Shown here: piece by piece, positions 1 to 64,000 of the stretch
How the letters are laid out: every line of letters starts with the position of its first letter
Numbering within the stretch: the stretch's first letter is position 1
Assembly (NCBI RefSeq): GCF_022879575.1
Contig: NZ_CP084260.1
Location: forward strand, 2,046,001-2,110,000
DNA length: 64,000 nt
Direction of reading: 5' to 3'
Source: Caballeronia sp. SL2Y3
GTDB lineage: Bacteria; Pseudomonadota; Gammaproteobacteria; Burkholderiales; Burkholderiaceae
The notes under the pieces: model-generated
Databases searched by the model: none
What the model saw: the letters and a program-made list of their open reading frames with translations, nothing else
Told to the model about the DNA's origin: nothing
Position numbers and translations under genes: made by a program

Positions 1-1
1 C

Positions 2-442
2 ACCGTGCTCGCGAACGACGACGTTCTCGTGGCCGACGACGGCGGGCTCGTGCGTATCATCGCAGCGGCTGAAGACGTGCTCGTCGTGCGCGCGCTGAAC
101 CCGCTCACGCTGATGCGCGTGGCCTATCACCTCGGCAATCGGCACACGCCTGTGGAGATTCACGCGGATCATCTGAAGCTCGAAGCCGATGCCGTGCTCG
201 AAGACATGGTCGCGCGGCTCGGCGCCACCGTGACGCGCGAATCGCAGCCGTTCCAGCCGGAGACCGGCGCGTATGGCGGCGGTCACAAGCATGGTCATGA
301 CGAAACCTTCAGCGAAGACTATGCGCTCGCGCAGAAGGTGTATCACGAGCATCATGGGCACGAGCATCACGGCCACGATCATTCGTCATGCCGACATGAT
401 CATTCGCACGATCACCACCACCACGGTCATGCGCACGACTGA
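2..442 (+). CDS. ureE: Urease accessory protein UreE (5' end outside window)
   Basis: Nickel-binding metallochaperone that delivers Ni to the urease active site with UreF/UreG/UreH in the cytoplasm. The visible 146 residues hold the C-terminal half: a core with [19 protein letters not shown], then a tail with more than 20 His in the last 55 residues ([13 protein letters not shown] and similar), typical of His-rich UreE tails. The frame is open to the window edge, so the N-terminal domain is missing here. The stop overlaps the ureF start by 14 nt, which implies translational coupling. Identification is firm from the motif and context. Confidence 0.95.
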
Positions 443-1109
443 ACTCACTGCGCTTTTGCATCTCGCGTCGCCGGCCCTGCCTATCGGCGCGTTCAGTTAT
501 TCGCAGGGTCTGGAAGCCGCGATCGAACACGGCTTCATTCGCGATGCCGACACCACCCGCGAGTGGATCGCAAGCGGTCTCGCGAACGTGCTGGCGCGCG
601 GCGAACTACCTTTCATCGCGCATCAGTTGCAACGCTGGCGCGCGCACGACGCAGCATCGCTCGCGCATGCGAACGACGAATACATCGCAAGCCGCGAGTC
701 CGCCGAACTGCGACGCGAAACCGAGCAGATGGGATGGTCCCTCGCGCAACTGTGCGCATCGCTCGAATGGGGCGATGCGGCGCGCCGTGAAACGCTCGCC
801 GCGATGAAGCCCATCGCGCAACCGACGGCGTTCGCATTCGCCGCGTATGCACACGACGCCGCGCCCGATGCCGCGCTTGCCGCGTATGCGTTCAGCTGGG
901 TCGAGAATCAGGCGGCCGCCGCGTTGAAGGCCGTGCCGCTCGGTCAACTCGCGGGTCAGCGCATCATCGTCGCGTTGCGTGGGCCGATAGACGAAGCGGT
1001 GGCTCGCGCGCTGGTTACATCGCCCGATGAGATCAATACATTCGCACCGCAACTCGGCATTCTTTCCGCGCGGCACGAGTCGCAATACTCGCGGCTCTTT
1101 CGCTCGTAA
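429..1109 (+). CDS. ureF: Urease accessory protein UreF
   Basis: All-helical accessory protein of the UreD(H)FG complex that gates UreG GTPase activity during nickel insertion. The start at 429 gives [20 protein letters not shown] followed by [13 protein letters not shown], the conserved UreF N-terminus; 226 residues is normal length. A longer upstream opening of the same frame is the antisense of low-complexity His codons in ureE and is not coding. The start lies inside ureE (14-nt overlap) and ureG follows after 25 nt, so the genes form one operon. Confidence 0.95.
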
Positions 1110-1134
1110 CTTCTCTGCTTAGAACCGATATCGC

Positions 1135-1785
1135 ATGAACGCTCCCGCTTATTCCGCCGCCGCTCGTCGAACGAAAAAACTGCCGCCGTTGCGCGTGGGC
1201 GTCGGCGGACCGGTGGGCTCCGGCAAGACGACGCTGCTCGAAATGCTCTGCAAGGCGATGCGCGATCGCTACGATCTCGTCGCCATTACGAACGACATCT
1301 ACACGAAGGAAGATCAGCGTCTGTTGACGGTCGCGGGCGCGTTGCCGGCTGAACGCATCATGGGCGTGGAAACGGGCGGCTGCCCGCATACCGCGATTCG
1401 CGAGGACGCATCCATCAATCTCGAAGCGGTGGATCGCATGGTGTCGCGCTTTCCGGATGCGGATATCGTCTTCATCGAATCGGGCGGCGATAATCTCGCC
1501 GCGACGTTCAGCCCCGAACTCTCGGACCTGACCATCTACGTGATCGACGTGGCGGGCGGCGAGAAGATTCCGCGCAAGGGCGGGCCGGGCATTACGAAGT
1601 CGGATCTGCTCGTCATCAACAAGACGGACCTCGCGCGCTACGTCGGCGCGAATCTGGACGTCATGGCATCCGATGCGAAAAAGATGCGCGGCGAGCGGCC
1701 TTTCGTCATGTGCAACTTGAAGGCGCTCGAAGGGCTCGATACCGTGATTGCGTTCATCGAGAAGAAGGGCCTGCTCATCGGCTGA
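1135..1785 (+). CDS. ureG: Urease accessory GTPase UreG
   Basis: SIMIBI-class GTPase that supplies the GTP hydrolysis for urease nickel metallocentre assembly. Near the N-terminus the P-loop [15 protein letters not shown] is intact. The nickel-site motif [19 protein letters not shown] and the guanine-specificity motif NKTDLA are all in order. The length of 216 residues is standard. It is the last urease gene here; a perfect 16-bp hairpin follows six bases after the stop. Confidence 0.97.
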
Positions 1786-1790
1786 ATGCC

Positions 1791-1828
1791 GCGCGGCCAC
1801 CGGCGAACGATGTCGCCGGTGGCCGCGC
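1791..1828 (+). terminator. Hairpin ending the urease operon
   Basis: Perfect 16-bp inverted repeat (1791-1806 with 1813-1828) with a 6-nt loop directly after the ureG stop. There is no clear T-tract, so it may act as an RNA 3'-end stabiliser or a GC-rich terminator. Confidence 0.65.
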
Positions 1829-1861
1829 AGTTCCGGCTAGCAAACAGTTCAGCGAAACAGT

Positions 1862-2044
1862 TCAGCGCGGCCCGTGCCGCTGCTTCGCGCCGCCGCCCGC
1901 GCCGTGGTCCTTTCCGGCCTTGGTGTGATTCGCCGCATGCTGGCCGCTTGCGGGCTTGCTGCTGCTCGTCGTCGCAGGCTTGCCGGACTGTTTTTCTGCC
2001 TTGACGTCCTGCTCGGTCTTGCTGGTGGGCGGAGCTGTCTTCAT
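1862..2044 (-). CDS. Small hydrophilic low-complexity protein, unknown function
   Basis: 60-residue Lys/Ser/Gly/His-rich protein starting MKTAPPTSKTEQDVKAE, with no signal peptide or membrane segment. The start at 2044 is chosen because GAGGA lies 8 nt upstream; a longer frame to 2161 has no such site. Composition suggests an intrinsically disordered protein. It stands alone between the convergent ureG and waaA genes. Function cannot be inferred; it could be a stress-type small protein or a fortuitous frame. Confidence 0.5.
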   Translation of the reverse strand: MKTAPPTSKTEQDVKAEKQSGKPATTSSSKPASGQHAANHTKAGKDHGAGGGAKQRHGPR

Positions 2045-2174
2045 GCTGGAGTCCTCTTCGTTCGCACAACGTTGAAGGGTCGATCTGCGTCTGCCGGTCG
2101 CCTGTTTCCGACCGACCGTGCGCTTTATGCCTGTTGCTGCATAAGCGATCGATCCACTCATCGTTTCGCAAGCG

Positions 2175-3578
2175 TCATTCCACGAACCGCGCGGAGTCCG
2201 CCTGACCGAGCCGCCCGCTCTCTTCTTCCAGCATGACGCCGAGGATTTCCACCGTCCGTTCCGTCGCTCCGCGATGCCGCGCCGCGAACGCCGCCGCCGC
2301 CGCGCTCATCGCAATGCGGCGCGCCTTGTCGTTGAAGAGCTCGCGCAAGCCCTGTGCGAGCGTCTGCGGACTGTCGACGCGCAACGCCGCGCCCGCCGCG
2401 ATGGCGTCGTTGGTCGCCTGCGTGAAGTTGAACGTATGCGGGCCGATCAGCACCGGCACGCCCGCCGCGCACGCTTCGATGAGATTCTGCCCGCCGAGCG
2501 GCAGCAGACTTCCACCGATAAACGCGAGGTCCGCCGCTGCATAGTACGCGCCGAGTTCGCCCATCGAATCGCCGAGCAGAACCTGCACGCTCGACGGCAA
2601 CGGCGGCGGCACGTCCGCGCCCGATCCCGCCGCCACGGGCTTCGGCGCCCACACGGAACGGCGCGCGCTCGTCATGCCCGCGGTCGCGATCAGCGCGGAG
2701 ACTTCGTCGAAACGTTGTGGATGGCGCGGCACGAGAATAAGCAGCGCGTTCGGCACGTTCAGAGCGGCGAACGCGCGCAGCACGAGCGATTCCTCGCCTT
2801 CGCGCGTGCTCGCCGCGACCCAGACGGGCCGCTCGCCGATAGCCGCGCGCCATGCCTGCCCGCGCGCGACGAGTTCGGGCGGCGCGGTCATGTCGAACTT
2901 GAGATTGCCAAGCACCGCCACGTTGCGCGCGCCGAGCGCGGTGAGCCGTTCGGCATCGGATGGCGTCTGCGCGAGCACGCGCGAGAAGCCGCCGAACACT
3001 TCGCGCACCGGACGCCCAAAGCGCGCCGCCCGCCGATACGACCGCTCCGACATGCGCGCATTCGTCAGCACGAGCGGCACGTCGGCGCGACGGCATTCGT
3101 CGATGAGCGTCGGCCAGACTTCCGTCTCCATCACGATGCCGAGCGACGGCCGAAACGCGCGCAAAAAACGCCGCACGAGGTGCGGCAGATCGTACGGAAG
3201 ATAGCTGCGCATCACGCGATTGCCGAAGAGCTCGACGCCCGTTGCGCGGCCGCTCGGCGTCATGTGCGTGATGAGCAGACGCGCTTCGGGGTGCGCCTTC
3301 ATCAACGCTTCGATGAGCGGCTGCGCGGCGCGCGTCTCGCCGACCGACACCGCATGCACCCAGATGAGCGGCGCGAGATCGTCGGCGCGGCGCGCGGGGC
3401 CGCGTCCGAAGCGTTCGCCGATATGCTCGCGATAGCCGCGTTCCTTGCGCGAGCGGATGAGAAGCCGCAGCACCGCGAGCGGCGCGACGATCCACCACAT
3501 CGCGCGATAGATCGCCCTCAGCACGACAGCCGAGAGCGGCGCAGCGGGCGCCGAGGCGGCAGAACGGGCGCCGCTCAA
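2175..3578 (-). CDS. waaA: 3-deoxy-D-manno-octulosonic acid (Kdo) transferase
   Basis: Membrane-associated GT30 enzyme that transfers Kdo from CMP-Kdo to lipid IVA, the first step of LPS core assembly. An N-terminal hydrophobic anchor (MWWIVAPLAVLRLLI) precedes IWVHAVSVGETRAAQPLIEAL, the GT30 signature. Later motifs TNARMSERSY, GNLKFD, VPRHPQRF and ECLGDSMGE-like LLGDSMGELGAYYAAAD complete the GT-B fold. The frame opens with TTG at 3578, overlapping the Kdo hydroxylase stop by 4 nt. A GTG at 3524 (reading LRAIYR, 449 residues) is an equally good start by family length. It is followed by no further minus-strand core gene. Confidence 0.93.
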   Translation of the reverse strand: MSGARSAASAPAAPLSAVVLRAIYRAMWWIVAPLAVLRLLIRSRKERGYREHIGERFGRGPARRADDLAPLIWVHAVSVGETRAAQPLIEALMKAHPEARLLITHMTPSGRATGVELFGNRVMRSYLPYDLPHLVRRFLRAFRPSLGIVMETEVWPTLIDECRRADVPLVLTNARMSERSYRRAARFGRPVREVFGGFSRVLAQTPSDAERLTALGARNVAVLGNLKFDMTAPPELVARGQAWRAAIGERPVWVAASTREGEESLVLRAFAALNVPNALLILVPRHPQRFDEVSALIATAGMTSARRSVWAPKPVAAGSGADVPPPLPSSVQVLLGDSMGELGAYYAAADLAFIGGSLLPLGGQNLIEACAAGVPVLIGPHTFNFTQATNDAIAAGAALRVDSPQTLAQGLRELFNDKARRIAMSAAAAAFAARHRGATERTVEILGVMLEEESGRLGQADSARFVE

Positions 3579-4459
3579 ACGAGCGCCCTGCCCTTGAGCC
3601 GTTCAAGGATGCCGAGCGGCGCGTGATCGGGCCGCGCCATCGCTTTCACGGGCAGGAAGAAGGTCTGCTCCATCATGAACTGGCCGGACATCACGGCGTG
3701 CGAGGTTTGATCCGAGAAACAGATCCACACCGAGCCGGGCGGAAACGGCATGGTTTCCTGCGGCGAGGACTTCTGATAATCGAGGTCGGCCTTCATCGCG
3801 TCGTGCAGGTGCAGCATGAGATGGTCATACTCGCTGCGCTTGCTCTTGGTGATGTGCAGCAGATTCATGAGCCACGCCGAACCCGGCGCCTGCGGCTTGA
3901 TGTCGGGCAAGAAGCGCCGCGCCATGTGCTCGAACGGCTCGCCGACGCGCCACACGCGCGGCGTGCCGTTGGGGTTCACGTTGGTGAAGACGCGCAGGAT
4001 GCGCTCGCCGTAGTTGGGGCGCGACGGAAAGGCATCGACGTGCAGGCGGCTATCGTCCTTGCGCCACGACGTTTCGCGCGTTTCCACCTGATGCAGCCGC
4101 AGACTCGTGGGCGCGACGCGCAGCTTGCCGTCGTATTCGGGAAAGAGGCCGTCGACGAGCGAGCGCGCATTCGCCTGATACCGCGCGATGAGCGAGCGCA
4201 CCGCCGACTGCATCACGTGGTCGCCGAGCACGCCGTTGAGCGCGCCGCCGTTGGGCGCGAGGCTGATGTTCTTGCGCTTCGGGTCCGCGATCTTCGGGTC
4301 GAGCAGCGCGCGCTCGCCGCCTTCGATTGCGAAGCGCAGATTGGGAAAATAGAGGACCTTGCCGTTTTCCACGCCGGCAAGCAGCGCCTCGCGCGGCACC
4401 GACAGGTTCTTGCCCTGCCAGTCGCACGAAGCGACTTCGATGATTTGAGATTCCGTCAT
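3575..4459 (-). CDS. kdoO: Kdo 3-hydroxylase, Fe(II)/2-oxoglutarate dioxygenase
   Basis: 294-residue protein matching the Kdo hydroxylase family described in Burkholderia and Yersinia, which oxidises the outer Kdo of LPS to Ko. The Fe(II) facial triad is visible: His-X-Asp in SRLHVDAFPSRPNY near residue 145, and a distal His in CFSDQTSHAVMSG near residue 260. The ATG at 4459 follows waaC by about 55 nt; a longer open frame upstream is the antisense of waaC. Its stop overlaps waaA, so hydroxylation is genetically coupled to Kdo transfer. Confidence 0.88.
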   Translation of the reverse strand: MTESQIIEVASCDWQGKNLSVPREALLAGVENGKVLYFPNLRFAIEGGERALLDPKIADPKRKNISLAPNGGALNGVLGDHVMQSAVRSLIARYQANARSLVDGLFPEYDGKLRVAPTSLRLHQVETRETSWRKDDSRLHVDAFPSRPNYGERILRVFTNVNPNGTPRVWRVGEPFEHMARRFLPDIKPQAPGSAWLMNLLHITKSKRSEYDHLMLHLHDAMKADLDYQKSSPQETMPFPPGSVWICFSDQTSHAVMSGQFMMEQTFFLPVKAMARPDHAPLGILERLKGRALV

Positions 4460-4515
4460 GTGCTCTCGAACTTGAGTTGGCTCGCGCACGGCGCCAAGGC
4501 GACTGACCCGACGCG

Positions 4516-5511
4516 TTACAGCAGGCCGAAACCTGCGAGCGCGGCCTTCACTTCCGAGAGCGTCGGATGCCGGCTCGCGTCGCCCAGGTTGATCACGTTC
4601 GGCGACCAGTAACCGCCTGTGCGCCATGCGGTCGAGAAATTGTACAACTCGACGGTGGGCCGCTTCAGTGCTGCGGCAATATGAACGAGGCCCGTGTCGA
4701 CGCCGACGGTCGCGGCCGCGCCGTCGATCAGGCCGACCACGGCGGGCAGCGAGAGCTTCGGCGGCACGATGGCGGCCGCGCCGAACTCCTTCGCGAGCTT
4801 CTCGCTCGTCGCGCGCTCGGCCTCGCTGCCCCACGGCAGGACGATGGACGCGCCGCGCGTCACGAGCGCCTGTCCCAGTTCGATCCACGCGGCTTCGGGC
4901 CATTGCTTGTCGGCGCGCGACGTGGCGTGCACGAAGGTGACGTACGGCACGGGCAGATTCAGCCCGAGCGCGGACACGGCGAGCGCGGCGCGGCGCGTGT
5001 CGATGCCGAAGTCGATGTGATCGGTCGTCTGCGGCCGCGGCAAATCGAGCGCGGCGGCCACGAGTTGCCGAGTGCGCTCGACGACATGCGTGCGCGGCTC
5101 GATCGGCACGCGCCGGTCGTAGAAGAAGCGCACGGGCCATTCGAAGCCCGCGCCGTCCGTGCGATTCGCGAGTCCGACGAGCGGCCCGCGCGCCCAGCTC
5201 GCGACCCATGCGGTCTTGATGAGCCCCTGACAATCGATGACGAGATCATACTTTTCGGCGGCCAGTTCACGCCGGAACTTGGCGATCTCGCGCCAGTTCG
5301 CCGCGGACGCGAAGCCCTTGCGCCAGCGTCTTAGCGAAAACGGAATCGCGCGGCGCACGCCACTGACGAGTTCGACGAGGCTCGCGAAACTCTCTTCCAC
5401 GAGCCAGTCGATTTGCGCATCGGGATAGCGGCGGCGAATGTCGGCGATGGCCGGCACGTTGTGAACGACGTCGCCAAGCGACGACACCCGGACAATCAGG
5501 ATCTTTTGCAC
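4516..5511 (-). CDS. waaC: LPS heptosyltransferase I
   Basis: GT9 enzyme that adds the first L-glycero-D-manno-heptose to Kdo of the inner core. It starts MQKILIVRVSSLGDVVHNVP, the diagnostic heptosyltransferase N-terminus. The C-terminal half has TFVHATSRADKQWPEAAWIEL and GVDTGLVHIAAALKRPTVELY, the ADP-heptose site. The length of 331 residues is normal. It leads the minus-strand block waaC-kdoO-waaA, so inner-core assembly is one transcription unit. Upstream is a 180-bp divergent region shared with the DUF29 gene. Confidence 0.95.
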   Translation of the reverse strand: MQKILIVRVSSLGDVVHNVPAIADIRRRYPDAQIDWLVEESFASLVELVSGVRRAIPFSLRRWRKGFASAANWREIAKFRRELAAEKYDLVIDCQGLIKTAWVASWARGPLVGLANRTDGAGFEWPVRFFYDRRVPIEPRTHVVERTRQLVAAALDLPRPQTTDHIDFGIDTRRAALAVSALGLNLPVPYVTFVHATSRADKQWPEAAWIELGQALVTRGASIVLPWGSEAERATSEKLAKEFGAAAIVPPKLSLPAVVGLIDGAAATVGVDTGLVHIAAALKRPTVELYNFSTAWRTGGYWSPNVINLGDASRHPTLSEVKAALAGFGLL

Positions 5512-5693
5512 GCTGTGAGAAAGAGGCGCGGCTCGCGCGACGAAGAGGAAACGGGAGCGGGGATTTTAGCGCGGGTTGGTTGGGAGGCGGGGTGGTTCAT
5601 GGCCTCGCGAAGCCCTTCCACCGCAAAAAAAGCCCGTAATATCCCGCTGACGATGAAGCTGAACCGACTATTCGAACAGGAAAGGACTTCGCG

Positions 5694-6125
5694 ATGGCAA
5701 CACGATACGAACAGGACGTCGTGGCTTGGGCGCGCGAGCAGGCGGCCTTGCTGCGTGCCGGTGACTTCTCGGCCATCGACGTAGAACATATCGCAGACGA
5801 AATCGAGGACGTGGGCAAGAGCGAGCAACGCGATCTAGCGCGCCGCATGGCGCTGCTGCTGGCGCATTTGCTCAAATGGCAATACCAGCCGGGACGCCGT
5901 GGTTCGAGCTGGCAACGCACGATCAAGGAACAGCGCCGCGCCGTGGGCGTGGCGCTGCAAAAGACGCCCAGTCTGAACGCTTCATTGCGAGACCCGGATT
6001 GGCTCTTAGGTACATGGGCCGATGCCGTGTCCAAAGCGGCTGAAGAAACGGGCTTGGATGTCTTTCCGGAAGAACTTCCGTGGTCGACTGACCAGATCCT
6101 CTCGCCCGCGTTCTACCCCGAATAA
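5694..6125 (+). CDS. DUF29 family protein
   Basis: 143-residue cytoplasmic protein with the DUF29 pattern: YEQDVVAWAREQAALLRAG, then the acidic stretch IADEIEDVGKSEQRDL and LLKWQYQPGRRGSSWQRTI. The function of this family is unknown. It has a ribosome site (AAGGA) and is transcribed away from waaC. A hairpin between it and the convergent phosphomannomutase ends both. Family assignment is confident; the role is not known. Confidence 0.85.
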   Translation: MATRYEQDVVAWAREQAALLRAGDFSAIDVEHIADEIEDVGKSEQRDLARRMALLLAHLLKWQYQPGRRGSSWQRTIKEQRRAVGVALQKTPSLNASLRDPDWLLGTWADAVSKAAEETGLDVFPEELPWSTDQILSPAFYPE

Positions 6126-6130
6126 GCAAA

Positions 6131-6165
6131 CAAAAACGGCGCGACCTCCCGATTGCGCCGTCTTC
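6131..6165. terminator. Bidirectional terminator
   Basis: Seven-bp GC stem (6136-6142 with 6155-6161) preceded by an A-run and followed by TCTT, between the convergent DUF29 and phosphomannomutase genes. Confidence 0.6.
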
Positions 6166-6177
6166 GCAAAGCCCCGA

Positions 6178-7578
6178 TCAGAACGGCAGCTTCGCGTCCG
6201 CCTTCTCCGCCAGAATCACGCGGCGGAAGTCTTCCTGAATGCGCTTCAACGCTTCTTCGCTATCCGCTTCGAAACGCATCACGACCACGGGCGTCGTATT
6301 CGACGAACGCGCGAGACCGAAACCGTCCGGGTACTCGACGCGCAAACCGTCGATGGTCAGCACGTCGTCCGCGCCTTCGAACTTCGCCGATTTCTGCAGG
6401 CGCGAGATGAGTTCGAAGTTCTCGCCCTCTTCCAGCTTCAACTGCAGTTCCGGCGTCGAGAGAGAGTTCGGCAGGTCGTTGAGCAGCTTGCTCGGATCGT
6501 CCACGCGCGACAGGATTTCGAGCATGCGCGCGCCGGTGTACAGGCCGTCGTCGAAGCCGTACCAGCGGTCCTTGAAGAACACGTGGCCGCTCATTTCGCC
6601 CGCGAGCGGCGCGCCCGTTTCACGCAGCTTCGCTTTCACGAGCGAGTGGCCCGTCTTCCACATGACCGGCTCGCCGCCCTGATCGCGCACCCACTTCGCG
6701 AGATTGCGCGTGCATTTCACGTCATAGATGATCTGGCCGCCCTTGTTGCGCGACAACACTTCCTGCGCGAACAGCATCAACTGGCGATCGGGGTAGATCA
6801 CCTGGCCGTCCTTCGTCACGACGCCGAGACGGTCGCCGTCGCCATCGAATGCGAAGCCCACTTCGGCGTCCGTTTCCTTCAACGCGCGAATCACGTCCTG
6901 CAGATTCTCGGGATGCGCCGGGTCCGGGTGATGGTTCGGGAAGTTGCCGTCGATGTCCGTGAAGAGTTCGACGAGTTCGCAGCCGAGTGCCTTGAAAAGA
7001 CGCGGCGCGAGTCCGCCCGCGACGCCGTTGCCCGTATCGACGACGATCTTCATTCCGCGCACCGGCTTCACGTCCGACACGATGCGGTCCAGATACATCT
7101 GCGATACGTCGAACTCGGTGTAGCTGCCTTCGCCCGAGCTGAAGTCGTCATTGACGATGCGTTGATACAAGCCCTGAATCTGCTCGCCATAGATGGCCGC
7201 GCCGCGCAGGACCATCTTGAAGCCGTTGTAATCGGGCGGATTGTGGCTGCCCGTCACGACGATGCACGAATCCACGCGCCGCTCGCCCGTTGGCAAAGGC
7301 AGCGGCACGCTCGCCGCGAAATAGCCGACGGGCGTGGGCACCATGCCGATATCGATCACGTCGACGCCCGCTTCGCGCAGGCCGTTCGCGAGCGCGCCGA
7401 CGAGTTCGGGACCGGAGAGCCGGCCATCGCGCGCGACGACGACCGAATCGCCGCCCTGCTTGCGGATCTCGCTGCCGAACGCGCGGCCGATGCTCTTCGC
7501 GACATCGCTATCGACCGTCTTGCCGACGATCCCGCGAATGTCGTACGCCTTGAAAATGGACTGGGATACTTGGCTCAT
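6178..7578 (-). CDS. manB: Phosphomannomutase/phosphoglucomutase
   Basis: Alpha-D-phosphohexomutase interconverting hexose 6- and 1-phosphates; it supplies mannose-1-P for ManC and glucose-1-P for GalU. Domains in order: SIFKAYDIRGIVG at the N-terminus; the phosphoserine loop TGSHNPPDYNGFK near residue 105; the metal loop FDGDGDRLG near residue 240; the sugar loop GEMSGHVFFKDRW near residue 325; and the C-terminal phosphate loop RSSNTTPVVVMRFEA. The length of 466 residues fits the AlgC/ManB class. It is monocistronic, upstream of the glycan genes. Confidence 0.93.
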   Translation of the reverse strand: MSQVSQSIFKAYDIRGIVGKTVDSDVAKSIGRAFGSEIRKQGGDSVVVARDGRLSGPELVGALANGLREAGVDVIDIGMVPTPVGYFAASVPLPLPTGERRVDSCIVVTGSHNPPDYNGFKMVLRGAAIYGEQIQGLYQRIVNDDFSSGEGSYTEFDVSQMYLDRIVSDVKPVRGMKIVVDTGNGVAGGLAPRLFKALGCELVELFTDIDGNFPNHHPDPAHPENLQDVIRALKETDAEVGFAFDGDGDRLGVVTKDGQVIYPDRQLMLFAQEVLSRNKGGQIIYDVKCTRNLAKWVRDQGGEPVMWKTGHSLVKAKLRETGAPLAGEMSGHVFFKDRWYGFDDGLYTGARMLEILSRVDDPSKLLNDLPNSLSTPELQLKLEEGENFELISRLQKSAKFEGADDVLTIDGLRVEYPDGFGLARSSNTTPVVVMRFEADSEEALKRIQEDFRRVILAEKADAKLPF

Positions 7579-8033
7579 GAGATGGCTACCTCTTCTGTAT
7601 TAATTGATGAATTCTCGGCGATGCAGCCATAAGGGCGTGCAGGTCGTGACGATATGAGCGCGCCCGACCACGCCGGCATGCGCGCGAACGACTGCGAGGC
7701 ATGACATGACGAATGCTGCGCATGTGTATTCGAGCATCGCGAAACAGGCAAGCCAGTTTGAAAGCTCGTGCGAAGGAAGCCTTTCCGTTCGCACTTATAA
7801 TCGCTGTCTTTCAGCGCCTTCGACGTTGCGCGCCGCGGTTCAAGCCTGCGCATTCATTCTAATCCAATGCCTATACGCTCTTTCGCCTTCTGCCCGACGA
7901 ATGAGGCGCGTTCGCGCGCAAACGCACAAAACTTCACCGACATTCACGGTGATACGCTTCCCCGCACGCCATTGCGCAGCGAACAGGTTCCGGTAGCAGG
8001 CGGCGTGCCTGATCTCGCAGGCGGACGATAAGC
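7579..8033. other. 455-bp divergent intergenic region
   Basis: Separates the minus-strand phosphomannomutase from the plus-strand flippase. A TATAAT hexamer at 7796-7801 faces the flippase but has no matching -35 at 16-18 bp. I see no convincing gene, although several short frames exist. Confidence 0.4.
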
Positions 8034-9296
8034 ATGAAGATGCTCATGCGCTCGGGCAATCCGGACGTCGCCCGCGCGCTTACCAACATCGTCTGGCTAG
8101 GGCTGGAACGGCTCACGCAGATTGCCGTCGCGATCGTCATTTCGGGGTTGCTTGCGCGCCATCTCGGCCCCGATGCGTTCGGCAAATGGCAATACGCGAA
8201 CACGCTCTTGCTCGTCATCGCGCCGATCACATGGGTGTGCGGCGCGGAGATTCTCGTGCCGACCATCGTCGCGAAGCCGCCCGCCGAGACCGGCGCGGTG
8301 CTCGGCAGCGCGTTCGTGCTGCGCATGAGCGTGTCCGTCGTCGCGCTCTTGTTGACGTGGGCATGGATCGCGGCGGGCGGCACGGACCCGCTCGTCGGCG
8401 CGATGCTCGCGGGGCTTGCCGTCACCATGCTGTTTCGCGAGCCGTTTATCGGCGTCATCAACGCGTGGCTCCAAAGCATGACCTACAGCAAGCCGCAATT
8501 GATCGCGAGCATGTTCACGGCCATCGCAAAGGCCGCGCTCGTGTATCTGCTCGTGCGCATGGCCGCGCGCGCGTCGAGCTTCGGCTGGCTATGGGCGCTG
8601 GAAGCCGCGGTTATCGGCGCTGCGCTCGTCGTCTATTACATGCGGCGTCATGGCGGCACGCTCGGCTGGCGCTTCGATCGCACGCTCTTTCGCCACTTCG
8701 CGAGCGCAGGCACCGTGTTCTGGCTCGGCCTCATTTGCATGTATCTGTTCCTCAAGCTCGACCGGTTGATGCTCGCGCATCGCGTGTCGTTCGCGGAACT
8801 CGGGCTCTATTCGGCTGCGCAACAGTTGAACGAGAACTGGATCGCGCTCGCGCTGATGCTCTCGCAGACCATCGCGCCGGCGTTCGTGTATCGCGTGCAG
8901 GAAACGCCGCGCCTCAAGCGCAATCTGTTGCGCCTTTTCGCCATGACCGCCGCGCTGATGATCGCGGGCGCCGCCGTTCTCGATGCGCTCGCGGGATTCA
9001 TCATCGCGCGCGTGTTCGGCCCGAACTATGCGGGCGCGGCGAGCATCTTTCGCTGGGCCGTGTGGCTCTCGGTACCTGCCGGCATCGAGGCCATCGGCAA
9101 TCTCGTCGTGCTGAAGTTCCAGGCGAGGTACGTGCTGTTGTCGAAGTGGCTGCTTGCGCTCGCCGTCGCCTTCGCGGTGAACGCATGGGCCATTCCCCGC
9201 TTCAACGGCTACGGCGCGCTCGTCGGTCTGGCGGCGGGTTATCTCGCGGCGGCGTCGGTCAACTTCTACTACATTCGATTCCGGCTGCGCGCATGA
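8034..9296 (+). CDS. Wzx-type lipid-linked oligosaccharide flippase
   Basis: 420-residue polytopic membrane protein of the MOP/PST superfamily, with about twelve hydrophobic segments. It opens with ALTNIVWLGLERLTQIAVAI and has ARHLGPDAFGKWQYANTLL, the usual Wzx/RfbX pattern. Predicted role: flipping undecaprenyl-PP-linked repeat units across the inner membrane. Its stop overlaps the start of the next GT2 gene (ATGA), so it heads an operon flippase-GT2-GT4-galE-polyprenyl transferase. Substrate cannot be told from sequence. Confidence 0.88.
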   Translation: MKMLMRSGNPDVARALTNIVWLGLERLTQIAVAIVISGLLARHLGPDAFGKWQYANTLLLVIAPITWVCGAEILVPTIVAKPPAETGAVLGSAFVLRMSVSVVALLLTWAWIAAGGTDPLVGAMLAGLAVTMLFREPFIGVINAWLQSMTYSKPQLIASMFTAIAKAALVYLLVRMAARASSFGWLWALEAAVIGAALVVYYMRRHGGTLGWRFDRTLFRHFASAGTVFWLGLICMYLFLKLDRLMLAHRVSFAELGLYSAAQQLNENWIALALMLSQTIAPAFVYRVQETPRLKRNLLRLFAMTAALMIAGAAVLDALAGFIIARVFGPNYAGAASIFRWAVWLSVPAGIEAIGNLVVLKFQARYVLLSKWLLALAVAFAVNAWAIPRFNGYGALVGLAAGYLAAASVNFYYIRFRLRA

Positions 9297-10099
9297 ACGC
9301 CCTCTCCGATGTCGCCATCCTGATGCCTGCGTTCAACGGCCAGTCCGAAGTGGAACGCACGCTCGCGTCGTTTCGCGAGGCGTCGCCGGTGCGCGTGTTG
9401 ATCGTCGATGACGGCAGCACGCCGCCGATCGCCGCGCCTGTTATCGACGGCCTCGACATCGAAATCTTGCGCATGGCGAAGAACGTCGGCATCGAGCGCG
9501 CATTGCAAGCGGGCATCGACGCGCTCGCTGAACGCGGCATCCGCTACGCCGCGCGCATCGATGCAGGCGATCGCGCCACACCCGGCCGCCTCGCGAAACA
9601 GCGCGCGTATCTGGAGGCGCATCCGCATGTGGCGGTGCTCGGCATGTGGACGCATGTCGTCGCGACGAACGGCGCGCCGCTTTTCGACCTCACGCCGCCC
9701 ACCGATACCGCCGCGATTCGCCGCGCCATGCTCGCGCGCTCATGTTTCGCGCATCCGTCGCTGATGCTGCGTGTCGATGCGGTGCGCGAAGTCGGCAACT
9801 ATCGCGCGGACTATCGTGCGGCTGAAGACCTTGATCTCGTGCTGCGTCTCATGGCGCGCTACGACGGCGCGAATCTGCCGGAATTCGGCCTCTTTTACGA
9901 ACTGAACGAAGCGGGCATCAGCGCGACCAAGCGCCGGACACAAACGCTGTCAACGCTGCGCCTGCAATTGCGTTACTTCCGTGCGGCGAATCCGTTCGAC
10001 TGGATCGGCGTCGCGAAAAGCATCGCTCACTTGCTGCTGCCCTATCGCGCGCTGCGCGGACTCAAGGCGAAGCTCTTCAAGGCATCGTCGCCGGCATGA
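9293..10099 (+). CDS. Glycosyltransferase family 2
   Basis: 268-residue cytoplasmic GT-A enzyme. It has DVAILMPAFNGQSEVERTL then VLIVDDGSTPP (nucleotide site) and ARIDAGDRATPGRLAKQ, where DAGD replaces the usual DxD. The acceptor-side motif DYRAAEDLDLVLRLM matches the GT2 ED motif. The ATG at 9293 overlaps the flippase stop by 4 nt; a longer upstream opening is the flippase out of frame. Donor and acceptor are unknown. Confidence 0.88.
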   Translation: MNALSDVAILMPAFNGQSEVERTLASFREASPVRVLIVDDGSTPPIAAPVIDGLDIEILRMAKNVGIERALQAGIDALAERGIRYAARIDAGDRATPGRLAKQRAYLEAHPHVAVLGMWTHVVATNGAPLFDLTPPTDTAAIRRAMLARSCFAHPSLMLRVDAVREVGNYRADYRAAEDLDLVLRLMARYDGANLPEFGLFYELNEAGISATKRRTQTLSTLRLQLRYFRAANPFDWIGVAKSIAHLLLPYRALRGLKAKLFKASSPA

Positions 10100-10136
10100 G
10101 GCCGGCGGCATCGCGCGACACAACCATAAGCACCGG

Positions 10137-11276
10137 ATGAACAAAGCCCAGTCCAGCCTACGCATCGCCCTCGTGTGCAACACCGCGTGGGCCATTTATA
10201 CGTATCGTCGCGGCGTGCTTCGCATGTTGACCGAACGCGGCGCGCAAGTGACGATCATCGCGCCGCGCGACCGCACGTTCGAGCCGCTCATCGGAATGGG
10301 CTGCCGTTGCGTGGAATTGCCGGTGGCGTCCAAAGGCACGAACCCGCGTGAAGACCTCAAGACGATGATGGCGCTGTACCGCGAATATCGCGCGACGCGC
10401 CCGCATCTCGTGTTTCATTACACGATCAAGCCGAACATCTACGGCTCGCTTGCCGCGATGCTGGCGCGCGTGCCGTCCATCGCGGTGACGACCGGCCTCG
10501 GCTACGTGTTCATTCAGAAGAGCCGCACCGCGCAGATCGCCAAGCGTCTCTATCGCTTCGCGTTCCGCTTTCCGCGCGAAGTGTGGTTCCTCAATCGCGA
10601 CGATCATCAGGCTTTTGTCGATGAAAACCTGCTCGCGCATCCTGACCGTGCGCGCCGTTTGCACGGAGAAGGCGTCGATCTCGATGATTTCTCGCTCGTG
10701 CCTTTGCCGCGCCGCGAAGACTTCGTGTTCATACTCATCGGGCGGCTGCTGTGGGATAAGGGCGTCGCCGAATACGTCGAGGCGGCGCGGCGTTTGCGCA
10801 GGCGTTATCCGCACGCGCGGTTTCAATTGCTCGGGCCCGTGGGCGTGGATAATCCCAGCGCGATCAGCCGCACGGACGTCGAGGCATGGGAACGTGAGAA
10901 TATCGTCGAGTATCTGGGCGAAGCGAACGATGTGCGCCCGCTCGTTGCGGCGGCCGATTGCGTCGTGCTGCCGTCGTATCGCGAAGGCGTGCCGCGCACG
11001 CTGATGGAAGCGTCCGCGATGGGCCGCCCGATCGTCGCCACCGACGTCCCCGGCTGCCGCGAAGTGGTCGAACACGGCATAAACGGCCTGCTGTGCGAGG
11101 TCAAAAGCGCGGACAGCCTCACCGAGCAACTCGAACGCATGCTGACGCTGCCGATCGAAGAACGCGAGGCGATGGCCCAACGCGGCCGCGAGAAAGTCGC
11201 CCGCGAATTCGACGAGAAGAACGTCGTCGAACGATACAAGAGCACAATACACGCCATTACCGGCATTTCACTCTGA
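10137..11276 (+). CDS. Glycosyltransferase family 4
   Basis: 379-residue GT-B enzyme. The N-terminal acceptor domain has IALVCNTAWAIYTYRRGVL and VFHYTIKPNIYGSLAA. The donor domain has FILIGRLLWDKGVAEYVEA, then PSYREGVPRTLMEASAMGRP with the retaining GT4 Ex7E motif and ATDVPGCREVVEHG. This is the WbnH/WbpT-like group often acting on N-acetylhexosamine donors (inference). The start at 10137 lies 37 nt after the GT2 gene, and galE follows after 21 nt. Confidence 0.87.
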   Translation: MNKAQSSLRIALVCNTAWAIYTYRRGVLRMLTERGAQVTIIAPRDRTFEPLIGMGCRCVELPVASKGTNPREDLKTMMALYREYRATRPHLVFHYTIKPNIYGSLAAMLARVPSIAVTTGLGYVFIQKSRTAQIAKRLYRFAFRFPREVWFLNRDDHQAFVDENLLAHPDRARRLHGEGVDLDDFSLVPLPRREDFVFILIGRLLWDKGVAEYVEAARRLRRRYPHARFQLLGPVGVDNPSAISRTDVEAWERENIVEYLGEANDVRPLVAAADCVVLPSYREGVPRTLMEASAMGRPIVATDVPGCREVVEHGINGLLCEVKSADSLTEQLERMLTLPIEEREAMAQRGREKVAREFDEKNVVERYKSTIHAITGISL

Positions 11277-11297
11277 TTTGCGCTTCCTGGAGAGCAC

Positions 11298-12356
11298 ATG
11301 ATGAACGGCAACATGTCGCCGAACGACGCTGGAAAAGGTACGAAGGGCACGATTCTCGTGACGGGCGGCGCGGGCTTCATCGGTTCGCATACGTGCGTCG
11401 AATTGCTCGACGCGGGTTTCGACGTCGCGGTCATCGACAATCTCGTCAATAGCCGCGCGGAATCTTTGAACCGCGTGGAGCGCATCACGGGCAAGCGCGT
11501 CGCGTTTTATCAGGAAGACGCGCGCGACGAAGCCGCGCTGAACCGCATCTTCGACGAACACGCCATCACTGGCGCCATCCATTTCGCGGCGCTGAAGGCC
11601 GTGGGCGAATCGGTCGCGAAGCCGATCGAGTATTACAGCAATAACATCGGCAGCCTGCTCGCCGTGCTCAACGTGATGCGTGAACGGAACGTCCGCAACT
11701 TCGTGTTCAGTTCTTCGGCCACGGTGTACGGCGTGCCGCAAAGCGTGCCCATCGACGAGAGCTTTCCGCTTTCCGCGACGAACCCGTACGGTCAGTCGAA
11801 ACTCATCGCCGAACAGATTCTGCGCGATCTCGAAGTCTCCGATCCGTCGTGGCGCATCGCGACGCTGCGTTACTTCAACCCGGTCGGCGCGCATGAAAGC
11901 GGCCTGATCGGCGAGGACCCGGCAGGCGTTCCGAACAACCTGATGCCGTATGTCGCGCAGGTCGCGGTCGGCAAGCTGGACAAGCTGCGCGTGTTCGGCA
12001 GCGATTACGATACGCACGACGGCACCGGCGTGCGCGACTATATTCATGTGGTCGATCTGGCGCGCGGACACATTGCGGCCATCGACGCACTGCGCTCGCT
12101 CGATCGCAGTTTCGTCGTCAATCTCGGCACGGGCCACGGTTATAGCGTGCTGGATGTCGTGAAGGCGTTCGAAGTAGCCTCGGGCAAGCGTGTGCCGTAC
12201 GAACTCGTGCCGCGCCGCCCCGGCGATGTGGCCTCGTGCTACGCCGATCCCGCCGCCGCCGAGAAGCTGCTCGGCTGGCGCGCGGAGCACGGCATCGAGC
12301 GCATGTGTGCCGATCACTGGCGCTGGCAGTCGCAGAATCCGCAAGGGTTCGCATAA
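11298..12356 (+). CDS. galE: UDP-glucose 4-epimerase
   Basis: Extended SDR interconverting UDP-Glc and UDP-Gal (or the GlcNAc/GalNAc pair). The NAD site is TILVTGGAGFIGSHTCVELL near residue 18; the catalytic part is SSSATVYG followed by NPYGQSKLIAEQIL (YxxxK). C-terminal VPYELVPRRPGDVASCYADP is the GalE sugar-binding region. The start carries about 14 extra residues (MMNGNMSPNDAGK) before the core; the internal ATG at 11313 is an alternative. It supplies galactose-type donors to the neighbouring transferases. Confidence 0.93.
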   Translation: MMNGNMSPNDAGKGTKGTILVTGGAGFIGSHTCVELLDAGFDVAVIDNLVNSRAESLNRVERITGKRVAFYQEDARDEAALNRIFDEHAITGAIHFAALKAVGESVAKPIEYYSNNIGSLLAVLNVMRERNVRNFVFSSSATVYGVPQSVPIDESFPLSATNPYGQSKLIAEQILRDLEVSDPSWRIATLRYFNPVGAHESGLIGEDPAGVPNNLMPYVAQVAVGKLDKLRVFGSDYDTHDGTGVRDYIHVVDLARGHIAAIDALRSLDRSFVVNLGTGHGYSVLDVVKAFEVASGKRVPYELVPRRPGDVASCYADPAAAEKLLGWRAEHGIERMCADHWRWQSQNPQGFA

Positions 12357-12367
12357 AGCGGCGCCGA

Positions 12368-12400
12368 GCCTCGCATCGTCCATTAGCGGCGATGCGAGGC
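12368..12400 (+). terminator. Hairpin between galE and the next gene
   Basis: Eleven-bp perfect stem (12368-12378 with 12390-12400) in the 69-bp gap. There is no T-tract, so it is more likely an attenuating or stabilising hairpin than a strong terminator. Confidence 0.4.
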
Positions 12401-12425
12401 GGCTGTCATCAACTGGTCTACTTTC

Positions 12426-13535
12426 ATGCTTAGTTTTGCGCTTGCTTTTCTGGTCTCGCTCTTCGTGACCTTGTTGATCGTGCGCTTTGCGCACTTGCAG
12501 GAAGGCGTGCTCGGCGATACCGATCTCGCCGGCGTGCAGAAATTTCATGCGCGGCCCGTTCCGCGCATCGGCGGCGTCGGCATTCTGTGCGGACTCACCG
12601 CCTCCGCCGTGCAATTGCGATGGAGTTATCCGCTCGTGTCGGGCGGCATTCTCGGCATCATCGCGTGCGGCTTGCCCGCGTTTCTCTCCGGGCTTCTCGA
12701 AGACCTGACCAAGCGCGTGACGCCGCTCGTGCGTCTCATCTGCACGATGGCCGCTGCGGGTCTCGCGTATGCGCTGCTCGATATCGCGGTCACGCGCATC
12801 AGCGTGCCGCCGCTCGATTTTCTGTTGTCCTACGCAATTATTTCATGCGCGGTGACGGTGCTCGCCGTGGCGGCGCTCGCCAACGCAGTGAACATCATCG
12901 ACGGCTTCAACGGCCTCGCGTCGATGGTCACGTTCATGATGTTCGCGTCGCTCGCTTACGTCGCGTTCCAGGTGCATGATCCGGTGGTGCTGTCGGGATC
13001 GCTCATCATGATGGGCGCGGTGATGGGCTTCTTCATCTGGAACTTTCCCGCCGGCCTCATTTTTCTCGGCGATGGCGGCGCGTACTTCGTCGGCTTCATG
13101 CTCGCCGAACTCGCGATCATGCTCGTCATGCGCAACCGCGACGTTTCCGCGTGGTATCCGGTGCTGCTCTTCATGTACCCGATCTTCGAGACCTGCTTCT
13201 CGATCTATCGCAAGAAGTTCATTCGCGGCATGTCGCCCGGCATTCCGGACGGCGTGCATCTGCATATGCTCGTCTATAAGCGGCTGATGCGCTGGGCCGT
13301 CGGCGTGCAGAACGCCCGCGAGCTCACGCGGCGAAACTCGCTGACGTCGCCCTATCTGTGGCTGTTGTGCCTCATTGCGGTGATTCCCGCGACGCTCTTC
13401 TGGCGTCATACGGTGCATCTCTTCTGCTTCGTCGTGGTGTTCGCGGCCACTTATGTCTGGCTCTATGTGAGCATCGTGCGCTTCAAGGTGCCGCGCTGGA
13501 TGGTATTTCGCCGGCCGCATCCGGTGAAGAAGTAG
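12426..13535 (+). CDS. Polyprenyl-phosphate sugar-1-phosphate transferase (WecA/MraY family)
   Basis: 369-residue integral membrane enzyme of the PNPT family, transferring an (N-acetyl)hexosamine-1-P to undecaprenyl phosphate and so starting a glycan chain. The family motifs are in order: KFHARPVPRIGG, LEDLTKR (Asp-rich replaced by ED), NAVNIIDGFNGLAS, FLGDGGAYFVGF and DGVHLHMLVYKR (the WecA-type His motif). About ten hydrophobic segments. It is the last gene of the flippase-led operon, followed by a good terminator. The exact amino sugar is unknown. Confidence 0.88.
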   Translation: MLSFALAFLVSLFVTLLIVRFAHLQEGVLGDTDLAGVQKFHARPVPRIGGVGILCGLTASAVQLRWSYPLVSGGILGIIACGLPAFLSGLLEDLTKRVTPLVRLICTMAAAGLAYALLDIAVTRISVPPLDFLLSYAIISCAVTVLAVAALANAVNIIDGFNGLASMVTFMMFASLAYVAFQVHDPVVLSGSLIMMGAVMGFFIWNFPAGLIFLGDGGAYFVGFMLAELAIMLVMRNRDVSAWYPVLLFMYPIFETCFSIYRKKFIRGMSPGIPDGVHLHMLVYKRLMRWAVGVQNARELTRRNSLTSPYLWLLCLIAVIPATLFWRHTVHLFCFVVVFAATYVWLYVSIVRFKVPRWMVFRRPHPVKK

Positions 13536-13551
13536 TCCTTTGCGCACGAAC

Positions 13552-13587
13552 ACAACGCCGCCTCCTTCCGGGCGGCGTTGTCGTTTT
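13552..13587 (+). terminator. Rho-independent terminator
   Basis: Eleven-bp stem ACAACGCCGCC (13552-13562) pairing with 13571-13581, then CGTTTT. Ends the plus-strand operon beginning at 8034. Confidence 0.85.
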
Positions 13588-13593
13588 GATGCC

Positions 13594-14289
13594 TTATTTC
13601 AGGTGCTTTGCGAAGAACTCGGCCGTGCGCGTGTTCGCCAGTTGCGCCGCCGCCGCATCGTAGTGCACGCCACGATTGCGAGCGAAGGCATGATGACATC
13701 CGGGATACGTGTACGCCTCGACGTTGGCGTGCCCCTGCACGGCGGTCAGTACGCGATTGCGCGCATCGGCATCGATGAACTCGTCCTGTTCCGCCAGATG
13801 AATGAGCAAGGGCGCCGTGATCTTCGGCAGCTCGCTCAAGTGCTGGTCCGTGCCGCCGCCGTAGTACGAGACGGCTGCGTCGATATCGGTGCGCGCGGCC
13901 GTCAGAAACGACAAGAGGCCGCCCAGACAGAAGCCGACCGATCCCACCTTGCCCCGCACCTGTCCCAGACCGCGTGCGAACCCGATGGTCGCGGCGATAT
14001 CCTCGACGCCCGTGTTCAGGTCGAATGCGTTGTAGTACTTCATCGCCTGCTGCCACTCGGCCTCGGTGCGATCGGTCAGATTCACATTCGGGTCGATTCG
14101 CCAGAACAGGTCAGGACATAGCGCGACATAGCCTTGTCGCGCGTATTCGTCGGTGGTTTCGCGCATGTCGCCGTTGATGCCGAAAATCTCCTGCAGAACG
14201 ACGATGGCAGGCGCGGGCGTTTGCGCGGGATACGCGACGTAGGCGTCGAAATCGCCATCGGGCGTCGAGATGCTGAGCATGTCGGACAT
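13594..14289 (-). CDS. Dienelactone hydrolase family protein
   Basis: 231-residue alpha/beta hydrolase, cytoplasmic. The nucleophile elbow GFCLGG carries Cys near residue 120 as in carboxymethylenebutenolidase; the Asp is in EQDEFIDADAR and the His in GCHHAFARN. IVVLQEIFGINGDM is the N-terminal DLH signature. The ATG at 14289 is chosen because GGAG lies 6-9 nt before it; a start at 14310 lacks a site. It has no obvious role in glycan synthesis and interrupts the glycan genes. The substrate is unknown. Confidence 0.9.
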   Translation of the reverse strand: MSDMLSISTPDGDFDAYVAYPAQTPAPAIVVLQEIFGINGDMRETTDEYARQGYVALCPDLFWRIDPNVNLTDRTEAEWQQAMKYYNAFDLNTGVEDIAATIGFARGLGQVRGKVGSVGFCLGGLLSFLTAARTDIDAAVSYYGGGTDQHLSELPKITAPLLIHLAEQDEFIDADARNRVLTAVQGHANVEAYTYPGCHHAFARNRGVHYDAAAAQLANTRTAEFFAKHLK

Positions 14290-14328
14290 GGTGTCTCCAT
14301 TGAGCGGCACTACGCTATTTCATAGGCG

Positions 14329-14378
14329 AAAAAAGAAGCGCGCGCCAGCATTGAATGGCTGGCGCGCGCTGCGTTTTT
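14329..14378 (-). terminator. Strong bidirectional terminator
   Basis: Thirteen-bp GC stem (14337-14349 with 14358-14370), with an A-rich run on one side and T6 on the other. Ends the minus-strand unit 16735-14404. Confidence 0.88.
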
Positions 14379-14403
14379 TCAGCTACGCGTAGAACTTGCC
14401 GCT

Positions 14404-15486
14404 TCAGGCCGGCGCGGGGCGCGGCACACGCTGCGTCACATCTCGCGCGACGGCGAGATAGCGCGCGGCTGTGTCCGCTAGCGTCAGACCGTTGAGCGGC
14501 CGGTGCGCGCGCGGCTGGCCGAGCGCGACGACGAGCGCATCCGCATAGGCTTTCGTATCGTCGGGATCGCACAGGCGCACGCTCGGAAAGTCCGCCGCGA
14601 AGCTGAACGGACGGATCGTGCTCGCGACCACGGGCACGCCGGACGCAAGCGCTTCCAGAAACGCGATGCTGTGTCCTTCCGACCGCGAAGGCATGGCAAA
14701 CACATTCGACGAGAACAGCAGTTCCGCCACGTCCGAACGCGGACCTTGCAAGCTCACGTTGTTCGAAAGCCCGAGCTTCTCGATCAGATCGCCCACGGCC
14801 GCGTGATATGCGGGATCTTCGATCACGCCGCACAACAGCAGCCGCGCATCCGGCACGCGCTGAACCACCTGTTCGAACGCATGCACGGTCGAGAGCTGAT
14901 TCTTCACCGACGTATAGCGCCCGATCTGCACGATCTGCTTGAATGCGTGACCCGTCGTGCTCGCGGAACGCATCGAAAAGCGCGACATGTCGACGCCGTT
15001 CGGAATGAGCGTCATCGCTGGATGACGCCCGACCGCGCCGACGTAATCGTCGATATTCGCGGGCGACACCGCGATCACCGCACGCGCCCGACGCGAGAGC
15101 ATGCGCTCGACGCGCCGGAACATGCGGCTCTCGAAGTCGTTGGTCGCCGAGTGCATCACATAGACGACCGGCACGGCGAGCGGCAGCATGCGCGCGTAGA
15201 ACGCGGGAATGGTCGCGTGCGCGAAGAGCACGTCCGCCTGATACGCGCGGATCGTTCGATGCAGTTCCAACAGCTTGCCGAAGCGTCCATGCATGCGGTC
15301 GGGAAAGAGACACTGCACGCCGTTCGCCACGAGCTCCGCCTGCAGCGCGGTGAAGTCGTCGTGCGCCGGCATGAGCGACGCAATAGCCACGGTTTCGCCG
15401 CTTCTTTGCTGGTGAATCGCCAGGTCTTTGGCCAATACCTCGGCGCCGGAAAGTCGCGGCGCCAGGACGAGATGTACGATGCGCAT
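14404..15486 (-). CDS. Glycosyltransferase family 4
   Basis: 360-residue GT-B enzyme starting MRIVHLVLAPRLSGAEVLA. The acceptor domain has VVYVMHSATNDFESRMF; the donor domain has IVQIGRYTSVKNQLSTVHA, then MPSRSEGHSIAFLEALASGVPVVA (Ex7E). GGGAGG sits 7 nt before the ATG at 15486, so the start is firm. The gene begins one nucleotide after the upstream flippase stop, making a two-gene unit. Sugar specificity is unknown. Confidence 0.88.
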   Translation of the reverse strand: MRIVHLVLAPRLSGAEVLAKDLAIHQQRSGETVAIASLMPAHDDFTALQAELVANGVQCLFPDRMHGRFGKLLELHRTIRAYQADVLFAHATIPAFYARMLPLAVPVVYVMHSATNDFESRMFRRVERMLSRRARAVIAVSPANIDDYVGAVGRHPAMTLIPNGVDMSRFSMRSASTTGHAFKQIVQIGRYTSVKNQLSTVHAFEQVVQRVPDARLLLCGVIEDPAYHAAVGDLIEKLGLSNNVSLQGPRSDVAELLFSSNVFAMPSRSEGHSIAFLEALASGVPVVASTIRPFSFAADFPSVRLCDPDDTKAYADALVVALGQPRAHRPLNGLTLADTAARYLAVARDVTQRVPRPAPA

Positions 15487-15487
15487 T

Positions 15488-16735
15488 TCAAGCCTCCCTG
15501 ACGATGCGATAAAGCATCCACGCCGTTGCCGATGCAAGCCCCGCGGTCATGGACCATGCGATGCCCGTCACGCCCCACAGATGCGTGGCGATGGGCACCG
15601 TCACGCACAGCACGACTGCCTGCACGATGGACGCATGCGTCGCCACCTTCGGCATGCCGCTCGCGCGCAGCCACGACACGAGCACCGCGATCACCGCGCC
15701 TATCGCCATGTTGATGACGAAGATGCGAAAGAGCGGCACCGCCGACAGCCACGCGGGCCCGAGCACGAGATTGAAGAGCGGCTCGGCCGCGACGCGCAAT
15801 GCAACGACGAGCACGGTGAGCCCCACCGCCGCGAGCAGCAGATAGCGGCGAAAGAGCTTGCGCGCGCCCGCGACATCGCGCCGATGATGCTCCGAGAAAG
15901 TCGGAAACAGATACTGCGACATCGCGATGGCGGCATCGGCAAGCAGCATTTGCGCGAGCTTCGACGACATCTGATAGGCGCCCAGTTGCAGCGGACCGAG
16001 CAGCTTCGCGACGACGACCTTGTCGAACTGGTTCAGCAGAAGATTGACGACGCTGCCCGCCCAGATCCAGCGGCTGAAGTTCACATAATGCGAAATGCCC
16101 GCGAACGAGAAGCGGACAGGCGGACGCGGCGACATGGCGGTCCACGTCAGCGTCGTCTTGAGAAGCTCACCCGCGACGAGGCCGATCAGCACCGAGTACG
16201 CGCCCGCGCCCGACAACGCGCATAGGAGGCCGACAGCGCAGTCGGTGAACGCGGCGGACGTCTCCACGCCCGCGAGCTTCTGAAAGCCGCGCTGCCGCGT
16301 CACGGTGAAGTACGCAGGCGATGCGACGCCGCGCACCATCGGCAAGGCGGCGGCAAGCAGAATCAGCCCGACAGAGCCGGTCATGTGGAACTGACTCGTC
16401 ATGAACGGCGCGAGCGCGGCGATCAAGAGACCGATCACTACGCCGCGCATCGCGAGCGTGGCCCATACCGCGCCGAGCTCGCTTTGCGAGGGTGCATCGC
16501 GTCCTTGCACGACGGCCTGTGCAAGTCCGGTATCGGACAACGCTTCCGCAATCGCGACCGCGAGCAGCGCGATGCTGACCGCGCCGATCGCTTCAGGCCC
16601 GAGAATACGGCCGATGGCCAGAAACTTCAGCGCGACGAAGCCGCGCACGACCACTTGTTGAAGGAGCACCCAGAAGGCCGCATCGTGCTCGAACCGCGCG
16701 CGTGCTGGCAAGAAGGATAGCCGGACAGATCTCAC
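15488..16735 (-). CDS. Second Wzx-type polysaccharide flippase
   Basis: 415-residue polytopic membrane protein of the PST/MOP family. Features: FLAIGRILGPEAIGAVSIALL, LSDTGLAQAVVQGRD (common in Wzx of the WcaC type) and NQFDKVVVAKLLGPLQLGAYQMS. The GTG start at 16735 has GGGGAA upstream. It is paired with the GT4 gene and oppositely oriented to the neighbouring plus-strand GT at 17107. It is clearly different from the flippase at 8034, so two repeat-unit exporters are present. Confidence 0.88.
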   Translation of the reverse strand: MRSVRLSFLPARARFEHDAAFWVLLQQVVVRGFVALKFLAIGRILGPEAIGAVSIALLAVAIAEALSDTGLAQAVVQGRDAPSQSELGAVWATLAMRGVVIGLLIAALAPFMTSQFHMTGSVGLILLAAALPMVRGVASPAYFTVTRQRGFQKLAGVETSAAFTDCAVGLLCALSGAGAYSVLIGLVAGELLKTTLTWTAMSPRPPVRFSFAGISHYVNFSRWIWAGSVVNLLLNQFDKVVVAKLLGPLQLGAYQMSSKLAQMLLADAAIAMSQYLFPTFSEHHRRDVAGARKLFRRYLLLAAVGLTVLVVALRVAAEPLFNLVLGPAWLSAVPLFRIFVINMAIGAVIAVLVSWLRASGMPKVATHASIVQAVVLCVTVPIATHLWGVTGIAWSMTAGLASATAWMLYRIVREA

Positions 16736-17106
16736 TCACATTCCCCGTACTGCTGCATTTCGATTCGTGGCGCCGCGATATGTCGGTATCGCGTGCGGTC
16801 CACCTTGCGCGTCGCGCCCACGCACCCTGTCTGAACGACAGGTACGCGCGAGGCCGCGCTTCTTTTCAGGCGACTGTGGGAAAAATAGCGTGGGCGCCGG
16901 GGTCGCGGACGCCAACGCGTAGCACTATTCGGCAACGGTGCGCGTTATCGCGGGTTGACGGATGGCGTTTGGTGTTCTTCACCACATCGCGCGACGCGGA
17001 TAAGCGCTGAAATATGGCCATTCAATGCGCGGGCGCGGTGTTACGTTCGATCTTCGACGACACACCGTGTCTGATTAGAAAACACCATGACGGATGCCAC
17101 TTCACG
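16736..17106. other. 371-bp divergent promoter region
   Basis: Lies between two divergent glycan operons. A TTGACG at 16955-16960 could be a -35 for the plus-strand GT, but no good -10 follows at 17 bp. No gene is seen. Confidence 0.35.
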
Positions 17107-18288
17107 ATGAACGATACCGTTCTCATCATCGAGCCTGATTTCAGCGGTCACCGCTGGCGCTACGCGCAATGGGCCGCGAATGCTTATATGGAAGCGGGCA
17201 TGCGCTGCCTGATCGTCACTGAGCCGCGCAATGCCGGGCATGCGCTCGTGAAGCAGATTCAGGAGCAAGGCAACGACGCGCTTAACATCACGTTCGTTGC
17301 GCCGCCGGAGCACGGCACGCGCAAGGGGCTCGGGTCCATCAGCTATATGCGCGCGCATGCGAACTTCAAACACGCCTATGCAGTAGCGAGCCGCGACCGC
17401 AAGGTGGCGCTCGTCGTCGTGCCGTACGTCGACTACTTTCTGCTCGCGCTGCCGTTTCTGCGCTCGCCGTTCGGCAATACGCCGTGGGTCGGCGTCACCA
17501 TGCGCTCGAACTTCCATCATCATCTCGTCGGCGTGCGCGCGCCGCGCCGGCCTCTTATCAATGCGGTGAAGTCGCGGCTATTTGCGCGTGCCATTCGCGT
17601 GGGCGGCATGAAGACGCTCCTGACCATCGACCCGACGCTGCCCGACTGGTGGAAGCGCAACGGCGGCCATGCGCACGGAACGAGCATCGACTATCTCGCC
17701 GATCCGTTTCCCGATGCGCATGCTGCGGAGCCATCGGCTGCGAGGCGCAGGCTCGGCCTCTCGAAAGGCATGCACGTGCTGGTCTATGGCGCGATCAACG
17801 ACCGCAAGGGCATCTTCGAGCTGATCGAAGCGTTGGCGCAGCGCAAGGACGGCGTGCACACGCCGAAGCTGGTGATCGCCGGCGCTCAGGACAAGGACGT
17901 GCGGGCGCTATTGAGCGAAGCCGCCGGCAAGCTCATGCCCGCGCCGATCGTGCTGGACCGCTTCATTTCGAGCGAGATGGAGCTCGACCTCTTCTCGGCC
18001 TGCGATGTCGTCTGGCTCGGCTATAAAGGCCACTACGGCATGAGCGGCGTGCTCGTGCAGGCATTCCGCTTCGGCAAGCCGGTCATTGCAACGGCCGATG
18101 GTCTGATCGGTTGGTTCTGTCGCACGGGCGAGCTAGGACCGGTGATCGACGATCTCACGCCGGGCTCGATCAATCGCGCGCTCGACGATGTTCTCGCGCG
18201 CCGCAAGCGGCCCGTCGCTGCCGGACATCTGCTGGAGCGCAATACGCTCGGGCAATTCAAAGAAACGCTGCGTCAGGCGATCGCCTGA
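17107..18288 (+). CDS. Probable GT-B glycosyltransferase (GT4-like)
   Basis: 393-residue protein from the ATG at 17107 (MNDTVLIIEPDFSGHRW). The C-terminal half has VLVYGAINDRKGIFELIEAL, DRFISSEMELDLFSACDVVW and GMSGVLVQAFRFGKPVIATA, the donor-site pattern of a GT4-type fold. The N-terminal half is divergent and short of standard motifs. In-frame residues before 17107 look non-conserved. It is transcribed alone and ends at a perfect terminator; the location suggests EPS or O-antigen synthesis. Confidence 0.75.
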   Translation: MNDTVLIIEPDFSGHRWRYAQWAANAYMEAGMRCLIVTEPRNAGHALVKQIQEQGNDALNITFVAPPEHGTRKGLGSISYMRAHANFKHAYAVASRDRKVALVVVPYVDYFLLALPFLRSPFGNTPWVGVTMRSNFHHHLVGVRAPRRPLINAVKSRLFARAIRVGGMKTLLTIDPTLPDWWKRNGGHAHGTSIDYLADPFPDAHAAEPSAARRRLGLSKGMHVLVYGAINDRKGIFELIEALAQRKDGVHTPKLVIAGAQDKDVRALLSEAAGKLMPAPIVLDRFISSEMELDLFSACDVVWLGYKGHYGMSGVLVQAFRFGKPVIATADGLIGWFCRTGELGPVIDDLTPGSINRALDDVLARRKRPVAAGHLLERNTLGQFKETLRQAIA

Positions 18289-18330
18289 CGCAGTAAGCAT
18301 GAAGCAATGAGCATGACGCAATAAGCATGA
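18289..18330 (+). repeat. Short imperfect direct repeats
   Basis: The string CGCAGTAAGCATGAAGC recurs 28 bp later as CGCAATAAGCATGAAGC, with a related AATGAGCATGACG between them. Located between the GT stop and its terminator. Confidence 0.6.
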
Positions 18331-18363
18331 AGCCGGTTCCTGCGAGCATCGCAGGAACCGGCT
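18331..18363. terminator. Perfect 15-bp stem terminator
   Basis: AGCCGGTTCCTGCGA (18331-18345) pairs perfectly with 18349-18363 around a GCA loop, between convergent genes ending at 18288 and 18372. Confidence 0.75.
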
Positions 18364-18371
18364 GATTCGCA

Positions 18372-19526
18372 TCAAGCCTGCTTTCCGACCACTTCCACCG
18401 CGTCCACCACGTTCTGCGCCTGCACTTTCCGCTTCGCGGGGAAGAGCGCATCGCGCATGCGCAGGAACGGGAACTCCACTGCACGCGTCGTCACATATCC
18501 AACTACGATCGCAATGGCGAACTGCGCCGCCATGATGACGCCCCACGCGGGTATCGCCGGAAGATGCAGCGCGGCCGCCTTCCGGATGAGCATATCGCCC
18601 GGTGCGAGCGCCAGCGAATGCCACAGGTAGATGCCATAGGAATACACGCCGATCCACCCGATCAGCCGATAAAGCCGCGACTCACGAATGCGCCCCGAGT
18701 ACTCGACCGTCAGCACGATGAGCGCGCAGAAGCCGATGGCCTGCACGGTATAACCGATGCTTTGATCCAGCTCCACGTTGCGCGTGCCGAACACGAGCCA
18801 CAGCACAAGCCCCGCGACGGCGGCCAACAATAGGCCCTTTCTCTCTGCGATACCGCGATATACCGCAGGCTTCAGCCAATAGAGCGCGGCGAGCATGACC
18901 CCGAACAACAGGCTGTCGATGCGGTATTGCGTATAGAAGAACGTGCCGTCGAGATCGCCGTTATAGACCGCGACGGTCCGCGCAATCAGCACCGCCACGC
19001 AGATCGAGGCGAGCACGCTGAGAATCGTGTTGATGCGCGTCTGCCACCGCGCGAAGACGATCAGCAGCAACGGCAGGAAGAGATAGAAGTGCTCTTCCAC
19101 TGCGAGGCTCCACGTCTGCGCAATCGACGTACCGAAATAGTTCTGCATGTGCGTGAGGTTCTGCACGAGGAACGTATTCGTCGGATGGCGTCCCACCAGC
19201 ACGTGAAAAAGAATCAGTGCGTAGTACGCGGGCCAGATCTTGAAGAGACGTCGTACGATGAAGCGCGCCGCGTCGATGCGTCCTTCCTGCGCATACTGCT
19301 TGAGCAACAGACCGCCGACGAGAAAGCCGCTCAGCGTGAAGAACAGATTCACGCCTTCGTGCCCGAAGCTCTTGAGCGGATACTCGATGGCGGCAATGAA
19401 CGCGCTGCCGGTCGGGTATGAGTGAAAGTGATACCCCATGACTGCGATGATGGCGAGTCCCCGGATGAAATCGAGCTCGATCGATCGATTGGGTCCTGGC
19501 ATGCGTGTGGCGCCGAAAAGGCTCAT
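18372..19526 (-). CDS. Acyltransferase family 3 membrane protein
   Basis: 384-residue integral membrane O-acyltransferase (OafA/NodX type) with about ten hydrophobic segments. It begins RSIELDFIRGLAIIAVMGYHFHSYP, with the catalytic-type His of the family, and has NLFFTLSGFLVGGLLL and TWSLAVEEHFYLFLPLLL, both diagnostic. ATG at 19526 has a GGGGGGAAGG site; earlier in-frame residues are rejected. Likely adds acetyl or another acyl group to a surface glycan in the periplasm. Target unknown. Confidence 0.9.
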   Translation of the reverse strand: MSLFGATRMPGPNRSIELDFIRGLAIIAVMGYHFHSYPTGSAFIAAIEYPLKSFGHEGVNLFFTLSGFLVGGLLLKQYAQEGRIDAARFIVRRLFKIWPAYYALILFHVLVGRHPTNTFLVQNLTHMQNYFGTSIAQTWSLAVEEHFYLFLPLLLIVFARWQTRINTILSVLASICVAVLIARTVAVYNGDLDGTFFYTQYRIDSLLFGVMLAALYWLKPAVYRGIAERKGLLLAAVAGLVLWLVFGTRNVELDQSIGYTVQAIGFCALIVLTVEYSGRIRESRLYRLIGWIGVYSYGIYLWHSLALAPGDMLIRKAAALHLPAIPAWGVIMAAQFAIAIVVGYVTTRAVEFPFLRMRDALFPAKRKVQAQNVVDAVEVVGKQA

Positions 19527-20038
19527 GGCCTTCCCCCCCTTCTGCGATGGTCTTATGCTGCTTCTGTTGTATTGGATGCCTCGCCGCCGGGAGTCCTCAT
19601 ATCGGCGCACGCACGCGCATCGCGGATGTCATTTGGTCAATGCCGCCACTGACCCGCGAGGGCCAATTGCCGGCATGACCATAATCGTTCGGGAATTGCG
19701 GCGTGATCCGCCAGAATCGCATCGTTGGCGGACAGCGCCGCGCGCGCTATGCGGCATCGACAACATAGCCGTTCGCGCGCTGCGAACGGCGCCTGAGCGA
19801 GCGTGGCGCGGCGCACATGGGCATCCGTCGTTTCGCGCCGAACGCTAGTCGCTAAACGCCGCCGCGACGGCGTGCGCTTTTGGCCGCTGATATATTCGAC
19901 CCACAAATACGGGGTACCCGGGACCGTCGCTCAAGCTGATTCAAACACACAACACGCGACTCAAGGCTTCCAGGGCACGAAGCGGATCCAACCGCGAGAA
20001 GTAAAGCTCGACGAGCTTTGCCATCTAAAGAGAACGCC
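19527..20038. other. 512-bp divergent region upstream of wzy-like gene
   Basis: Contains two inverted repeats: GCCGTTCGC/GCGAACGGC at 19768-19790, and AAAGCTC/GAGCTTT at 20003-20019 just before the wzy-like start. Possible leader control. No supported gene. Confidence 0.4.
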
Positions 20039-21517
20039 ATGCGCAACAAGTTCGCCGTCGTCTGGATCTGGCTATTTCTGCTTCCGCTCGCATTCGACTT
20101 CAAGGGTGCGGAAACGGCCAGCAAAGCCATACAGATTCTCCTTACCGTTCCCGCGATATTCGCAGGCGGTGCGCTATTGCTGATTGCGCCACGCTTTGCG
20201 CAACGCTCGCGGCTTCGCACATCGGTTACGTCGCTCTTCATGCTGACCATCGTCGGCAGTATCGCGACGCAAATGATCCAGGGCAATGACTCGGGCAACT
20301 ACATGCGCGTGATCCTGCCATTCGCGCTGATGCTGCTCGGTTATCTCGTCGCGTGCCGTCCGTGGGATGCGCAACGCCTCGAACAGTTCGAACGCGCCAT
20401 GTACTGGTCGATGATCGCCTCGCTCATCTTCAGCTTCGTCTATGGCATGGCCACGGGCGGCGGGCTGGAGAACGTGCGTTTTCGCATCGTGTCAGTCACG
20501 TTCCTTTGTTTGCAAGGGCTGCTGCTGCATGAGTTCGTCATCGCCAAGCGCATGACCAAGTTCACGGTGCTGCTCTTTCTTGCGACCGTCGTGATCGAGC
20601 TGTTGAGCGTGACGCGCAGTCTGCTCGTCGGCACCGTGCTGCTCTTCGCGTATGCGACGTGGCTTGCCGCGCCGTCCGTCAAGCATCTCTTCACGGCGGC
20701 GCTGCGCGCGATCATGATCGCCTCGCTGCTCGGCGCAATGGTCGCTGCGTCCGCCGCTTTCTTTCCCGGCGTGGCCGAACACTGGTCGCAGCGCCTGAAC
20801 TTCGCGAAAGCCACCGAATCCGGCCGCGATCCGACGACCATCACGCGTCTGGCCGAAATGAAGGACCAGTACGATCAGACCACGTCCGACACGCTCGCGA
20901 TGCTGGTCGGCAAGGGCTACGGTCACGACTATCGCTATTCGCCGACGTACCTGCCGGACCTCGCGGGCCAGTTCACGAAGAAGGACTTCTACGCGATCAA
21001 GGAATGGGCCGCGGGCCATAACTTCTGGGTCTATCAGTTCTTCGCGGGCGGCATTCTCTTCGGCATCGCACTGCCTCTCGCCGTGCTGTGGGCGCTCTAC
21101 CGCGGATCCATGGCGTACCGCTCGTGGCGCAATCGCGCGCCCGACGCGATGTATCTGCCGGTGCTCGGCCGCGCGTTGCTGGTCGTGGCCTCGCTGCCGG
21201 CCACCTCCGTCGGCGGCAATCCGCTCGGCAATCGCTTCTCGGGCATCGTATTCGGCGTGGCGCTGGGTCTGCTCGTCGCGGCATTCGCGCGGATCGCTCA
21301 TACCATGCGCACGCAGCCGGTGAATCGACGTTCGTTCAGGACGCCTTACGGACGCTCGCGCGACGATATTCACGCGGACTGGCGCCCCGAATGGCGTCCG
21401 TACGGCCCGCAGCCGGAACTGAAGCCCGCGCAGGCACCGGGACTCGCACACGAGCATCACGGCGAAAGCCGGCATGACGCGCCGCCGGGAGCGAGCAGCT
21501 TCGCACCGTCCGCATAA
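20039..21517 (+). CDS. Wzy-type polysaccharide polymerase / O-antigen ligase-like protein
   Basis: 492-residue membrane protein with about eleven hydrophobic segments and a large periplasmic loop (roughly residues 250-330) holding GYGHDYRYSPTYLP and WAAGHNFWVYQFF; the H-N motif is typical of Wzy_C/WaaL proteins. The C-terminal 75 residues are hydrophilic and Pro/Arg/His-rich, unusually long for the family. Predicted to polymerise lipid-linked repeats in the periplasm. It is followed by a GT4 gene after 56 nt. Polymerase and ligase cannot be separated from sequence alone. Confidence 0.75.
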   Translation: MRNKFAVVWIWLFLLPLAFDFKGAETASKAIQILLTVPAIFAGGALLLIAPRFAQRSRLRTSVTSLFMLTIVGSIATQMIQGNDSGNYMRVILPFALMLLGYLVACRPWDAQRLEQFERAMYWSMIASLIFSFVYGMATGGGLENVRFRIVSVTFLCLQGLLLHEFVIAKRMTKFTVLLFLATVVIELLSVTRSLLVGTVLLFAYATWLAAPSVKHLFTAALRAIMIASLLGAMVAASAAFFPGVAEHWSQRLNFAKATESGRDPTTITRLAEMKDQYDQTTSDTLAMLVGKGYGHDYRYSPTYLPDLAGQFTKKDFYAIKEWAAGHNFWVYQFFAGGILFGIALPLAVLWALYRGSMAYRSWRNRAPDAMYLPVLGRALLVVASLPATSVGGNPLGNRFSGIVFGVALGLLVAAFARIAHTMRTQPVNRRSFRTPYGRSRDDIHADWRPEWRPYGPQPELKPAQAPGLAHEHHGESRHDAPPGASSFAPSA

Positions 21518-21573
21518 AAGGCTTCGAAAAGCCAGCGGGCCTTATACGCTAACGAACCGGGGATCGTTTCGCC

Positions 21574-22779
21574 ATGAAGATTCTGCATCTGCTTTCCACT
21601 GTCGATCCGCGCGCGGGCGGCCCAACCGAAGGCGTGCTGCAAAGCGGCCTCAGCATGCGGGCGATGGGGCATGAAATCGAAGTCGTCTCGCTCGACGCGC
21701 CGGATGCGCCCTATCTCGGCGCCTTTCCGTTGCGTCTGCACGCGCTCGGGCCGTCGCGCGGCTTCTATCGGTTCTGCCCGCGGCTCGTGCCGTGGCTGCA
21801 GGAGCACGCCGCGCGCTTCGATGCGGTGATCGTCAACGGTCTCTGGCAGTACCACAGCTTCGGCGCGTGGAAGGCATTGCGCGACAGCGACGTGCCCTAC
21901 TACGTGTTCCCGCACGGCATGCTCGATCCGTGGTTCAAACGCGCGTATCCGCTCAAGCATCTGAAGAAGTGCCTCTATTGGCCGTGGGCAGAATATCGCG
22001 TACTGCGCGATGCGAGGCGCGTGCTCTTCACGACGCAGGAAGAACGCTTGCTCGCGCGCGAATCGTTCAGACTGTATCGCGCGAAGGAAGAAGTGGTGGC
22101 GTTCGGCACGCGCCAGCCGCCTGCGGATTCCACCGCATTGCGTCAGGCGTTCCTGGCGCGATTCCCGCAGCTCGCCGGCAAGCGTTCCATTCTGTTTCTC
22201 GGCCGCATCCATGAAAAGAAGGGCTGCGACCTGCTGCTCAAGGCTTTCGCTGCCGTACGCGATATCGACGCCCGCGCGCATCTCGTGATGGCCGGCCCCG
22301 ACGATAGCGAATGGGCCGCGCAACTGCGCACGCTATCGAAGGAACTGGGCATCGAGGACCGCGTGACGTGGACCGGCATGCTGAGCGGCGATCTCAAGTG
22401 GGGCGCATTTCGCACGAGCGATGCCTTCGCGCTGCCTTCGCATCAGGAGAACTTCGGCATCGCGGTGGCCGAAGCACTTGGCTCCAAGCTGCCGGTGCTG
22501 ATCTCGGACAAGGTCAACATCTGGCGCGAAGTGCAAGAGGATGGCGCGGGCATCGTCGCGAGCGATACGGTCGAGGGCACCATCGACGCCCTGTCCACAT
22601 GGCTGCGCATGGACCCACAGGCCGCGGCCGCGATGCGCGAACAGGCGCTCGCCACCTTCATGCAACGCTTTCACGTGGAAGCCATGTCGAAGGACCTCGC
22701 ACGCGTGCTGCGGGAAACGGCCAACAAACGCGACGGCGGCCTCACGCGAGGCATGCTGTCCGCATCCTTCGAACGTTAA
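21574..22779 (+). CDS. Glycosyltransferase family 4
   Basis: 401-residue GT-B enzyme: MKILHLLSTVDPRAGGPTEG at the N-terminus, VNGLWQYHSFGAWKAL and VFPHGMLDPWFKRAYP (a motif set seen in many EPS GTs), then ILFLGRIHEKKGCDLLLKAF and PSHQENFGIAVAEALGSKLP (Ex7E). Downstream of the wzy-like gene in the same unit. The stop overlaps the convergent lipoprotein gene by 4 nt. Specificity unknown. Confidence 0.9.
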   Translation: MKILHLLSTVDPRAGGPTEGVLQSGLSMRAMGHEIEVVSLDAPDAPYLGAFPLRLHALGPSRGFYRFCPRLVPWLQEHAARFDAVIVNGLWQYHSFGAWKALRDSDVPYYVFPHGMLDPWFKRAYPLKHLKKCLYWPWAEYRVLRDARRVLFTTQEERLLARESFRLYRAKEEVVAFGTRQPPADSTALRQAFLARFPQLAGKRSILFLGRIHEKKGCDLLLKAFAAVRDIDARAHLVMAGPDDSEWAAQLRTLSKELGIEDRVTWTGMLSGDLKWGAFRTSDAFALPSHQENFGIAVAEALGSKLPVLISDKVNIWREVQEDGAGIVASDTVEGTIDALSTWLRMDPQAAAAMREQALATFMQRFHVEAMSKDLARVLRETANKRDGGLTRGMLSASFER

Positions 22780-23225
22780 TGAGCCGAGCGTAAGTAAGCG
22801 GCGAAGCGGTTTTGCGCCGCGATGATCTTGCTCGCGCAGTCGTCGTAATCCGAACCCCGCGCCCGTTCCGGGCCATACATGCCGCGACATTGCGCATAGA
22901 GCGCAATCGTCGCGCCATTGCCATTCGCCACACGCGTCGCCGAATAAACGGGCTTGCCCGAACGCGAAGGCACATCCGTTTCGATGGCCACCGCATCCGC
23001 GCGAATCACCGGCTGATTCGAATTCTCTTCGATATAACGCTTGGTCAGCTTCCACATGGCATCGCATTGCGCGGCGTCGCGGCACGGGACGGTCGCATTG
23101 CGCTGCGCCATATCGAGCGATCGTTCCGAGTACGAGAACCCTTCCGCACGCTGCGCCTCTTTTTCGGCGGACGAGCAAGCAGCGAGGAATAACGAAGCGA
23201 GCGCAAGAACGGTGAGCTTTTTCAC
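22776..23225 (-). CDS. Small lipoprotein, unknown function
   Basis: 149-residue protein with a lipoprotein signal: MKKLTVLALASLFLAACSS, lipobox LAAC with Cys 17. The mature part has four further Cys (CRDAAQC, CRGMYG, DDCASK) that could form two disulfides. It is rich in charged residues with no membrane segment. It sits just downstream of the GMC terminator in the same orientation. No family recognised; likely periplasmic or outer-membrane. Confidence 0.75.
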   Translation of the reverse strand: MKKLTVLALASLFLAACSSAEKEAQRAEGFSYSERSLDMAQRNATVPCRDAAQCDAMWKLTKRYIEENSNQPVIRADAVAIETDVPSRSGKPVYSATRVANGNGATIALYAQCRGMYGPERARGSDYDDCASKIIAAQNRFAAYLRSAH

Positions 23226-23280
23226 GGCGAATGAGCGATGAGCGGGAACGGATTTCGATTATAGCGACGACCGTTTCGCC

Positions 23281-23316
23281 AAAAGAAAACGCCGCCGGTC
23301 GTTCGACCGGCGGCGT
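23281..23316 (-). terminator. Terminator of the EPS operon
   Basis: Perfect 13-bp stem (23289-23301 with 23304-23316). On the minus strand it is followed by TTTTCTTTT. It lies just after the GMC oxidoreductase stop. Confidence 0.92.
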
Positions 23317-23339
23317 CCCCTTTCCCCAAACGCCGGCTT

Positions 23340-25061
23340 TTAAGCCAGGTCTCCCCGCATATGCATTGCCGAAGCCGCCATCGGAAGCTCGGCTGGTGTC
23401 TCGTTACGAAGCGGCGTGCCCGACGACGTGACAAGCGTGCCGATGGTGTCGTCGCCCTTGATAACGCGCCCCAGATGCGCCGCAAGCCTCAACGTCAACG
23501 CGGCGATCGTGATGGTCGGGAAGTTCGCGCCGACCGTCGGGAACACGGAGCTGCCTGCCACATACAGGTTGCTCATGCCGTGGATCTTGAGGTTGCGATC
23601 CACCACGCCCTGCTTCGGCGAATCGTGCATGCGCGTCGTACCCATGTGATGCCACGTGCCTTCCAGCTGCGCGGGCCACGGCTTGCCTTCCAGCGGCTCG
23701 TCGAGCGTCACGTCGGCCACGCCGCCGCGTTGCAGTTCCGCCGCCAGATGCGCGACGGTGCGGTCGAACGTGCGCTTCACCAGCTCGGTCACCTGCCAGT
23801 TCACCTTCACGCGATTCATGCCGAGCGAGTCCTTCTGCGCGGACAGCGTCACGCGGCTGTCGCGGTTAGGCTCGGCTTCGACGATCGTCTGAATCTTCAC
23901 TTCGGTGATGAGCGGACGCGGCTGCAACAGACGCGCGAGACCGAAGCACGCGGTATCGACCGGATGCGCGAGCATGGTCATGACATCGCCGGTCATGCTG
24001 TAGCCGGGCTGGTCTTTCTTCAAGAGCGCCTGCTTCGCGCGAATCAGGGCTTCGGAGCCCTTCGTGTTTTCGCCACGGAACACCGAGTAGAACCATGCGC
24101 GCGCGTTGAGCAGCTTCTCGCGTTCGAGCACTTGTTGCGTGAGCGCGAACTGCGACGAGATGAACGTGCCGTGCGCGGACACCGCCTTGTTCTGATAGTG
24201 ATACTTGATGTCGTAGAGCTTGTTGCGCGCCCATTCCTTCTTGAAGCGCACGTTCGCCGACATGATCCGCGGATGGTCCATGAAATATCGGCCGACGAGG
24301 TCATTCTGGTTGCCGACGCCGGCTGCCTGCACCTTGTTCGACGACAGCAGAAGGCGCGCATTTTCGATGCCGCCCGTCGCGAGCACGAACACCTTGGCGC
24401 GGATCCCGAAGCGGCGGCCGGACAGCGTGCCGACATCGATCTTCGTGACCGAACGCGCGTCGCCATCGGTATCGATGTTCAGCGCGTTAGCGTACAGGAA
24501 TACGCGCACGTTCTTCGCGGCCAGCAGTTGCTTGCGATACACCTTGCCGAAGCGCACGGGCGGGCTGAACTGCGAGATCGTGTCGCGCACGTTCCCGCTC
24601 GGGAACGGATGACGCCGCACGTCCGGGCGATGAACCGCCGCTTCCCAGTAGGCCGGGTCGAAGTTGTTCTCGCCGAGCTGCAACAACGCATGCGTGCGCG
24701 CGTAGTAAGGACGCAGCTCTTCGAGGCCGAAGGGCCAGCCGCTGTCGGCCACCCAGTCGCGCTTTTCGAAATCCCACGGGTCGAGCGGCCGGCACCATCC
24801 GCCCCAGCAATTGCTGCTGCCGCCGAGAAAGCGGCTGCGGCAGCCATCGGCGAATTCGTAAGGAACCCCAACGTTTTCGCCGCGATACAGGTCGCGTGTT
24901 TCGTCATCGGCGCGGTATCCGCCGCTTTCGAGCAGCACCGCGTCGATGCCCTGCTTTTCGAGTTCCAGTGCAAGCGTGATCCCCGCCACGCCCGCGCCGA
25001 CGATACAAACCGTGGTCTCTATGACTGCGCCCTGGTCAAGGCTGCGGCTGTCAATGAACAT
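23340..25061 (-). CDS. GMC family FAD-dependent oxidoreductase
   Basis: 573-residue flavoprotein oxidising an alcohol or sugar hydroxyl. The N-terminus has VCIVGAGVAGITLALELE (FAD Rossmann) and RFLGGSSNCWGGWCRPLD, the GMC signature region. The C-terminal domain has GTWHHMGTTRMHDSP, with the catalytic His pair region, and VAGSSVFPTVGANFPTITI. No signal peptide. It is the last gene of the minus-strand EPS operon, which suggests action on a nucleotide sugar, lipid-linked intermediate or repeat-unit sugar; this role is inferred from context only. Confidence 0.9.
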   Translation of the reverse strand: MFIDSRSLDQGAVIETTVCIVGAGVAGITLALELEKQGIDAVLLESGGYRADDETRDLYRGENVGVPYEFADGCRSRFLGGSSNCWGGWCRPLDPWDFEKRDWVADSGWPFGLEELRPYYARTHALLQLGENNFDPAYWEAAVHRPDVRRHPFPSGNVRDTISQFSPPVRFGKVYRKQLLAAKNVRVFLYANALNIDTDGDARSVTKIDVGTLSGRRFGIRAKVFVLATGGIENARLLLSSNKVQAAGVGNQNDLVGRYFMDHPRIMSANVRFKKEWARNKLYDIKYHYQNKAVSAHGTFISSQFALTQQVLEREKLLNARAWFYSVFRGENTKGSEALIRAKQALLKKDQPGYSMTGDVMTMLAHPVDTACFGLARLLQPRPLITEVKIQTIVEAEPNRDSRVTLSAQKDSLGMNRVKVNWQVTELVKRTFDRTVAHLAAELQRGGVADVTLDEPLEGKPWPAQLEGTWHHMGTTRMHDSPKQGVVDRNLKIHGMSNLYVAGSSVFPTVGANFPTITIAALTLRLAAHLGRVIKGDDTIGTLVTSSGTPLRNETPAELPMAASAMHMRGDLA

Positions 25062-25162
25062 TCCCCGTGCTCCTTCTTGTTTTATGCTTAAGCGGTGTAG
25101 CAGGATCGCATTCGGTGTGTGGTCCCGACAAGATCACTGCACTCTCGACTGCCAATATCCAT

Positions 25163-25795
25163 TCACGCCGGGAAGCGTTTTCTGATGAAGCGCACCGGAT
25201 TACCGCCGTATACGCCTTCCGCTTCCAGCGAGCGATGCACCACCGACTGCGGCGTAACGAGCGCCGAGCGGCCAATGGTGACGCCCATCTGCACGACACA
25301 CCTGGATGTGATCCAGACGCCGTCCTCGATCACGATCGGTGCGACCTGCAAGTCCATGTTGCCGGCGGCATCGTGCGATCCCGTCGTGAGAAACGTCCCC
25401 TGCGAAATGCAGACATTCGAGCCGATGCGAATATCGGTCTGGTTATAGATCCATGCATCGACGCCGAACCAGCAGTTGTCGCCGACACTCAAATTCCACG
25501 GTGCTTTCACCCGGATGGGATGCGGCATCCGACAGTTTCTGCCGATGCGCGCGCCGAACGCGCGCAGCAATGCGACCCGCACGAACGAAACCGGTATGAG
25601 CTTGTTATTGATGAAGCATGCTTCGACGAAGAACCATACGAGCTCGATCACGAAGCTACGCTTCGCCACGAAATTGCCCGGGCCTGCGCGTGACAGGTCG
25701 ATCACCTTGCCGCGTCTCGCGGATGTCTCGCGCACGCCGTCGAAGCCGTCACTGCTGGCCGCGCCGATGCCTCGCTCGTCGATCGCTCTGTCCAT
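25163..25795 (-). CDS. WcaF-like hexapeptide-repeat O-acetyltransferase
   Basis: 210-residue left-handed beta-helix acyltransferase. Hexapeptide turns are visible in GARIGRNCRMPHPIRVKAPW, VGDNCWFGVDAWIYNQ, IRIGSNVCISQGTFL and the catalytic-type His in TTGSHD; then IVIEDGVWITSRCVV. The pattern follows putative colanic acid acetyltransferase WcaF. The first 35 residues are an extra N-terminal extension. It precedes the GMC gene by 100 bp. Probably O-acetylates an EPS sugar using acetyl-CoA in the cytoplasm. Confidence 0.85.
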   Translation of the reverse strand: MDRAIDERGIGAASSDGFDGVRETSARRGKVIDLSRAGPGNFVAKRSFVIELVWFFVEACFINNKLIPVSFVRVALLRAFGARIGRNCRMPHPIRVKAPWNLSVGDNCWFGVDAWIYNQTDIRIGSNVCISQGTFLTTGSHDAAGNMDLQVAPIVIEDGVWITSRCVVQMGVTIGRSALVTPQSVVHRSLEAEGVYGGNPVRFIRKRFPA

Positions 25796-26122
25796 GGTTC
25801 CCCGCCCGTTTCGCTGTCCGCCTGCTGCGCCTTACGCGCAAGCGACTCTTTATTGGCCTTGTATGTCGGCGCGCCTTGCGTGCGCGCATCCGTGTCGTCT
25901 CGCTTCTTCGTTCAAGACTGCGTACGGTGAACCGATTATCAGCGAACGTTAAGAAGCGCCATGTGCGGTGCGGCACGGTTGGCCGTAACGGCAAGACTTT
26001 TGGCGCTGGCGGCTGATGCATCGCTCTATGCTGCATCCGAACAATTGCGCCGCGTGACGTAGCGTACCGATAGGCCGATGCGCGCTCTGTATAACGCTTA
26101 ACGTAATCAGCCAGGAGAGACC
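25796..26122. other. 327-bp divergent intergenic region
   Basis: Separates the wcaF-like gene from the plus-strand secreted protein. It probably carries promoters for both, so the last two EPS genes may have their own promoter. No clear -35/-10 pair was found. Confidence 0.35.
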
Positions 26123-26593
26123 ATGAAACACGAGCTACGCGCGGCGCTCATGCCGCTTCTCATCGCTGCATTGGGGCCCTGCGCGCTCGCTGCATCGTCC
26201 GTTGCGCATGCGGGCAACTTCGCCAATGCGGCCATCAGCAAGCAACAGGCGGGCGGCGGCGTGCCGTCGGAAATGGATTTGCTTGGGAGTCCGGATATCT
26301 ATGCCGATCCGTACGGCGCGCCGACCAACGGCCGGGGCGGCCAGCGCGGCCCGATCACCAATGCGCAGACGGCGCAGGGCATCTCGCCGACGGACAAGCT
26401 GCTCGCGCAACAGAACGGATACGTGGGCAATCCGGGCGCCGGCGCGCAGTTGCGGCGCGTGGGACGCCAGGGCGACGCAAAAGCCATGCTGATGCCGCAA
26501 GGCGCAGCGGCCACGCTCTATCCGACGGCCAATGGCCTGAAGGCGCCGGCCAAAGCTGCGCGGGCGCGGGACATCTACAAATCGCCTTATTGA
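26123..26593 (+). CDS. Secreted protein of unknown function
   Basis: 156-residue protein with an N-terminal Sec signal (MKHELRAALMPLLIAALGPC, cleavage likely after VAHA near residue 30). The mature part is Gly/Ala/Gln-rich and low in structure-forming hydrophobics (GAPTNGRGGQRGP and similar). AGGAGAG lies 5 nt before the ATG. It is the only plus-strand gene inside the otherwise minus-strand EPS region. No family recognised; periplasmic or extracellular role possible. Confidence 0.7.
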   Translation: MKHELRAALMPLLIAALGPCALAASSVAHAGNFANAAISKQQAGGGVPSEMDLLGSPDIYADPYGAPTNGRGGQRGPITNAQTAQGISPTDKLLAQQNGYVGNPGAGAQLRRVGRQGDAKAMLMPQGAAATLYPTANGLKAPAKAARARDIYKSPY

Positions 26594-26654
26594 TGAAACG
26601 ACGCGCGGCGATACGGCGCGTCGTGAATGACGCCCCGTATCGCCGGCAAGACTG

Positions 26655-27971
26655 CTACTCGATCTTCTCGACCTGCGGCAGAATGGGCGCGCGCTCCGCG
26701 ATGCGCGCGATGGACATGTCGACGGCATCGCTCAGGCGGGTGTCGGCCGTATCGCCGATCAGCGACTTCAGGCGTTCTTCCAGCCGCGCGAACACCGACT
26801 GCGGCGACAGGCGTTCCTGCGCGAACAGACGCCCTTCTTCGCCGTAGCGCGCACGCAGTGCCGGATTGCGGACGAGCATGGTGATGGCGTCCGTCAATGC
26901 CTCGACGTTCTCCGGCGGAATCACCACGCCACGCCCGGCTACAGCCTCGTACAGCTCGGTGCCCGGCTGCGCCATCGCGACGACCGCGCGCGCACTCGCG
27001 AACATGCCCGTGAGTTTGGAAGGCATCACGAGATCGGCCACGTCGCCGCGTTGCGGCAACACGTGAATGTCCGCGAGGTTGAGCAACTCGTTGAGACGCT
27101 CGATAGGCTGCAACGAAAGGAAGCGCGTGTTCGGCAGGTCCGCGCAACGTTCCTGCAGCTTTTTCTTGGTCGCGCCGTTGCCGCAGAACACGAACACGAT
27201 ATCGTCGCGGGCGGCGAGCGCGGCGGCGGCCTCGGCCAGCACTTCCAGGCCCTGCTTCGCGCCCATGTTGCCCGAATAGAGCACGACCTTCGTGTGCTCG
27301 CCGATGCCGAGTTCCTTGCGGAAACTGCTCGGACCGTCAATGGGGTAGATCGCCGTCGTATCGACCCAGTTCGGGAAGTGGAAGGCGTCGGCAGGCGCCA
27401 CGCCTTTCTTCACCGCGCGCTCGACCATCTTGTCCGAGATGGACGACACCACGTCGAACCGCTTCATCAGCCAGCGTTCGAATGCGAGCGCGCTCTTCGC
27501 CGCGCGTGCGTTCTTCAAGAGGCCGAGGTCGAACGCAGCGTCTACTTCGAAGTCCTGAATATGCAGCCATGACCGCGCGCCCGTCAGGCGGGCGAGCGCG
27601 AGCGCGCCCGGCGCGTTCATCAGACTCGGCGCAATCGTCATCACGACATGCGGACGCCACAGCGCATGCGCCATGAGCGCAGGCAGCGACGCCAGCGCGA
27701 ACGAGCCGAGATGCAGCATGCGCTTCGCGCCGCTCGGCTTTTTCGGCACCCACAACGGCGCGCGCCACAGACGCACGCCCTTGCGCGTTTCGAAGCGATG
27801 CCGCCAGCTTGCATAGCCATCGCCGATCTTCCATTCCGGATAGTACGGCGGCGCACAAACGACGCGCACGTCGTGCCCGTTCTGGGCCAACGCTTCCGCC
27901 ATTTCCGCCGTGTATTTGCCGGTTCCCGTCAACTCGGGCGCATAGTTCAGCCCGTAGATCAGTATTCTCAT
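26655..27971 (-). CDS. wcaI: WcaI-family colanic-acid-type glycosyltransferase
   Basis: 438-residue GT-B enzyme: MRILIYGLNYAPELTGTGKY then PPYYPEWKI, the hallmark of WcaI (colanic acid fucosyltransferase-like). The donor domain has VVLYSGNMGAKQGLEVLAEA and the acidic loop VMPSKLTGMFASARAVVA. ATG at 27971 is preceded by AGGG; the extra upstream frame is discarded. Neighbours gmd/fcl supply GDP-fucose, consistent with a fucose or similar donor, though this is inference. Confidence 0.88.
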   Translation of the reverse strand: MRILIYGLNYAPELTGTGKYTAEMAEALAQNGHDVRVVCAPPYYPEWKIGDGYASWRHRFETRKGVRLWRAPLWVPKKPSGAKRMLHLGSFALASLPALMAHALWRPHVVMTIAPSLMNAPGALALARLTGARSWLHIQDFEVDAAFDLGLLKNARAAKSALAFERWLMKRFDVVSSISDKMVERAVKKGVAPADAFHFPNWVDTTAIYPIDGPSSFRKELGIGEHTKVVLYSGNMGAKQGLEVLAEAAAALAARDDIVFVFCGNGATKKKLQERCADLPNTRFLSLQPIERLNELLNLADIHVLPQRGDVADLVMPSKLTGMFASARAVVAMAQPGTELYEAVAGRGVVIPPENVEALTDAITMLVRNPALRARYGEEGRLFAQERLSPQSVFARLEERLKSLIGDTADTRLSDAVDMSIARIAERAPILPQVEKIE

Positions 27972-28142
27972 GTGGTCCCTCGCCCGACAATCGCGCCCTG
28001 AGCCCCGAACGTGCCCTTTCGCCCGCAAAGCGCCAGCCATCGGGACGCGAAGACCGCGACCCGACGGCGTCTCACCCTTCCCCTTTCCGTTCGTCCTCCT
28101 TGACGTTTCCCCCGTTGATGATTCCCACGAACCACCGAACCG

Positions 28143-29282
28143 TCAATTCGTCAGCAACAGCGCGCAACCCCGCGCGATGTTCGCCGCAGCCGAAGGCGGA
28201 TCGAAACGCTGAATCACATCGGTACAACGCTTGGCGACGCCTGCCGTATCCGCGAAGGCTTCGAGCGACTTGAGCATCGTCCGATGCAGGCTCGCGACAT
28301 CGCCTGCGGGGAACGAATAGCCCGACACGCCCTCGACCACCAGCTCCGGCACGCAGCCGCAACTCTCGCTCACGACCACCGGGCAACCGTGACTCAACGC
28401 TTCATTGGTCACGAGACCCCACGGTTCGCGCTTGCTCGGCAGCACCATGCAGGTGGCGCCGAAATACTCGCGCGAGAGCGGCTCGTCCTGAAGGCTGCCC
28501 AGGAAATGCACGGCGTCTTGCAGACCGGCTTCGGCCACCTGCTTCTTCAGATCATCCCCGAGAGGACCGGTGCCGACTATGCGCAATTCCGCATTCGGCA
28601 CGTTCTTTCTCAACTGCTTGAACGCATCGACGAGCGTATCGATACCTTTTTCCGCCGACAAGCGCCCGACGAACAGAAACACCGGCTTATTGCCCTGCCG
28701 ATGCGCCAGGCGATCGTCCACCACCGTCTCCGGCGAGAACGAGCGCGGCAGCGCGGCGGCCTGGCACGGAATGAAGATCTTCTCCTGCTTCGCGCCGAGC
28801 GACATCAGATACTCGCGGCTGCGCGTGCCGAATGCGAAGTAGCCGTCGCACAGGGCAAAAAACACGCGCTTCGGAATCGACGTCAACATGCGGCGCGGAT
28901 TGTCGCGGCCGGTCGAATCGCAGAACACGGCGCGGCGCTTTCCGGTCACGATGCACGCTGCCATCATCGCCCAATATTCGGGGCGGTGATAACCGGGAAG
29001 AACCACGAGATCCGACTTCGCCTTGAGCACTTCCCACACGAGACGCACCGTCATGCGCCACGTCGGCACGTCCTCGTAGCAGCCGCTGTAGAGCTTGGTC
29101 ATCGGATAGCGGTGATACGAGTAATCGACATCGGAGAAGCCGATGCGATCGTGCTCCGTATCGGCGATCTGCACCATCGAATAGCGGATGGAACCGGACC
29201 CCGCGATGTTGTGCAGCGCCGACAGCACCGCCCCCTTGTGCCGCGACCAGACGACGTTATGAAATATGGTCACTGAAGCCAT
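28143..29282 (-). CDS. Glycosyltransferase family 4
   Basis: 379-residue GT-B enzyme starting MASVTIFHNVVWSRHKGAVL, with GGGAGA 6-10 nt upstream of the ATG at 29282. The donor domain has VFLFVGRLSAEKGIDTLVDA, RIVGTGPLGDDL and PSKREPWGLVTNEALSHGCP (Ex7E) then PVVVSESCGC. Found 33 nt downstream of fcl, so co-transcribed. Sugar specificity unknown; a role in EPS repeat-unit assembly follows from position. Confidence 0.88.
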   Translation of the reverse strand: MASVTIFHNVVWSRHKGAVLSALHNIAGSGSIRYSMVQIADTEHDRIGFSDVDYSYHRYPMTKLYSGCYEDVPTWRMTVRLVWEVLKAKSDLVVLPGYHRPEYWAMMAACIVTGKRRAVFCDSTGRDNPRRMLTSIPKRVFFALCDGYFAFGTRSREYLMSLGAKQEKIFIPCQAAALPRSFSPETVVDDRLAHRQGNKPVFLFVGRLSAEKGIDTLVDAFKQLRKNVPNAELRIVGTGPLGDDLKKQVAEAGLQDAVHFLGSLQDEPLSREYFGATCMVLPSKREPWGLVTNEALSHGCPVVVSESCGCVPELVVEGVSGYSFPAGDVASLHRTMLKSLEAFADTAGVAKRCTDVIQRFDPPSAAANIARGCALLLTN

Positions 29283-29315
29283 TTTTATTCTCCCTTGACT
29301 GGATGCCACGCGTTT

Positions 29316-30272
29316 TCAGGCAGCGACAGGCGCCGGCTGCATGGATGCGTAGCGATCGAGGAAGTCGCGATAAGTCGCGCGAATGCCGTCTTCGAGGCCG
29401 GTCGACGCCTTCCAGCCCATGCCTTCGAGCTTCGACACGTCGAGCAGCTTGCGCGGCGTGCCGTCCGGCTTGCTCGCATCGAACACGAGCTCGCCTTCGA
29501 AGCCGACCACGCGGCATACCGTGTGCGCCAGTTCGCTGATGGTCAGGTCATGGCCCACGCCGACGTTGAACACGCCTTCGTTGACGTCGCTTTCCATCAG
29601 GAAGGTCGCTGCATCGGCGAGATCGTCCACATGCAGAAACTCGCGACGCGGCGAGCCCGTACCCCACACGGGCAGCGTCGCGTCGCCGCGCAGCTTCGCT
29701 TCGTGTGCCTTGCGGATGAGCGCGGGCAGCACGTGGCTGCTCTTCAGGTCGTAGTTGTCGTTCGGGCCGTACAGGTTCGTCGGCATGAGCGAGACGAAAT
29801 GCGTGCCGTATTGACGGTTGTACGCCTCGCACATCTTGAGACCCGCGATCTTCGCGATGGCATACGCCTCGTTGGTCGGCTCGAGCGCGGATTGCAGGAG
29901 GTACTCCTCCTTGATCGGCTGCGGGCACGCCTTCGGATAGATGCACGAAGACCCGAAGAACACGAGCTTCGAAACGTTCCAGCGGCAAGCCGCGTGAATC
30001 ACGTTCGTTTCGATGGCGAGGTTCTCGTAGATGAACGAGGCGGGCATCGTCGAATTGGCGAGAATGCCGCCGACGCGCGCCGCCGCCAGGAACACGACGT
30101 CGATCTGCTCTTCTTCGAAGAAGAGGTTCACGCCGCCCTGATCCGTCAGATCGAGATGCGCCTTGGTGCGCGTCACGATGTTGTCGTAGCCGGCTGCGCT
30201 CAGACGGCGCACGAGCGCCGAGCCGACCATGCCGCGGTGTCCCGCGACGAAGATACGTGCGTGCTTGTTCAT
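29316..30272 (-). CDS. fcl: GDP-L-fucose synthase
   Basis: Bifunctional 3,5-epimerase/4-reductase making GDP-L-fucose from GDP-4-keto-6-deoxymannose. The NADPH site is RIFVAGHRGMVGSALVRRL; the catalytic SSCIYPK and EAYAIAKIAGLKM (YxxxK) motifs and NLYGPNDNYDL are all present. At 318 residues it has normal length. It starts 3 nt after gmd, so the two pathway steps are coupled. Confidence 0.95.
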   Translation of the reverse strand: MNKHARIFVAGHRGMVGSALVRRLSAAGYDNIVTRTKAHLDLTDQGGVNLFFEEEQIDVVFLAAARVGGILANSTMPASFIYENLAIETNVIHAACRWNVSKLVFFGSSCIYPKACPQPIKEEYLLQSALEPTNEAYAIAKIAGLKMCEAYNRQYGTHFVSLMPTNLYGPNDNYDLKSSHVLPALIRKAHEAKLRGDATLPVWGTGSPRREFLHVDDLADAATFLMESDVNEGVFNVGVGHDLTISELAHTVCRVVGFEGELVFDASKPDGTPRKLLDVSKLEGMGWKASTGLEDGIRATYRDFLDRYASMQPAPVAA

Positions 30273-30275
30273 GGC

Positions 30276-31394
30276 TTACTCGTGATGTTCGAGAGCCTTG
30301 AAACCGGCGAGCGTCACGAGCGCGTCGCGACGGGCGATCTGATAGTCCGCGCGGACCATCTCCTTCACGAGGGACTCGAAGGAAGTCGACGGCTTCCAGC
30401 CGAGCTTGTCGTGCGCCTTCGTGGGGTCGCCGAGCAGCGTTTCCACTTCGGTCGGACGGAAGTAGCGCGGATCGACCTTGACGATCACCTGGCCCGGCTT
30501 GAACTTGGTGTCGCGGTTATCGACACGATCGACGATACCCACTTCATTCACGCCCTCGCCTTCGAAGCGAACGTGCACGCCGAGTTCGGCAGCCGCGTGC
30601 TGCACGAATTCGCGCACGCTGTACTGCACGCCCGTGGCGATCACGAAGTCTTCGGCCTGTTCCTGTTGCAGCATCATCCACTGCATCTCGACGTAGTCGC
30701 GCGCATGGCCCCAGTCGCGCATGGCGGACAGATTGCCGAGGTACAGATCTTCCTGCAGGCCCACCGCCATGCGTGCAATGGCGCGCGTGATCTTGCGCGT
30801 CACGAACGTCTCGCCACGCACCGGCGATTCATGGTTGAACAGAATGCCGTTGCATGCGTACATGCCATACGCTTCGCGGTAGTTCACGGTGATCCAGTAA
30901 GCGTAGAGCTTGGCCACCGCATACGGGCTGCGCGGATAGAACGGCGTGGTTTCGCGCTGCGGGATTTCCTGCACGAGACCATACAGTTCGGACGTCGAGG
31001 CCTGATAGAAACGCGTCTTCTTTTCGAGGCCGAGAATGCGGATTGCTTCGAGAATGCGCAGCGCGCCGAGACCGTCGGCATTGGCCGTGTATTCCGGCTC
31101 TTCGAACGACACGCCCACATGCGACTGCGCTGCCAGGTTGTAGATTTCGTCGGGCATCACGCGCTGGATGATGCGCACGAGGCTCGTCGAATCGGTCAGG
31201 TCGCCGTGATGCAGGAACAAACGCTGGTCCGGATCGTGCGGATCGCGATACAGATGATCGATGCGGTCCGTGTTGAAGAGCGAGCTACGGCGCTTGATGC
31301 CGTGGACTTCGTAACCCTTCTCGAGCAGCAGTTCGGCAAGATACGACCCGTCTTGCCCCGTAATACCCGTGATCAAAGCAACTTTGCGGTCCAT
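30276..31394 (-). CDS. gmd: GDP-mannose 4,6-dehydratase
   Basis: SDR enzyme converting GDP-D-mannose to GDP-4-keto-6-deoxy-D-mannose. [20 protein letters not shown] is the NADP site and [18 protein letters not shown] the typical Gmd loop; the catalytic part is [10 protein letters not shown], with [10 protein letters not shown]. The C-terminus has [15 protein letters not shown]. At 372 residues it has standard length. Substrate comes from ManC nearby, product goes to Fcl. Confidence 0.96.
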
Positions 31395-31470
31395 GTTTAA
31401 CCTCTTATTCTGCGGTCTGAAGTTGGCGCGCGGCGACGCGCCATCATTGTTATTTCTGTTATTGCTCGCC

Positions 31471-33699
31471 TTATTCGGCGATGCTCTCGTAGCCGTAGTA
31501 GCCGGCGTAGGTGCTGCCCATCAAAATCTTCGATTGCGGAACGTCGGTAAGCAACACGCCCTTCATGCTCACGCCCCCGTGATGCAGGCGCTTCATCGTC
31601 TCGCCAATTTCCTGCACCTGATTCTTGCCGTGGCGCACGACGAGCAGGCTCGTTCCCGCGTGCTTGCCGATGACCGTCGCGTCAGTGACAGCCAGCACAG
31701 GCGGCGTATCGACGACCACGAGGTCATACATCTGCTTCAGTTGCTCCAGCACTTCGCCGAGGCGGTCGCTGGCGAGCAGTTCCGACGGATGCGACGGCAG
31801 CGAGCCCTTCGTGATCAGGTCCACGCCCGGCAGCACATCGTGCAGGATCGCGCTCGACACGTCTGCGCCCATCAGCACATCCGAGAGACCCGGCGAATGA
31901 CGCACGCCGAAGTGCGAGTGGATGTCGCCGCGACGCATGTCGCCATCGATCAGGAGCACGCGCTTTCTCGTGGATGCAACGAGCGTCGCGAGATTCACCG
32001 ACAGGAACGACTTGCCCGCTTCCGGACGCGAGCCCGTGAGCATCACCACGTTGTTGCGCGCATCGGCCATTTGCAGTTGCAGCGACGTACGCAGGCCGCG
32101 AATGCCTTCCACCGCTGCATCTTCCGGCGCCTGAGCGGCCAGCACATGCAGACCTTCGCGACGCATGCCGACCTTGCGTTGCAGGCGCAGTTGCTGCGTG
32201 CTGCGCGGCACGATGGCGAACACACGCACGCCCAGTTGCTTTTCGATCTCTTCCGGACGCTCCACGCCGCCGTACAGCGACTTGCGGATGAACGCGACGA
32301 TCACGCCGAGCACGAGGCCCACGCCAGCCGAAATCAGGATCACGAGCAGGCGCTTCGGGCGCACGGGATCGTCGGCGGCTTGCGCGTAGTCCACCACGCG
32401 CACGTTGCCGATCTGCCCTGCCTTTGCGATGCGAAGTTGTTGCGCGCTGTTGAGCAGGTTCGTGTACAGCTCGGTGTTCACGCGGACGTCGCGCAGATAA
32501 CGCAGTGCCGTCTGCTCCGTATCGGGCAGCGTAGACACGCTCTTGCCAAGACGCGTCTGCGCGCCCGACAGCGATGCGATCTGCGCATCCAGTGCCTGCA
32601 CCGACGGATGATTCGGCGTGAAGCGTTGCGACAGTTCGGCGCGTTGCTGTTGCAGGTCCGTGAGCTTGGTCTTGTTATCGACGATCTGTTGCAGCAACAG
32701 ACGGCTTTCCTCGCTCAGGTCAACCGTGCCCTGGTGATTGCGGAACGTGTTGTAGCGCTGTTCGGCATCGTCGAGCTGCTTCTTCAGCACAGGCAGTTGC
32801 TGATCGAGAAAGGCCAGCGTGTGTTCTGCTTCGGCCGAACGCTTGTCGGCATCCTGCTGCACGTAGCGGTTCGCGATGTTGTTGACGATCTGCGCCGCTT
32901 CCTTCGGATTGCGCCCTTCGAGGCTCACGCTGATGATGCCCGATTGCAGCGCCGTTTCAGCCACGGTCAGACGCTGCTGCAGGTTGTCGATGGTCGTGAG
33001 CGTCGAGAAGCGTTGCAGGTCGAAGTGCACGCCAGGCGCGCCCACGAGCTTCTCCACCTTCAGCTTGACCGGGCCGTGCGCGGTCATGCCGGTGGCTTCC
33101 TCGCCGACCTTGCCCGTGAGCACCACGACGCCTTCCGGATCGTTCAGCGCATACGTGCCGTCTTCGCCTGCAACCAGCGTGAACTTCTGGTCGTAGAGTT
33201 CCTTCGGCGTGTCGAAGAGCGGCACGCTGATCTGTTCGTTGCCCCATGCGAAGCGCGACAGATAGCCCGCGGGCGGCGTCACGTTCAGCATCGAGAACAC
33301 GCTGCCGACCGCGCCGCCGATCACCGGAATGGAATGCGGCGCGGCGCTGATGTCGAGGTGCAGGCGGCGCACCGTGTCGTCGACGACGAGGCGCGAACGC
33401 AGCAGTTCGATCTGCGCGGCGGTGGTGGACTTCGCATCGAACATCTGCGACACGGCTTGCACCGCGTTGACGTTCGCGTTGGCGTTGTTGTTCGCGTTGG
33501 TCTCTTCGACCTGGATGAGGGCGTCCGCTTTGTAGGTCGGCGGCGCGATGAACGCGTAGGCCGTCCCCAGCGCGACCACCGCGAGCATGACGACCGTCAC
33601 GAGTTTCCAGTTGCCGAATACGGCAGCCAGATAGTCGGATAATCGCAACTCGTCGCCGGTCGAGACGTCCGAGTAGCGTGCATCAAAGTTCATGGCCAT
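31471..33699 (-). CDS. wzc: Wzc-type tyrosine autokinase / chain-length determinant
   Basis: 742-residue inner-membrane protein (BceF/Wzc class) controlling EPS polymerisation. Domains: a Wzz segment with TM1 near residue 35, a long periplasmic coiled-coil part (residues 200-410), TM2 near residue 445 ([20 protein letters not shown]), then the BY-kinase. Walker [13 protein letters not shown] lies near 553 and Walker A' [10 protein letters not shown] near 590. The C-terminal Tyr cluster [10 protein letters not shown] is the autophosphorylation tail. A second ATG at 33693 is an alternative start. No Wzb phosphatase gene accompanies it. Confidence 0.94.
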
Positions 33700-33801
33700 G
33701 GTCTCGCTCGCTTATTTCTTTGAATGTCGCACAAGGTCTCCGGCGCGCCCCTGCGCGCCGGTCATACTGCAAGAATCTAATGCTTGCTATTGCTATTGCT
33801 T

Positions 33802-34989
33802 TTACTTGGTGATGACCGCTGCCGTCAGACCGGCGTTGATCGCCGGCAACAGCAGGTTCAGGACACGGCTGAAGCGGACGAGCCCGTTGTTGTCCACATA
33901 GACCACGTCCTTCGGCTGCAGCTCGAAGCTGTTCGCAAGCAGCATGGACACCGGGGAACGCGCATCGAGCTTGTACACCTCGGGGTTGTCCGTCTGGCCA
34001 TTGCGGATCACGTACAGCTCCTTCGGGTCCGACGTCTCGGCGTTGAAGCTGCCGGCTTGCGAGATCGCATCCGAGAGCGTCAGCTTGCCGTTGCGCATCG
34101 GGATCACCGTTGCCGGCTTCGTCACTTCGCCCATCACGTACACGCCGTTGTCTTCACGCGAATCGATGCGCAATGCATCGCCGCCCTTCAACAGGATGTC
34201 CGCCGGGTTGCGGCCCTTCGCGGTCATCCCGGCGATGTTGATGTGATACGTCACACCATCACGGATAAGCGTGACACGACTTTGATCCGCCGTTGGTGCG
34301 AAACCGCCCGCACGGCCGATAGCTTCCGTCAGCGTCATCGGAATGTCGTTGATTTGCTGCGAGCCGGGCGTGCGCACTTCGCCGTCGATATAGACTTGTT
34401 GCGCACGGAACGATGCGACGCGCACCGTCAGCTGCGGCTTCACGAATACTTTGGACAACTCGTTATACAGTTCCCGCTGCACTTGCGATTCGGTCTTGCC
34501 CGCGACATGAATCGCGCGGTTGACGTACGGGAATTGCAGGTTGCCGTCGGCATCGACCACGAAGCCGGGTGCGGCATCCGCGGGGCGCGTCTGCTGCGGC
34601 GGCTGGCCGACCGCGGCCACGAGTTCCGGGTGATCCCACACGGTGATCTGCAGCACGTCGCCCGGCCCGAGCGTGTATGCACGCGCCTTGCCGTAGAGGC
34701 TCGCGTTCGGATCGACCGAGCTGGTCGGCTGCGCGGCCTTCAGCTTGCGCACGAGCGTGAGATCGATCGGCGTGATCGGAATGTTTTGCGCCGTGACCGG
34801 ATCGCCCTGGTCGTTGGACGTTTCGGTGAGCGCGGCGGGCTTGTCCATGTGCATGCCCGGTGCGAGCGCGCAACCCGCGAAGATGACGCAGAGTGAAGCG
34901 GCCGCTGCCAGGCTCGAGAGCCGGAAGACGCCCGACACGTTCGTATTGGCGGCCATGGATGTGGTGCCCGGTTGTTGTTGGTTGTGCAT
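33802..34989 (-). CDS. wza: Outer-membrane polysaccharide export lipoprotein (Wza family)
   Basis: 395-residue OPX protein. The signal peptide ends at lipobox IFAGC (Cys 40). The polysaccharide export domain has YTLGPGDVLQITVWDHPEL, then SLBB repeats (QQVYIDGEVRTPGSQQ and NGVYVMGEVTKP). The start at 34989 follows AGGGG by about 9 nt; an ATG at 35007, overlapping the WcaJ stop, is the alternative. Forms the channel through which Wzc-linked EPS leaves the cell. Confidence 0.93.
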   Translation of the reverse strand: MHNQQQPGTTSMAANTNVSGVFRLSSLAAAASLCVIFAGCALAPGMHMDKPAALTETSNDQGDPVTAQNIPITPIDLTLVRKLKAAQPTSSVDPNASLYGKARAYTLGPGDVLQITVWDHPELVAAVGQPPQQTRPADAAPGFVVDADGNLQFPYVNRAIHVAGKTESQVQRELYNELSKVFVKPQLTVRVASFRAQQVYIDGEVRTPGSQQINDIPMTLTEAIGRAGGFAPTADQSRVTLIRDGVTYHINIAGMTAKGRNPADILLKGGDALRIDSREDNGVYVMGEVTKPATVIPMRNGKLTLSDAISQAGSFNAETSDPKELYVIRNGQTDNPEVYKLDARSPVSMLLANSFELQPKDVVYVDNNGLVRFSRVLNLLLPAINAGLTAAVITK

Positions 34990-35006
34990 GATGGTCGTCC
35001 CCTGCA

Positions 35007-36386
35007 TCAATATGCGTTGGTGTGGCGTAGTCCCTTGAAGATCGTAGCGGCGATGATTCTCATATCGAGTCCGAACGACCAGTTACCGAGGTAGTACAAA
35101 TCGTGAGCGACGCGTCCTTCCATTTTTTCAATCAGATCAGTTTCCCCGCGAAAGCCGTTAACCTGGGCCCAGCCGGTGATGCCCGGCTTGATCCGGTAAC
35201 GATGGATATACCCCGACACGACCTTCTGATACAGGTCGTCATGCTCCAGTGCGTGCGGACGCGGGCCCACAACGGACATGTCGCCGAGCAGAACGTTGAA
35301 GAACTGCGGCAGCTCGTCGAGGCTGGTACGGCGCAGAAATGCTCCCACACGGGTCACGCGCGGATCGTTGCGCGTGGCCTGGCGAAGCACGCCGGCCTGT
35401 TCCGTATGCACACGCATGGAACGGAACTTGTAGATCTTGAAGACGCGGCCATCCGCGCCCTTGCGGCGTTGCTTGAAAAGCACCGGTCCGCGCGACGTGA
35501 GCTTGATCGCAATGGCAATGGCGATGAGCAACGGCGACACGGCGATGATCGCAAGCAGTGCGAACAGACGGTCGAAGATTTCCTTCTGCAGCAGCGCGCT
35601 TTGCGACAGCGGCGAAGCCACGAGATTGATCGCCGTTTCGCCGAGCAGATCGGTCACGCCCGCTTCGAAGAGCGCGAGACTGCGCACATCCGGAAGGAAT
35701 CGCACGTTGACGAGATCGTCGCGAAACTCGTTCACGAAGCGCAGGATGGTGCGCTCCTCCGACAACGGCAACGCGAGCCAGACCTCATGCACGTTCTGCG
35801 TGCGCACGAAGTTCACGAACGCGTCGTAGTCTTCGTACACCGGAACGCGCGTGTTGAGCCGGCCCGCTTCCGGCGCGACGTTCAGCGCGGCGGTCACACG
35901 AAAGCCGGAGTTCTTCGCGCGGTCCAGCTTCTTCGCGATGGAGTTGCCATGCCTGCCGCAACCCACGATCGCCACCTGATGCAGGTTCATGCCCGCGTTG
36001 CGCATGCGCGCCAGCACGACGTGCATGGCGAGCCGTCCCGCGATCATGAGCCCGCCCGATACCGCCGTCCAATAGGCGAACCAGAGGCGCGACACGTAGT
36101 CGAGGCGGTGCAGCGAGAACATCAGCGCAAGCGCGCAGCCCTGCACGACCAGCCAGCCGAGCGACACCTGGCAGGCGAGCATCACCTTGCTGCGGCCGCG
36201 CCATGATTCATAGACGCCGAAGCCCGGAAACAGCGCAAGCGAAAACGCCGCCGCGAACGCGACGAACGCTGCCGAATGCGCATGTGCCTCTATGTACTCG
36301 AACCTGATCTGCGACGCCACCGCCGCGCCGCCGACGATCATGGCGACGTCGAACAGGCGCGCGAGCAACCCTTGTAAATCGCGCAT
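35007..36386 (-). CDS. wcaJ: Undecaprenyl-phosphate glucose phosphotransferase (WcaJ/BceB)
   Basis: 459-residue PHPT enzyme that starts the EPS repeat by moving glucose-1-P from UDP-glucose to undecaprenyl phosphate. The N-terminal half has about four membrane segments and a CoA-binding-like domain ([17 protein letters not shown]). The C-terminal catalytic domain has [39 protein letters not shown] and [14 protein letters not shown], all conserved. Its stop overlaps the possible wza ATG. Glucose specificity is inferred from the WcaJ family. Confidence 0.93.
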
Positions 36387-36505
36387 GTCTCTTCCCCGAA
36401 CGATTCAACTTGCTGAAGAACTACCTGTGTCTCCTCCTCGCATGCCGGTCTTGGTGTGTTGCCCGCCGTTGCAAGAAAGCTGTCTCACTGCCCCCGAAGC
36501 GCTAC

Positions 36506-38035
36506 TCAGTTGCGGCCGTACTTGTCGTCGAAACGCACGATGTCGTCCTCGCCGAGATAGCTGCCCGACTGCACTTCGATCATTTCGAGCGGCACCTTGC
36601 CCGGGTTCTCCAGACGATGGCGCACGCCGAGCGGAATGAACGTGGATTCGTTCTCGCTCAGGAGGAACTCTTCGTCGCCGCGCGTGACGAGCGCCGTGCC
36701 GCACACGACGATCCAGTGTTCTGCGCGATGGTGATGCATCTGCAGCGACAGGCGCGCGCCCGGCGCCACGACGATGCGCTTCACCTGGAAGCGTTCGCCA
36801 TGCTCGATGGAATCGTAGAAACCCCAGGGGCGGCGCACCTTGCGATGCGTGTCCGCTTCGGGCGCATGCTGTTCGCGGATGCGGGCGACGAGGCCCTTGA
36901 TGTCCTGCACGCGCGAACGGTCCGCGACGAGCACCGCGTCATCCGTTTCGACGACGATGATGTTGGTCGTGCCCACGCACGCGACGAGACGTCCGCCTTC
37001 CGAGCGCGCATAGCTGGAGGTCGCGCCTTCGAACACCACGCGGCCGCTCGCCACGTTGCCCGAGTCGTCCTTGTCCATCGCGTCCCACACGGCATCCCAC
37101 GAGCCGAGGTCCGACCAGCCCGCGACGAGCGGCACGACCACGCCTTCGAACGGCGCGTTCGCCGTGCCGATGTGCTCCATCACTGCATAGTCGATCGAAT
37201 CGGACGGCGCGCGTCCGAACTCGCCCGCGTTCGGACGGAAGAACTTGCCGTCGGCCTTGCCTTCGCTCAGGGCCGCGCAGCAGGCCGCGTGCATGTCGGC
37301 GTTGAGCGCTTGCAGCGCCGCAAGCCACACGCTCGCGCGCACCACGAAAATGCCGCTGTTCCACCAGTACGTGCCCGCCGCGACGTATTGCGCGGCGACT
37401 TCGGCGGCCGGCTTCTCGACGAAGCGCTGGATCCGATGCGCGCCGTCTTCGAGCGCATCGCCGAGACGGATGTAGCCGAAGCCGGTGTCGGGGCGCGTCG
37501 GCGGAATGCCGAGCGTCGCGATCATGCCGCGCTCTGCGTACCCCGCCGCGACCTCGATCGCGCGATGCAGCGCGGGGATGTCCGCGATGGAGTGATCGGC
37601 GGGCATCGCCACCATGATCGCGTCGCGGCCGTCCTTGCATGCGGCGAGCGCGGCGAGCGTGAGCGCGGGCGCCGTATCGCGGCGCGCGGGCTCGACGATG
37701 ATCTGCGCCGTCACGCCGCTTTCGCGCGTCTGCTCTTCCGTCGTGAAGCGATGCTCTTCGCCGCATACGATGATCGGCTCGGCGCTGACATCGAAGCCGC
37801 CCTTGAAGCCTTTCATGCGCGAAACGGTCGCCTGCAGAAGCGAGTCGCGGCCGACAATGCCGATCAACTGCTTCGGAAACTGCTCACGGGACATCGGCCA
37901 CAGGCGCGTGCCCGAGCCGCCGGCGAGAATGACCGGCACGATCCGGCGGCAAGGCTCGGCCGTCATAGCCGAGCCTGCCTCCTCACCGCTCCTACCTACC
38001 ATCACCTCACCTTCCGTGCGTGCCTCATTACTCAT
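36506..38035 (-). CDS. manC: Mannose-1-P guanylyltransferase / mannose-6-P isomerase
   Basis: 509-residue type II PMI-GMP enzyme (AlgA/BceA class). The guanylyltransferase part begins VPVILAGGSGTRLWPMSRE with FVEKP and WWNSGIFV; the isomerase cupin has RPWGFYDSIEHGERFQVK and MHHHRAEHWIVV with metal His residues. ATG at 38035 has AGGAG 9 nt upstream; a longer upstream frame is antisense to the regulator gene. It is the first gene of the minus-strand EPS operon and supplies GDP-mannose to Gmd. A 35-residue N-terminal extension precedes the core. Confidence 0.94.
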   Translation of the reverse strand: MSNEARTEGEVMVGRSGEEAGSAMTAEPCRRIVPVILAGGSGTRLWPMSREQFPKQLIGIVGRDSLLQATVSRMKGFKGGFDVSAEPIIVCGEEHRFTTEEQTRESGVTAQIIVEPARRDTAPALTLAALAACKDGRDAIMVAMPADHSIADIPALHRAIEVAAGYAERGMIATLGIPPTRPDTGFGYIRLGDALEDGAHRIQRFVEKPAAEVAAQYVAAGTYWWNSGIFVVRASVWLAALQALNADMHAACCAALSEGKADGKFFRPNAGEFGRAPSDSIDYAVMEHIGTANAPFEGVVVPLVAGWSDLGSWDAVWDAMDKDDSGNVASGRVVFEGATSSYARSEGGRLVACVGTTNIIVVETDDAVLVADRSRVQDIKGLVARIREQHAPEADTHRKVRRPWGFYDSIEHGERFQVKRIVVAPGARLSLQMHHHRAEHWIVVCGTALVTRGDEEFLLSENESTFIPLGVRHRLENPGKVPLEMIEVQSGSYLGEDDIVRFDDKYGRN

Positions 38036-38099
38036 CGTAGGACTCCTGCCTGCATGTTCGTGTGCGCGGCGCTGTGTACCACTGGCCGCCCGAGAATGA

Positions 38100-38129
38100 T
38101 TGGCCCGCGGACCAAGATGGTCCGGCCAA
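38100..38129 (-). promoter_or_regulatory. Inverted repeat in the manC leader
   Basis: Nested dyad: TTGGCC (38100-38105) with GGCCAA (38124-38129), enclosing GGACCA/TGGTCC around AGA, 65 nt upstream of manC. Candidate operator or leader hairpin for the EPS operon. Confidence 0.5.
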
Positions 38130-38229
38130 ATGTTCGACGCTTTGCGCCACCCCTGTCCGCTATCACACACAAGACGGCGCGCATTCTTGTACCTTCGACC
38201 TTCTGTCTCCTGCCATGCCGTGCCGCGCT

Positions 38230-39222
38230 TTAGCCGTTGGCTTCGCGACGGCTCTGCATCCGGTATTCGGTCGGCGAGATCAGAAGACGCTTGCGGAAAA
38301 TCTTGGCGAGCCGGTCGCCGTTGCCCATGCCGCTGCGCCGCGCGATCTTGTCCACCGGCAGTTCCGAGTCGGTGAGCAGCGCGCAGGTGACGGCTAGGCG
38401 TGCCTGAAGCAAATAGTCCGATGGCGTGATGCCCATCTCGATCTTGAAGCGGCGCAGGAAGTTGCGCTCGCTCATGGCGGCGACCTGCGCGGCATCGACC
38501 ACGGAGATGGGTCTCTCGCAGTTGTCCTGAAGCCAGCGCGCCGCCGCGCGAATCTTGTCGCCCGCGGAGGCCGCGCCGCTGTCGCCGAGAATCGACACGA
38601 GCTTCGCAGCCGAGCCCGGCATCAGGCGTTCGGCGACACTGCGCGATACGTCGAGGCCGAGATCGCGCTTCACGAGCATGAGCGCGCCCTTCATCGACTC
38701 GTAGCGGTCGCCGCCGTCGGCGGACGCGTCGTCGCGCAGCTGGATCATCGCGTTGCCGTAGCGCGCCTGAGCATCGCCGCCGATGCCCGCTGCTTCCAGC
38801 ACCTTGCGGCCTTCGGAGATCGCCTTGACGACCGTGGTCTTCGAATTCATGCGGCGCACCCATTCGACGATGCGCTCGTCCTTCGCCGCTTCTTCAGCGC
38901 CGCGGCCGCCCGCGACGAAGAGCGCGTCGAAGCCGCCGTAATGGCGCGCGTCGAGTCCGTCGGTCCAGACGCGCACCGACGAGGCGCAGGCCACGTTGCC
39001 GCCTTCGACCGACAGGAATCGCACGTCATAGGTGCATTCGGCGCGCGTCTTCAACGACGACAGTTCGTTTGCCATGTGAAAAACTTCAGCGACGATCCCC
39101 GCGCCCAAAAGCGAGAATCCGTCGAACAGCAGTATCGCGATGCGTTTGACCTCGACCTGCGACGGTCGCGTCGAGGGAGGCGTCCAACCCATCACAGCGG
39201 GTTCGAGTGTGGCGTAAGGCAT
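38230..39222 (-). CDS. GlxA-type AraC-family transcriptional regulator
   Basis: 330-residue regulator: a DJ-1/PfpI amidase-like N-terminal domain (RIAILLFDGFSLLGAGIVAE, VAGGRGAEEAAKDERIVEWV) without a catalytic Cys at the nucleophile elbow, then an AraC double HTH (DAAQVAAMSERNFLRRFKIE and ISPTEYRMQSRRE). The start at 39222 has GAGG 6 nt upstream; ATG at 39228 also exists. It lies directly upstream of manC in the same direction, so is a good candidate controller of the EPS operon. A paralogue lies at 44230-45312. Confidence 0.9.
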   Translation of the reverse strand: MPYATLEPAVMGWTPPSTRPSQVEVKRIAILLFDGFSLLGAGIVAEVFHMANELSSLKTRAECTYDVRFLSVEGGNVACASSVRVWTDGLDARHYGGFDALFVAGGRGAEEAAKDERIVEWVRRMNSKTTVVKAISEGRKVLEAAGIGGDAQARYGNAMIQLRDDASADGGDRYESMKGALMLVKRDLGLDVSRSVAERLMPGSAAKLVSILGDSGAASAGDKIRAAARWLQDNCERPISVVDAAQVAAMSERNFLRRFKIEMGITPSDYLLQARLAVTCALLTDSELPVDKIARRSGMGNGDRLAKIFRKRLLISPTEYRMQSRREANG

Positions 39223-40366
39223 GGTCATCCTCTGCAGCTTTGTTTCCAGGGTGCGGAAGAGTTACTCGGCCATTGCGTTGCATCAAGGCGTTTCCCGAAC
39301 TTCGCCGGGTTGCCGTGACCGATGGGAACGAGACGTTGGCGGAATCGGTCCGCTGGTGTGAATAATAAGCAGACAAAGATTATTTGTGGACTGATTTTCG
39401 CGCCTGAACCACAAAACCTGTCCGGTTATGAGGGTGAGCGCACATTGATAACCCGCTTCGAATCAGGATGACCGCGCTTATCAAAGCGGATCGGAAAAGA
39501 ATTGCCGATTCCTCATACAAACGGTTACACGATTCTTTGATGCGGTGTAAATAGTCTTCTGTGCGATGGGACACCGACCCGGCCGCAAACCCGCTCCGGC
39601 CGGCCCTGAGCGGGTTTCAGACTAATTGCGCGATGTCTCGCGGCCGGCAAAACTGATTCATTCGTGAAACATCGGTCGACAAGCCAACGAGCTGATGTAC
39701 AGCGCTAATCGGCAATTCCTGGTTCATGCGCAGGGAAGCGGTTGGATGTCGATTCCAATTTCCGTGCAAGGCATTTAATGGGATTTCAAGGAATCGATTA
39801 ACTCCACTTCGTTTTCATAATCCCACCGGAAACCGAAAGCGATCGCTCGTTAAAATGCCGGCGGATTAATTATTAAGCGACATAATCCGCTGGCTTAAAA
39901 TCGGGGCCGATGTTGCGCTGCGAACCGCGCGCGCAGGCCCGCGACCAGCGCACACGCGGGGCTTCGCCCTTCGGACATTTCCGCCAATTGCTAGTTGTTT
40001 GCGGCGGCGCAGGGAAAGCGCATTAGATACCGATGCTCATGGTTAGCATGTAATCGTCGGGTGAAAGCGGTGAGTTCGTACGAGGGATGGCGCAAGCTCG
40101 AAAGGAATTCGAAGGCCGACCATCGTGCAAGAATTCATCGGTCAGGTTTTCCGACATTTTCGCCAAGCGCATTAATGACGTCGCGGATGTCCTGTTTCAA
40201 TTCTGATATGTCGCGCGGCGGCGAAGCGAACATGCGTAGCTTCGCGTGACGCATTCATCCGACGAAGGGCATCCGCGCGTGCGTGCGCGCACGGTCGCGC
40301 AGGGCCGCGCGCGCCATCGTTGGCCCACTTCGCGCGCGCCGCGCTCATCTGCCGAACGTTCGTACC
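39223..40366. promoter_or_regulatory. 1.1-kb AT-richer divergent control region
   Basis: Gene-free region between the AraC-type regulator and the secreted hydrolase, visibly richer in A/T than its surroundings (for example runs near 39360-39560 and 39770-39900). It contains the hairpin at 39587-39617. Short frames within it are not convincing. Length and composition suggest multiple regulator sites. Confidence 0.5.
39587..39617. terminator. Hairpin in control region
   Basis: AAACCCGCTC (39587-39596) pairs perfectly with GAGCGGGTTT (39608-39617) around an 11-nt loop. Its T-ends fit a weak bidirectional terminator or a small-RNA 3' end. Confidence 0.5.
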
Positions 40367-42322
40367 ATGAAGCCATATCCACGTATGCGTCGCCTGACGA
40401 TAGCCAGCGCCGCGCTCTTGACGATCACCGGCTGCGACAAGGCGGCTTCCGACGAAGCCCCGCCGCGCGAGTTGCCCGCCGTCGCGGTACAACGCACGGC
40501 GTCCGATACGCCCGCGTTCCGCTGCGAAAGGCCTGCATCGCCGGTCAGCGCGGCTGCCGCCACGAGCGCGAACGCTGCCGTCATCGAAGCCGATACGCCC
40601 GGCAGCGACCGCACGCGCATGTTCCCGCTCGATGCGCCGCTGCGCATTGCGATTACGACGCGCGCCTCATCCGCCGACACGGTGAACTGGCAGATCCGCG
40701 ATGCTTGGAACACGGTGAAGGCGAGCGGCCGCTTCGCCGTCGATGCGAGGGCCGCGACGGTCACGCTCACGTGCAGGTCTCGCGCGTCGGGCTACTTCGC
40801 GGTGAGCGCATCGCTCGAATCGGCCAAGCAGGCGTTGCCCATGCGCGGCACGCGGCCCGCCGGCATCGCCACGTTCGGCGTGCTGCCGGACGTGTCGTCG
40901 GCGCTGCCTGCCGTGACGTTCGCGCATCCGGACGAGCATCGCTTCGGCGGCCAGGGCGCGGCGTATCTGAAGCCGGGCGAAGGATGCTGCTCGGGCGACG
41001 GCTATCGGCCGCTGTACCCGGACCTCGGCCTCACGTGGGTCAACGACAACCGCAACTGGTACATGACGGAGGAGAAAGGGCCGAACACGTTCGATGCATC
41101 CAAGGACAATCTCGCGCCCTTCTTCAAGCCCGGCAACCTGTTGCGCCTCATTCAGCTCGATGGCATTCCCGCATGGGCGAGCCCGACGAAGACGACCACG
41201 CACAGCTACGCGCCCGCATCGCTCGATGCCTACCGCGACTACATGAAGCGCGTCGGCGACGAATCGAACGCGGTGCAGAAACGCTGGTTCCCGCGACAGT
41301 CGCACAACTACTATCAGGTGACGTGGGAGCCGGACTATGAAGGCGGCTTGCCGTGGCGCGACTCCGACGCCAATCTCGTCGCGATGTACAAGGCCACGCA
41401 CGAAGCCATTCACGCGGGCGATCCGAACGCCGTCGTGATGGGCCTGACGCTTTCGAATCTCGCGTCGAATGCGGCGTGGCTCAAGCGTCTCGCGCCGCTC
41501 GGCATCGGCAAGTATCTGGATGGCGTGAGCGCGCATGGCTATTACGACGTGGGCACGTCGCCGTCGCATCCGCCGGAACGCTTCGATGCGAACCCGGCGA
41601 CCGCCGCCAAAGCGATGCCCGCCGCCATGCGCGAACTGCGCCGCACGATGAGCGAAGTCGTGAAGCCGGGCGCGAAGCTCTTCGTCACGGAAACGGGCGT
41701 GAGCTACGACATCGGCAGCAAGTACGGGCCGAACACGCCGAACTGGAACGTGCTGTACGCGCAGGGCGCAGTGCTCGCGCGCACGCATCTGATGCTGCTC
41801 GGCGAAGGCGCGGACGTGAGCTTCGTCTTCTATGCCGCCGATCCGCCCGAGGTGGGCTACGGCGTGTTCTTCGATCTCGTCAACGCGCAAGGCGGATTCG
41901 GTCAGAAGCTCATCAGCCCGAAGCCGGCCGCGATGGCCGTGGCCGCGATGACGCGCATCGTCGACGGCACGACGACGCTCGGCTATCTCAACGGCACGCC
42001 CAAGGGCGTCTATGCGTATGCGTTCCAGCGGCTCAATGGCGGCAAGGTGGTCACGGCGCTCTGGACGCACAGCAACGCGTCGTGGCCCGGCGCGAACGGT
42101 TTCGACGCGACGCATGCGGTCGACTACAGCCTCGCCGTGGATGCGCCGGGCAAGTCTGGAACGGTGACCGTGTTCGACATGATGGGCAACGCATCGACGA
42201 TGCCGTATAGCGACGGCCGTGTGGCGCTCAAGCTGACCGAAGCGCCGGTCTACGTCGTCTCCACCAACGCCGATGTCATGCGCGCGAACGTCACGAAACC
42301 AGTGGGTTACGCCGGCCAATAA
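40367..42322 (+). CDS. Secreted GH39-like glycoside hydrolase lipoprotein
   Basis: 651-residue protein with a lipoprotein signal (RLTIASAALLTITGC, lipobox Cys near residue 23). The mature part begins with a beta-sandwich-like domain (about 60-220), then a TIM-barrel with NDNRNWYMTEEK, candidate acid/base Glu in QVTWEPDYEG (near 320) and nucleophile Glu in KLFVTETGVSYD (near 441), and a C-terminal beta-rich domain. This layout fits clan GH-A, closest to GH39. It probably trims or degrades the EPS made by the neighbours. An ATG at 40385 is an alternative start. Confidence 0.8.
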   Translation: MKPYPRMRRLTIASAALLTITGCDKAASDEAPPRELPAVAVQRTASDTPAFRCERPASPVSAAAATSANAAVIEADTPGSDRTRMFPLDAPLRIAITTRASSADTVNWQIRDAWNTVKASGRFAVDARAATVTLTCRSRASGYFAVSASLESAKQALPMRGTRPAGIATFGVLPDVSSALPAVTFAHPDEHRFGGQGAAYLKPGEGCCSGDGYRPLYPDLGLTWVNDNRNWYMTEEKGPNTFDASKDNLAPFFKPGNLLRLIQLDGIPAWASPTKTTTHSYAPASLDAYRDYMKRVGDESNAVQKRWFPRQSHNYYQVTWEPDYEGGLPWRDSDANLVAMYKATHEAIHAGDPNAVVMGLTLSNLASNAAWLKRLAPLGIGKYLDGVSAHGYYDVGTSPSHPPERFDANPATAAKAMPAAMRELRRTMSEVVKPGAKLFVTETGVSYDIGSKYGPNTPNWNVLYAQGAVLARTHLMLLGEGADVSFVFYAADPPEVGYGVFFDLVNAQGGFGQKLISPKPAAMAVAAMTRIVDGTTTLGYLNGTPKGVYAYAFQRLNGGKVVTALWTHSNASWPGANGFDATHAVDYSLAVDAPGKSGTVTVFDMMGNASTMPYSDGRVALKLTEAPVYVVSTNADVMRANVTKPVGYAGQ

Positions 42323-42331
42323 GTCCATGGC

Positions 42332-42358
42332 ACGACTAAGCGATCTTTAGTCGTTTAA
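42332..42358 (+). terminator. Weak terminator after the hydrolase gene
   Basis: ACGACTAA (42332-42339) pairs with TTAGTCGT (42347-42354), followed by TTAA. Confidence 0.5.
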
Positions 42359-42466
42359 TACCAGTGCTGCGGCGGCCTGCCGCATGCACCCTCACGCTAC
42401 ACTGTTCGCGCCGGGCTGAGACGGTTCAGCGGGGACCGGCAACAACATTCATAACGATTAAAGCAA

Positions 42467-42937
42467 ATGACCAACGCAATGGCGATGTTGAGCGAAGCGG
42501 ATTTCATGACAGTGGTACGGCTCGCGCCGCTCGTTTCGATCGATCTGATCGTGACCGACGGCAACCGGCGCGTGCTCGTCGGACAGCGGCGTAACCGGCC
42601 CGCGCAGGATACGTGGTTCGTTCCGGGCGGACGGATCGCGAAGGACGAATCGCTCGATGCGGCCTTCAGGCGCATCGTGCATAACGAACTGGGTGTCGCG
42701 AGTGCGGAGCGATCGTCGGCGCGATTCTATGGCGTCTTCGAGCATCGCTACGACGACAATTTCGCGGGAACGCCGGGGTTCGGCACGCATTACATCGTGC
42801 TGGCTTACGCAATGAGCTTGAGTGGGTCGGTGCCGATCGGACGATTCGATCAGCACAGCGGATACGAGTGGCTACTCGCGGATGAACTGCTGGCACGCGA
42901 AGACGTGCATGAGAACACGAAGGCGTATTTTCGGTAA
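42467..42937 (+). CDS. gmm: GDP-mannose mannosyl hydrolase (Nudix)
   Basis: 156-residue Nudix protein hydrolysing GDP-mannose to GDP and mannose, common in colanic-acid-type clusters (Gmm/WcaH). The variant Nudix box GGRIAKDESLDAAFRRI then VHNELG lacks two canonical Glu residues, as expected for this subfamily. WFVPGGR and the acidic C-terminal part (FDQHSGYEWLLADELL) also match. It stands alone between the hydrolase and convergent galU. Likely adjusts the GDP-mannose pool used for fucose synthesis. Confidence 0.87.
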   Translation: MTNAMAMLSEADFMTVVRLAPLVSIDLIVTDGNRRVLVGQRRNRPAQDTWFVPGGRIAKDESLDAAFRRIVHNELGVASAERSSARFYGVFEHRYDDNFAGTPGFGTHYIVLAYAMSLSGSVPIGRFDQHSGYEWLLADELLAREDVHENTKAYFR

Positions 42938-42959
42938 CTGCGTGGGGCAACTGCATAAC

Positions 42960-42990
42960 CGCTTCGAGGCGCGATCAGCGCCTCGAAGCG
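42960..42990. terminator. Bidirectional hairpin between gmm and galU
   Basis: Perfect 13-bp stem CGCTTCGAGGCGC (42960-42972) with 42978-42990 around GATCA, in the gap of two convergent genes. No T-run. Confidence 0.65.
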
Positions 42991-43003
42991 TATTCAACAC
43001 GGC

Positions 43004-43948
43004 TTAGGCATCGACAGGAAGTTCGTCTTCCGCATCACCGGATTCGATCTCGAGCGGCTCGATCACCGGAGCCGGCGCCGGCGCAAACTGCGAGCGCAGA
43101 TACTCCGAGAATTCATCGCGCACTTCGGGGTGACGCAGCGCGAATTCGACCGTCGCCTTCAGATAGCCGAGCTTGCTGCCGCAATCGAAGCGCTTGCCGC
43201 GATACCGGTACGCCAGCACTTGCTCTTGCGAAAGGAGCGTCTCGATTCCATCGGTCAACTGAATTTCGCCGCCTGCGCCGGGCTTCTGCGAGCGCAGGAA
43301 TTCGAAGATGCGCGGCATCAGCACATAGCGGCCGACCACGCCGAAGTTCGACGGCGCGACTGCCGGCTCCGGCTTTTCGACCACGCGCGAGAGCTTGAAG
43401 AGGCCGTCGTCCCACGGCTTGCCTTCGATCACGCCGTACGAGCGCGAATCCTTGCGGTCGATCTCTTCGACGCCGATCACCGACGAATGGTAGTGGTCGA
43501 ACACCTCGACCATCTGCGCGAGCACCGGCGGCTGGCCGTCGAGCAGGTCGTCCGCCAGCACTACGGCGAACGGCTCGTCGCCGACGAGCTTCTCCGCGCA
43601 CAGCACCGCGTGGCCGAGACCGAGCGCTTCGGCCTGACGCACGTACATGCAGGTCACATGGCTCGGGAGAATGCCGCGCACGAGTTCGAGCAGCTTTTCC
43701 TTGCCGCGCGCTTCGAGCTCGGCTTCGATCTCGTACGACTTGTCGAAGTGGTCTTCGATCGCGCGCTTGCTGCGCCCGGTCACGAAGATCATCTCGGTGA
43801 TACCTGCGGCCATCGCTTCTTCGACCGCGTATTGAATCAGTGGCTTGTCCACCACCGGAAGCATTTCCTTCGGGCTCGCCTTCGTTGCAGGAAGGAATCG
43901 CGTGCCGAGGCCCGCCACCGGAAATACCGCCTTGCGCACTTTTAGCAT
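43004..43948 (-). CDS. galU: UTP-glucose-1-phosphate uridylyltransferase
   Basis: 314-residue enzyme forming UDP-glucose, the WcaJ and GalE substrate. It starts [20 protein letters not shown] then [20 protein letters not shown], the GalU signature; [14 protein letters not shown] [12 protein letters not shown] and [17 protein letters not shown] follow. The last 25 residues are an acidic Pro/Glu tail ([15 protein letters not shown]) beyond the usual end. Monocistronic, divergent from the AraC-type regulator at 44230. Confidence 0.95.
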
Positions 43949-44229
43949 CGGCTCACCTTGTTGAATTGTTGTACGAGGCAGCGCGCCGCCGTGTGAGCAC
44001 CGGCCGCCTCTTCGTAGAGTCGCAATCGCCCGATTTCATCAGACGACACGAGTGGCATCAGCTTATTCGTCCGATATCGAAATCATCTGCCAACACATCG
44101 TCATTTTCAGACTGGCGGCGCGGCGACTGTTGGCTGCCGCGTATAGTGCGTCGCATGTGTGCTTACTTTTCCCGCTTTCGACGTTCTTTCGCGAACAAAG
44201 GGGATGAAAGGGAAAAAGGGAGAAAGTCG

Positions 44230-45312
44230 ATGATGTACGCCAGTGGTACGGGCAGGCTCGAAGCGGTGCGCTCGCCCGAACGTCATGCGCCGTCCGCCGA
44301 CACGGCAAAGCGGATCGGCATTCTGATCTTCGAGGACTTCTCGCTCGTGGAAGTCAGTTCGATCTCCGAGGTCTTTTCGCTCGCGAATGAAGTGCGCCTG
44401 CCCGCGGCCGGCGTCGAACGTGGGGAGCCGCACGCTTTCCCGCAGCGCACGCCGAACTATTCGCTGCAGTTCGTGTCAAGCATGGGGGGCAGCATTGCAA
44501 GCAGCTGCTCCATGCGCATCTGGACCGAAAGCATCGAAGCGCGCTGGATGAACGACTGCGATGCGCTTTTCATCGCGGGCGGCGCGGGCGCGCGGCTGGC
44601 TCGCCAGGACGCGCTCCTGAGAAAGCAGTTGGGCCGCGTCGCGCCGAAGATTCCGTTCATCAAGGCCATCGGCGAAGGCGCGCACATTCTTGCGGCGGCG
44701 AATTTGACGCTGCAGAATCGGTCGCTCGATTTCAACGAAGAGCCGGGCGCGCAGGCATTGTCGTCGGCGCTGTCGCCGGCGTTATCGAATGCGCTGTGCA
44801 TCGCCGAGCAGACGCTCACGCTCGACGATCCGAAAGGCCCGATCGCCGCGGCGCTCTCGATGGTCAAGCGCGATTACGGCGCCGCCGTGGCCCGCGAAGT
44901 ATCGGAGCGGTCCATTCCGGGCGCGTGGCAGAAGCTTGCGATGGTGCTCGACGACAGCGACAGCGTCGGCGTGCGCCAGAAGATCGACGCTGCCGCGCGC
45001 TGGATCCGCGAGAACTACGTGAAGCCGATTTCCATCACGGATGCGGCACGCGTCGCCGCGATGAGCGAACGCAACTTCTTGCGGCGCTTCAAGGCGCAGA
45101 TCGGGCTCACGCCGTCGGAATACCTGTTGCGGGCGCGCCTGGATGCAAGCTGCATGCTGCTCGCCGCGACGGACTTGCCGGTGGACAAGATCGCGCGGCG
45201 CTGCGGCGCGGGCAGCGGCGACGGCCTCGCGAAGATTTTCCGCAAGCGCCTTTCGATTTCGCCGACCGAATATCGGCTCGCCGGCCGCAGAAAGCAGGCG
45301 GACAGTTCATAA
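44230..45312 (+). CDS. Second GlxA-type AraC-family regulator
   Basis: 360-residue protein from the ATG at 44230 (GGGAG about 10 nt before). The N-terminal PfpI-like domain has RIGILIFEDFSLVEVSSISE and FIAGGAGARLAR, again with no elbow Cys. The C-terminal AraC HTH has DAARVAAMSERNFLRRFKAQ, LPVDKIARRCG and SISPTEYRLAGRRK, nearly the same as the regulator at 38230. Oriented away from galU across a 280-bp shared promoter region. Likely part of EPS control by duplication of the first regulator. Confidence 0.9.
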   Translation: MMYASGTGRLEAVRSPERHAPSADTAKRIGILIFEDFSLVEVSSISEVFSLANEVRLPAAGVERGEPHAFPQRTPNYSLQFVSSMGGSIASSCSMRIWTESIEARWMNDCDALFIAGGAGARLARQDALLRKQLGRVAPKIPFIKAIGEGAHILAAANLTLQNRSLDFNEEPGAQALSSALSPALSNALCIAEQTLTLDDPKGPIAAALSMVKRDYGAAVAREVSERSIPGAWQKLAMVLDDSDSVGVRQKIDAAARWIRENYVKPISITDAARVAAMSERNFLRRFKAQIGLTPSEYLLRARLDASCMLLAATDLPVDKIARRCGAGSGDGLAKIFRKRLSISPTEYRLAGRRKQADSS

Positions 45313-45351
45313 CAACATCGTCACATCGACGGATACCTAAGACGGATACGT

Positions 45352-45939
45352 ATGCAAGAACGGGTACTGTGGATTTTTTCTAATCTCGGGGATGCGGCGC
45401 TTTTACTGCCGCTCGCGTTGGTCTGTGCGGTCTGGCTGCGCTCGGTGGCCATGCGCCTTGCCGTGCGCTGGGCCGTGCTGCTCGGCATCGGCATGGGCCT
45501 CGTCGGACTCTCGAAGATTCTGTATGCGGGCTGCGGGCTGGAACTGGCGGCGGTCAATTTCCGCATGATCAGCGGGCACACTATGCTCGCTGCGTCCATT
45601 TATACGGTCGCGGGCGGACTGCTCGCGGGCAGCCTCGGCGGCTGGTGGTATCGGCTGGGCGCGGCGGGCGGTCTTGGCCTCGCGGCGCTGATCGGCGCGA
45701 GCCGCATCATTCAGGACGCGCATACGCCGAGCGAAGTCGTCGTGGGCTGGGTGCTCGGCGCGGCCATCGCGACGATGCTGCTCGTGCGCGTGTTCGAGCA
45801 GCCGCGCAAGATGCCGCGCGCCGTCGTGGCGGGCGTCGGTCTGCTGGCGGTGTCGTCCATTGCTTACGGACATCACGCGCCGTTTCAGCGGCTGATCGAG
45901 CATTACTCGTGGTGGCTGTGCAAGGGGCTCGGCCTCTGA
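45352..45939 (+). CDS. PAP2-family membrane phosphatase
   Basis: 195-residue inner-membrane protein with about five hydrophobic segments. It carries the PAP2 motifs ISGHTMLAAS (SGH) and ASRIIQDAHTPSEVVVGW (SRx5Hx3D variant, ending in E), but the first KX6RP motif is not obvious. Possible undecaprenyl-pyrophosphate or lipid phosphatase that would recycle the carrier lipid used by the glycan genes. It begins 39 nt after the regulator, so could be co-transcribed. Confidence 0.8.
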   Translation: MQERVLWIFSNLGDAALLLPLALVCAVWLRSVAMRLAVRWAVLLGIGMGLVGLSKILYAGCGLELAAVNFRMISGHTMLAASIYTVAGGLLAGSLGGWWYRLGAAGGLGLAALIGASRIIQDAHTPSEVVVGWVLGAAIATMLLVRVFEQPRKMPRAVVAGVGLLAVSSIAYGHHAPFQRLIEHYSWWLCKGLGL

Positions 45940-46035
45940 CGCCACGCCTCACGCCGTGCGTGGCGCACGGCGAGCGATCCCCAAGTATGGTCCTCTGTTG
46001 ATTACAGGCTCATATTCACGATTCGGGATCTCGGG

Positions 46036-46959
46036 ATGGACCGCTTCCTTGCAATGAAAGTCTTCGCGCGCGTGGTCGAGGCGGGCAGCTTTTCGAAAGC
46101 CGCCGACGCGCTTCGCCTGCCGCCCGCGAGCGTGTCGCGAACGCTGCAGGCGCTTGAAGCGCATCTCGGCGCGCGCCTGCTCAATCGCACGACGCGCAGC
46201 ATCAGCATCACCGAAGACGGCGAAGCCTATTACGAGCGATGCGTGCGCGTGCTCGGGGAAGTCGACGACATGGAGGCGTCGCTCTCGCGTTCGAAGCTGA
46301 GTCCCAAGGGCAACGTCAAGGTGAGTCTGCCGCAAGTGATGGCGAAGAACACCATCATTCCCGCGCTGCCGGAGTTCTTCGCGGCGTATCCCGATATCGG
46401 CATCGAACTCGTGCTCACGGACCGGCAGGTGGATCTGGTGGAAGAAGCCGTGGATTGCGTCGTGCGCGTGGGCGCGATCGGCGATGTGGGACTCGTGGCA
46501 AAGCGCATCGGCGCTTATACGCAGATCACGTGCGCGTCGCCGGGCTATATCGAGCAATACGGCGAGCCGCAGACGCTCGACGACCTGGACCGGCATCTGG
46601 CCGTGGGCTATGTGCTCAACAAGTCCGGACGCGTGCGCAACTGGGAATTCCTCGTGAACGGCGAAACGCGCGCCGTCGCGCTCAAGTACAAGATCGCCGT
46701 CAACGACGCGGATTCGTACGTCGCGTGCGGTCTGTCGGGGCTCGGGCTGATCCAGAGTTCGAGCTATACGCTCGATCCGCATCTGAAAAGCGGCGCGTTG
46801 CGCCGCGTGCTCGCGGACTATCCGGCGCAACCGCGCGTCGTGTCGGTGCTGTATGCGGCGAATCGGCATCAGCCGCGGCGCGTGCGCGTATTCATCGACT
46901 GGGTCGCGGAACTGTACGCGCGCCTGCCGGCGTTTCAGGAGAGCGAAACACGGTCCTAG
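46036..46959 (+). CDS. LysR-family transcriptional regulator
   Basis: 307 residues: N-terminal winged HTH MDRFLAMKVFARVVEAGSFS with RLPPASVSRTLQALEAHLGA, then a LysR substrate domain (PQVMAKNTIIPALPEFFAAY, DCVVRVGAIGD). Belongs to the CrgA/DsdC-like group that acts on unrelated metabolic genes. It is convergent with wbpM, 20 nt apart. Target genes and ligand cannot be read from the sequence. Confidence 0.92.
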   Translation: MDRFLAMKVFARVVEAGSFSKAADALRLPPASVSRTLQALEAHLGARLLNRTTRSISITEDGEAYYERCVRVLGEVDDMEASLSRSKLSPKGNVKVSLPQVMAKNTIIPALPEFFAAYPDIGIELVLTDRQVDLVEEAVDCVVRVGAIGDVGLVAKRIGAYTQITCASPGYIEQYGEPQTLDDLDRHLAVGYVLNKSGRVRNWEFLVNGETRAVALKYKIAVNDADSYVACGLSGLGLIQSSSYTLDPHLKSGALRRVLADYPAQPRVVSVLYAANRHQPRRVRVFIDWVAELYARLPAFQESETRS

Positions 46960-46978
46960 CGGTCCTAGCGTCGAGCGA

Positions 46979-48865
46979 TCAGTTCGCCGCCTTCGCCTTC
47001 GTGACCTGCACGCTTTGCAGCACCGGCGCGGCGGCCGTCTGATACTCCGGCACCCATCTGCGCAGATCGCGGCGCACTTCGTCGTCCGACAGCACGCGAT
47101 GCTGCATGAGCCACGGCAAGAGTTCGTCGATGAACCCGTCCGGCACGCCCCGCGCTTGCGCAATGCGCAGTTTCGGATGCGGCGTGCGCGTGGTGGTTTC
47201 GTCGTCGGCGAGCAGTTCTTCGTAGAGCTTCTCGCCCGGACGCAAGCCCGTGAACACGATGCGAATCTGCTCTTCGCTATAGCCATAGAGGCGAATCAGG
47301 TCGCGCGCCAGATCGACGATGCGCACCGGCTGCCCCATGTCGAGAATGAAGATCTCGCCGCCCCGCCCCATGCTCGATGCCTGCAACACGAGCTGCGCGG
47401 CTTCGGGAATCGTCATGAAGAAGCGCGTGATCTCCGGATGCGTGACCGTTACCGGGCCGCCCTTCGCGATCTGCTGCTGGAACTTCGGGATCACGCTGCC
47501 CGCGCTGCCGAGCACGTTGCCGAAGCGCACGGTCTCGAACTGCGTGCGCGGCGCGGTCTGCTGCAACGCCTGACACGTCATCTCGGCGAGGCGCTTGCTC
47601 GCGCCCATCACGTTGGTCGGGTTGACGGCCTTGTCGGTGGAAATGAGCACGAAGTGCCGCACGTCATGGCGGATCGCCGAGCGCGCGACGCGCAGCGTGC
47701 CGAGCACGTTGTTGCGCACGGCCTGCCATGCGTTCTGCTCTTCCATCAACGGGACATGCTTGTAGGCCGCCGCATGGAAGACGATATGCGGCGTGAAACG
47801 CGCCATCGTCTGATCGAGCAGCAGCGAGTCTTTCGCGTCGCCGACCACCGGCACCACGGAGAAGTCCGGAAACTTCTCGTGCAGCTCTTCGATGAGGCGA
47901 TACATCGCGTATTCGCTCAAGTCATACGCGACGAGTTGCGCCGGCGAGAAACGCAGAATCTGCCGGCACAGCTCCGAACCGATGGAACCGCCCGCGCCCG
48001 TCACCATCACGACGCGCCCGTGCAGCAGTTGCTCGACGTGCGGCATGTCGATCTTCACCGGCTCGCGGCCGAGCAAATCTTCAAGGTCGATCTGGCGCAC
48101 GCGCGAGAGGAAACCGCCCTCGCCTTGCGTCAACTGATTGAGCGCGGGCAGCACCATCACCTTGACGCCCGCGCGCACGCAGAGCGTCGCGACCCGCCGC
48201 TGCTCATCGACGGAGGAAGACGGAATCGCGATGATCGCGTAGTCGGTCTTGTACTGCTCCGCGACCTTCGGCAAGTCGCTGAACGAGCCGAGCACCTTGT
48301 GGCCGAGCACTTCGCGGCCTTGCTTGGCGGGATCGTCGTCGAGCAGGCCGACGAGACGCCATTCCGACGACCGCGCGAGTTCGCGCGCCAGCATTGCGCC
48401 GGCCGTGCCCGCGCCGAGCACGATCACCGGCTTGCCCTGCCCGACGAGCCCACCGTACAGATAAAACTCCTTGCCCGCGCGATACAGCGCCCGCGCGCCG
48501 CCCATCGCGAGAAACAATAGCAGCGGCGCGACAATCAGCACCGAGCGCGGAATGACGGGCGTGGGCTGCGCCATGACAGCGCCGATCATCACGACGAGCG
48601 CGCCGACCACCACCGACTTCGAAATGCGCATGAGATCAGGCAGGCTCGCGAACACCCACATGCCGCGATACAGCCCGAAGACGCGGAACATGACGCCGTA
48701 CACGGGCAGCACCCACGTCAGCGCAACGAGCGCGCCGTGCCGGAAGTCATGCGGCACCGTGCCGTTGAAGCGGATCAGGTAAGCGGCAAGCCAGGTGCCT
48801 GCGACCGCGCAAAGGTCGAACGTGAAGGCGCCTGCGGAAAGCCATGAAGCTTTGAATCGAATCAT
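46979..48865 (-). CDS. wbpM: WbpM/CapD-type nucleotide-sugar 4,6-dehydratase
   Basis: 628-residue membrane-anchored SDR. The N-terminal 140 residues have about four TM segments; a CoA-binding-like domain has PVIVLGAGTAGAMLAREL. The catalytic SDR begins VVMVTGAGGSIGSELCRQIL near residue 290 and has FHAAAYKHVPLMEEQ and FVLISTDKAVNPTNVMGAS, the last in place of YxxxK (S-M-K type). Converts UDP-GlcNAc to a 4-keto-6-deoxy sugar used for amino-sugars such as QuiNAc or FucNAc. First-stage enzyme of the O-antigen block to its right. Confidence 0.93.
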   Translation of the reverse strand: MIRFKASWLSAGAFTFDLCAVAGTWLAAYLIRFNGTVPHDFRHGALVALTWVLPVYGVMFRVFGLYRGMWVFASLPDLMRISKSVVVGALVVMIGAVMAQPTPVIPRSVLIVAPLLLFLAMGGARALYRAGKEFYLYGGLVGQGKPVIVLGAGTAGAMLARELARSSEWRLVGLLDDDPAKQGREVLGHKVLGSFSDLPKVAEQYKTDYAIIAIPSSSVDEQRRVATLCVRAGVKVMVLPALNQLTQGEGGFLSRVRQIDLEDLLGREPVKIDMPHVEQLLHGRVVMVTGAGGSIGSELCRQILRFSPAQLVAYDLSEYAMYRLIEELHEKFPDFSVVPVVGDAKDSLLLDQTMARFTPHIVFHAAAYKHVPLMEEQNAWQAVRNNVLGTLRVARSAIRHDVRHFVLISTDKAVNPTNVMGASKRLAEMTCQALQQTAPRTQFETVRFGNVLGSAGSVIPKFQQQIAKGGPVTVTHPEITRFFMTIPEAAQLVLQASSMGRGGEIFILDMGQPVRIVDLARDLIRLYGYSEEQIRIVFTGLRPGEKLYEELLADDETTTRTPHPKLRIAQARGVPDGFIDELLPWLMQHRVLSDDEVRRDLRRWVPEYQTAAAPVLQSVQVTKAKAAN

Positions 48866-49911
48866 CCGCGACTACCTCGAGAGTGTTCGGAGGCCAGCGC
48901 CGCGTGGCGCCGCCAGCATGTATCGACTGCGAGTCCCGCCACCACCAAAACGATAGCCCAGGCCGCGACCGCGACCCACTGCCCCACCGGCGCAAACGCG
49001 AGCGCCAGGTTGGCCAGAACGACGCCCGCCAGCATCAGCGCGTACCAAGCGAGCGCGGTGCGCGCGTGGCCCACGCCGAGCCGCACCATGCGCTGATAGT
49101 AATGCTCGCGATGCGCCTGCCAGAACTGCTCGCCGCGCGCGAGGCGCCGCAGCAGCGTGACGGATGCATCGCCGATGAACGGGGCAAACACGAGCGCCGG
49201 AAACCAGACCGGCCACGTCCCCTTCAGCCAGCCCCAATAACCGAGTGCTCCTGCGAAGAATCCTAGAGGAATCGACCCTGAATCGCCTAGAAATATTCGT
49301 GCCGGATGGAAGTTGAAGAGCAGAAATCCCGCCGCCGCGCCCGCGAGGGCCGCGCTGGCGATGCCCAGATCGATCTGCGGCACGGGGCCGGACAGCGCCG
49401 CGACCGCGTAGCCGCCGAAACCGATGAGCGCCATGCCGCCCGCGAGCCCGTCCGAACCGTCCATGAAGTTGTAAAGATTGACGAGCCAGACCATCAGGAA
49501 ACCGACCGCGACCAACGCCCACCACGGCACCGGAGCCGGGTTCAGCAAGATCAAGAATGCGACAGCAGCGACATGCGCTCCGAACCGGACGCGCGCAGGC
49601 AGGCCGCGGCGATCGTCGATCTGCGACACGGCGGCGAGCGCGGCGGCGAGCACTGCGGCGAGCCACATCGACGGCGTGAGCAGCAGCATCGTGATGACGG
49701 CGACCGGCACGATGCCCCATCCGCCGACACGCGGCGTCGGGCGAGTGTGCAGCGAACGATCGTTCGGGATATCGGTGGCGAGCCGCCACGCGAGACCGGT
49801 GCGCAGCAGCGCGAACAGGATCGACGCGCAAACTCCGAGCGACGCAGCCGCGACCCATACGGCTGCTGTCCACGGCGAATGCACGAGGAAAGGAAACAGC
49901 GAGGCACTCAT
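48862..49911 (-). CDS. wbpL: MraY/WbpL-type polyprenyl-phosphate sugar transferase
   Basis: 349-residue PNPT membrane enzyme with about ten TM segments. Family motifs: DRSLHTRPTPRVGGWGIV, DDRRGLPARVRFGAH, YNFMDGSDGLAGGMALIG and RIFLGDSGSIPLGFFAG, then HREHYYQRMVRLG. Probably transfers a 6-deoxy amino sugar-1-P (QuiNAc/FucNAc) made through WbpM to undecaprenyl phosphate; this is inferred from the WbpL pairing. The stop overlaps the WbpM start by 4 nt. The start at 49911 is chosen over an upstream frame to 49989 with no conservation. Confidence 0.88.
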   Translation of the reverse strand: MSASLFPFLVHSPWTAAVWVAAASLGVCASILFALLRTGLAWRLATDIPNDRSLHTRPTPRVGGWGIVPVAVITMLLLTPSMWLAAVLAAALAAVSQIDDRRGLPARVRFGAHVAAVAFLILLNPAPVPWWALVAVGFLMVWLVNLYNFMDGSDGLAGGMALIGFGGYAVAALSGPVPQIDLGIASAALAGAAAGFLLFNFHPARIFLGDSGSIPLGFFAGALGYWGWLKGTWPVWFPALVFAPFIGDASVTLLRRLARGEQFWQAHREHYYQRMVRLGVGHARTALAWYALMLAGVVLANLALAFAPVGQWVAVAAWAIVLVVAGLAVDTCWRRHAALASEHSRGSRG

Positions 49912-50034
49912 TTCCCGATTGGCCTTGTGTACGTTTTTTAAGCTAAGCCGATGATGCCGGTTCCGCGCTGACCCGCGTGTTACCGCCACTTATCGGTTGT
50001 TACCGGACGTTAACTCGCCGCGACCCGGCGGGAA

Positions 50035-50991
50035 TTAGCGTCCTTCTGCCGCACGTTGCTGGAGAAACCACGCGGCGGTGGCTGCGAGACCCGCCTCCAG
50101 CGAGTACGAGGGGCGCCAGCCTAGCACATCGCGGATATGCGCCGAATCAACACGCAAGCTGCCGGTGAGCCGCTCGACCTGCGCGGTTTTGCCGGTGAGC
50201 CGTCCCGCCGCTTGCAACAGCCCGACCGGCACGGGCAGAAGACGCGCCGGACGCTTCAGATGATGCCCGAGCCGGCGCGCGAGTTCGGCGACGCCGGGAT
50301 TTTCACCGTCGGTTACGTGGAAGATGTGGCCGGCCGCGCGGGGATTCGTCGCGCATTCGACGAGCGCGCTCGCCAGGTTATCGACATAGACGAGGCTTCG
50401 TTGCGCCGTCACCGCGCCGATGGGCAGCGGCATGCCCTTCGCGATCGCCCGCATCAGCGCCAGAAAGTTGGCCCGCACCTCGGGCCCGTAGACGAGCGGC
50501 GGACGCGCGATCACGATTTCGAGCCCGGTGCGCGCGCCGAACTCCTGGAGCCTGACTTCGGCTTCCGCTTTGGAGACGCCATACGCGTCCGGCGGACGGC
50601 GCTCGTCGGTTTCCTTCAGCGGCTCGCCGTGGTCGAACTCCGCGAGCGCCTTGATGCTGCTCACGAAGACGAAGCGCGTCGCGCCGGCGCGACGGGCGGC
50701 ATCGGCGGTCTGGAGCGCCCCGTCGACATTGACCGCGCGAAACGCGGCGAGCGGATCGGCGGCGGCGTCGCGCATGACGTGCACGCGCGCGGCGAGGTGA
50801 ATCACCGCATCGCAGCCTTCGAAGACGGTGGGCGTGATGGCATCGAGCGATTCGATTTGAACGGTATGCGGCCCCGCGCTCTGACGAACAATGCCTAGCG
50901 GTTCTCTGCCCGCGTCGATCAGCGCCCGCGTGACCGCGCGGCCGACGAAGCCGTTGGCTCCTGTGACGGCGATGCGCCCGGTCATAGCCAT
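50035..50991 (-). CDS. NAD-dependent epimerase/reductase (WbpV-like SDR)
   Basis: 318-residue extended SDR: RIAVTGANGFVGRAVTRALI (NAD site), VIHLAARVHVMRD, the catalytic SSIKALAE, and DAYGVSKAEAEVRLQ (YxxxK). In Pseudomonas-type O-antigen clusters WbpV/WbpK-like enzymes reduce or epimerise the 4-keto product of WbpM, so a similar step is likely here. Its start overlaps the upstream GT2 end by 10 nt. The exact product sugar is not determinable. Confidence 0.88.
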   Translation of the reverse strand: MAMTGRIAVTGANGFVGRAVTRALIDAGREPLGIVRQSAGPHTVQIESLDAITPTVFEGCDAVIHLAARVHVMRDAAADPLAAFRAVNVDGALQTADAARRAGATRFVFVSSIKALAEFDHGEPLKETDERRPPDAYGVSKAEAEVRLQEFGARTGLEIVIARPPLVYGPEVRANFLALMRAIAKGMPLPIGAVTAQRSLVYVDNLASALVECATNPRAAGHIFHVTDGENPGVAELARRLGHHLKRPARLLPVPVGLLQAAGRLTGKTAQVERLTGSLRVDSAHIRDVLGWRPSYSLEAGLAATAAWFLQQRAAEGR

Positions 50992-51887
50992 TTCCAGCCG
51001 AAGCGGCTGAAGAACTTGTACGCCGACGCGATGAAGAGCTTGATGTGCGTCCAGCCCTTGCCGGCCGCGTCGCCGCCATGATGCAGCACGCGCACGGACG
51101 GCACGTAGGCCACGCGCGCGACGTCGTGCGTGCGCAGGCTCAGGTCGTAGTCTTCGAAATAGAGGAAATAGCGCGGATCGAAGCCACCGAGCTTCTTCAG
51201 GACTTCGGTGCGAAACAGCATGAAGCAGCCGCTGACGATGGGCGGGTCCCAGACGATGTCCTTGTCTCCGATCACGTCGCGCATTTCGTATCGCGCGAGT
51301 CGCGCTTTGAATGGCTTTCTCAGGCTCCGTGGGAGGAAGCCGCGAATGAAGAGGTCGAACACTGTCGGGTAGCGGCGGCAGAGGAATTGTCGGCTGCCGT
51401 CGTCTTCGATGATCTGCGGCGAAAGAAGACCGACTTCCGGGTGAGCGTCCATGAAGGCGAGCGCGTGGGTCAGTGCGTCAGCGTCTAGTTCGATGTCGGG
51501 GTTCAGGATGACATGGTAACGGCTAGACGTGCGCTCGATGGCTAGATTGTGGCCGCGGCCGTAGCCGACGTTGCCCTGGCCTTCGATCACGTGAGTCTGG
51601 CGCGCAGCTTCCCGGGCAAACGCGGATAGGTCGAATCCATCGTCTGTGCCGTTGTTTATTAAATACAGTGGTGCAGAGGCGCTTTGATCGGCAAGCGACA
51701 GGCGATGCAGCGCGGTATCGAGCGTATGCAGCGTGCGTACGAGGAGTTGCCGATGCGGGCGGTACACAACGAGAGATACGCTTATCAATGGGGCTGAGCC
51801 TGCGCTGGCGTATTGGGAGTTCAACTGCATCCTTGGTGACTGAATCCTGGATTTGCGGCATGTTTTGTCGGACGACGCATGCGGCAT
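50982..51887 (-). CDS. Glycosyltransferase family 2 (rhamnosyltransferase-like)
   Basis: 301-residue GT-A protein: LISVSLVVYRPHRQLLVRTL, YLINNGTDDG, GQGNVGYGRGHNLAIE and VILNPDIELDADALTHAL (metal-binding NPDIE). PIVSGCFMLFRTEVLKKLGG and FDPRYFLYFEDYDLSLR are typical of WbbL-type rhamnosyltransferases. AGGGA lies near the ATG at 51887; an internal ATG at 51830 is possible. It is the first gene of the minus-strand O-antigen block GT2-SDR-WbpL-WbpM. Confidence 0.9.
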   Translation of the reverse strand: MPHASSDKTCRKSRIQSPRMQLNSQYASAGSAPLISVSLVVYRPHRQLLVRTLHTLDTALHRLSLADQSASAPLYLINNGTDDGFDLSAFAREAARQTHVIEGQGNVGYGRGHNLAIERTSSRYHVILNPDIELDADALTHALAFMDAHPEVGLLSPQIIEDDGSRQFLCRRYPTVFDLFIRGFLPRSLRKPFKARLARYEMRDVIGDKDIVWDPPIVSGCFMLFRTEVLKKLGGFDPRYFLYFEDYDLSLRTHDVARVAYVPSVRVLHHGGDAAGKGWTHIKLFIASAYKFFSRFGWKWL

Positions 51888-52949
51888 TTTCCCTGAAATC
51901 GGCCGCGCGTAGGAAATAATCGAACGCGGCTAACCGGCGGGATCGATGGCCCTGCGCTACTCTAGACGCCTGCGAACCGAGAATTCTCCGAAGGTGCTCG
52001 TCTCGGCGCTCTTTCAAACGTTAGTGAATTCATGCGCGAAGCAAATGCTTGAGAGCAATCAGCGTATGAGCGTTGGGCTCGTGCAAGCGCGCGGGCTACT
52101 CTCTCTGATTGGCATGACGCGGCCTCCGCCGCGTCACCGTCACGTTGAAAGAACGACGTGTGCTTCGAAGTTCCGATAGGGAGGACGGTTGTGAACAGGT
52201 GGACCCGCAGTTCAGGAGGCGCCGAAATCGAATTCGACGCAGCAAGTCACTTGACTTACTCGCTGCTTCAATCTCATCTCTATTACGGAACCATTGGTGT
52301 CGATCGCGCAAGAATACACTGGCATATCCGGTCATTTTCTTGGGGTGAGGATTGGATTTCTCAGGACTAGCAAGAGGCCTAGGTTCAACACAGATTAACT
52401 CCGTACCGTGACCCCTGCGCCTCGCTTCCCCTTTCACAATGGAATTGCACGCGCAATGACATCACTGATGCGCCACAAGAAACTAATACAAGCAACGACG
52501 CGGACAAGCGCCGTTGCTGTCAGCGTTTAACGCTGCGGCCGGCGCGCGCTCTCCGCTCTTCTCTAACAGCGTGCACCGCGAATCGGTTTTATTAATGCGC
52601 CTGCGGCTCTGGGACGCTGCTTCCGCGAGGGCCTTCGGAGCCTGAGTGCTGCCGGACGCACGCGTGCTATGACTGGCAGCCCCCAACGAAAAGGAGCAGC
52701 GACTGAGGATACGTCCGCGCGGACGCCACGACCAGCTTTGTGTTCACCCAAGTCCAATCACAATCTTTTCAAGCGCTATTGCTAGGACGGGTGCGCAACG
52801 GTAAGGCTGCCGCTCCGATTCGCGTGGGCCCGACTGCAGTGAGCAACATACCGGACCTTCGATGGCAACGATGCGCGCGCTAGATCCGGAACAATCGTTA
52901 TTCAACAGACGCCACGTAACGATAATACCTATGGCGACCCCATCGCCCA
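51888..52949. other. 1.06-kb region without a supported gene
   Basis: Marks the change from the O-antigen block to accessory DNA. GC is visibly lower and all frames are short (under about 115 codons). No ribosome site, signal or family motif was seen in any of them. May contain decayed mobile-element or gene remnants. Confidence 0.45.
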
Positions 52950-53906
52950 CTACCCATCTATCCGCGATATCTGAGACTTAACATGTAGCCAGATTGACAA
53001 CTGCCGCTCCAGGTACTTTCGAAAGATGTTATCGCCATTGCGTGCAAGGGTCGTAACTGTATTGGCTGTCGCATGCCGCCAATGGCCGAAAACGAGCACG
53101 GTGTCGTTTCGCTTGAGCGGATGCAACCATTCAGCTTGACTGGTCCATGCCGTAGCGCGCGCGAGTTCTCCCACCGTTGAGTCACGAAAATATGGCTGTG
53201 CTGCTGACGGCTTCATATGCAAGGCATACAAAGATCGACCATGTCTTTCAATGGACTCTATGTTGGACACCGTACCCACAAGCGTGACCGGAAAAGAAGT
53301 TGCAGTCTTACCGAGCCAACGATAGGCTGCGAGGAACCGCGCTTCGTCGTAATAGAAGTCTTCCCAGGTTACTGACATCCCATTGAAGACGAACTGGAGA
53401 CGCTCACTCAGATCGGAATCGCTCGCACACAAACTTCGAAGTTCAATAACTCGCTTCGCCGCGTTAATGTAGGCAGACAGAAGATGGCGAGGGTCGCTTG
53501 AAAACAACGCACTGCCGTGTCCTGCCATATCGCCCTTCGGAGATATTCTCGAACGCTTTGAATCCGTGTCTACGTCGCGTATATCATCAATCGCAAGCAG
53601 CCGAAAACGATATTGTCCTCGTTCGATGGCCTGCAAGAGACCAAACGAACGACGCGCAATGACTTTTAGTTGCTCGTCGACATCGAACATGCAGCGCTCG
53701 TTATGCGCCCCCTTCGGAAACAAGCGGAAATAAGCCTTGACCGCGTAGGCTTTGCCCCGACTCTCGCGTGCGTGCTGCGGAACGTAACTGACGGGCGCGC
53801 TGCAAGACACACATCTCAACGGCGGAGGATCTTGGAGACAACCGATCGTCTCGGCGGAGACTTCTTGCCCGTCCATTGTCCTAGCTACCCACATTCTTGC
53901 AGCCAT
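52950..53906 (-). CDS. Orphan protein with CxxC...HxxxC cluster, unknown function
   Basis: 318-residue cytoplasmic protein starting MAARMWVARTMDGQEVSAET, with GGGAGAAAG immediately upstream. A likely metal-binding module sits near the N-terminus: C32-x2-C35, then AYFRLFPKGAHNERC giving H68-x3-C72, reminiscent of CoiA-like zinc modules. The C-terminal third (TLVGTVSNIESIERHGRSL, LKRNDTVLVFGHW) looks beta-rich and possibly OB-fold-like. No family recognised. It is isolated, next to an IS66 copy, with less GC bias than the glycan genes, suggesting horizontal transfer. Confidence 0.7.
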   Translation of the reverse strand: MAARMWVARTMDGQEVSAETIGCLQDPPPLRCVSCSAPVSYVPQHARESRGKAYAVKAYFRLFPKGAHNERCMFDVDEQLKVIARRSFGLLQAIERGQYRFRLLAIDDIRDVDTDSKRSRISPKGDMAGHGSALFSSDPRHLLSAYINAAKRVIELRSLCASDSDLSERLQFVFNGMSVTWEDFYYDEARFLAAYRWLGKTATSFPVTLVGTVSNIESIERHGRSLYALHMKPSAAQPYFRDSTVGELARATAWTSQAEWLHPLKRNDTVLVFGHWRHATANTVTTLARNGDNIFRKYLERQLSIWLHVKSQISRIDG

Positions 53907-54153
53907 CTTTCTCCCTCGTTGTTCATTTGCGAGACACGGTGAAGACCATGCAATGACGCGATGATTTGATGCCACTTCCTGTTCTTTCAGCGCGCGCTAG
54001 TCAACCCTGGCGTCTCTGCGTGCGCTGACCGCAAGAGGAGATCGCGGGGCGGATACGAAAGTGCGGGCGACGGCTCGCTTGGTGAAGCCTCGGCTGGCAC
54101 GTTCCGAAAGCCAGCGCGCTAGCCCGGCGCCGATCTTTTTCCGCGCGATGCTG

Positions 54154-54161
54154 TTTTTACG
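54154..54161. repeat. Left target-site duplication of IS66 copy
   Basis: TTTTTACG directly before IRL; the identical octamer follows IRR at 56656-56663. Confidence 0.95.
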
Positions 54162-54236
54162 GTAAGCACCTCGCGGCGGCCGTCGTAGACGCCGGCGCGG
54201 CACGAGATCAAAGTAGTGCCCATCATTTTCGATTTG

Positions 54237-54641
54237 ATGGACACCACTGTGACAGAGTCGGAAGCCAAGCCGGGTAGCCGCAAGGGACGCCCGAACCATG
54301 ATCCGGAATTTCGACGCCGGCTTGCGGCCGCGGCATGTGAGCCTGGCGTGTCGGTCGCAAAGCTGGCCCGGGAGAGTGGCATTAATGCAAACATGCTGTT
54401 CACATGGCGGCGTCGGTATCGCGAGCAATTGCAGGCCGAAACGACTTCCATGATTCCAGTGGCGGTGGTCCATGATACGCTGCCCGCGCACGTGGCGATG
54501 ACGCCGGAAGCACGGGACGTTGGCAATCGGACGCCACTCGCCGGGACGATCGAGATTCGAATCGGCAGCGTAGTCGTCAAGGTTGACGGCGTCGTCGATG
54601 CCGATACGCTACGGGTCGTACTAGCGAGCGTGCGATCGTGA
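54237..54641 (+). CDS. tnpA: IS66 accessory protein TnpA
   Basis: 134-residue HTH protein: PEFRRRLAAAACEPGVSVAK then LARESGINANMLFTWRRRYR, the usual IS66 TnpA helix-turn-helix. Needed with TnpB for IS66 transposition, exact role not established. The ATG at 54237 gives the normal N-terminus MDTTVTES; a GTG at 54216 is possible. Overlaps tnpB by 4 nt (GTGA). Confidence 0.93.
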   Translation: MDTTVTESEAKPGSRKGRPNHDPEFRRRLAAAACEPGVSVAKLARESGINANMLFTWRRRYREQLQAETTSMIPVAVVHDTLPAHVAMTPEARDVGNRTPLAGTIEIRIGSVVVKVDGVVDADTLRVVLASVRS

Positions 54642-54982
54642 TTGCGCTGCCTACGGGTACACGCGTCTGGCTGGTGGCAGGCGTCACCGACATGCGCTGC
54701 GGATTCCAGGGACTGGCGGCGAAGGTACAAACGGCGCTCGAGGAGAATCCGCTGGGCGGCAACGTGTTCATCTTCCGCGGTCGTCGCGGCGATCTCGTGA
54801 AGGTCCTGTGGGCGACCGAGGACGGGCTCTGGCTCCTCGCAAAACGGCTTGAGCGAGGCCGTTTCGTCTGGCCCCAGACCGATGGCGGCAAGGTCTATCT
54901 GACGGCGGCGCAACTGTCGATGTTGCTCGAAGGCATCGATTGGCGGCAGCCGCGTCGGACCGCTGCAATGTCGATGTTGTAA
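54638..54982 (+). CDS. tnpB: IS66 accessory protein TnpB
   Basis: 114-residue protein with the TnpB signature TRVWLVAGVTDMRCGFQGLA, NVFIFRGRRGDLVKVLWATE and GLWLLAKRLERGRFVWP. GTG start overlapping the tnpA stop, the arrangement normal for IS66. Intact. Confidence 0.96.
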   Translation: MIALPTGTRVWLVAGVTDMRCGFQGLAAKVQTALEENPLGGNVFIFRGRRGDLVKVLWATEDGLWLLAKRLERGRFVWPQTDGGKVYLTAAQLSMLLEGIDWRQPRRTAAMSML

Positions 54983-55012
54983 ACCGCCCGGAAGGCTCGT
55001 AAACTGCGCCGC

Positions 55013-56566
55013 ATGTCGAACGGCGCCGAATTTCCTGACGATGTCGAAACCCTGCGGGCCTTGCTGGCCGAGGCCCGTGCCCAGCTTGCCGAGCGCGATC
55101 TCGAGATCGAGCAACTCAAGGCGCAGATCGACAAGCTCAAGCGCATGCAGTTCGGACGCAAGTCCGAGCAGTTGGACCGCGAGGTCGCGCGGCTCGAGAC
55201 CGCCCTTGAGGATCTGACCGGTGAGCGTGGCGTCGCTGATGTGCGACGTGCTCGCCAATCGAGTGCGAGCACGCCTGTCGGTGACGCGTCGCCGAAAGAA
55301 GCGCTGCCGCCGCATCTGCCACGCGAAGAGCGCGTGCTGGAAGCCGACGCGACCTGCCCGAAGTGCGGCAGCGCCATGCAGCCGCTCGGAGAAAATGTGT
55401 CCGAGCAACTCGCTCGCGTCTCGGCGATGTTCAAGGTGATTCGCACGATCCGACACAAGACGGTCTGTCCGTGCGGCCACCACTTCTCGCAGCCGCCTAT
55501 GCCTGGCCTGCCGATCACGCGCAGTATCGCCCATCCAAGCCTGCTGGCCGACATCCTCGTCTCGAAGTACGCGGACCACACTCCGTTGTACCGGCAGTCG
55601 CAGATTGCCGCGCGCGATGGCGTGAAGCTCGACCCGGCCAGCATGGGACGCTGGGTCGGCCAGTGCGAGGCGCTTTGCGGGCCGCTGACCGAGGCGCTGC
55701 GCCGCTACACGATGGCAACGTCGAAGCTGCACGCGGACGACACGCCGATCCCGGTGCTCGCGCCGGGCAACAAGAAGACGAAGACCGGGCGACTCTGGGT
55801 GTACGTGCGCGACGACAGCCGTTCGGGCTCGACGGAGCCGGCTGCGGTGTGGTTTGCCTACTCGCCCGACCGCAAGGGCATCCATCCACAGACCCATCTC
55901 GCCGGATTCGAGGGCATCCTGCAGGCCGACGCCTACGGCGGCTTCAACGAGCTGTACGAGAGCGGGAAGGTCCGTGAGGTTGCATGTTGGGATCATGCGA
56001 GACGGTACATATACGACGTTCACGCCCGCACGCCCACCGAAGCGACTCGACAGGTGCTCGGATTGATCGGCGAGCTCTACGGCATCGAGGCTCACATCCG
56101 TGGCAAACCGGTCGCTGAACGGCTGCGAGTAAGACAGGAGAAAAGCGTGCCGCTGCTGGCGGCGATCAAGGCGTGGATGACGGACAAGCTCACGACGCTG
56201 TCGAAGAAATCCGAGCTGGCCAAAGCGATCCGTTACTCGCTCAACCAGTGGGATGCCCTCGTGCTGTATGGCGAAGAGGGCCGCGCCGAGATCAGCAACG
56301 CCTTGGCCGAAAACGCGCTGCGTTGCGTGAGTCTGGGCCGGAAGAACTTCTTGTTCGCGGGCTCCGACAGCGGGGGCGAGCGGGCCGCCGCTATGTACGG
56401 TCTGATCGGAACTTGCAAGCTCAATGGGATCAACCCGCGCGTCTACCTCGAATACGTCCTGACTCATATCGCGGACCATCCCATCAACCGCGTCGATGAA
56501 CTGCTGCCCTGGAACATGGCCAGCAAGCTGCCTCCGCACCCTGACTTACCCGCGTCTACTGCCTGA
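55013..56566 (+). CDS. tnpC: IS66 transposase TnpC
   Basis: 517-residue DDE transposase. In order: an N-terminal coiled coil (residues 8-60, LAEARAQLAERDLEIEQLKA), zinc-binding domain CPKCGSAMQP with CPCGHHF (near 118-165), then the catalytic acids D in HADDTPIPV (near 241), D in LQADAYGGF (near 305) and E in ALAENALRC (near 431). C-terminal NRVDELLPWNM is typical. No frameshift, so the element should be autonomous. Confidence 0.97.
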   Translation: MSNGAEFPDDVETLRALLAEARAQLAERDLEIEQLKAQIDKLKRMQFGRKSEQLDREVARLETALEDLTGERGVADVRRARQSSASTPVGDASPKEALPPHLPREERVLEADATCPKCGSAMQPLGENVSEQLARVSAMFKVIRTIRHKTVCPCGHHFSQPPMPGLPITRSIAHPSLLADILVSKYADHTPLYRQSQIAARDGVKLDPASMGRWVGQCEALCGPLTEALRRYTMATSKLHADDTPIPVLAPGNKKTKTGRLWVYVRDDSRSGSTEPAAVWFAYSPDRKGIHPQTHLAGFEGILQADAYGGFNELYESGKVREVACWDHARRYIYDVHARTPTEATRQVLGLIGELYGIEAHIRGKPVAERLRVRQEKSVPLLAAIKAWMTDKLTTLSKKSELAKAIRYSLNQWDALVLYGEEGRAEISNALAENALRCVSLGRKNFLFAGSDSGGERAAAMYGLIGTCKLNGINPRVYLEYVLTHIADHPINRVDELLPWNMASKLPPHPDLPASTA

Positions 56567-56655
56567 CTGCCGGCCAGTGAGAAGCACGTAGCCTGATTCC
56601 CCGATCATGCCTCACGCGAACGTCCCGTTGCGAACGGCCGTCGCGAGGTGCTTAC

Positions 56656-56663
56656 TTTTTACG
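56656..56663. repeat. Right target-site duplication of IS66 copy
   Basis: TTTTTACG directly after IRR; matches 54154-54161. Confidence 0.95.
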
Positions 56664-57174
56664 GTGGGGTTACGTCGCTGCTCTTCGGTTGTGGCAGCGG
56701 TGACGGTGATGAGCGTCCCGTTGCCGACGAACGCCGCTCGCCAACAACGACAACTGAGTTCGTGGGCACCGGAGGCACCCTCGCCCTTGCATCTCGCTGT
56801 GCGTCGGTCTTCTAACCCGGCCCTCGTAGGCCGGGCAAAGCAGAGCATCCCGGTTCGAGTACGCCGACGCCGGAGGCTGCACAACGCCTTAGAGATTGAC
56901 GGTTAGAGGATTCTGTCGCTGGAGCAACGAAGGGCGCACTGCGGCGCATGGCCCGGCGGCTGTGACGACCGGAATTCTGAGCAAGACGTGAGTGCCCGGA
57001 TTGATTGGACCCGTAAGTGGCGCGAGCGGAATCGCCAGTCGGCAATGAGGCAGACCACGCCAAGCGGCGTGGTCTGCACAAACAACGTCGATCGAGTTTG
57101 AAGTCAACGTCGCGTCGACGAACGGCCGAACCACTGCAAAGAAGAAGCCAATGAGGCAAGCTTCAGCATCATCG
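56664..57174. other. 511-bp region right of IS66, no firm gene
   Basis: Holds overlapping short frames on both strands with Arg-rich, low-confidence products. With the IS removed, a minus-strand frame runs across the insertion site and ends at the stop near 54119, but its product lacks recognisable domains. Confidence 0.4.
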
Positions 57175-57648
57175 TCACGTCGATTCGTTGTCACCCGGAA
57201 AGCACATATGTCCGATGATGAACAGAGCCGCGGACGTGACGCAAAGCAACGCGGTTTCAACGATGACACCTGCGTCCCAGTCCTTGCTTGACTGAACCAG
57301 GTAGCACGCGCCGATCAACGAAAAGGCACTCAGCATATGGGCGAAGCGCCGATTGAGTCGCCGTTGAGCGCGATTGGGAGTTGCGACACTTTTCAGCGTC
57401 GTGACTAGACGCTCACCCAAAGGCAGTTTGGCCCCCACCGCAAGTTCGCCGTCGGGGGCGCCTGTTACGCGATAGGTGACGCCGTCTACCGAAACTCGAA
57501 TCGACGAGCGGCGCTCTGCCTTCTCGAGTTCGGTAAGCATCGCGCTCAAGCGCGGCGGCAGCAAAATGCGGGATGACGCCTGAACGACGACACGGTCGGT
57601 CAGGATCAAGCCACCTGCATAGCGGACTTCTAGTACGGCGAGTTTCAT
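57175..57648 (-). CDS. Small two-TM membrane protein, unknown function
   Basis: 157 residues from the ATG at 57648, with AAGGAGG 5-11 nt upstream. A soluble N-terminal domain (about residues 1-95, MKLAVLEVRYAGGLIL, basic region NRAQRRLNRRF) precedes two membrane segments (FAHMLSAFSLIGACYLV and VIVETALLCVTSAALFIIGH). No family recognised. It is the last gene of a minus-strand series that includes the three NERD-like genes, but 690 bp downstream of the nearest one. Confidence 0.7.
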   Translation of the reverse strand: MKLAVLEVRYAGGLILTDRVVVQASSRILLPPRLSAMLTELEKAERRSSIRVSVDGVTYRVTGAPDGELAVGAKLPLGERLVTTLKSVATPNRAQRRLNRRFAHMLSAFSLIGACYLVQSSKDWDAGVIVETALLCVTSAALFIIGHMCFPGDNEST

Positions 57649-58335
57649 AAAGCCTCCTTGGCTAATAAAGTAGCGGCCTTCGGCGGTTTGCCGGGCCAGA
57701 CTACGGTGGTGAAATAAGACAGCGGTGGATCGTGCGCGACCCATCACTGATCGCGCAGCGAACCAGCGTGGCGGCGAGATGCTGAATACGGTGACGAGCA
57801 ACGTCCTGCGACCACGCGTGCGCAGGCGTGTCCGCCGAACAGATAACTGTGTTGGTGTGAGACAACGGCTTCGTTCATAGCCGCAAGCGCGCTTGTCTTG
57901 CACGCAAACTTGAAGGACGACGCGACTGGGGACCAGCGCTCGGATACAACGATGGGAAACGGTGGCGGGTTGCTCAATAAACTCGCGTGCGAGCCGGGAC
58001 TGCATTTTCCCCGAGCCGCCAGGCATAAAAGGAGTGGCAAGCGCGCGTCAGCCGTGCGCTTGGCAAGGTCGATGCGTGAATACGCGGTAGGTGCAACCAA
58101 TATAGCGCCCCCATTTGATCGTTTCCGCTGGAAAGCTTCGTAAAAACGGCGTCTTTTCTGTCTGCTGGCGGATATCGATTTCACGGAGCGGGCAGCTCAA
58201 GCGGCGGTTGCCGTTCGAGCGCGATAGAGATCGGTTTGCCCGACGCTGCGCCACGGACAACTTTCGAGGGTTGGCTCTGGTTTAACGTGGCGGGCGCGCT
58301 GCGATATAACGAAACAGCGATTCCGGGTACCGGTA
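57649..58335. other. 687-bp gap between membrane-protein gene and NERD-like gene
   Basis: No frame with a ribosome site or recognisable product. The strong ribosome site at its left edge indicates a promoter for 57648 in this gap. Moderate AT content; nothing else seen. Confidence 0.4.
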
Positions 58336-59001
58336 TCACGGGCGCGAGCGCCCGCGAGAGCAAAGCCAGTCGATATGGGAAGCGAGGTTGTCCACATCTA
58401 AATAGCGCCGGTGCGTTGCGCGGAAGCGGTTCAACCTCGTGCGCACGAAGTAGTGCACGTCTGGCAAGGTCAAGACGCCATCCGGCACGGTCGGATGCAG
58501 GCTGCCGCCCGCTTCGCCTAGAACGGCGATACTCTCGACCGGACAGTCATGCTGAGACAGCACCGACCGCAAATGCCGCACGGCCGGCTTCGCTCGGCGC
58601 AGCGGCGACGTATGAATCGTCACGTCGCCACGGTCATCGACGACGGCCAGTTCATCGTCGTTGGGTCCCGGTTTGACCAGGCCTGTCCAGTGGAAGTGGT
58701 TCACGACGAACACGCCAAACGGTGTGATCGCGAGGCAATCAACCTGTGTTGTCGGGTTCTTGGTGCCCGGTGCATGTTCGAGTTCGATTGAATGGCGCAC
58801 ATGCGCCCGGCCATCGCACGCATGCTGAAAGATCGGCGCGATGCGCATTAGCAACGATTGGCTCACGCGTTGACGGCGTTCCGTACCGTTGGTCGCCTCT
58901 TTCCTTGTCCTCGGGGAATGGCTGAGGGTATCGTCAGCGGCGCAGGCCGTCTCGTTCGGCACGTCGTGCGTCGGTATTCCGTCTTGATTGTGCTTTCTCA
59001 T
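58336..59001 (-). CDS. NERD-like protein A, degenerate active site
   Basis: 221 residues from the ATG at 59001 (GAGGGACCAA upstream). The N-terminal 75 residues are hydrophilic. The core TQVDCLAITPFGVFVVNHFHW corresponds to the NERD nuclease signature (D...GvfviExK): Asp 88 and Gly 96 are kept, but the Glu and Lys positions read Asn 101 and Phe 103. SPLRRAKPAVRHLRSVL and VHYFVRTRLNRFRA match the NERD C-terminal part. Paralogous to the proteins at 60187 and 60940. Nuclease activity is unlikely; function unknown. Confidence 0.7.
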   Translation of the reverse strand: MRKHNQDGIPTHDVPNETACAADDTLSHSPRTRKEATNGTERRQRVSQSLLMRIAPIFQHACDGRAHVRHSIELEHAPGTKNPTTQVDCLAITPFGVFVVNHFHWTGLVKPGPNDDELAVVDDRGDVTIHTSPLRRAKPAVRHLRSVLSQHDCPVESIAVLGEAGGSLHPTVPDGVLTLPDVHYFVRTRLNRFRATHRRYLDVDNLASHIDWLCSRGRSRP

Positions 59002-59203
59002 TTGGTCCCTCGGCTTTCGTTGATAGGGGTGACTTTCAAGGGAAGTCATCGCATGCCACTGCGGTCTCATTTGCAAGTCAGGCCGCCACCCGCGCGACCG
59101 CGCCTGGCGGCATAGCTCGACCGAGCATCTTTGAGTGACGCGAGCGGTAATTGGCCAATAAGAAGGTGGATAGGTTGCGCTATGAAAACACCGCCAGGCG
59201 AAC

Positions 59204-59707
59204 CTACGCGCATTGACACTCGTGCGGCTCGCTTTCCAGCAGCAAGCTTCGCAATGCCGCGATGCGCTGCTGCTGAGTTGGGATGAGGCAAGTCTTTTGC
59301 TTGAGTCGCTCTAGCCGTGCGAGCCAATAAGACTGAGGCAGGTAGGCATGTAAAGACGGGCCGTGAGCGCGAGTGACGTGACGAATCACCGCTTCAAGAT
59401 GTCGGATTTCGGCGTCCGCGCACCGTGCGGGCAGACGCACCGTTGGGGACGGTATGCTGAGGGCAGACGGACCTGTTGATCGTGCTAACCCTTGCCGGAG
59501 GGGATGCTTGCGCGCTGCACGCACTGGCGTGCGAGTGCGTTTGCGGTCGGACGGGTGTTCGATCGAACCGCGAGCATGGGTCGGCGCCGGTCGCTGGGCG
59601 GAATGCGCGCGGCAGGAACGTTTGTGTATTGGCATGTCTGCACTCATCTCGTTGGGACAAATCCAGCATGCCTGTGAGTTCACGATGTCAAGGCATAGGG
59701 ACGGCAT
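59204..59707 (-). CDS. Hypothetical protein with CxxC, between NERD-like genes
   Basis: 167-residue frame from 59707; later ATGs near 59647 or 59635 are possible. An N-terminal CWIC pair echoes the CxxC of the neighbouring NERD-like proteins. The C-terminal 70 residues form an amphipathic, Leu-rich section (HLEAVIRHVTRAHG, YWLARLERLKQ, IAALRSLLLE). The middle is Arg/Pro-rich. No family recognised; it could be a real partner of the flanking genes or partly fortuitous. Confidence 0.45.
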   Translation of the reverse strand: MPSLCLDIVNSQACWICPNEMSADMPIHKRSCRAHSAQRPAPTHARGSIEHPSDRKRTRTPVRAARKHPLRQGLARSTGPSALSIPSPTVRLPARCADAEIRHLEAVIRHVTRAHGPSLHAYLPQSYWLARLERLKQKTCLIPTQQQRIAALRSLLLESEPHECQCA

Positions 59708-60186
59708 GAGGCCGGATTTCGATCTCAGTGTTCGCCTCCAACACCTCGAGCCTGCGAGGGCTCCGCCGCGCTCGGCGGTCGACCACGTTTATTAGACGTC
59801 GCTTTACAACCCGCGCTGACGCAACCGTTTTCCGACTGCGTGAAACGTTGATTTAAGTTGACGCAAAGCCCGCCTAATGCATTTGGATTCCTTATTAATG
59901 AGTCCGCCGACGCAATGAGTAGTGGCCTTTTCTGGACATCCCGCGTGCATGCTAGTTCGCGGACTGGCGCCGGTGACCAACATACGAACGAAGCGCGTCG
60001 GTTACGTCACGTCGCCGATGCGCGAAGTTGGGCGTCACAACCCCACGACATAGCTAAGCGTCGCAAGGAATCGCTCGCGAAACTTCGGGGGAACGCCTGC
60101 AGACGCTCCCCAAAGAGAATGCCTTCACCGGTCGTGATGATGGAATGCGTCGGCGCAATCGAGCGTTGGTTAGTGGGCCGCCACCG
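59708..60186. other. 479-bp gap, no supported gene
   Basis: A plus-strand frame at 59858-60265 enters the NERD-like gene antisense and shows no motif. Nothing else was seen. Confidence 0.4.
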
Positions 60187-60840
60187 CTACTTGCAAGCGC
60201 TGAGCAGCAGGTCGGTCATCTTGCTGCGTTCCAAGTTCCAGCCCTTGCAATATGCAGCGTCTTGACGGATGCGGAAAAAGTGTTCGAGTTCCTTCATCGT
60301 AACTAGCGACGTCGGCAGCGCGCGAGCCAACGTGCAGCGCTCGTCGTCAAAGACGGCGAGCGCCTCAATCGAAGCCGGGAAGTCGGCGAAAAGCGCTCGC
60401 AGGAAGCCAACCACCGCCATGGTGCATCTTAATGGCGATCTGTAACGGCGGATGTCGCCAGTTGAGTCCTGCACTACCAGACTGTGCTGATCTTCGCCGC
60501 GGCTGACGAAACCATGGCCCTCCATCCGGCTGATGACAAACACACCAATGCCTGTCACAACCACGAAGTCTGCTTGAGCCACGGGACCAGTTATCCCCTG
60601 CGACGTCAGCACCGTGAGCTGTTGAACAATGTGGGCATGGCCAGCGCCAATCGATGACATGACATCGCCCAGATTTCTAGTGAACGCTTCAATCTTTCGT
60701 TGTCGCTCCTCTGGCTTTGTATCACGTGGGTTTCCCTTCGGGTGGCCGAGCACGGCCCGCGTTGGAATGAAGGGCGCATCGTGCCAGTAACCACAGGTTG
60801 CGCATTGCTGTTGCATACTCATCTTGTTAGATTGTGACAT
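60187..60840 (-). CDS. NERD-like protein B, degenerate active site
   Basis: 217 residues. An N-terminal zinc-ribbon-like pair CATC (Cys 13, Cys 16) is followed by a helical linker. The NERD-type core AQADFVVVTGIGVFVISRME keeps Asp 91 and Gly 99 but has Ser 104 and Met 106 at the Glu and Lys positions. The C-terminal YRSPLRCTMAVVGFLRALF and IEALAVFDDERCTL match the family. Clear paralogue of the proteins at 60940 and 58336. Its start at 60840 has no strong ribosome site; ATG at 60822 is possible. Confidence 0.72.
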   Translation of the reverse strand: MSQSNKMSMQQQCATCGYWHDAPFIPTRAVLGHPKGNPRDTKPEERQRKIEAFTRNLGDVMSSIGAGHAHIVQQLTVLTSQGITGPVAQADFVVVTGIGVFVISRMEGHGFVSRGEDQHSLVVQDSTGDIRRYRSPLRCTMAVVGFLRALFADFPASIEALAVFDDERCTLARALPTSLVTMKELEHFFRIRQDAAYCKGWNLERSKMTDLLLSACK

Positions 60841-60939
60841 GCGAGGTAATCGCTGGGTTGCGGGTACTACCGGGTTCCGTCATGAGGTAACGAGCGCTGC
60901 TATTGCGTGGCGGGCCGAGCTGATATGGGACGGCACGGG

Positions 60940-61584
60940 TCAATGCTTACCGTGAATTGGTCTGTTGCAACACGCTCGCAATCGCCGGTATATGTCTTCC
61001 ATATCGACTCGCCGATAGTAACCGCGCATCTGCTCTTCCTTAACTCTCAAGAAGTGGTGTAGCTCGCACAGCTTCAACATGTTGAGTGGGAGCGCGTTTT
61101 CAAGTTTGCAGTCGGGGTTGTCAAAGATGGTGACGGCCTCGACGGGGACTGGCAAACCTCTGAGGACGAGCTTAAGCGCGCCCGCAACGGGGGCGGGGTC
61201 TTCATAGCTGAAAACGTCTCGATTGGCCAGTCCGTGGCGTGCGCCGAGTGCCCCAGGCTGCTCGTCGCTGGTGATGTATCCGCTGGCGCTGATGCGAGCA
61301 ATGACGAACACCCCGAAGGAGGTCACGAGGACGCTATCGGCGCGCATCACTGGGGTAGCAAACGGCCGACCTACAAACACGCTCAATTCCTCCTCTAGAA
61401 CGAAGTCGTCTCCTAGGAAACGGAAGAGGATGCCGTTTAAGTGATGTGCGAAGTCAATGTATCTGTGCCGTTTTGCAGTCAATCCGTCGAGGTTACCTAG
61501 GTATCCTCGGTAACCAAGGCGTAAATGTATGGCCTTGGAGAGTTCATCGCTTCTCTCGTGTTCACAGTGCCCGCACACATCCAT
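60940..61584 (-). CDS. NERD-like protein C, degenerate active site
   Basis: 214 residues from the ATG at 61584, with GGGAGG upstream, the best start of the three. CGHC (Cys 4, Cys 7) forms an N-terminal zinc-ribbon-like pair. The core RADSVLVTSFGVFVIARISA retains Asp 83 and Gly 91 while Glu and Lys positions are Ala 96 and Ile 98. VPVEAVTIFDNPDCKLENAL and LCELHHFLRVKEEQM align closely with protein B. It leads the minus-strand series, 99 bp upstream of B. Function unknown. Confidence 0.75.
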   Translation of the reverse strand: MDVCGHCEHERSDELSKAIHLRLGYRGYLGNLDGLTAKRHRYIDFAHHLNGILFRFLGDDFVLEEELSVFVGRPFATPVMRADSVLVTSFGVFVIARISASGYITSDEQPGALGARHGLANRDVFSYEDPAPVAGALKLVLRGLPVPVEAVTIFDNPDCKLENALPLNMLKLCELHHFLRVKEEQMRGYYRRVDMEDIYRRLRACCNRPIHGKH

Positions 61585-61824
61585 TGGTACTACCTCCCTT
61601 TTTAGTCGTCCGCTACTACCCGTGATGAAACCGGGTGCAGCTCAGCACTGGAAATAGTAGAGGGCGTCAGTCGACCGATTACGGACTATGGTGACGAATT
61701 TCATATCTCTTTCCCTCGCGCGACCGTGATATCGATCGCAAACAGGCAGTTCCCACGGATGCGAGCTTTCGGCGATATCGTTCGGTGTGACCGAGCGACT
61801 ACCGCCGGGATGCGGAAACCGTCG

Positions 61825-61959
61825 CTAGAGAACGTCAAGCAGCACGGCCGGCGTTTGCGCGTTCTGTTTGTCTCCGGCCTTGCGGCGGCGGTAACATTCG
61901 ACGTTGAACTCGAAGATCGTCGAGTGATGCACAAGAGGATCGATGACGATCACCGCCAT
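61825..61959 (-). pseudogene. istB C-terminal relic (IS21 family)
   Basis: Forty-four codons ending in TAG encode DPLVHHSTIFEFNVECYRRR, the characteristic C-terminus of an IS21 IstB ATPase (compare DRL-HHSTIFE...YRRR). All upstream domains, including the P-loop, are absent. The copy differs from the complete istB at 63060, so it is a remnant of another IS21 element. It abuts repeat unit R1. Confidence 0.75.
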
Positions 61960-61963
61960 GCCG

Positions 61964-62148
61964 GGTCGTGGCGCAAGTACTGCGGGCCGGGATTCTTAGC
62001 GTCGAGCAGCGCTATCCGGATAGCGTCCCACTCAATTCTTATGCAAAGGCAACCGTCTGATTTCATTGCGAAACTGCCCTGCTCCGAAACGTGCCGAATA
62101 TTTACACCCCCCTTATCCGGCACGGTTTTCACGTTTTGAAACGGCGCG
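61964..62148 (+). repeat. 183-bp repeat, copy R1
   Basis: Begins GGTCGTGGCGC, holds the 16-bp palindrome CGCTATCCGGATAGCG (62010-62025) and a C-loop hairpin (CGTGCCGAATA 62090-62100 with 62114-62124, one mismatch). 185 bp; similar to R2 and R3. Confidence 0.75.
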
Positions 62149-62448
62149 ATCGGGTCCGCAATGCTCGGTTGCCCGTCAAGAAACAGTCCGTGCACGACAA
62201 CTACGACCGGCGAAAAGACGACACGCTTCAAGGGACGCATCTGCACGCGTCTTCCCGGACGAGCACGACCATGCGATCGCATGGGTCCACACCTCATCGA
62301 ACCGGCGACGACTGCGGTCATGCACTCTGCGACTACCTCGTCATTACACTCATTCACGTCCGGCGCGGACGGATTTAGATGGCTAGGCAGACCAGACTTC
62401 CGACGGGCGCCGGCCTCGCCGGCGTGTTGCGTGTAGCCAAATTGCCTA

Positions 62449-62630
62449 GGTCGTGGCGCGCAACAACTGCGGGCCCGCGTTCTAGCGTCGAGCAACGTTC
62501 ACCGGGAGATCGTCGCGTACCGTTCTACGCCCACTCAACCGCTGGATTTATATGGGAAACTGATTTGTTGCAGGACGTTCCGAAATTCACCCCCTTATTC
62601 GGCATGCTTTTCATATCGTGAGATAGCGCG
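62449..62630 (+). repeat. 183-bp repeat, copy R2 (most diverged)
   Basis: 182 bp starting GGTCGTGGCGC. The AGCGTCGAGCAACG stretch and the terminal CCCCCTTATTCGGCA are recognisable, but the palindrome and left hairpin arm have decayed. Confidence 0.65.
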
Positions 62631-62663
62631 TTAAGGCCGGAATGTTGCATGTTTACTTGCGTA

Positions 62664-62846
62664 GGTCGAGGCGACCCAAGTACTGCGAACCGCACTTATA
62701 GCGTGGAGCAACGCTATCCGGATAGCGTCCCTCTTCGTTCTTAGTGTGAGCCAACACCTTGATTTTTCTAGTTAATCAGCATGCTACAAAGCGTGCCGAA
62801 TATTCACACCCCCCTTATTCGGCACGCTTTCCACATGGTGAAATGC
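62664..62846 (+). repeat. 183-bp repeat, copy R3
   Basis: 183 bp with CGCTATCCGGATAGCG at 62712-62727 and a perfect 12-bp hairpin GCGTGCCGAATA (62791-62802) / TATTCGGCACGC (62816-62827), its loop a CACCCCCC run. Best-preserved hairpin of the three copies. Confidence 0.75.
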
Positions 62847-63059
62847 CCCCGGTCAATGGGAACGGTGGTTTCCCCTCCGTGGTGGTGCAACTCAAGCGAC
62901 ACGGCGAAAGGCGACGAGCAACGCGGGTATAGGCAAGCGCACGGCTTCTTCCTCGCCTGCCTTGGGTACTGGACTGATGGCCGTCCATCGTGTCAACGTC
63001 GGACCTAGTTTCCCCAAAACTGTCGGAGTAAAAATCCCCACCCTGTATTTGCGTGGTGA

Positions 63060-64000
<941 letters not shown>

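Follow-up and report, generated by a model that had tools for sequence, protein, structure and literature searches.

A conserved chromosomal island of Caballeronia carries NERD-like proteins without E-x-K residues and is very probably related to PRTRC-type plasmid backbones

The window analyzed here is a 64,000-nt stretch of Caballeronia sp. SL2Y3 (NZ_CP084260.1, positions 2,046,001-2,110,000; GCF_022879575.1). It features three NERD-like genes (N1, N2, and N3), a small conserved gene (H4), and genes for a membrane protein and a 341-aa protein (Table 1). All are members of an island that typically comprises, in order, a tyrosine recombinase with a C-terminal Fis-type HTH, N2, a ParB-HTH protein, H4, N1, the membrane protein, and the 341-aa protein, and that spans about 10-12 kb of the chromosome. 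The recombinase of the window strain lies past the window end, and a 414-aa istA-like ORF (called istA by eye) is located between istB and this gene. The initial annotation placed the NERD-like trio between IS66 and IS21 copies, and Pfam matches do assign IS66 (54638-56566) and the istB of IS21 (63060-63926) to either side. The IS66 genes split the membrane and 341-aa genes; wherever both of these were found in relatives, under 900 bp lies between them. The description of the trio as tandem did not hold; H4 and a 551-bp gap part N2 from N1.

Table 1. Features of the island and its surroundings in Caballeronia sp. SL2Y3 (window positions unless stated).
Feature	Position	Strand	Basis
N1, NERD-like, 221 aa, N-H-F for E-x-K	58336..59001	-	Pfam NERD 1e-9; start set by three orthologues; motif columns
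H4, small conserved protein, 143 aa, no family assigned	59204..59635	-	9 homologues aligned
N2, NERD-like, 217 aa, S-R-M for E-x-K, N-terminal CxxC	60187..60840	-	Alignment, motif, hhalign
N3, NERD-like, 214 aa, A-R-I for E-x-K, N-terminal CxxC	60940..61584	-	hhalign, motif
Membrane protein, 157 aa	57175..57648	-	8 orthologues in loci, alignment, hydropathy
341-aa protein, no family assigned, far island end	52950..53975	-	Adjoins membrane gene in relatives
IS66 genes, between membrane gene and 341-aa gene	54638..56566	+	Pfam TnpB_IS66 and DDE_Tnp_IS66; ORF 54216-54641 left out
IS21 istB	63060..63926	-	Pfam IstB_IS21
Palindrome CGCTATCCGGATAGCG copy 1, 16 bp, perfect	62010..62025	.	Sequence scan
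Palindrome CGCTATCCGGATAGCG copy 2, 16 bp, perfect; symmetric over 18 bp	62712..62727	.	Sequence scan
Island recombinase, past window end	Same chromosome, 2111400-2112773		Sequence comparison

The three minus-strand genes are paralogues as first proposed (phmmer E 2e-19 for N1-N2, 3e-20 to 4e-20 for N2-N3, and about 4e-9 for N1-N3). Of the three, only N1 exceeds the Pfam NERD cut-off (39.3 bits; cut-off 22.1); N2 scores below it (17.0) and N3 has no Pfam NERD match. Profile comparison relates both to the plasmid-type NERD proteins described below: the N2/N3 profile aligns with them at an hhalign value of 99.0%, and a profile of N3 with its one orthologue at 96.2% (control against the membrane-protein profile, 0.4%). 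N3 is the most divergent of the NERD-like proteins. Neither the island nor the plasmid-type NERD profiles matched a solved structure at E 10. From these alignments, the trio presumably shares a PD-(D/E)XK core.

Two gene models required shortening. The N1 ORF as first drawn (58336-59076) is too long, and the longest ORF in three orthologues (L034, L039, and L040) starts at the position of ATG 59001. H4 is a real gene, with 9 homologues aligned and a conserved C-terminal half; its start was likewise drawn too far upstream, and four orthologues start at the position of ATG 59635. The N-terminal CxxC pairs reported for N2 and N3 are present in their sequences, but that of H4 falls within the over-extended part and is not real. 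Among 10 aligned rows, the N2/N3 CxxC occurs only in the window strain and C. concitans.

Alignment with plasmid-type NERD proteins upheld the reported readings of the E-x-K columns (NHF in N1, SRM in N2, and ARI in N3). E and K are found in 0/26 island-type rows, whereas all plasmid-type (12/12, as E-T-K) and outgroup (4/4) rows keep them. An intact motif was sought elsewhere in the proteins, and no other E/D-x-K triplet shares one alignment column in more than 3/24 rows. All three window proteins retain the upstream metal-binding Asp, which is found in 18/26 island-type rows (5/13 N1 rows). The E-x-K would most simply have been lost once, by one change on a tree with flagged long branches, where support for grouping the island types falls short of strong (84/82). 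With the catalytic residues gone and the domain kept, as judged by sequence profile, the data argue for the non-catalytic role that the initial annotation suggested, and we consider it likely that such a role is maintained.

A neighborhood search, proposed as a check on repeated co-occurrence, places the trio within a conserved island whose marker genes occur in 16/58 Caballeronia genomes. Relatives and gene families were sought in Caballeronia and its relatives, and other genera were covered mainly through a plasmid collection. The membrane gene (at least 55% identity) and the recombinase (at least 76% identity) are each present in 16/58 genomes, including two partial matches for the former and two broken copies (G015 and G066) for the latter. 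Gene order is shared among many species in the locus comparisons, the larger of which contained 12 loci. No tRNA was found as an insertion site in the 12 sources scanned.

The membrane protein, which starts at 57648, was initially described as having two TM segments and named as a possible partner of the trio. It is indeed linked to the trio and follows N1 in relatives where both were seen, but a 19-residue scan gave one clear hydrophobic segment rather than two. The 341-aa gene adjoins the membrane gene in 8/9 sources and 11/12 loci (two comparisons), although the gene is fragmented or incomplete in L039/L052, L051, and L058; its product has no match in Pfam, NCBIfam, or PADLOC, and the one PHROG that it matches (E 1.7e-8) has no known function. 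The tyrosine recombinase may be active: its catalytic motifs (R, K, HxxR, H, and Y) are intact both in the window strain and in the compared island copies. The ParB-HTH gene is encoded in 8/12 loci, with a fragment in L060. It had no match in the window strain genome and was also not found in C. concitans; the C. zhejiangensis locus (L058) contains neither N2 nor the ParB-HTH gene. With no ParB-HTH gene found and N3 as a second paralogue, the island gene set of the window strain has been remodeled.

Across 18 comparisons, dN/dS ranged from 0.10 to 0.50. Values for single genes were as follows: N1, 0.49 and 0.31; H4, 0.29 and 0.45; N2, 0.36, with 0.10 and 0.16 between other species; N3, 0.50; membrane protein, 0.28; and recombinase, 0.10. 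In 11 comparisons, at most 26/1000 bootstrap resamples reached 1; intervals are wide for the closest pair (N1, 0.28-0.93; N3, 0.28-1.00). Genes for dead nucleases thus seem to be under selection, which suggests that the NERD proteins may have exchanged cleavage for the binding of DNA or partner proteins. Alternatively, the island could be a decaying relic, that is, plasmid genes stranded on the chromosome and drifting to loss, with the dead NERDs among the early casualties. The failure to find a ParB-HTH gene in the window strain, the IS66 and IS21 insertions within the island, and the broken copies in some relatives (the recombinase of G015 and of G066, a fragmented N1 in L111, and fragments in P. 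graminis L060) would all fit. These low ratios, particularly those of the recombinase and of N2 between other species, and the gene order common to many species render decay unlikely.

The backbone of large PRTRC-type plasmids includes homologues of four island genes, namely those for the recombinase, NERD, membrane, and ParB-HTH proteins. In 72,556 plasmid records (E <=1e-3), we identified 29 homologues of N1, 21 of the membrane protein (remote), and 3 of the ParB-HTH protein (query from L034). PRTRC genes are annotated on Caballeronia p3 and pNK84. The window genome harbors the recombinase, NERD, and membrane homologues of this backbone, and the ParB-HTH gene was not found; its 4 matches to the PRTRC ParB model (TIGR03734) are all below the cut-off. 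The island is very probably homologous to part of the PRTRC-type plasmid backbone, and we infer that the direction was from plasmid to chromosome.

A 16-bp palindrome, CGCTATCCGGATAGCG, is also common to both settings. It occurs in 48 exact copies in 16/58 genomes (reversed control, 0), and 34/48 copies are located in islands or on PRTRC-type contigs. Exact copies were found in 15/30 genomes with an island or PRTRC ParB versus 1/28 without either (Fisher p 7e-5; sets compiled by hand from the membrane-gene, PRTRC ParB, and palindrome searches), such that half of the former group lacks one. Variants keep the symmetry, including the symmetric CGCTCTCCGGAGAGCG in L049 and L058, and the sites are still symmetric in the window strain and C. 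concitans, where the ParB-HTH gene was not found. In the recombinase HTH, no clear change accompanies the site variant. Complete p3 (G036) has no exact copy, and the stretch of pBVIE02 examined has none at up to 3 mismatches. For the plasmids of other genera, one 32-base query had Caballeronia NK8 as its sole match below E 1. No 11-mer was repeated within at least 4/10 islands in a scan whose window slice excluded the palindromes. The palindrome is unlikely to be the parS of p3 ParAB because four copies of another 16-mer, GTTTCCACGTGGAAAC, lie near parAB; the latter 16-mer is the putative parS of p3.

We propose, at about an even chance, that the island is a DNA-maintenance module of plasmid origin in which the NERD subunits have turned into non-catalytic binding proteins. 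More tentatively, the module would handle the maintenance or topology of its carrier DNA: the NERD proteins, formerly nucleases or nuclease-like, would be subunits that bind DNA or partners without catalysis, the membrane protein would anchor the complex, and the recombinase or some other member of the island set would read the palindrome. It is conceivable, though unlikely, that the chromosome has domesticated a DNA-maintenance apparatus from a plasmid, with dead NERD subunits, the Fis-HTH recombinase, and the membrane protein in one complex at the dispersed palindrome, a centromere-like or recombination site common to the island and some PRTRC plasmids.

Other functions can be envisioned. 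The island proteins could be decoys by which the chromosome hinders incoming PRTRC plasmids (dominant-negative incompatibility), as they include dead versions of plasmid proteins and the palindrome is common to chromosome and plasmids. However, there is no sign of avoidance, with PRTRC ParB in 7/16 genomes with the island and 14/42 without it (Fisher p 0.55), and we regard this as quite improbable. It is very unlikely that they are regulatory DNA-binding proteins of a polysaccharide locus that hosts the island; sugar or O-antigen genes adjoin it in the window and in L036, L040, L051, and L054, but the flank proteins tested at other loci are methyltransferases, RepB, transposases, or of no family, and the plasmid stretches examined show no link to sugar genes. 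Finally, anti-phage defense or other accessory cargo, which the initial annotation read from the IS setting, has only a slim chance: known defense proteins include NERD domains and plasmid-type NERDs have weak matches, well under the cut-offs, to the PglW and MAD6 models, but the IS elements sit inside the island, with IS66 parting two neighboring genes, the homologues include plasmid backbone genes, and PADLOC-DB gave no match up to E 0.1 for the six window proteins or the ParB-HTH protein. A single weak HTH match in that database belongs to the recombinase (E 0.0075), and the NERD trio has no PHROG match.

Here, a single genus contains an intact NERD on plasmids, a dead form on chromosomes, and a candidate DNA site. 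NERD proteins are widespread and little studied, and this system would allow a clean comparison of NERD with and without catalysis and of the purpose of the palindrome. No paper among the matches listed combined PRTRC and NERD.

The closest known counterparts are the PRTRC-type plasmids. The PRTRC genes (ParB-related, ThiF-related cassette) are carried on the same plasmids as the island-gene homologues; unlike these plasmids, the window genome encodes no PRTRC ParB above cut-off, the one PRTRC protein checked by model. The NERD domains of WP_244818497.1 (Caballeronia p3) and ABO59958.1 (pBVIE02) are homologous to those of the island by the N2/N3 profile match. Like the island, both plasmids carry recombinase and membrane-protein homologues, and p3 also has a ParB-HTH homologue. 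Plasmid-type NERDs retain GxxGE, D, and E-T-K (11 rows), whereas the island forms lack E and K, and only 3/24 rows have a GxxGE anywhere. The plasmid homologues are scattered over tens of kilobases, in contrast to the compact chromosomal island. A second counterpart is SmdA of Staphylococcus aureus, whose authors write that they knew of no earlier study of what the NERD domain does in bacteria (PMC9040797). SmdA differs in that a single gene encodes it and it is described as a division factor attached to the membrane, and the available text of that study does not mention recombinase or plasmid genes. Similar to the island NERDs, it is a NERD-like protein in which, according to its authors, several of the best-conserved NERD residues are missing, and it is nevertheless functional (PMC9040797).

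N1, N2 and N3, the three NERD-like genes of the window, lie on a Caballeronia contig of 2.84 Mb; among the loci compared, the closest named relative of this genome is C. concitans, although nearer records may be absent from that set. Sequence comparison identifies the three as paralogues of one another. In profile comparisons with the plasmid-type NERD proteins, encoded on large plasmids of the PRTRC type (ParB-related, ThiF-related cassette), the N2/N3 family scored 99.0% over the domain and N3 with its single orthologue 96.2%, versus only 0.4% and 0.05% for control comparisons with unrelated profiles from the island, the conserved chromosomal gene set to which the trio belongs. The window's genome has two NERD matches at E values up to 10, both inside the trio's cluster.

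Coordinates of the NERD-like genes and of the palindrome copies in the window
Feature	Position	Strand	Pfam NERD	Length
N1, NERD-like	58336-59001	minus	significant	
N2, NERD-like	60187-60840	minus	sub-threshold	
N3, NERD-like	60940-61584	minus	absent	
Palindrome CGCTATCCGGATAGCG	62010-62025			16 bp
Palindrome CGCTATCCGGATAGCG	62712-62727			16 bp

The initial annotation proposed that all three proteins lack the nuclease Glu and Lys, and a 42-row alignment bears this out: in the window's three proteins NHF, SRM and ARI occupy the columns of E-x-K, and both residues are gone in 26/26 island-type rows. The motif is kept as E-T-K in 12/12 plasmid-type rows and is also present in 4/4 outgroup NERDs (seven outgroup stretches were extracted, all with E-x-K by eye, and four entered the alignment). 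The plasmid-type rows include the named plasmids p3 and pBVIE02; by hand tally, seven of the 12, including p3, are on a contig carrying an over-cut-off PRTRC ParB and four are on other contigs of genomes possessing one, and the pBVIE02 row comes from a plasmid with an annotated ParB and a ThiF-type gene. The metal-binding Asp is retained in 18/26 island-type rows overall, but in only 5/13 N1 rows. No alternative E/D-x-K elsewhere in the proteins is common to more than three of 24 rows; GxxGE occurs anywhere in three of the same 24, and its three letters are invariant in 11/11 plasmid-type rows. On a tree computed without the motif columns, a single change suffices for the loss of E-x-K; support for the island group (84/82) is not strong, and the program flags long branches.

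The NERD-like genes are maintained, with N1 and N3 under only loose constraint in the closest pair. Nei-Gojobori dN/dS (own script) was 0.49 and 0.31 for N1, 0.36 for N2, 0.50 for N3, 0.29 and 0.45 for H4 (a small conserved protein encoded between N2 and N1), 0.28 for the 157-aa membrane protein, 0.24-0.26 for the 341-aa protein at the far end of the island, and 0.10 for the tyrosine recombinase with a C-terminal Fis-type HTH. Between other species, values were 0.10 and 0.16 (N2), 0.22, 0.41 and 0.45 (N1), and 0.23 and 0.25 (ParB-HTH protein). When 11 comparisons were bootstrapped, no more than 26 resamples in 1000 reached 1, the maximum being N3; N1 in the closest pair gave 15.

In the most complete arrangement seen among relatives, the recombinase comes first and is followed by N2, the ParB-HTH protein, H4, N1, the membrane protein and the 341-aa protein. 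The ParB-HTH and N2-type genes are each found in 8/12 loci compared, some of which start at a contig end, and each is a fragment in L060. In the window's strain the recombinase is found shortly after the end of the window, on the far side of an IS21 whose ORFs resemble istA and istB; an IS66 lies between the membrane and 341-aa genes, and a genome search found no ParB-HTH gene. C. concitans shares the N2-N3 pair, and a ParB-HTH match was likewise not found there. The membrane gene occurs at ≥55% identity in 16/58 Caballeronia genomes, two of these partial. Polysaccharide genes flank the island in the window and in L036, L040, L051 and L054; flank proteins tested at other loci gave methyltransferases (L033, L037), RepB (L055), transposases (L034, L056) or no family. 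WecA-like, epimerase-like and glycosyltransferase-like genes (NCBIfam) occupy window positions 46979-51887 on one island side, and transporter- and glycosyltransferase-like ORFs were seen by eye on the other side in L047:7214-18541. A second island type (L105, L107 and L108, from G071, G019 and G070; also L041, from G024) carries NERD-like genes in which E-x-K is likewise missing, next to a recombinase that in L105, L107 and L108 retains the residues checked; G071 and G019 have an additional recombinase paralogue with several of these lost.

The palindrome CGCTATCCGGATAGCG is associated with the island and with a subset of the plasmids. The window holds only two copies within two mismatches (0.02 expected), and its genome holds three exact copies, the third of which, on contig C3, has flanks nearly identical to those of the G078 copy and seems unrelated. 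Exact copies number 48, spread over 16/58 genomes; the reversed control has none. A hand tally places 16 of the copies in islands and 18 on contigs bearing PRTRC ParB or the plasmid-type recombinase; nine more are on contigs whose links are weaker (matches to ParB-HTH, a recombinase fragment or ParB), and five are unassigned; carriers are 15/30 genomes with the island or PRTRC ParB versus 1/28 without. The site is ~110-160 bp beyond the recombinase match end on four plasmid-type contigs (G011:C7, G021:C52, G022:C7, G077:C30) and ~480-560 bp beyond it in six islands (G010, G011, G029, G031, G064, G081). On pNK84, the copy past the recombinase sits between two convergent annotated genes and is therefore no ordinary promoter site at that position; a further copy is between divergent genes. 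A symmetrically changed variant, CGCTCTCCGGAGAGCG, has two copies in C. concitans and one perfect and two imperfect copies in C. zhejiangensis, and the recombinase HTH has no obvious variation tracking the palindrome variant. Plasmid p3 has no exact CGCTATCCGGATAGCG copy, and none at up to three mismatches was found in the parts of pBVIE02, the G020 contig and the type-B islands that were scanned.

Another palindrome common to several loci has TATCATGATA at its core and occurs at L034:11360, L035:13124, L038:3850, L051:1786, L053:3542, L056:3874, L057:4406 and L058:7260, in most of these eight loci between the recombinase and N2; it is not present in window positions 56600-64000. Four copies of GTTTCCACGTGGAAAC, likely parS, surround parA/parB of p3 (L075:15352-18092).

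The observations are the homology, the lost residues, the low dN/dS values, the order of the genes and the distribution of the site; beyond them, we suggest that the island may be a DNA-maintenance module whose NERD proteins would bind instead of cutting. PRTRC ParB is over cut-off in 21/58 Caballeronia genomes and absent at that cut-off from the window's genome, and island and PRTRC ParB are not associated in either direction (7/16 with the island versus 14/42 without). Among 72,556 plasmid records, N1 had 29 matches at E 1e-3 or better, the membrane protein 21 and the ParB-HTH protein three, all in Burkholderia, Paraburkholderia, Caballeronia, Robbsia or Cupriavidus. Stretches resembling H4 are present in 23 plasmid or chromid records (E values up to 1, with some of the matches weak), nearly all from Caballeronia and Paraburkholderia; 13 of the 20 records listed have no annotated gene there, in an incomplete gene table. 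Caballeronia p3 and pNK84 each have annotated PRTRC genes, an integrase and the NERD protein together in a single backbone, and on p3 the ParB-HTH homologue adjoins parA and parB. Plasmid pBVIE02 has NERD, Fis-family-annotated regulator, ParB and ThiF-type genes in similar order, and this regulator matches the recombinase profile. Passages of one report place the original discovery of NERD on a Bacillus plasmid and describe SmdA, a precedent for a degenerate NERD with a function (PMC9040797).
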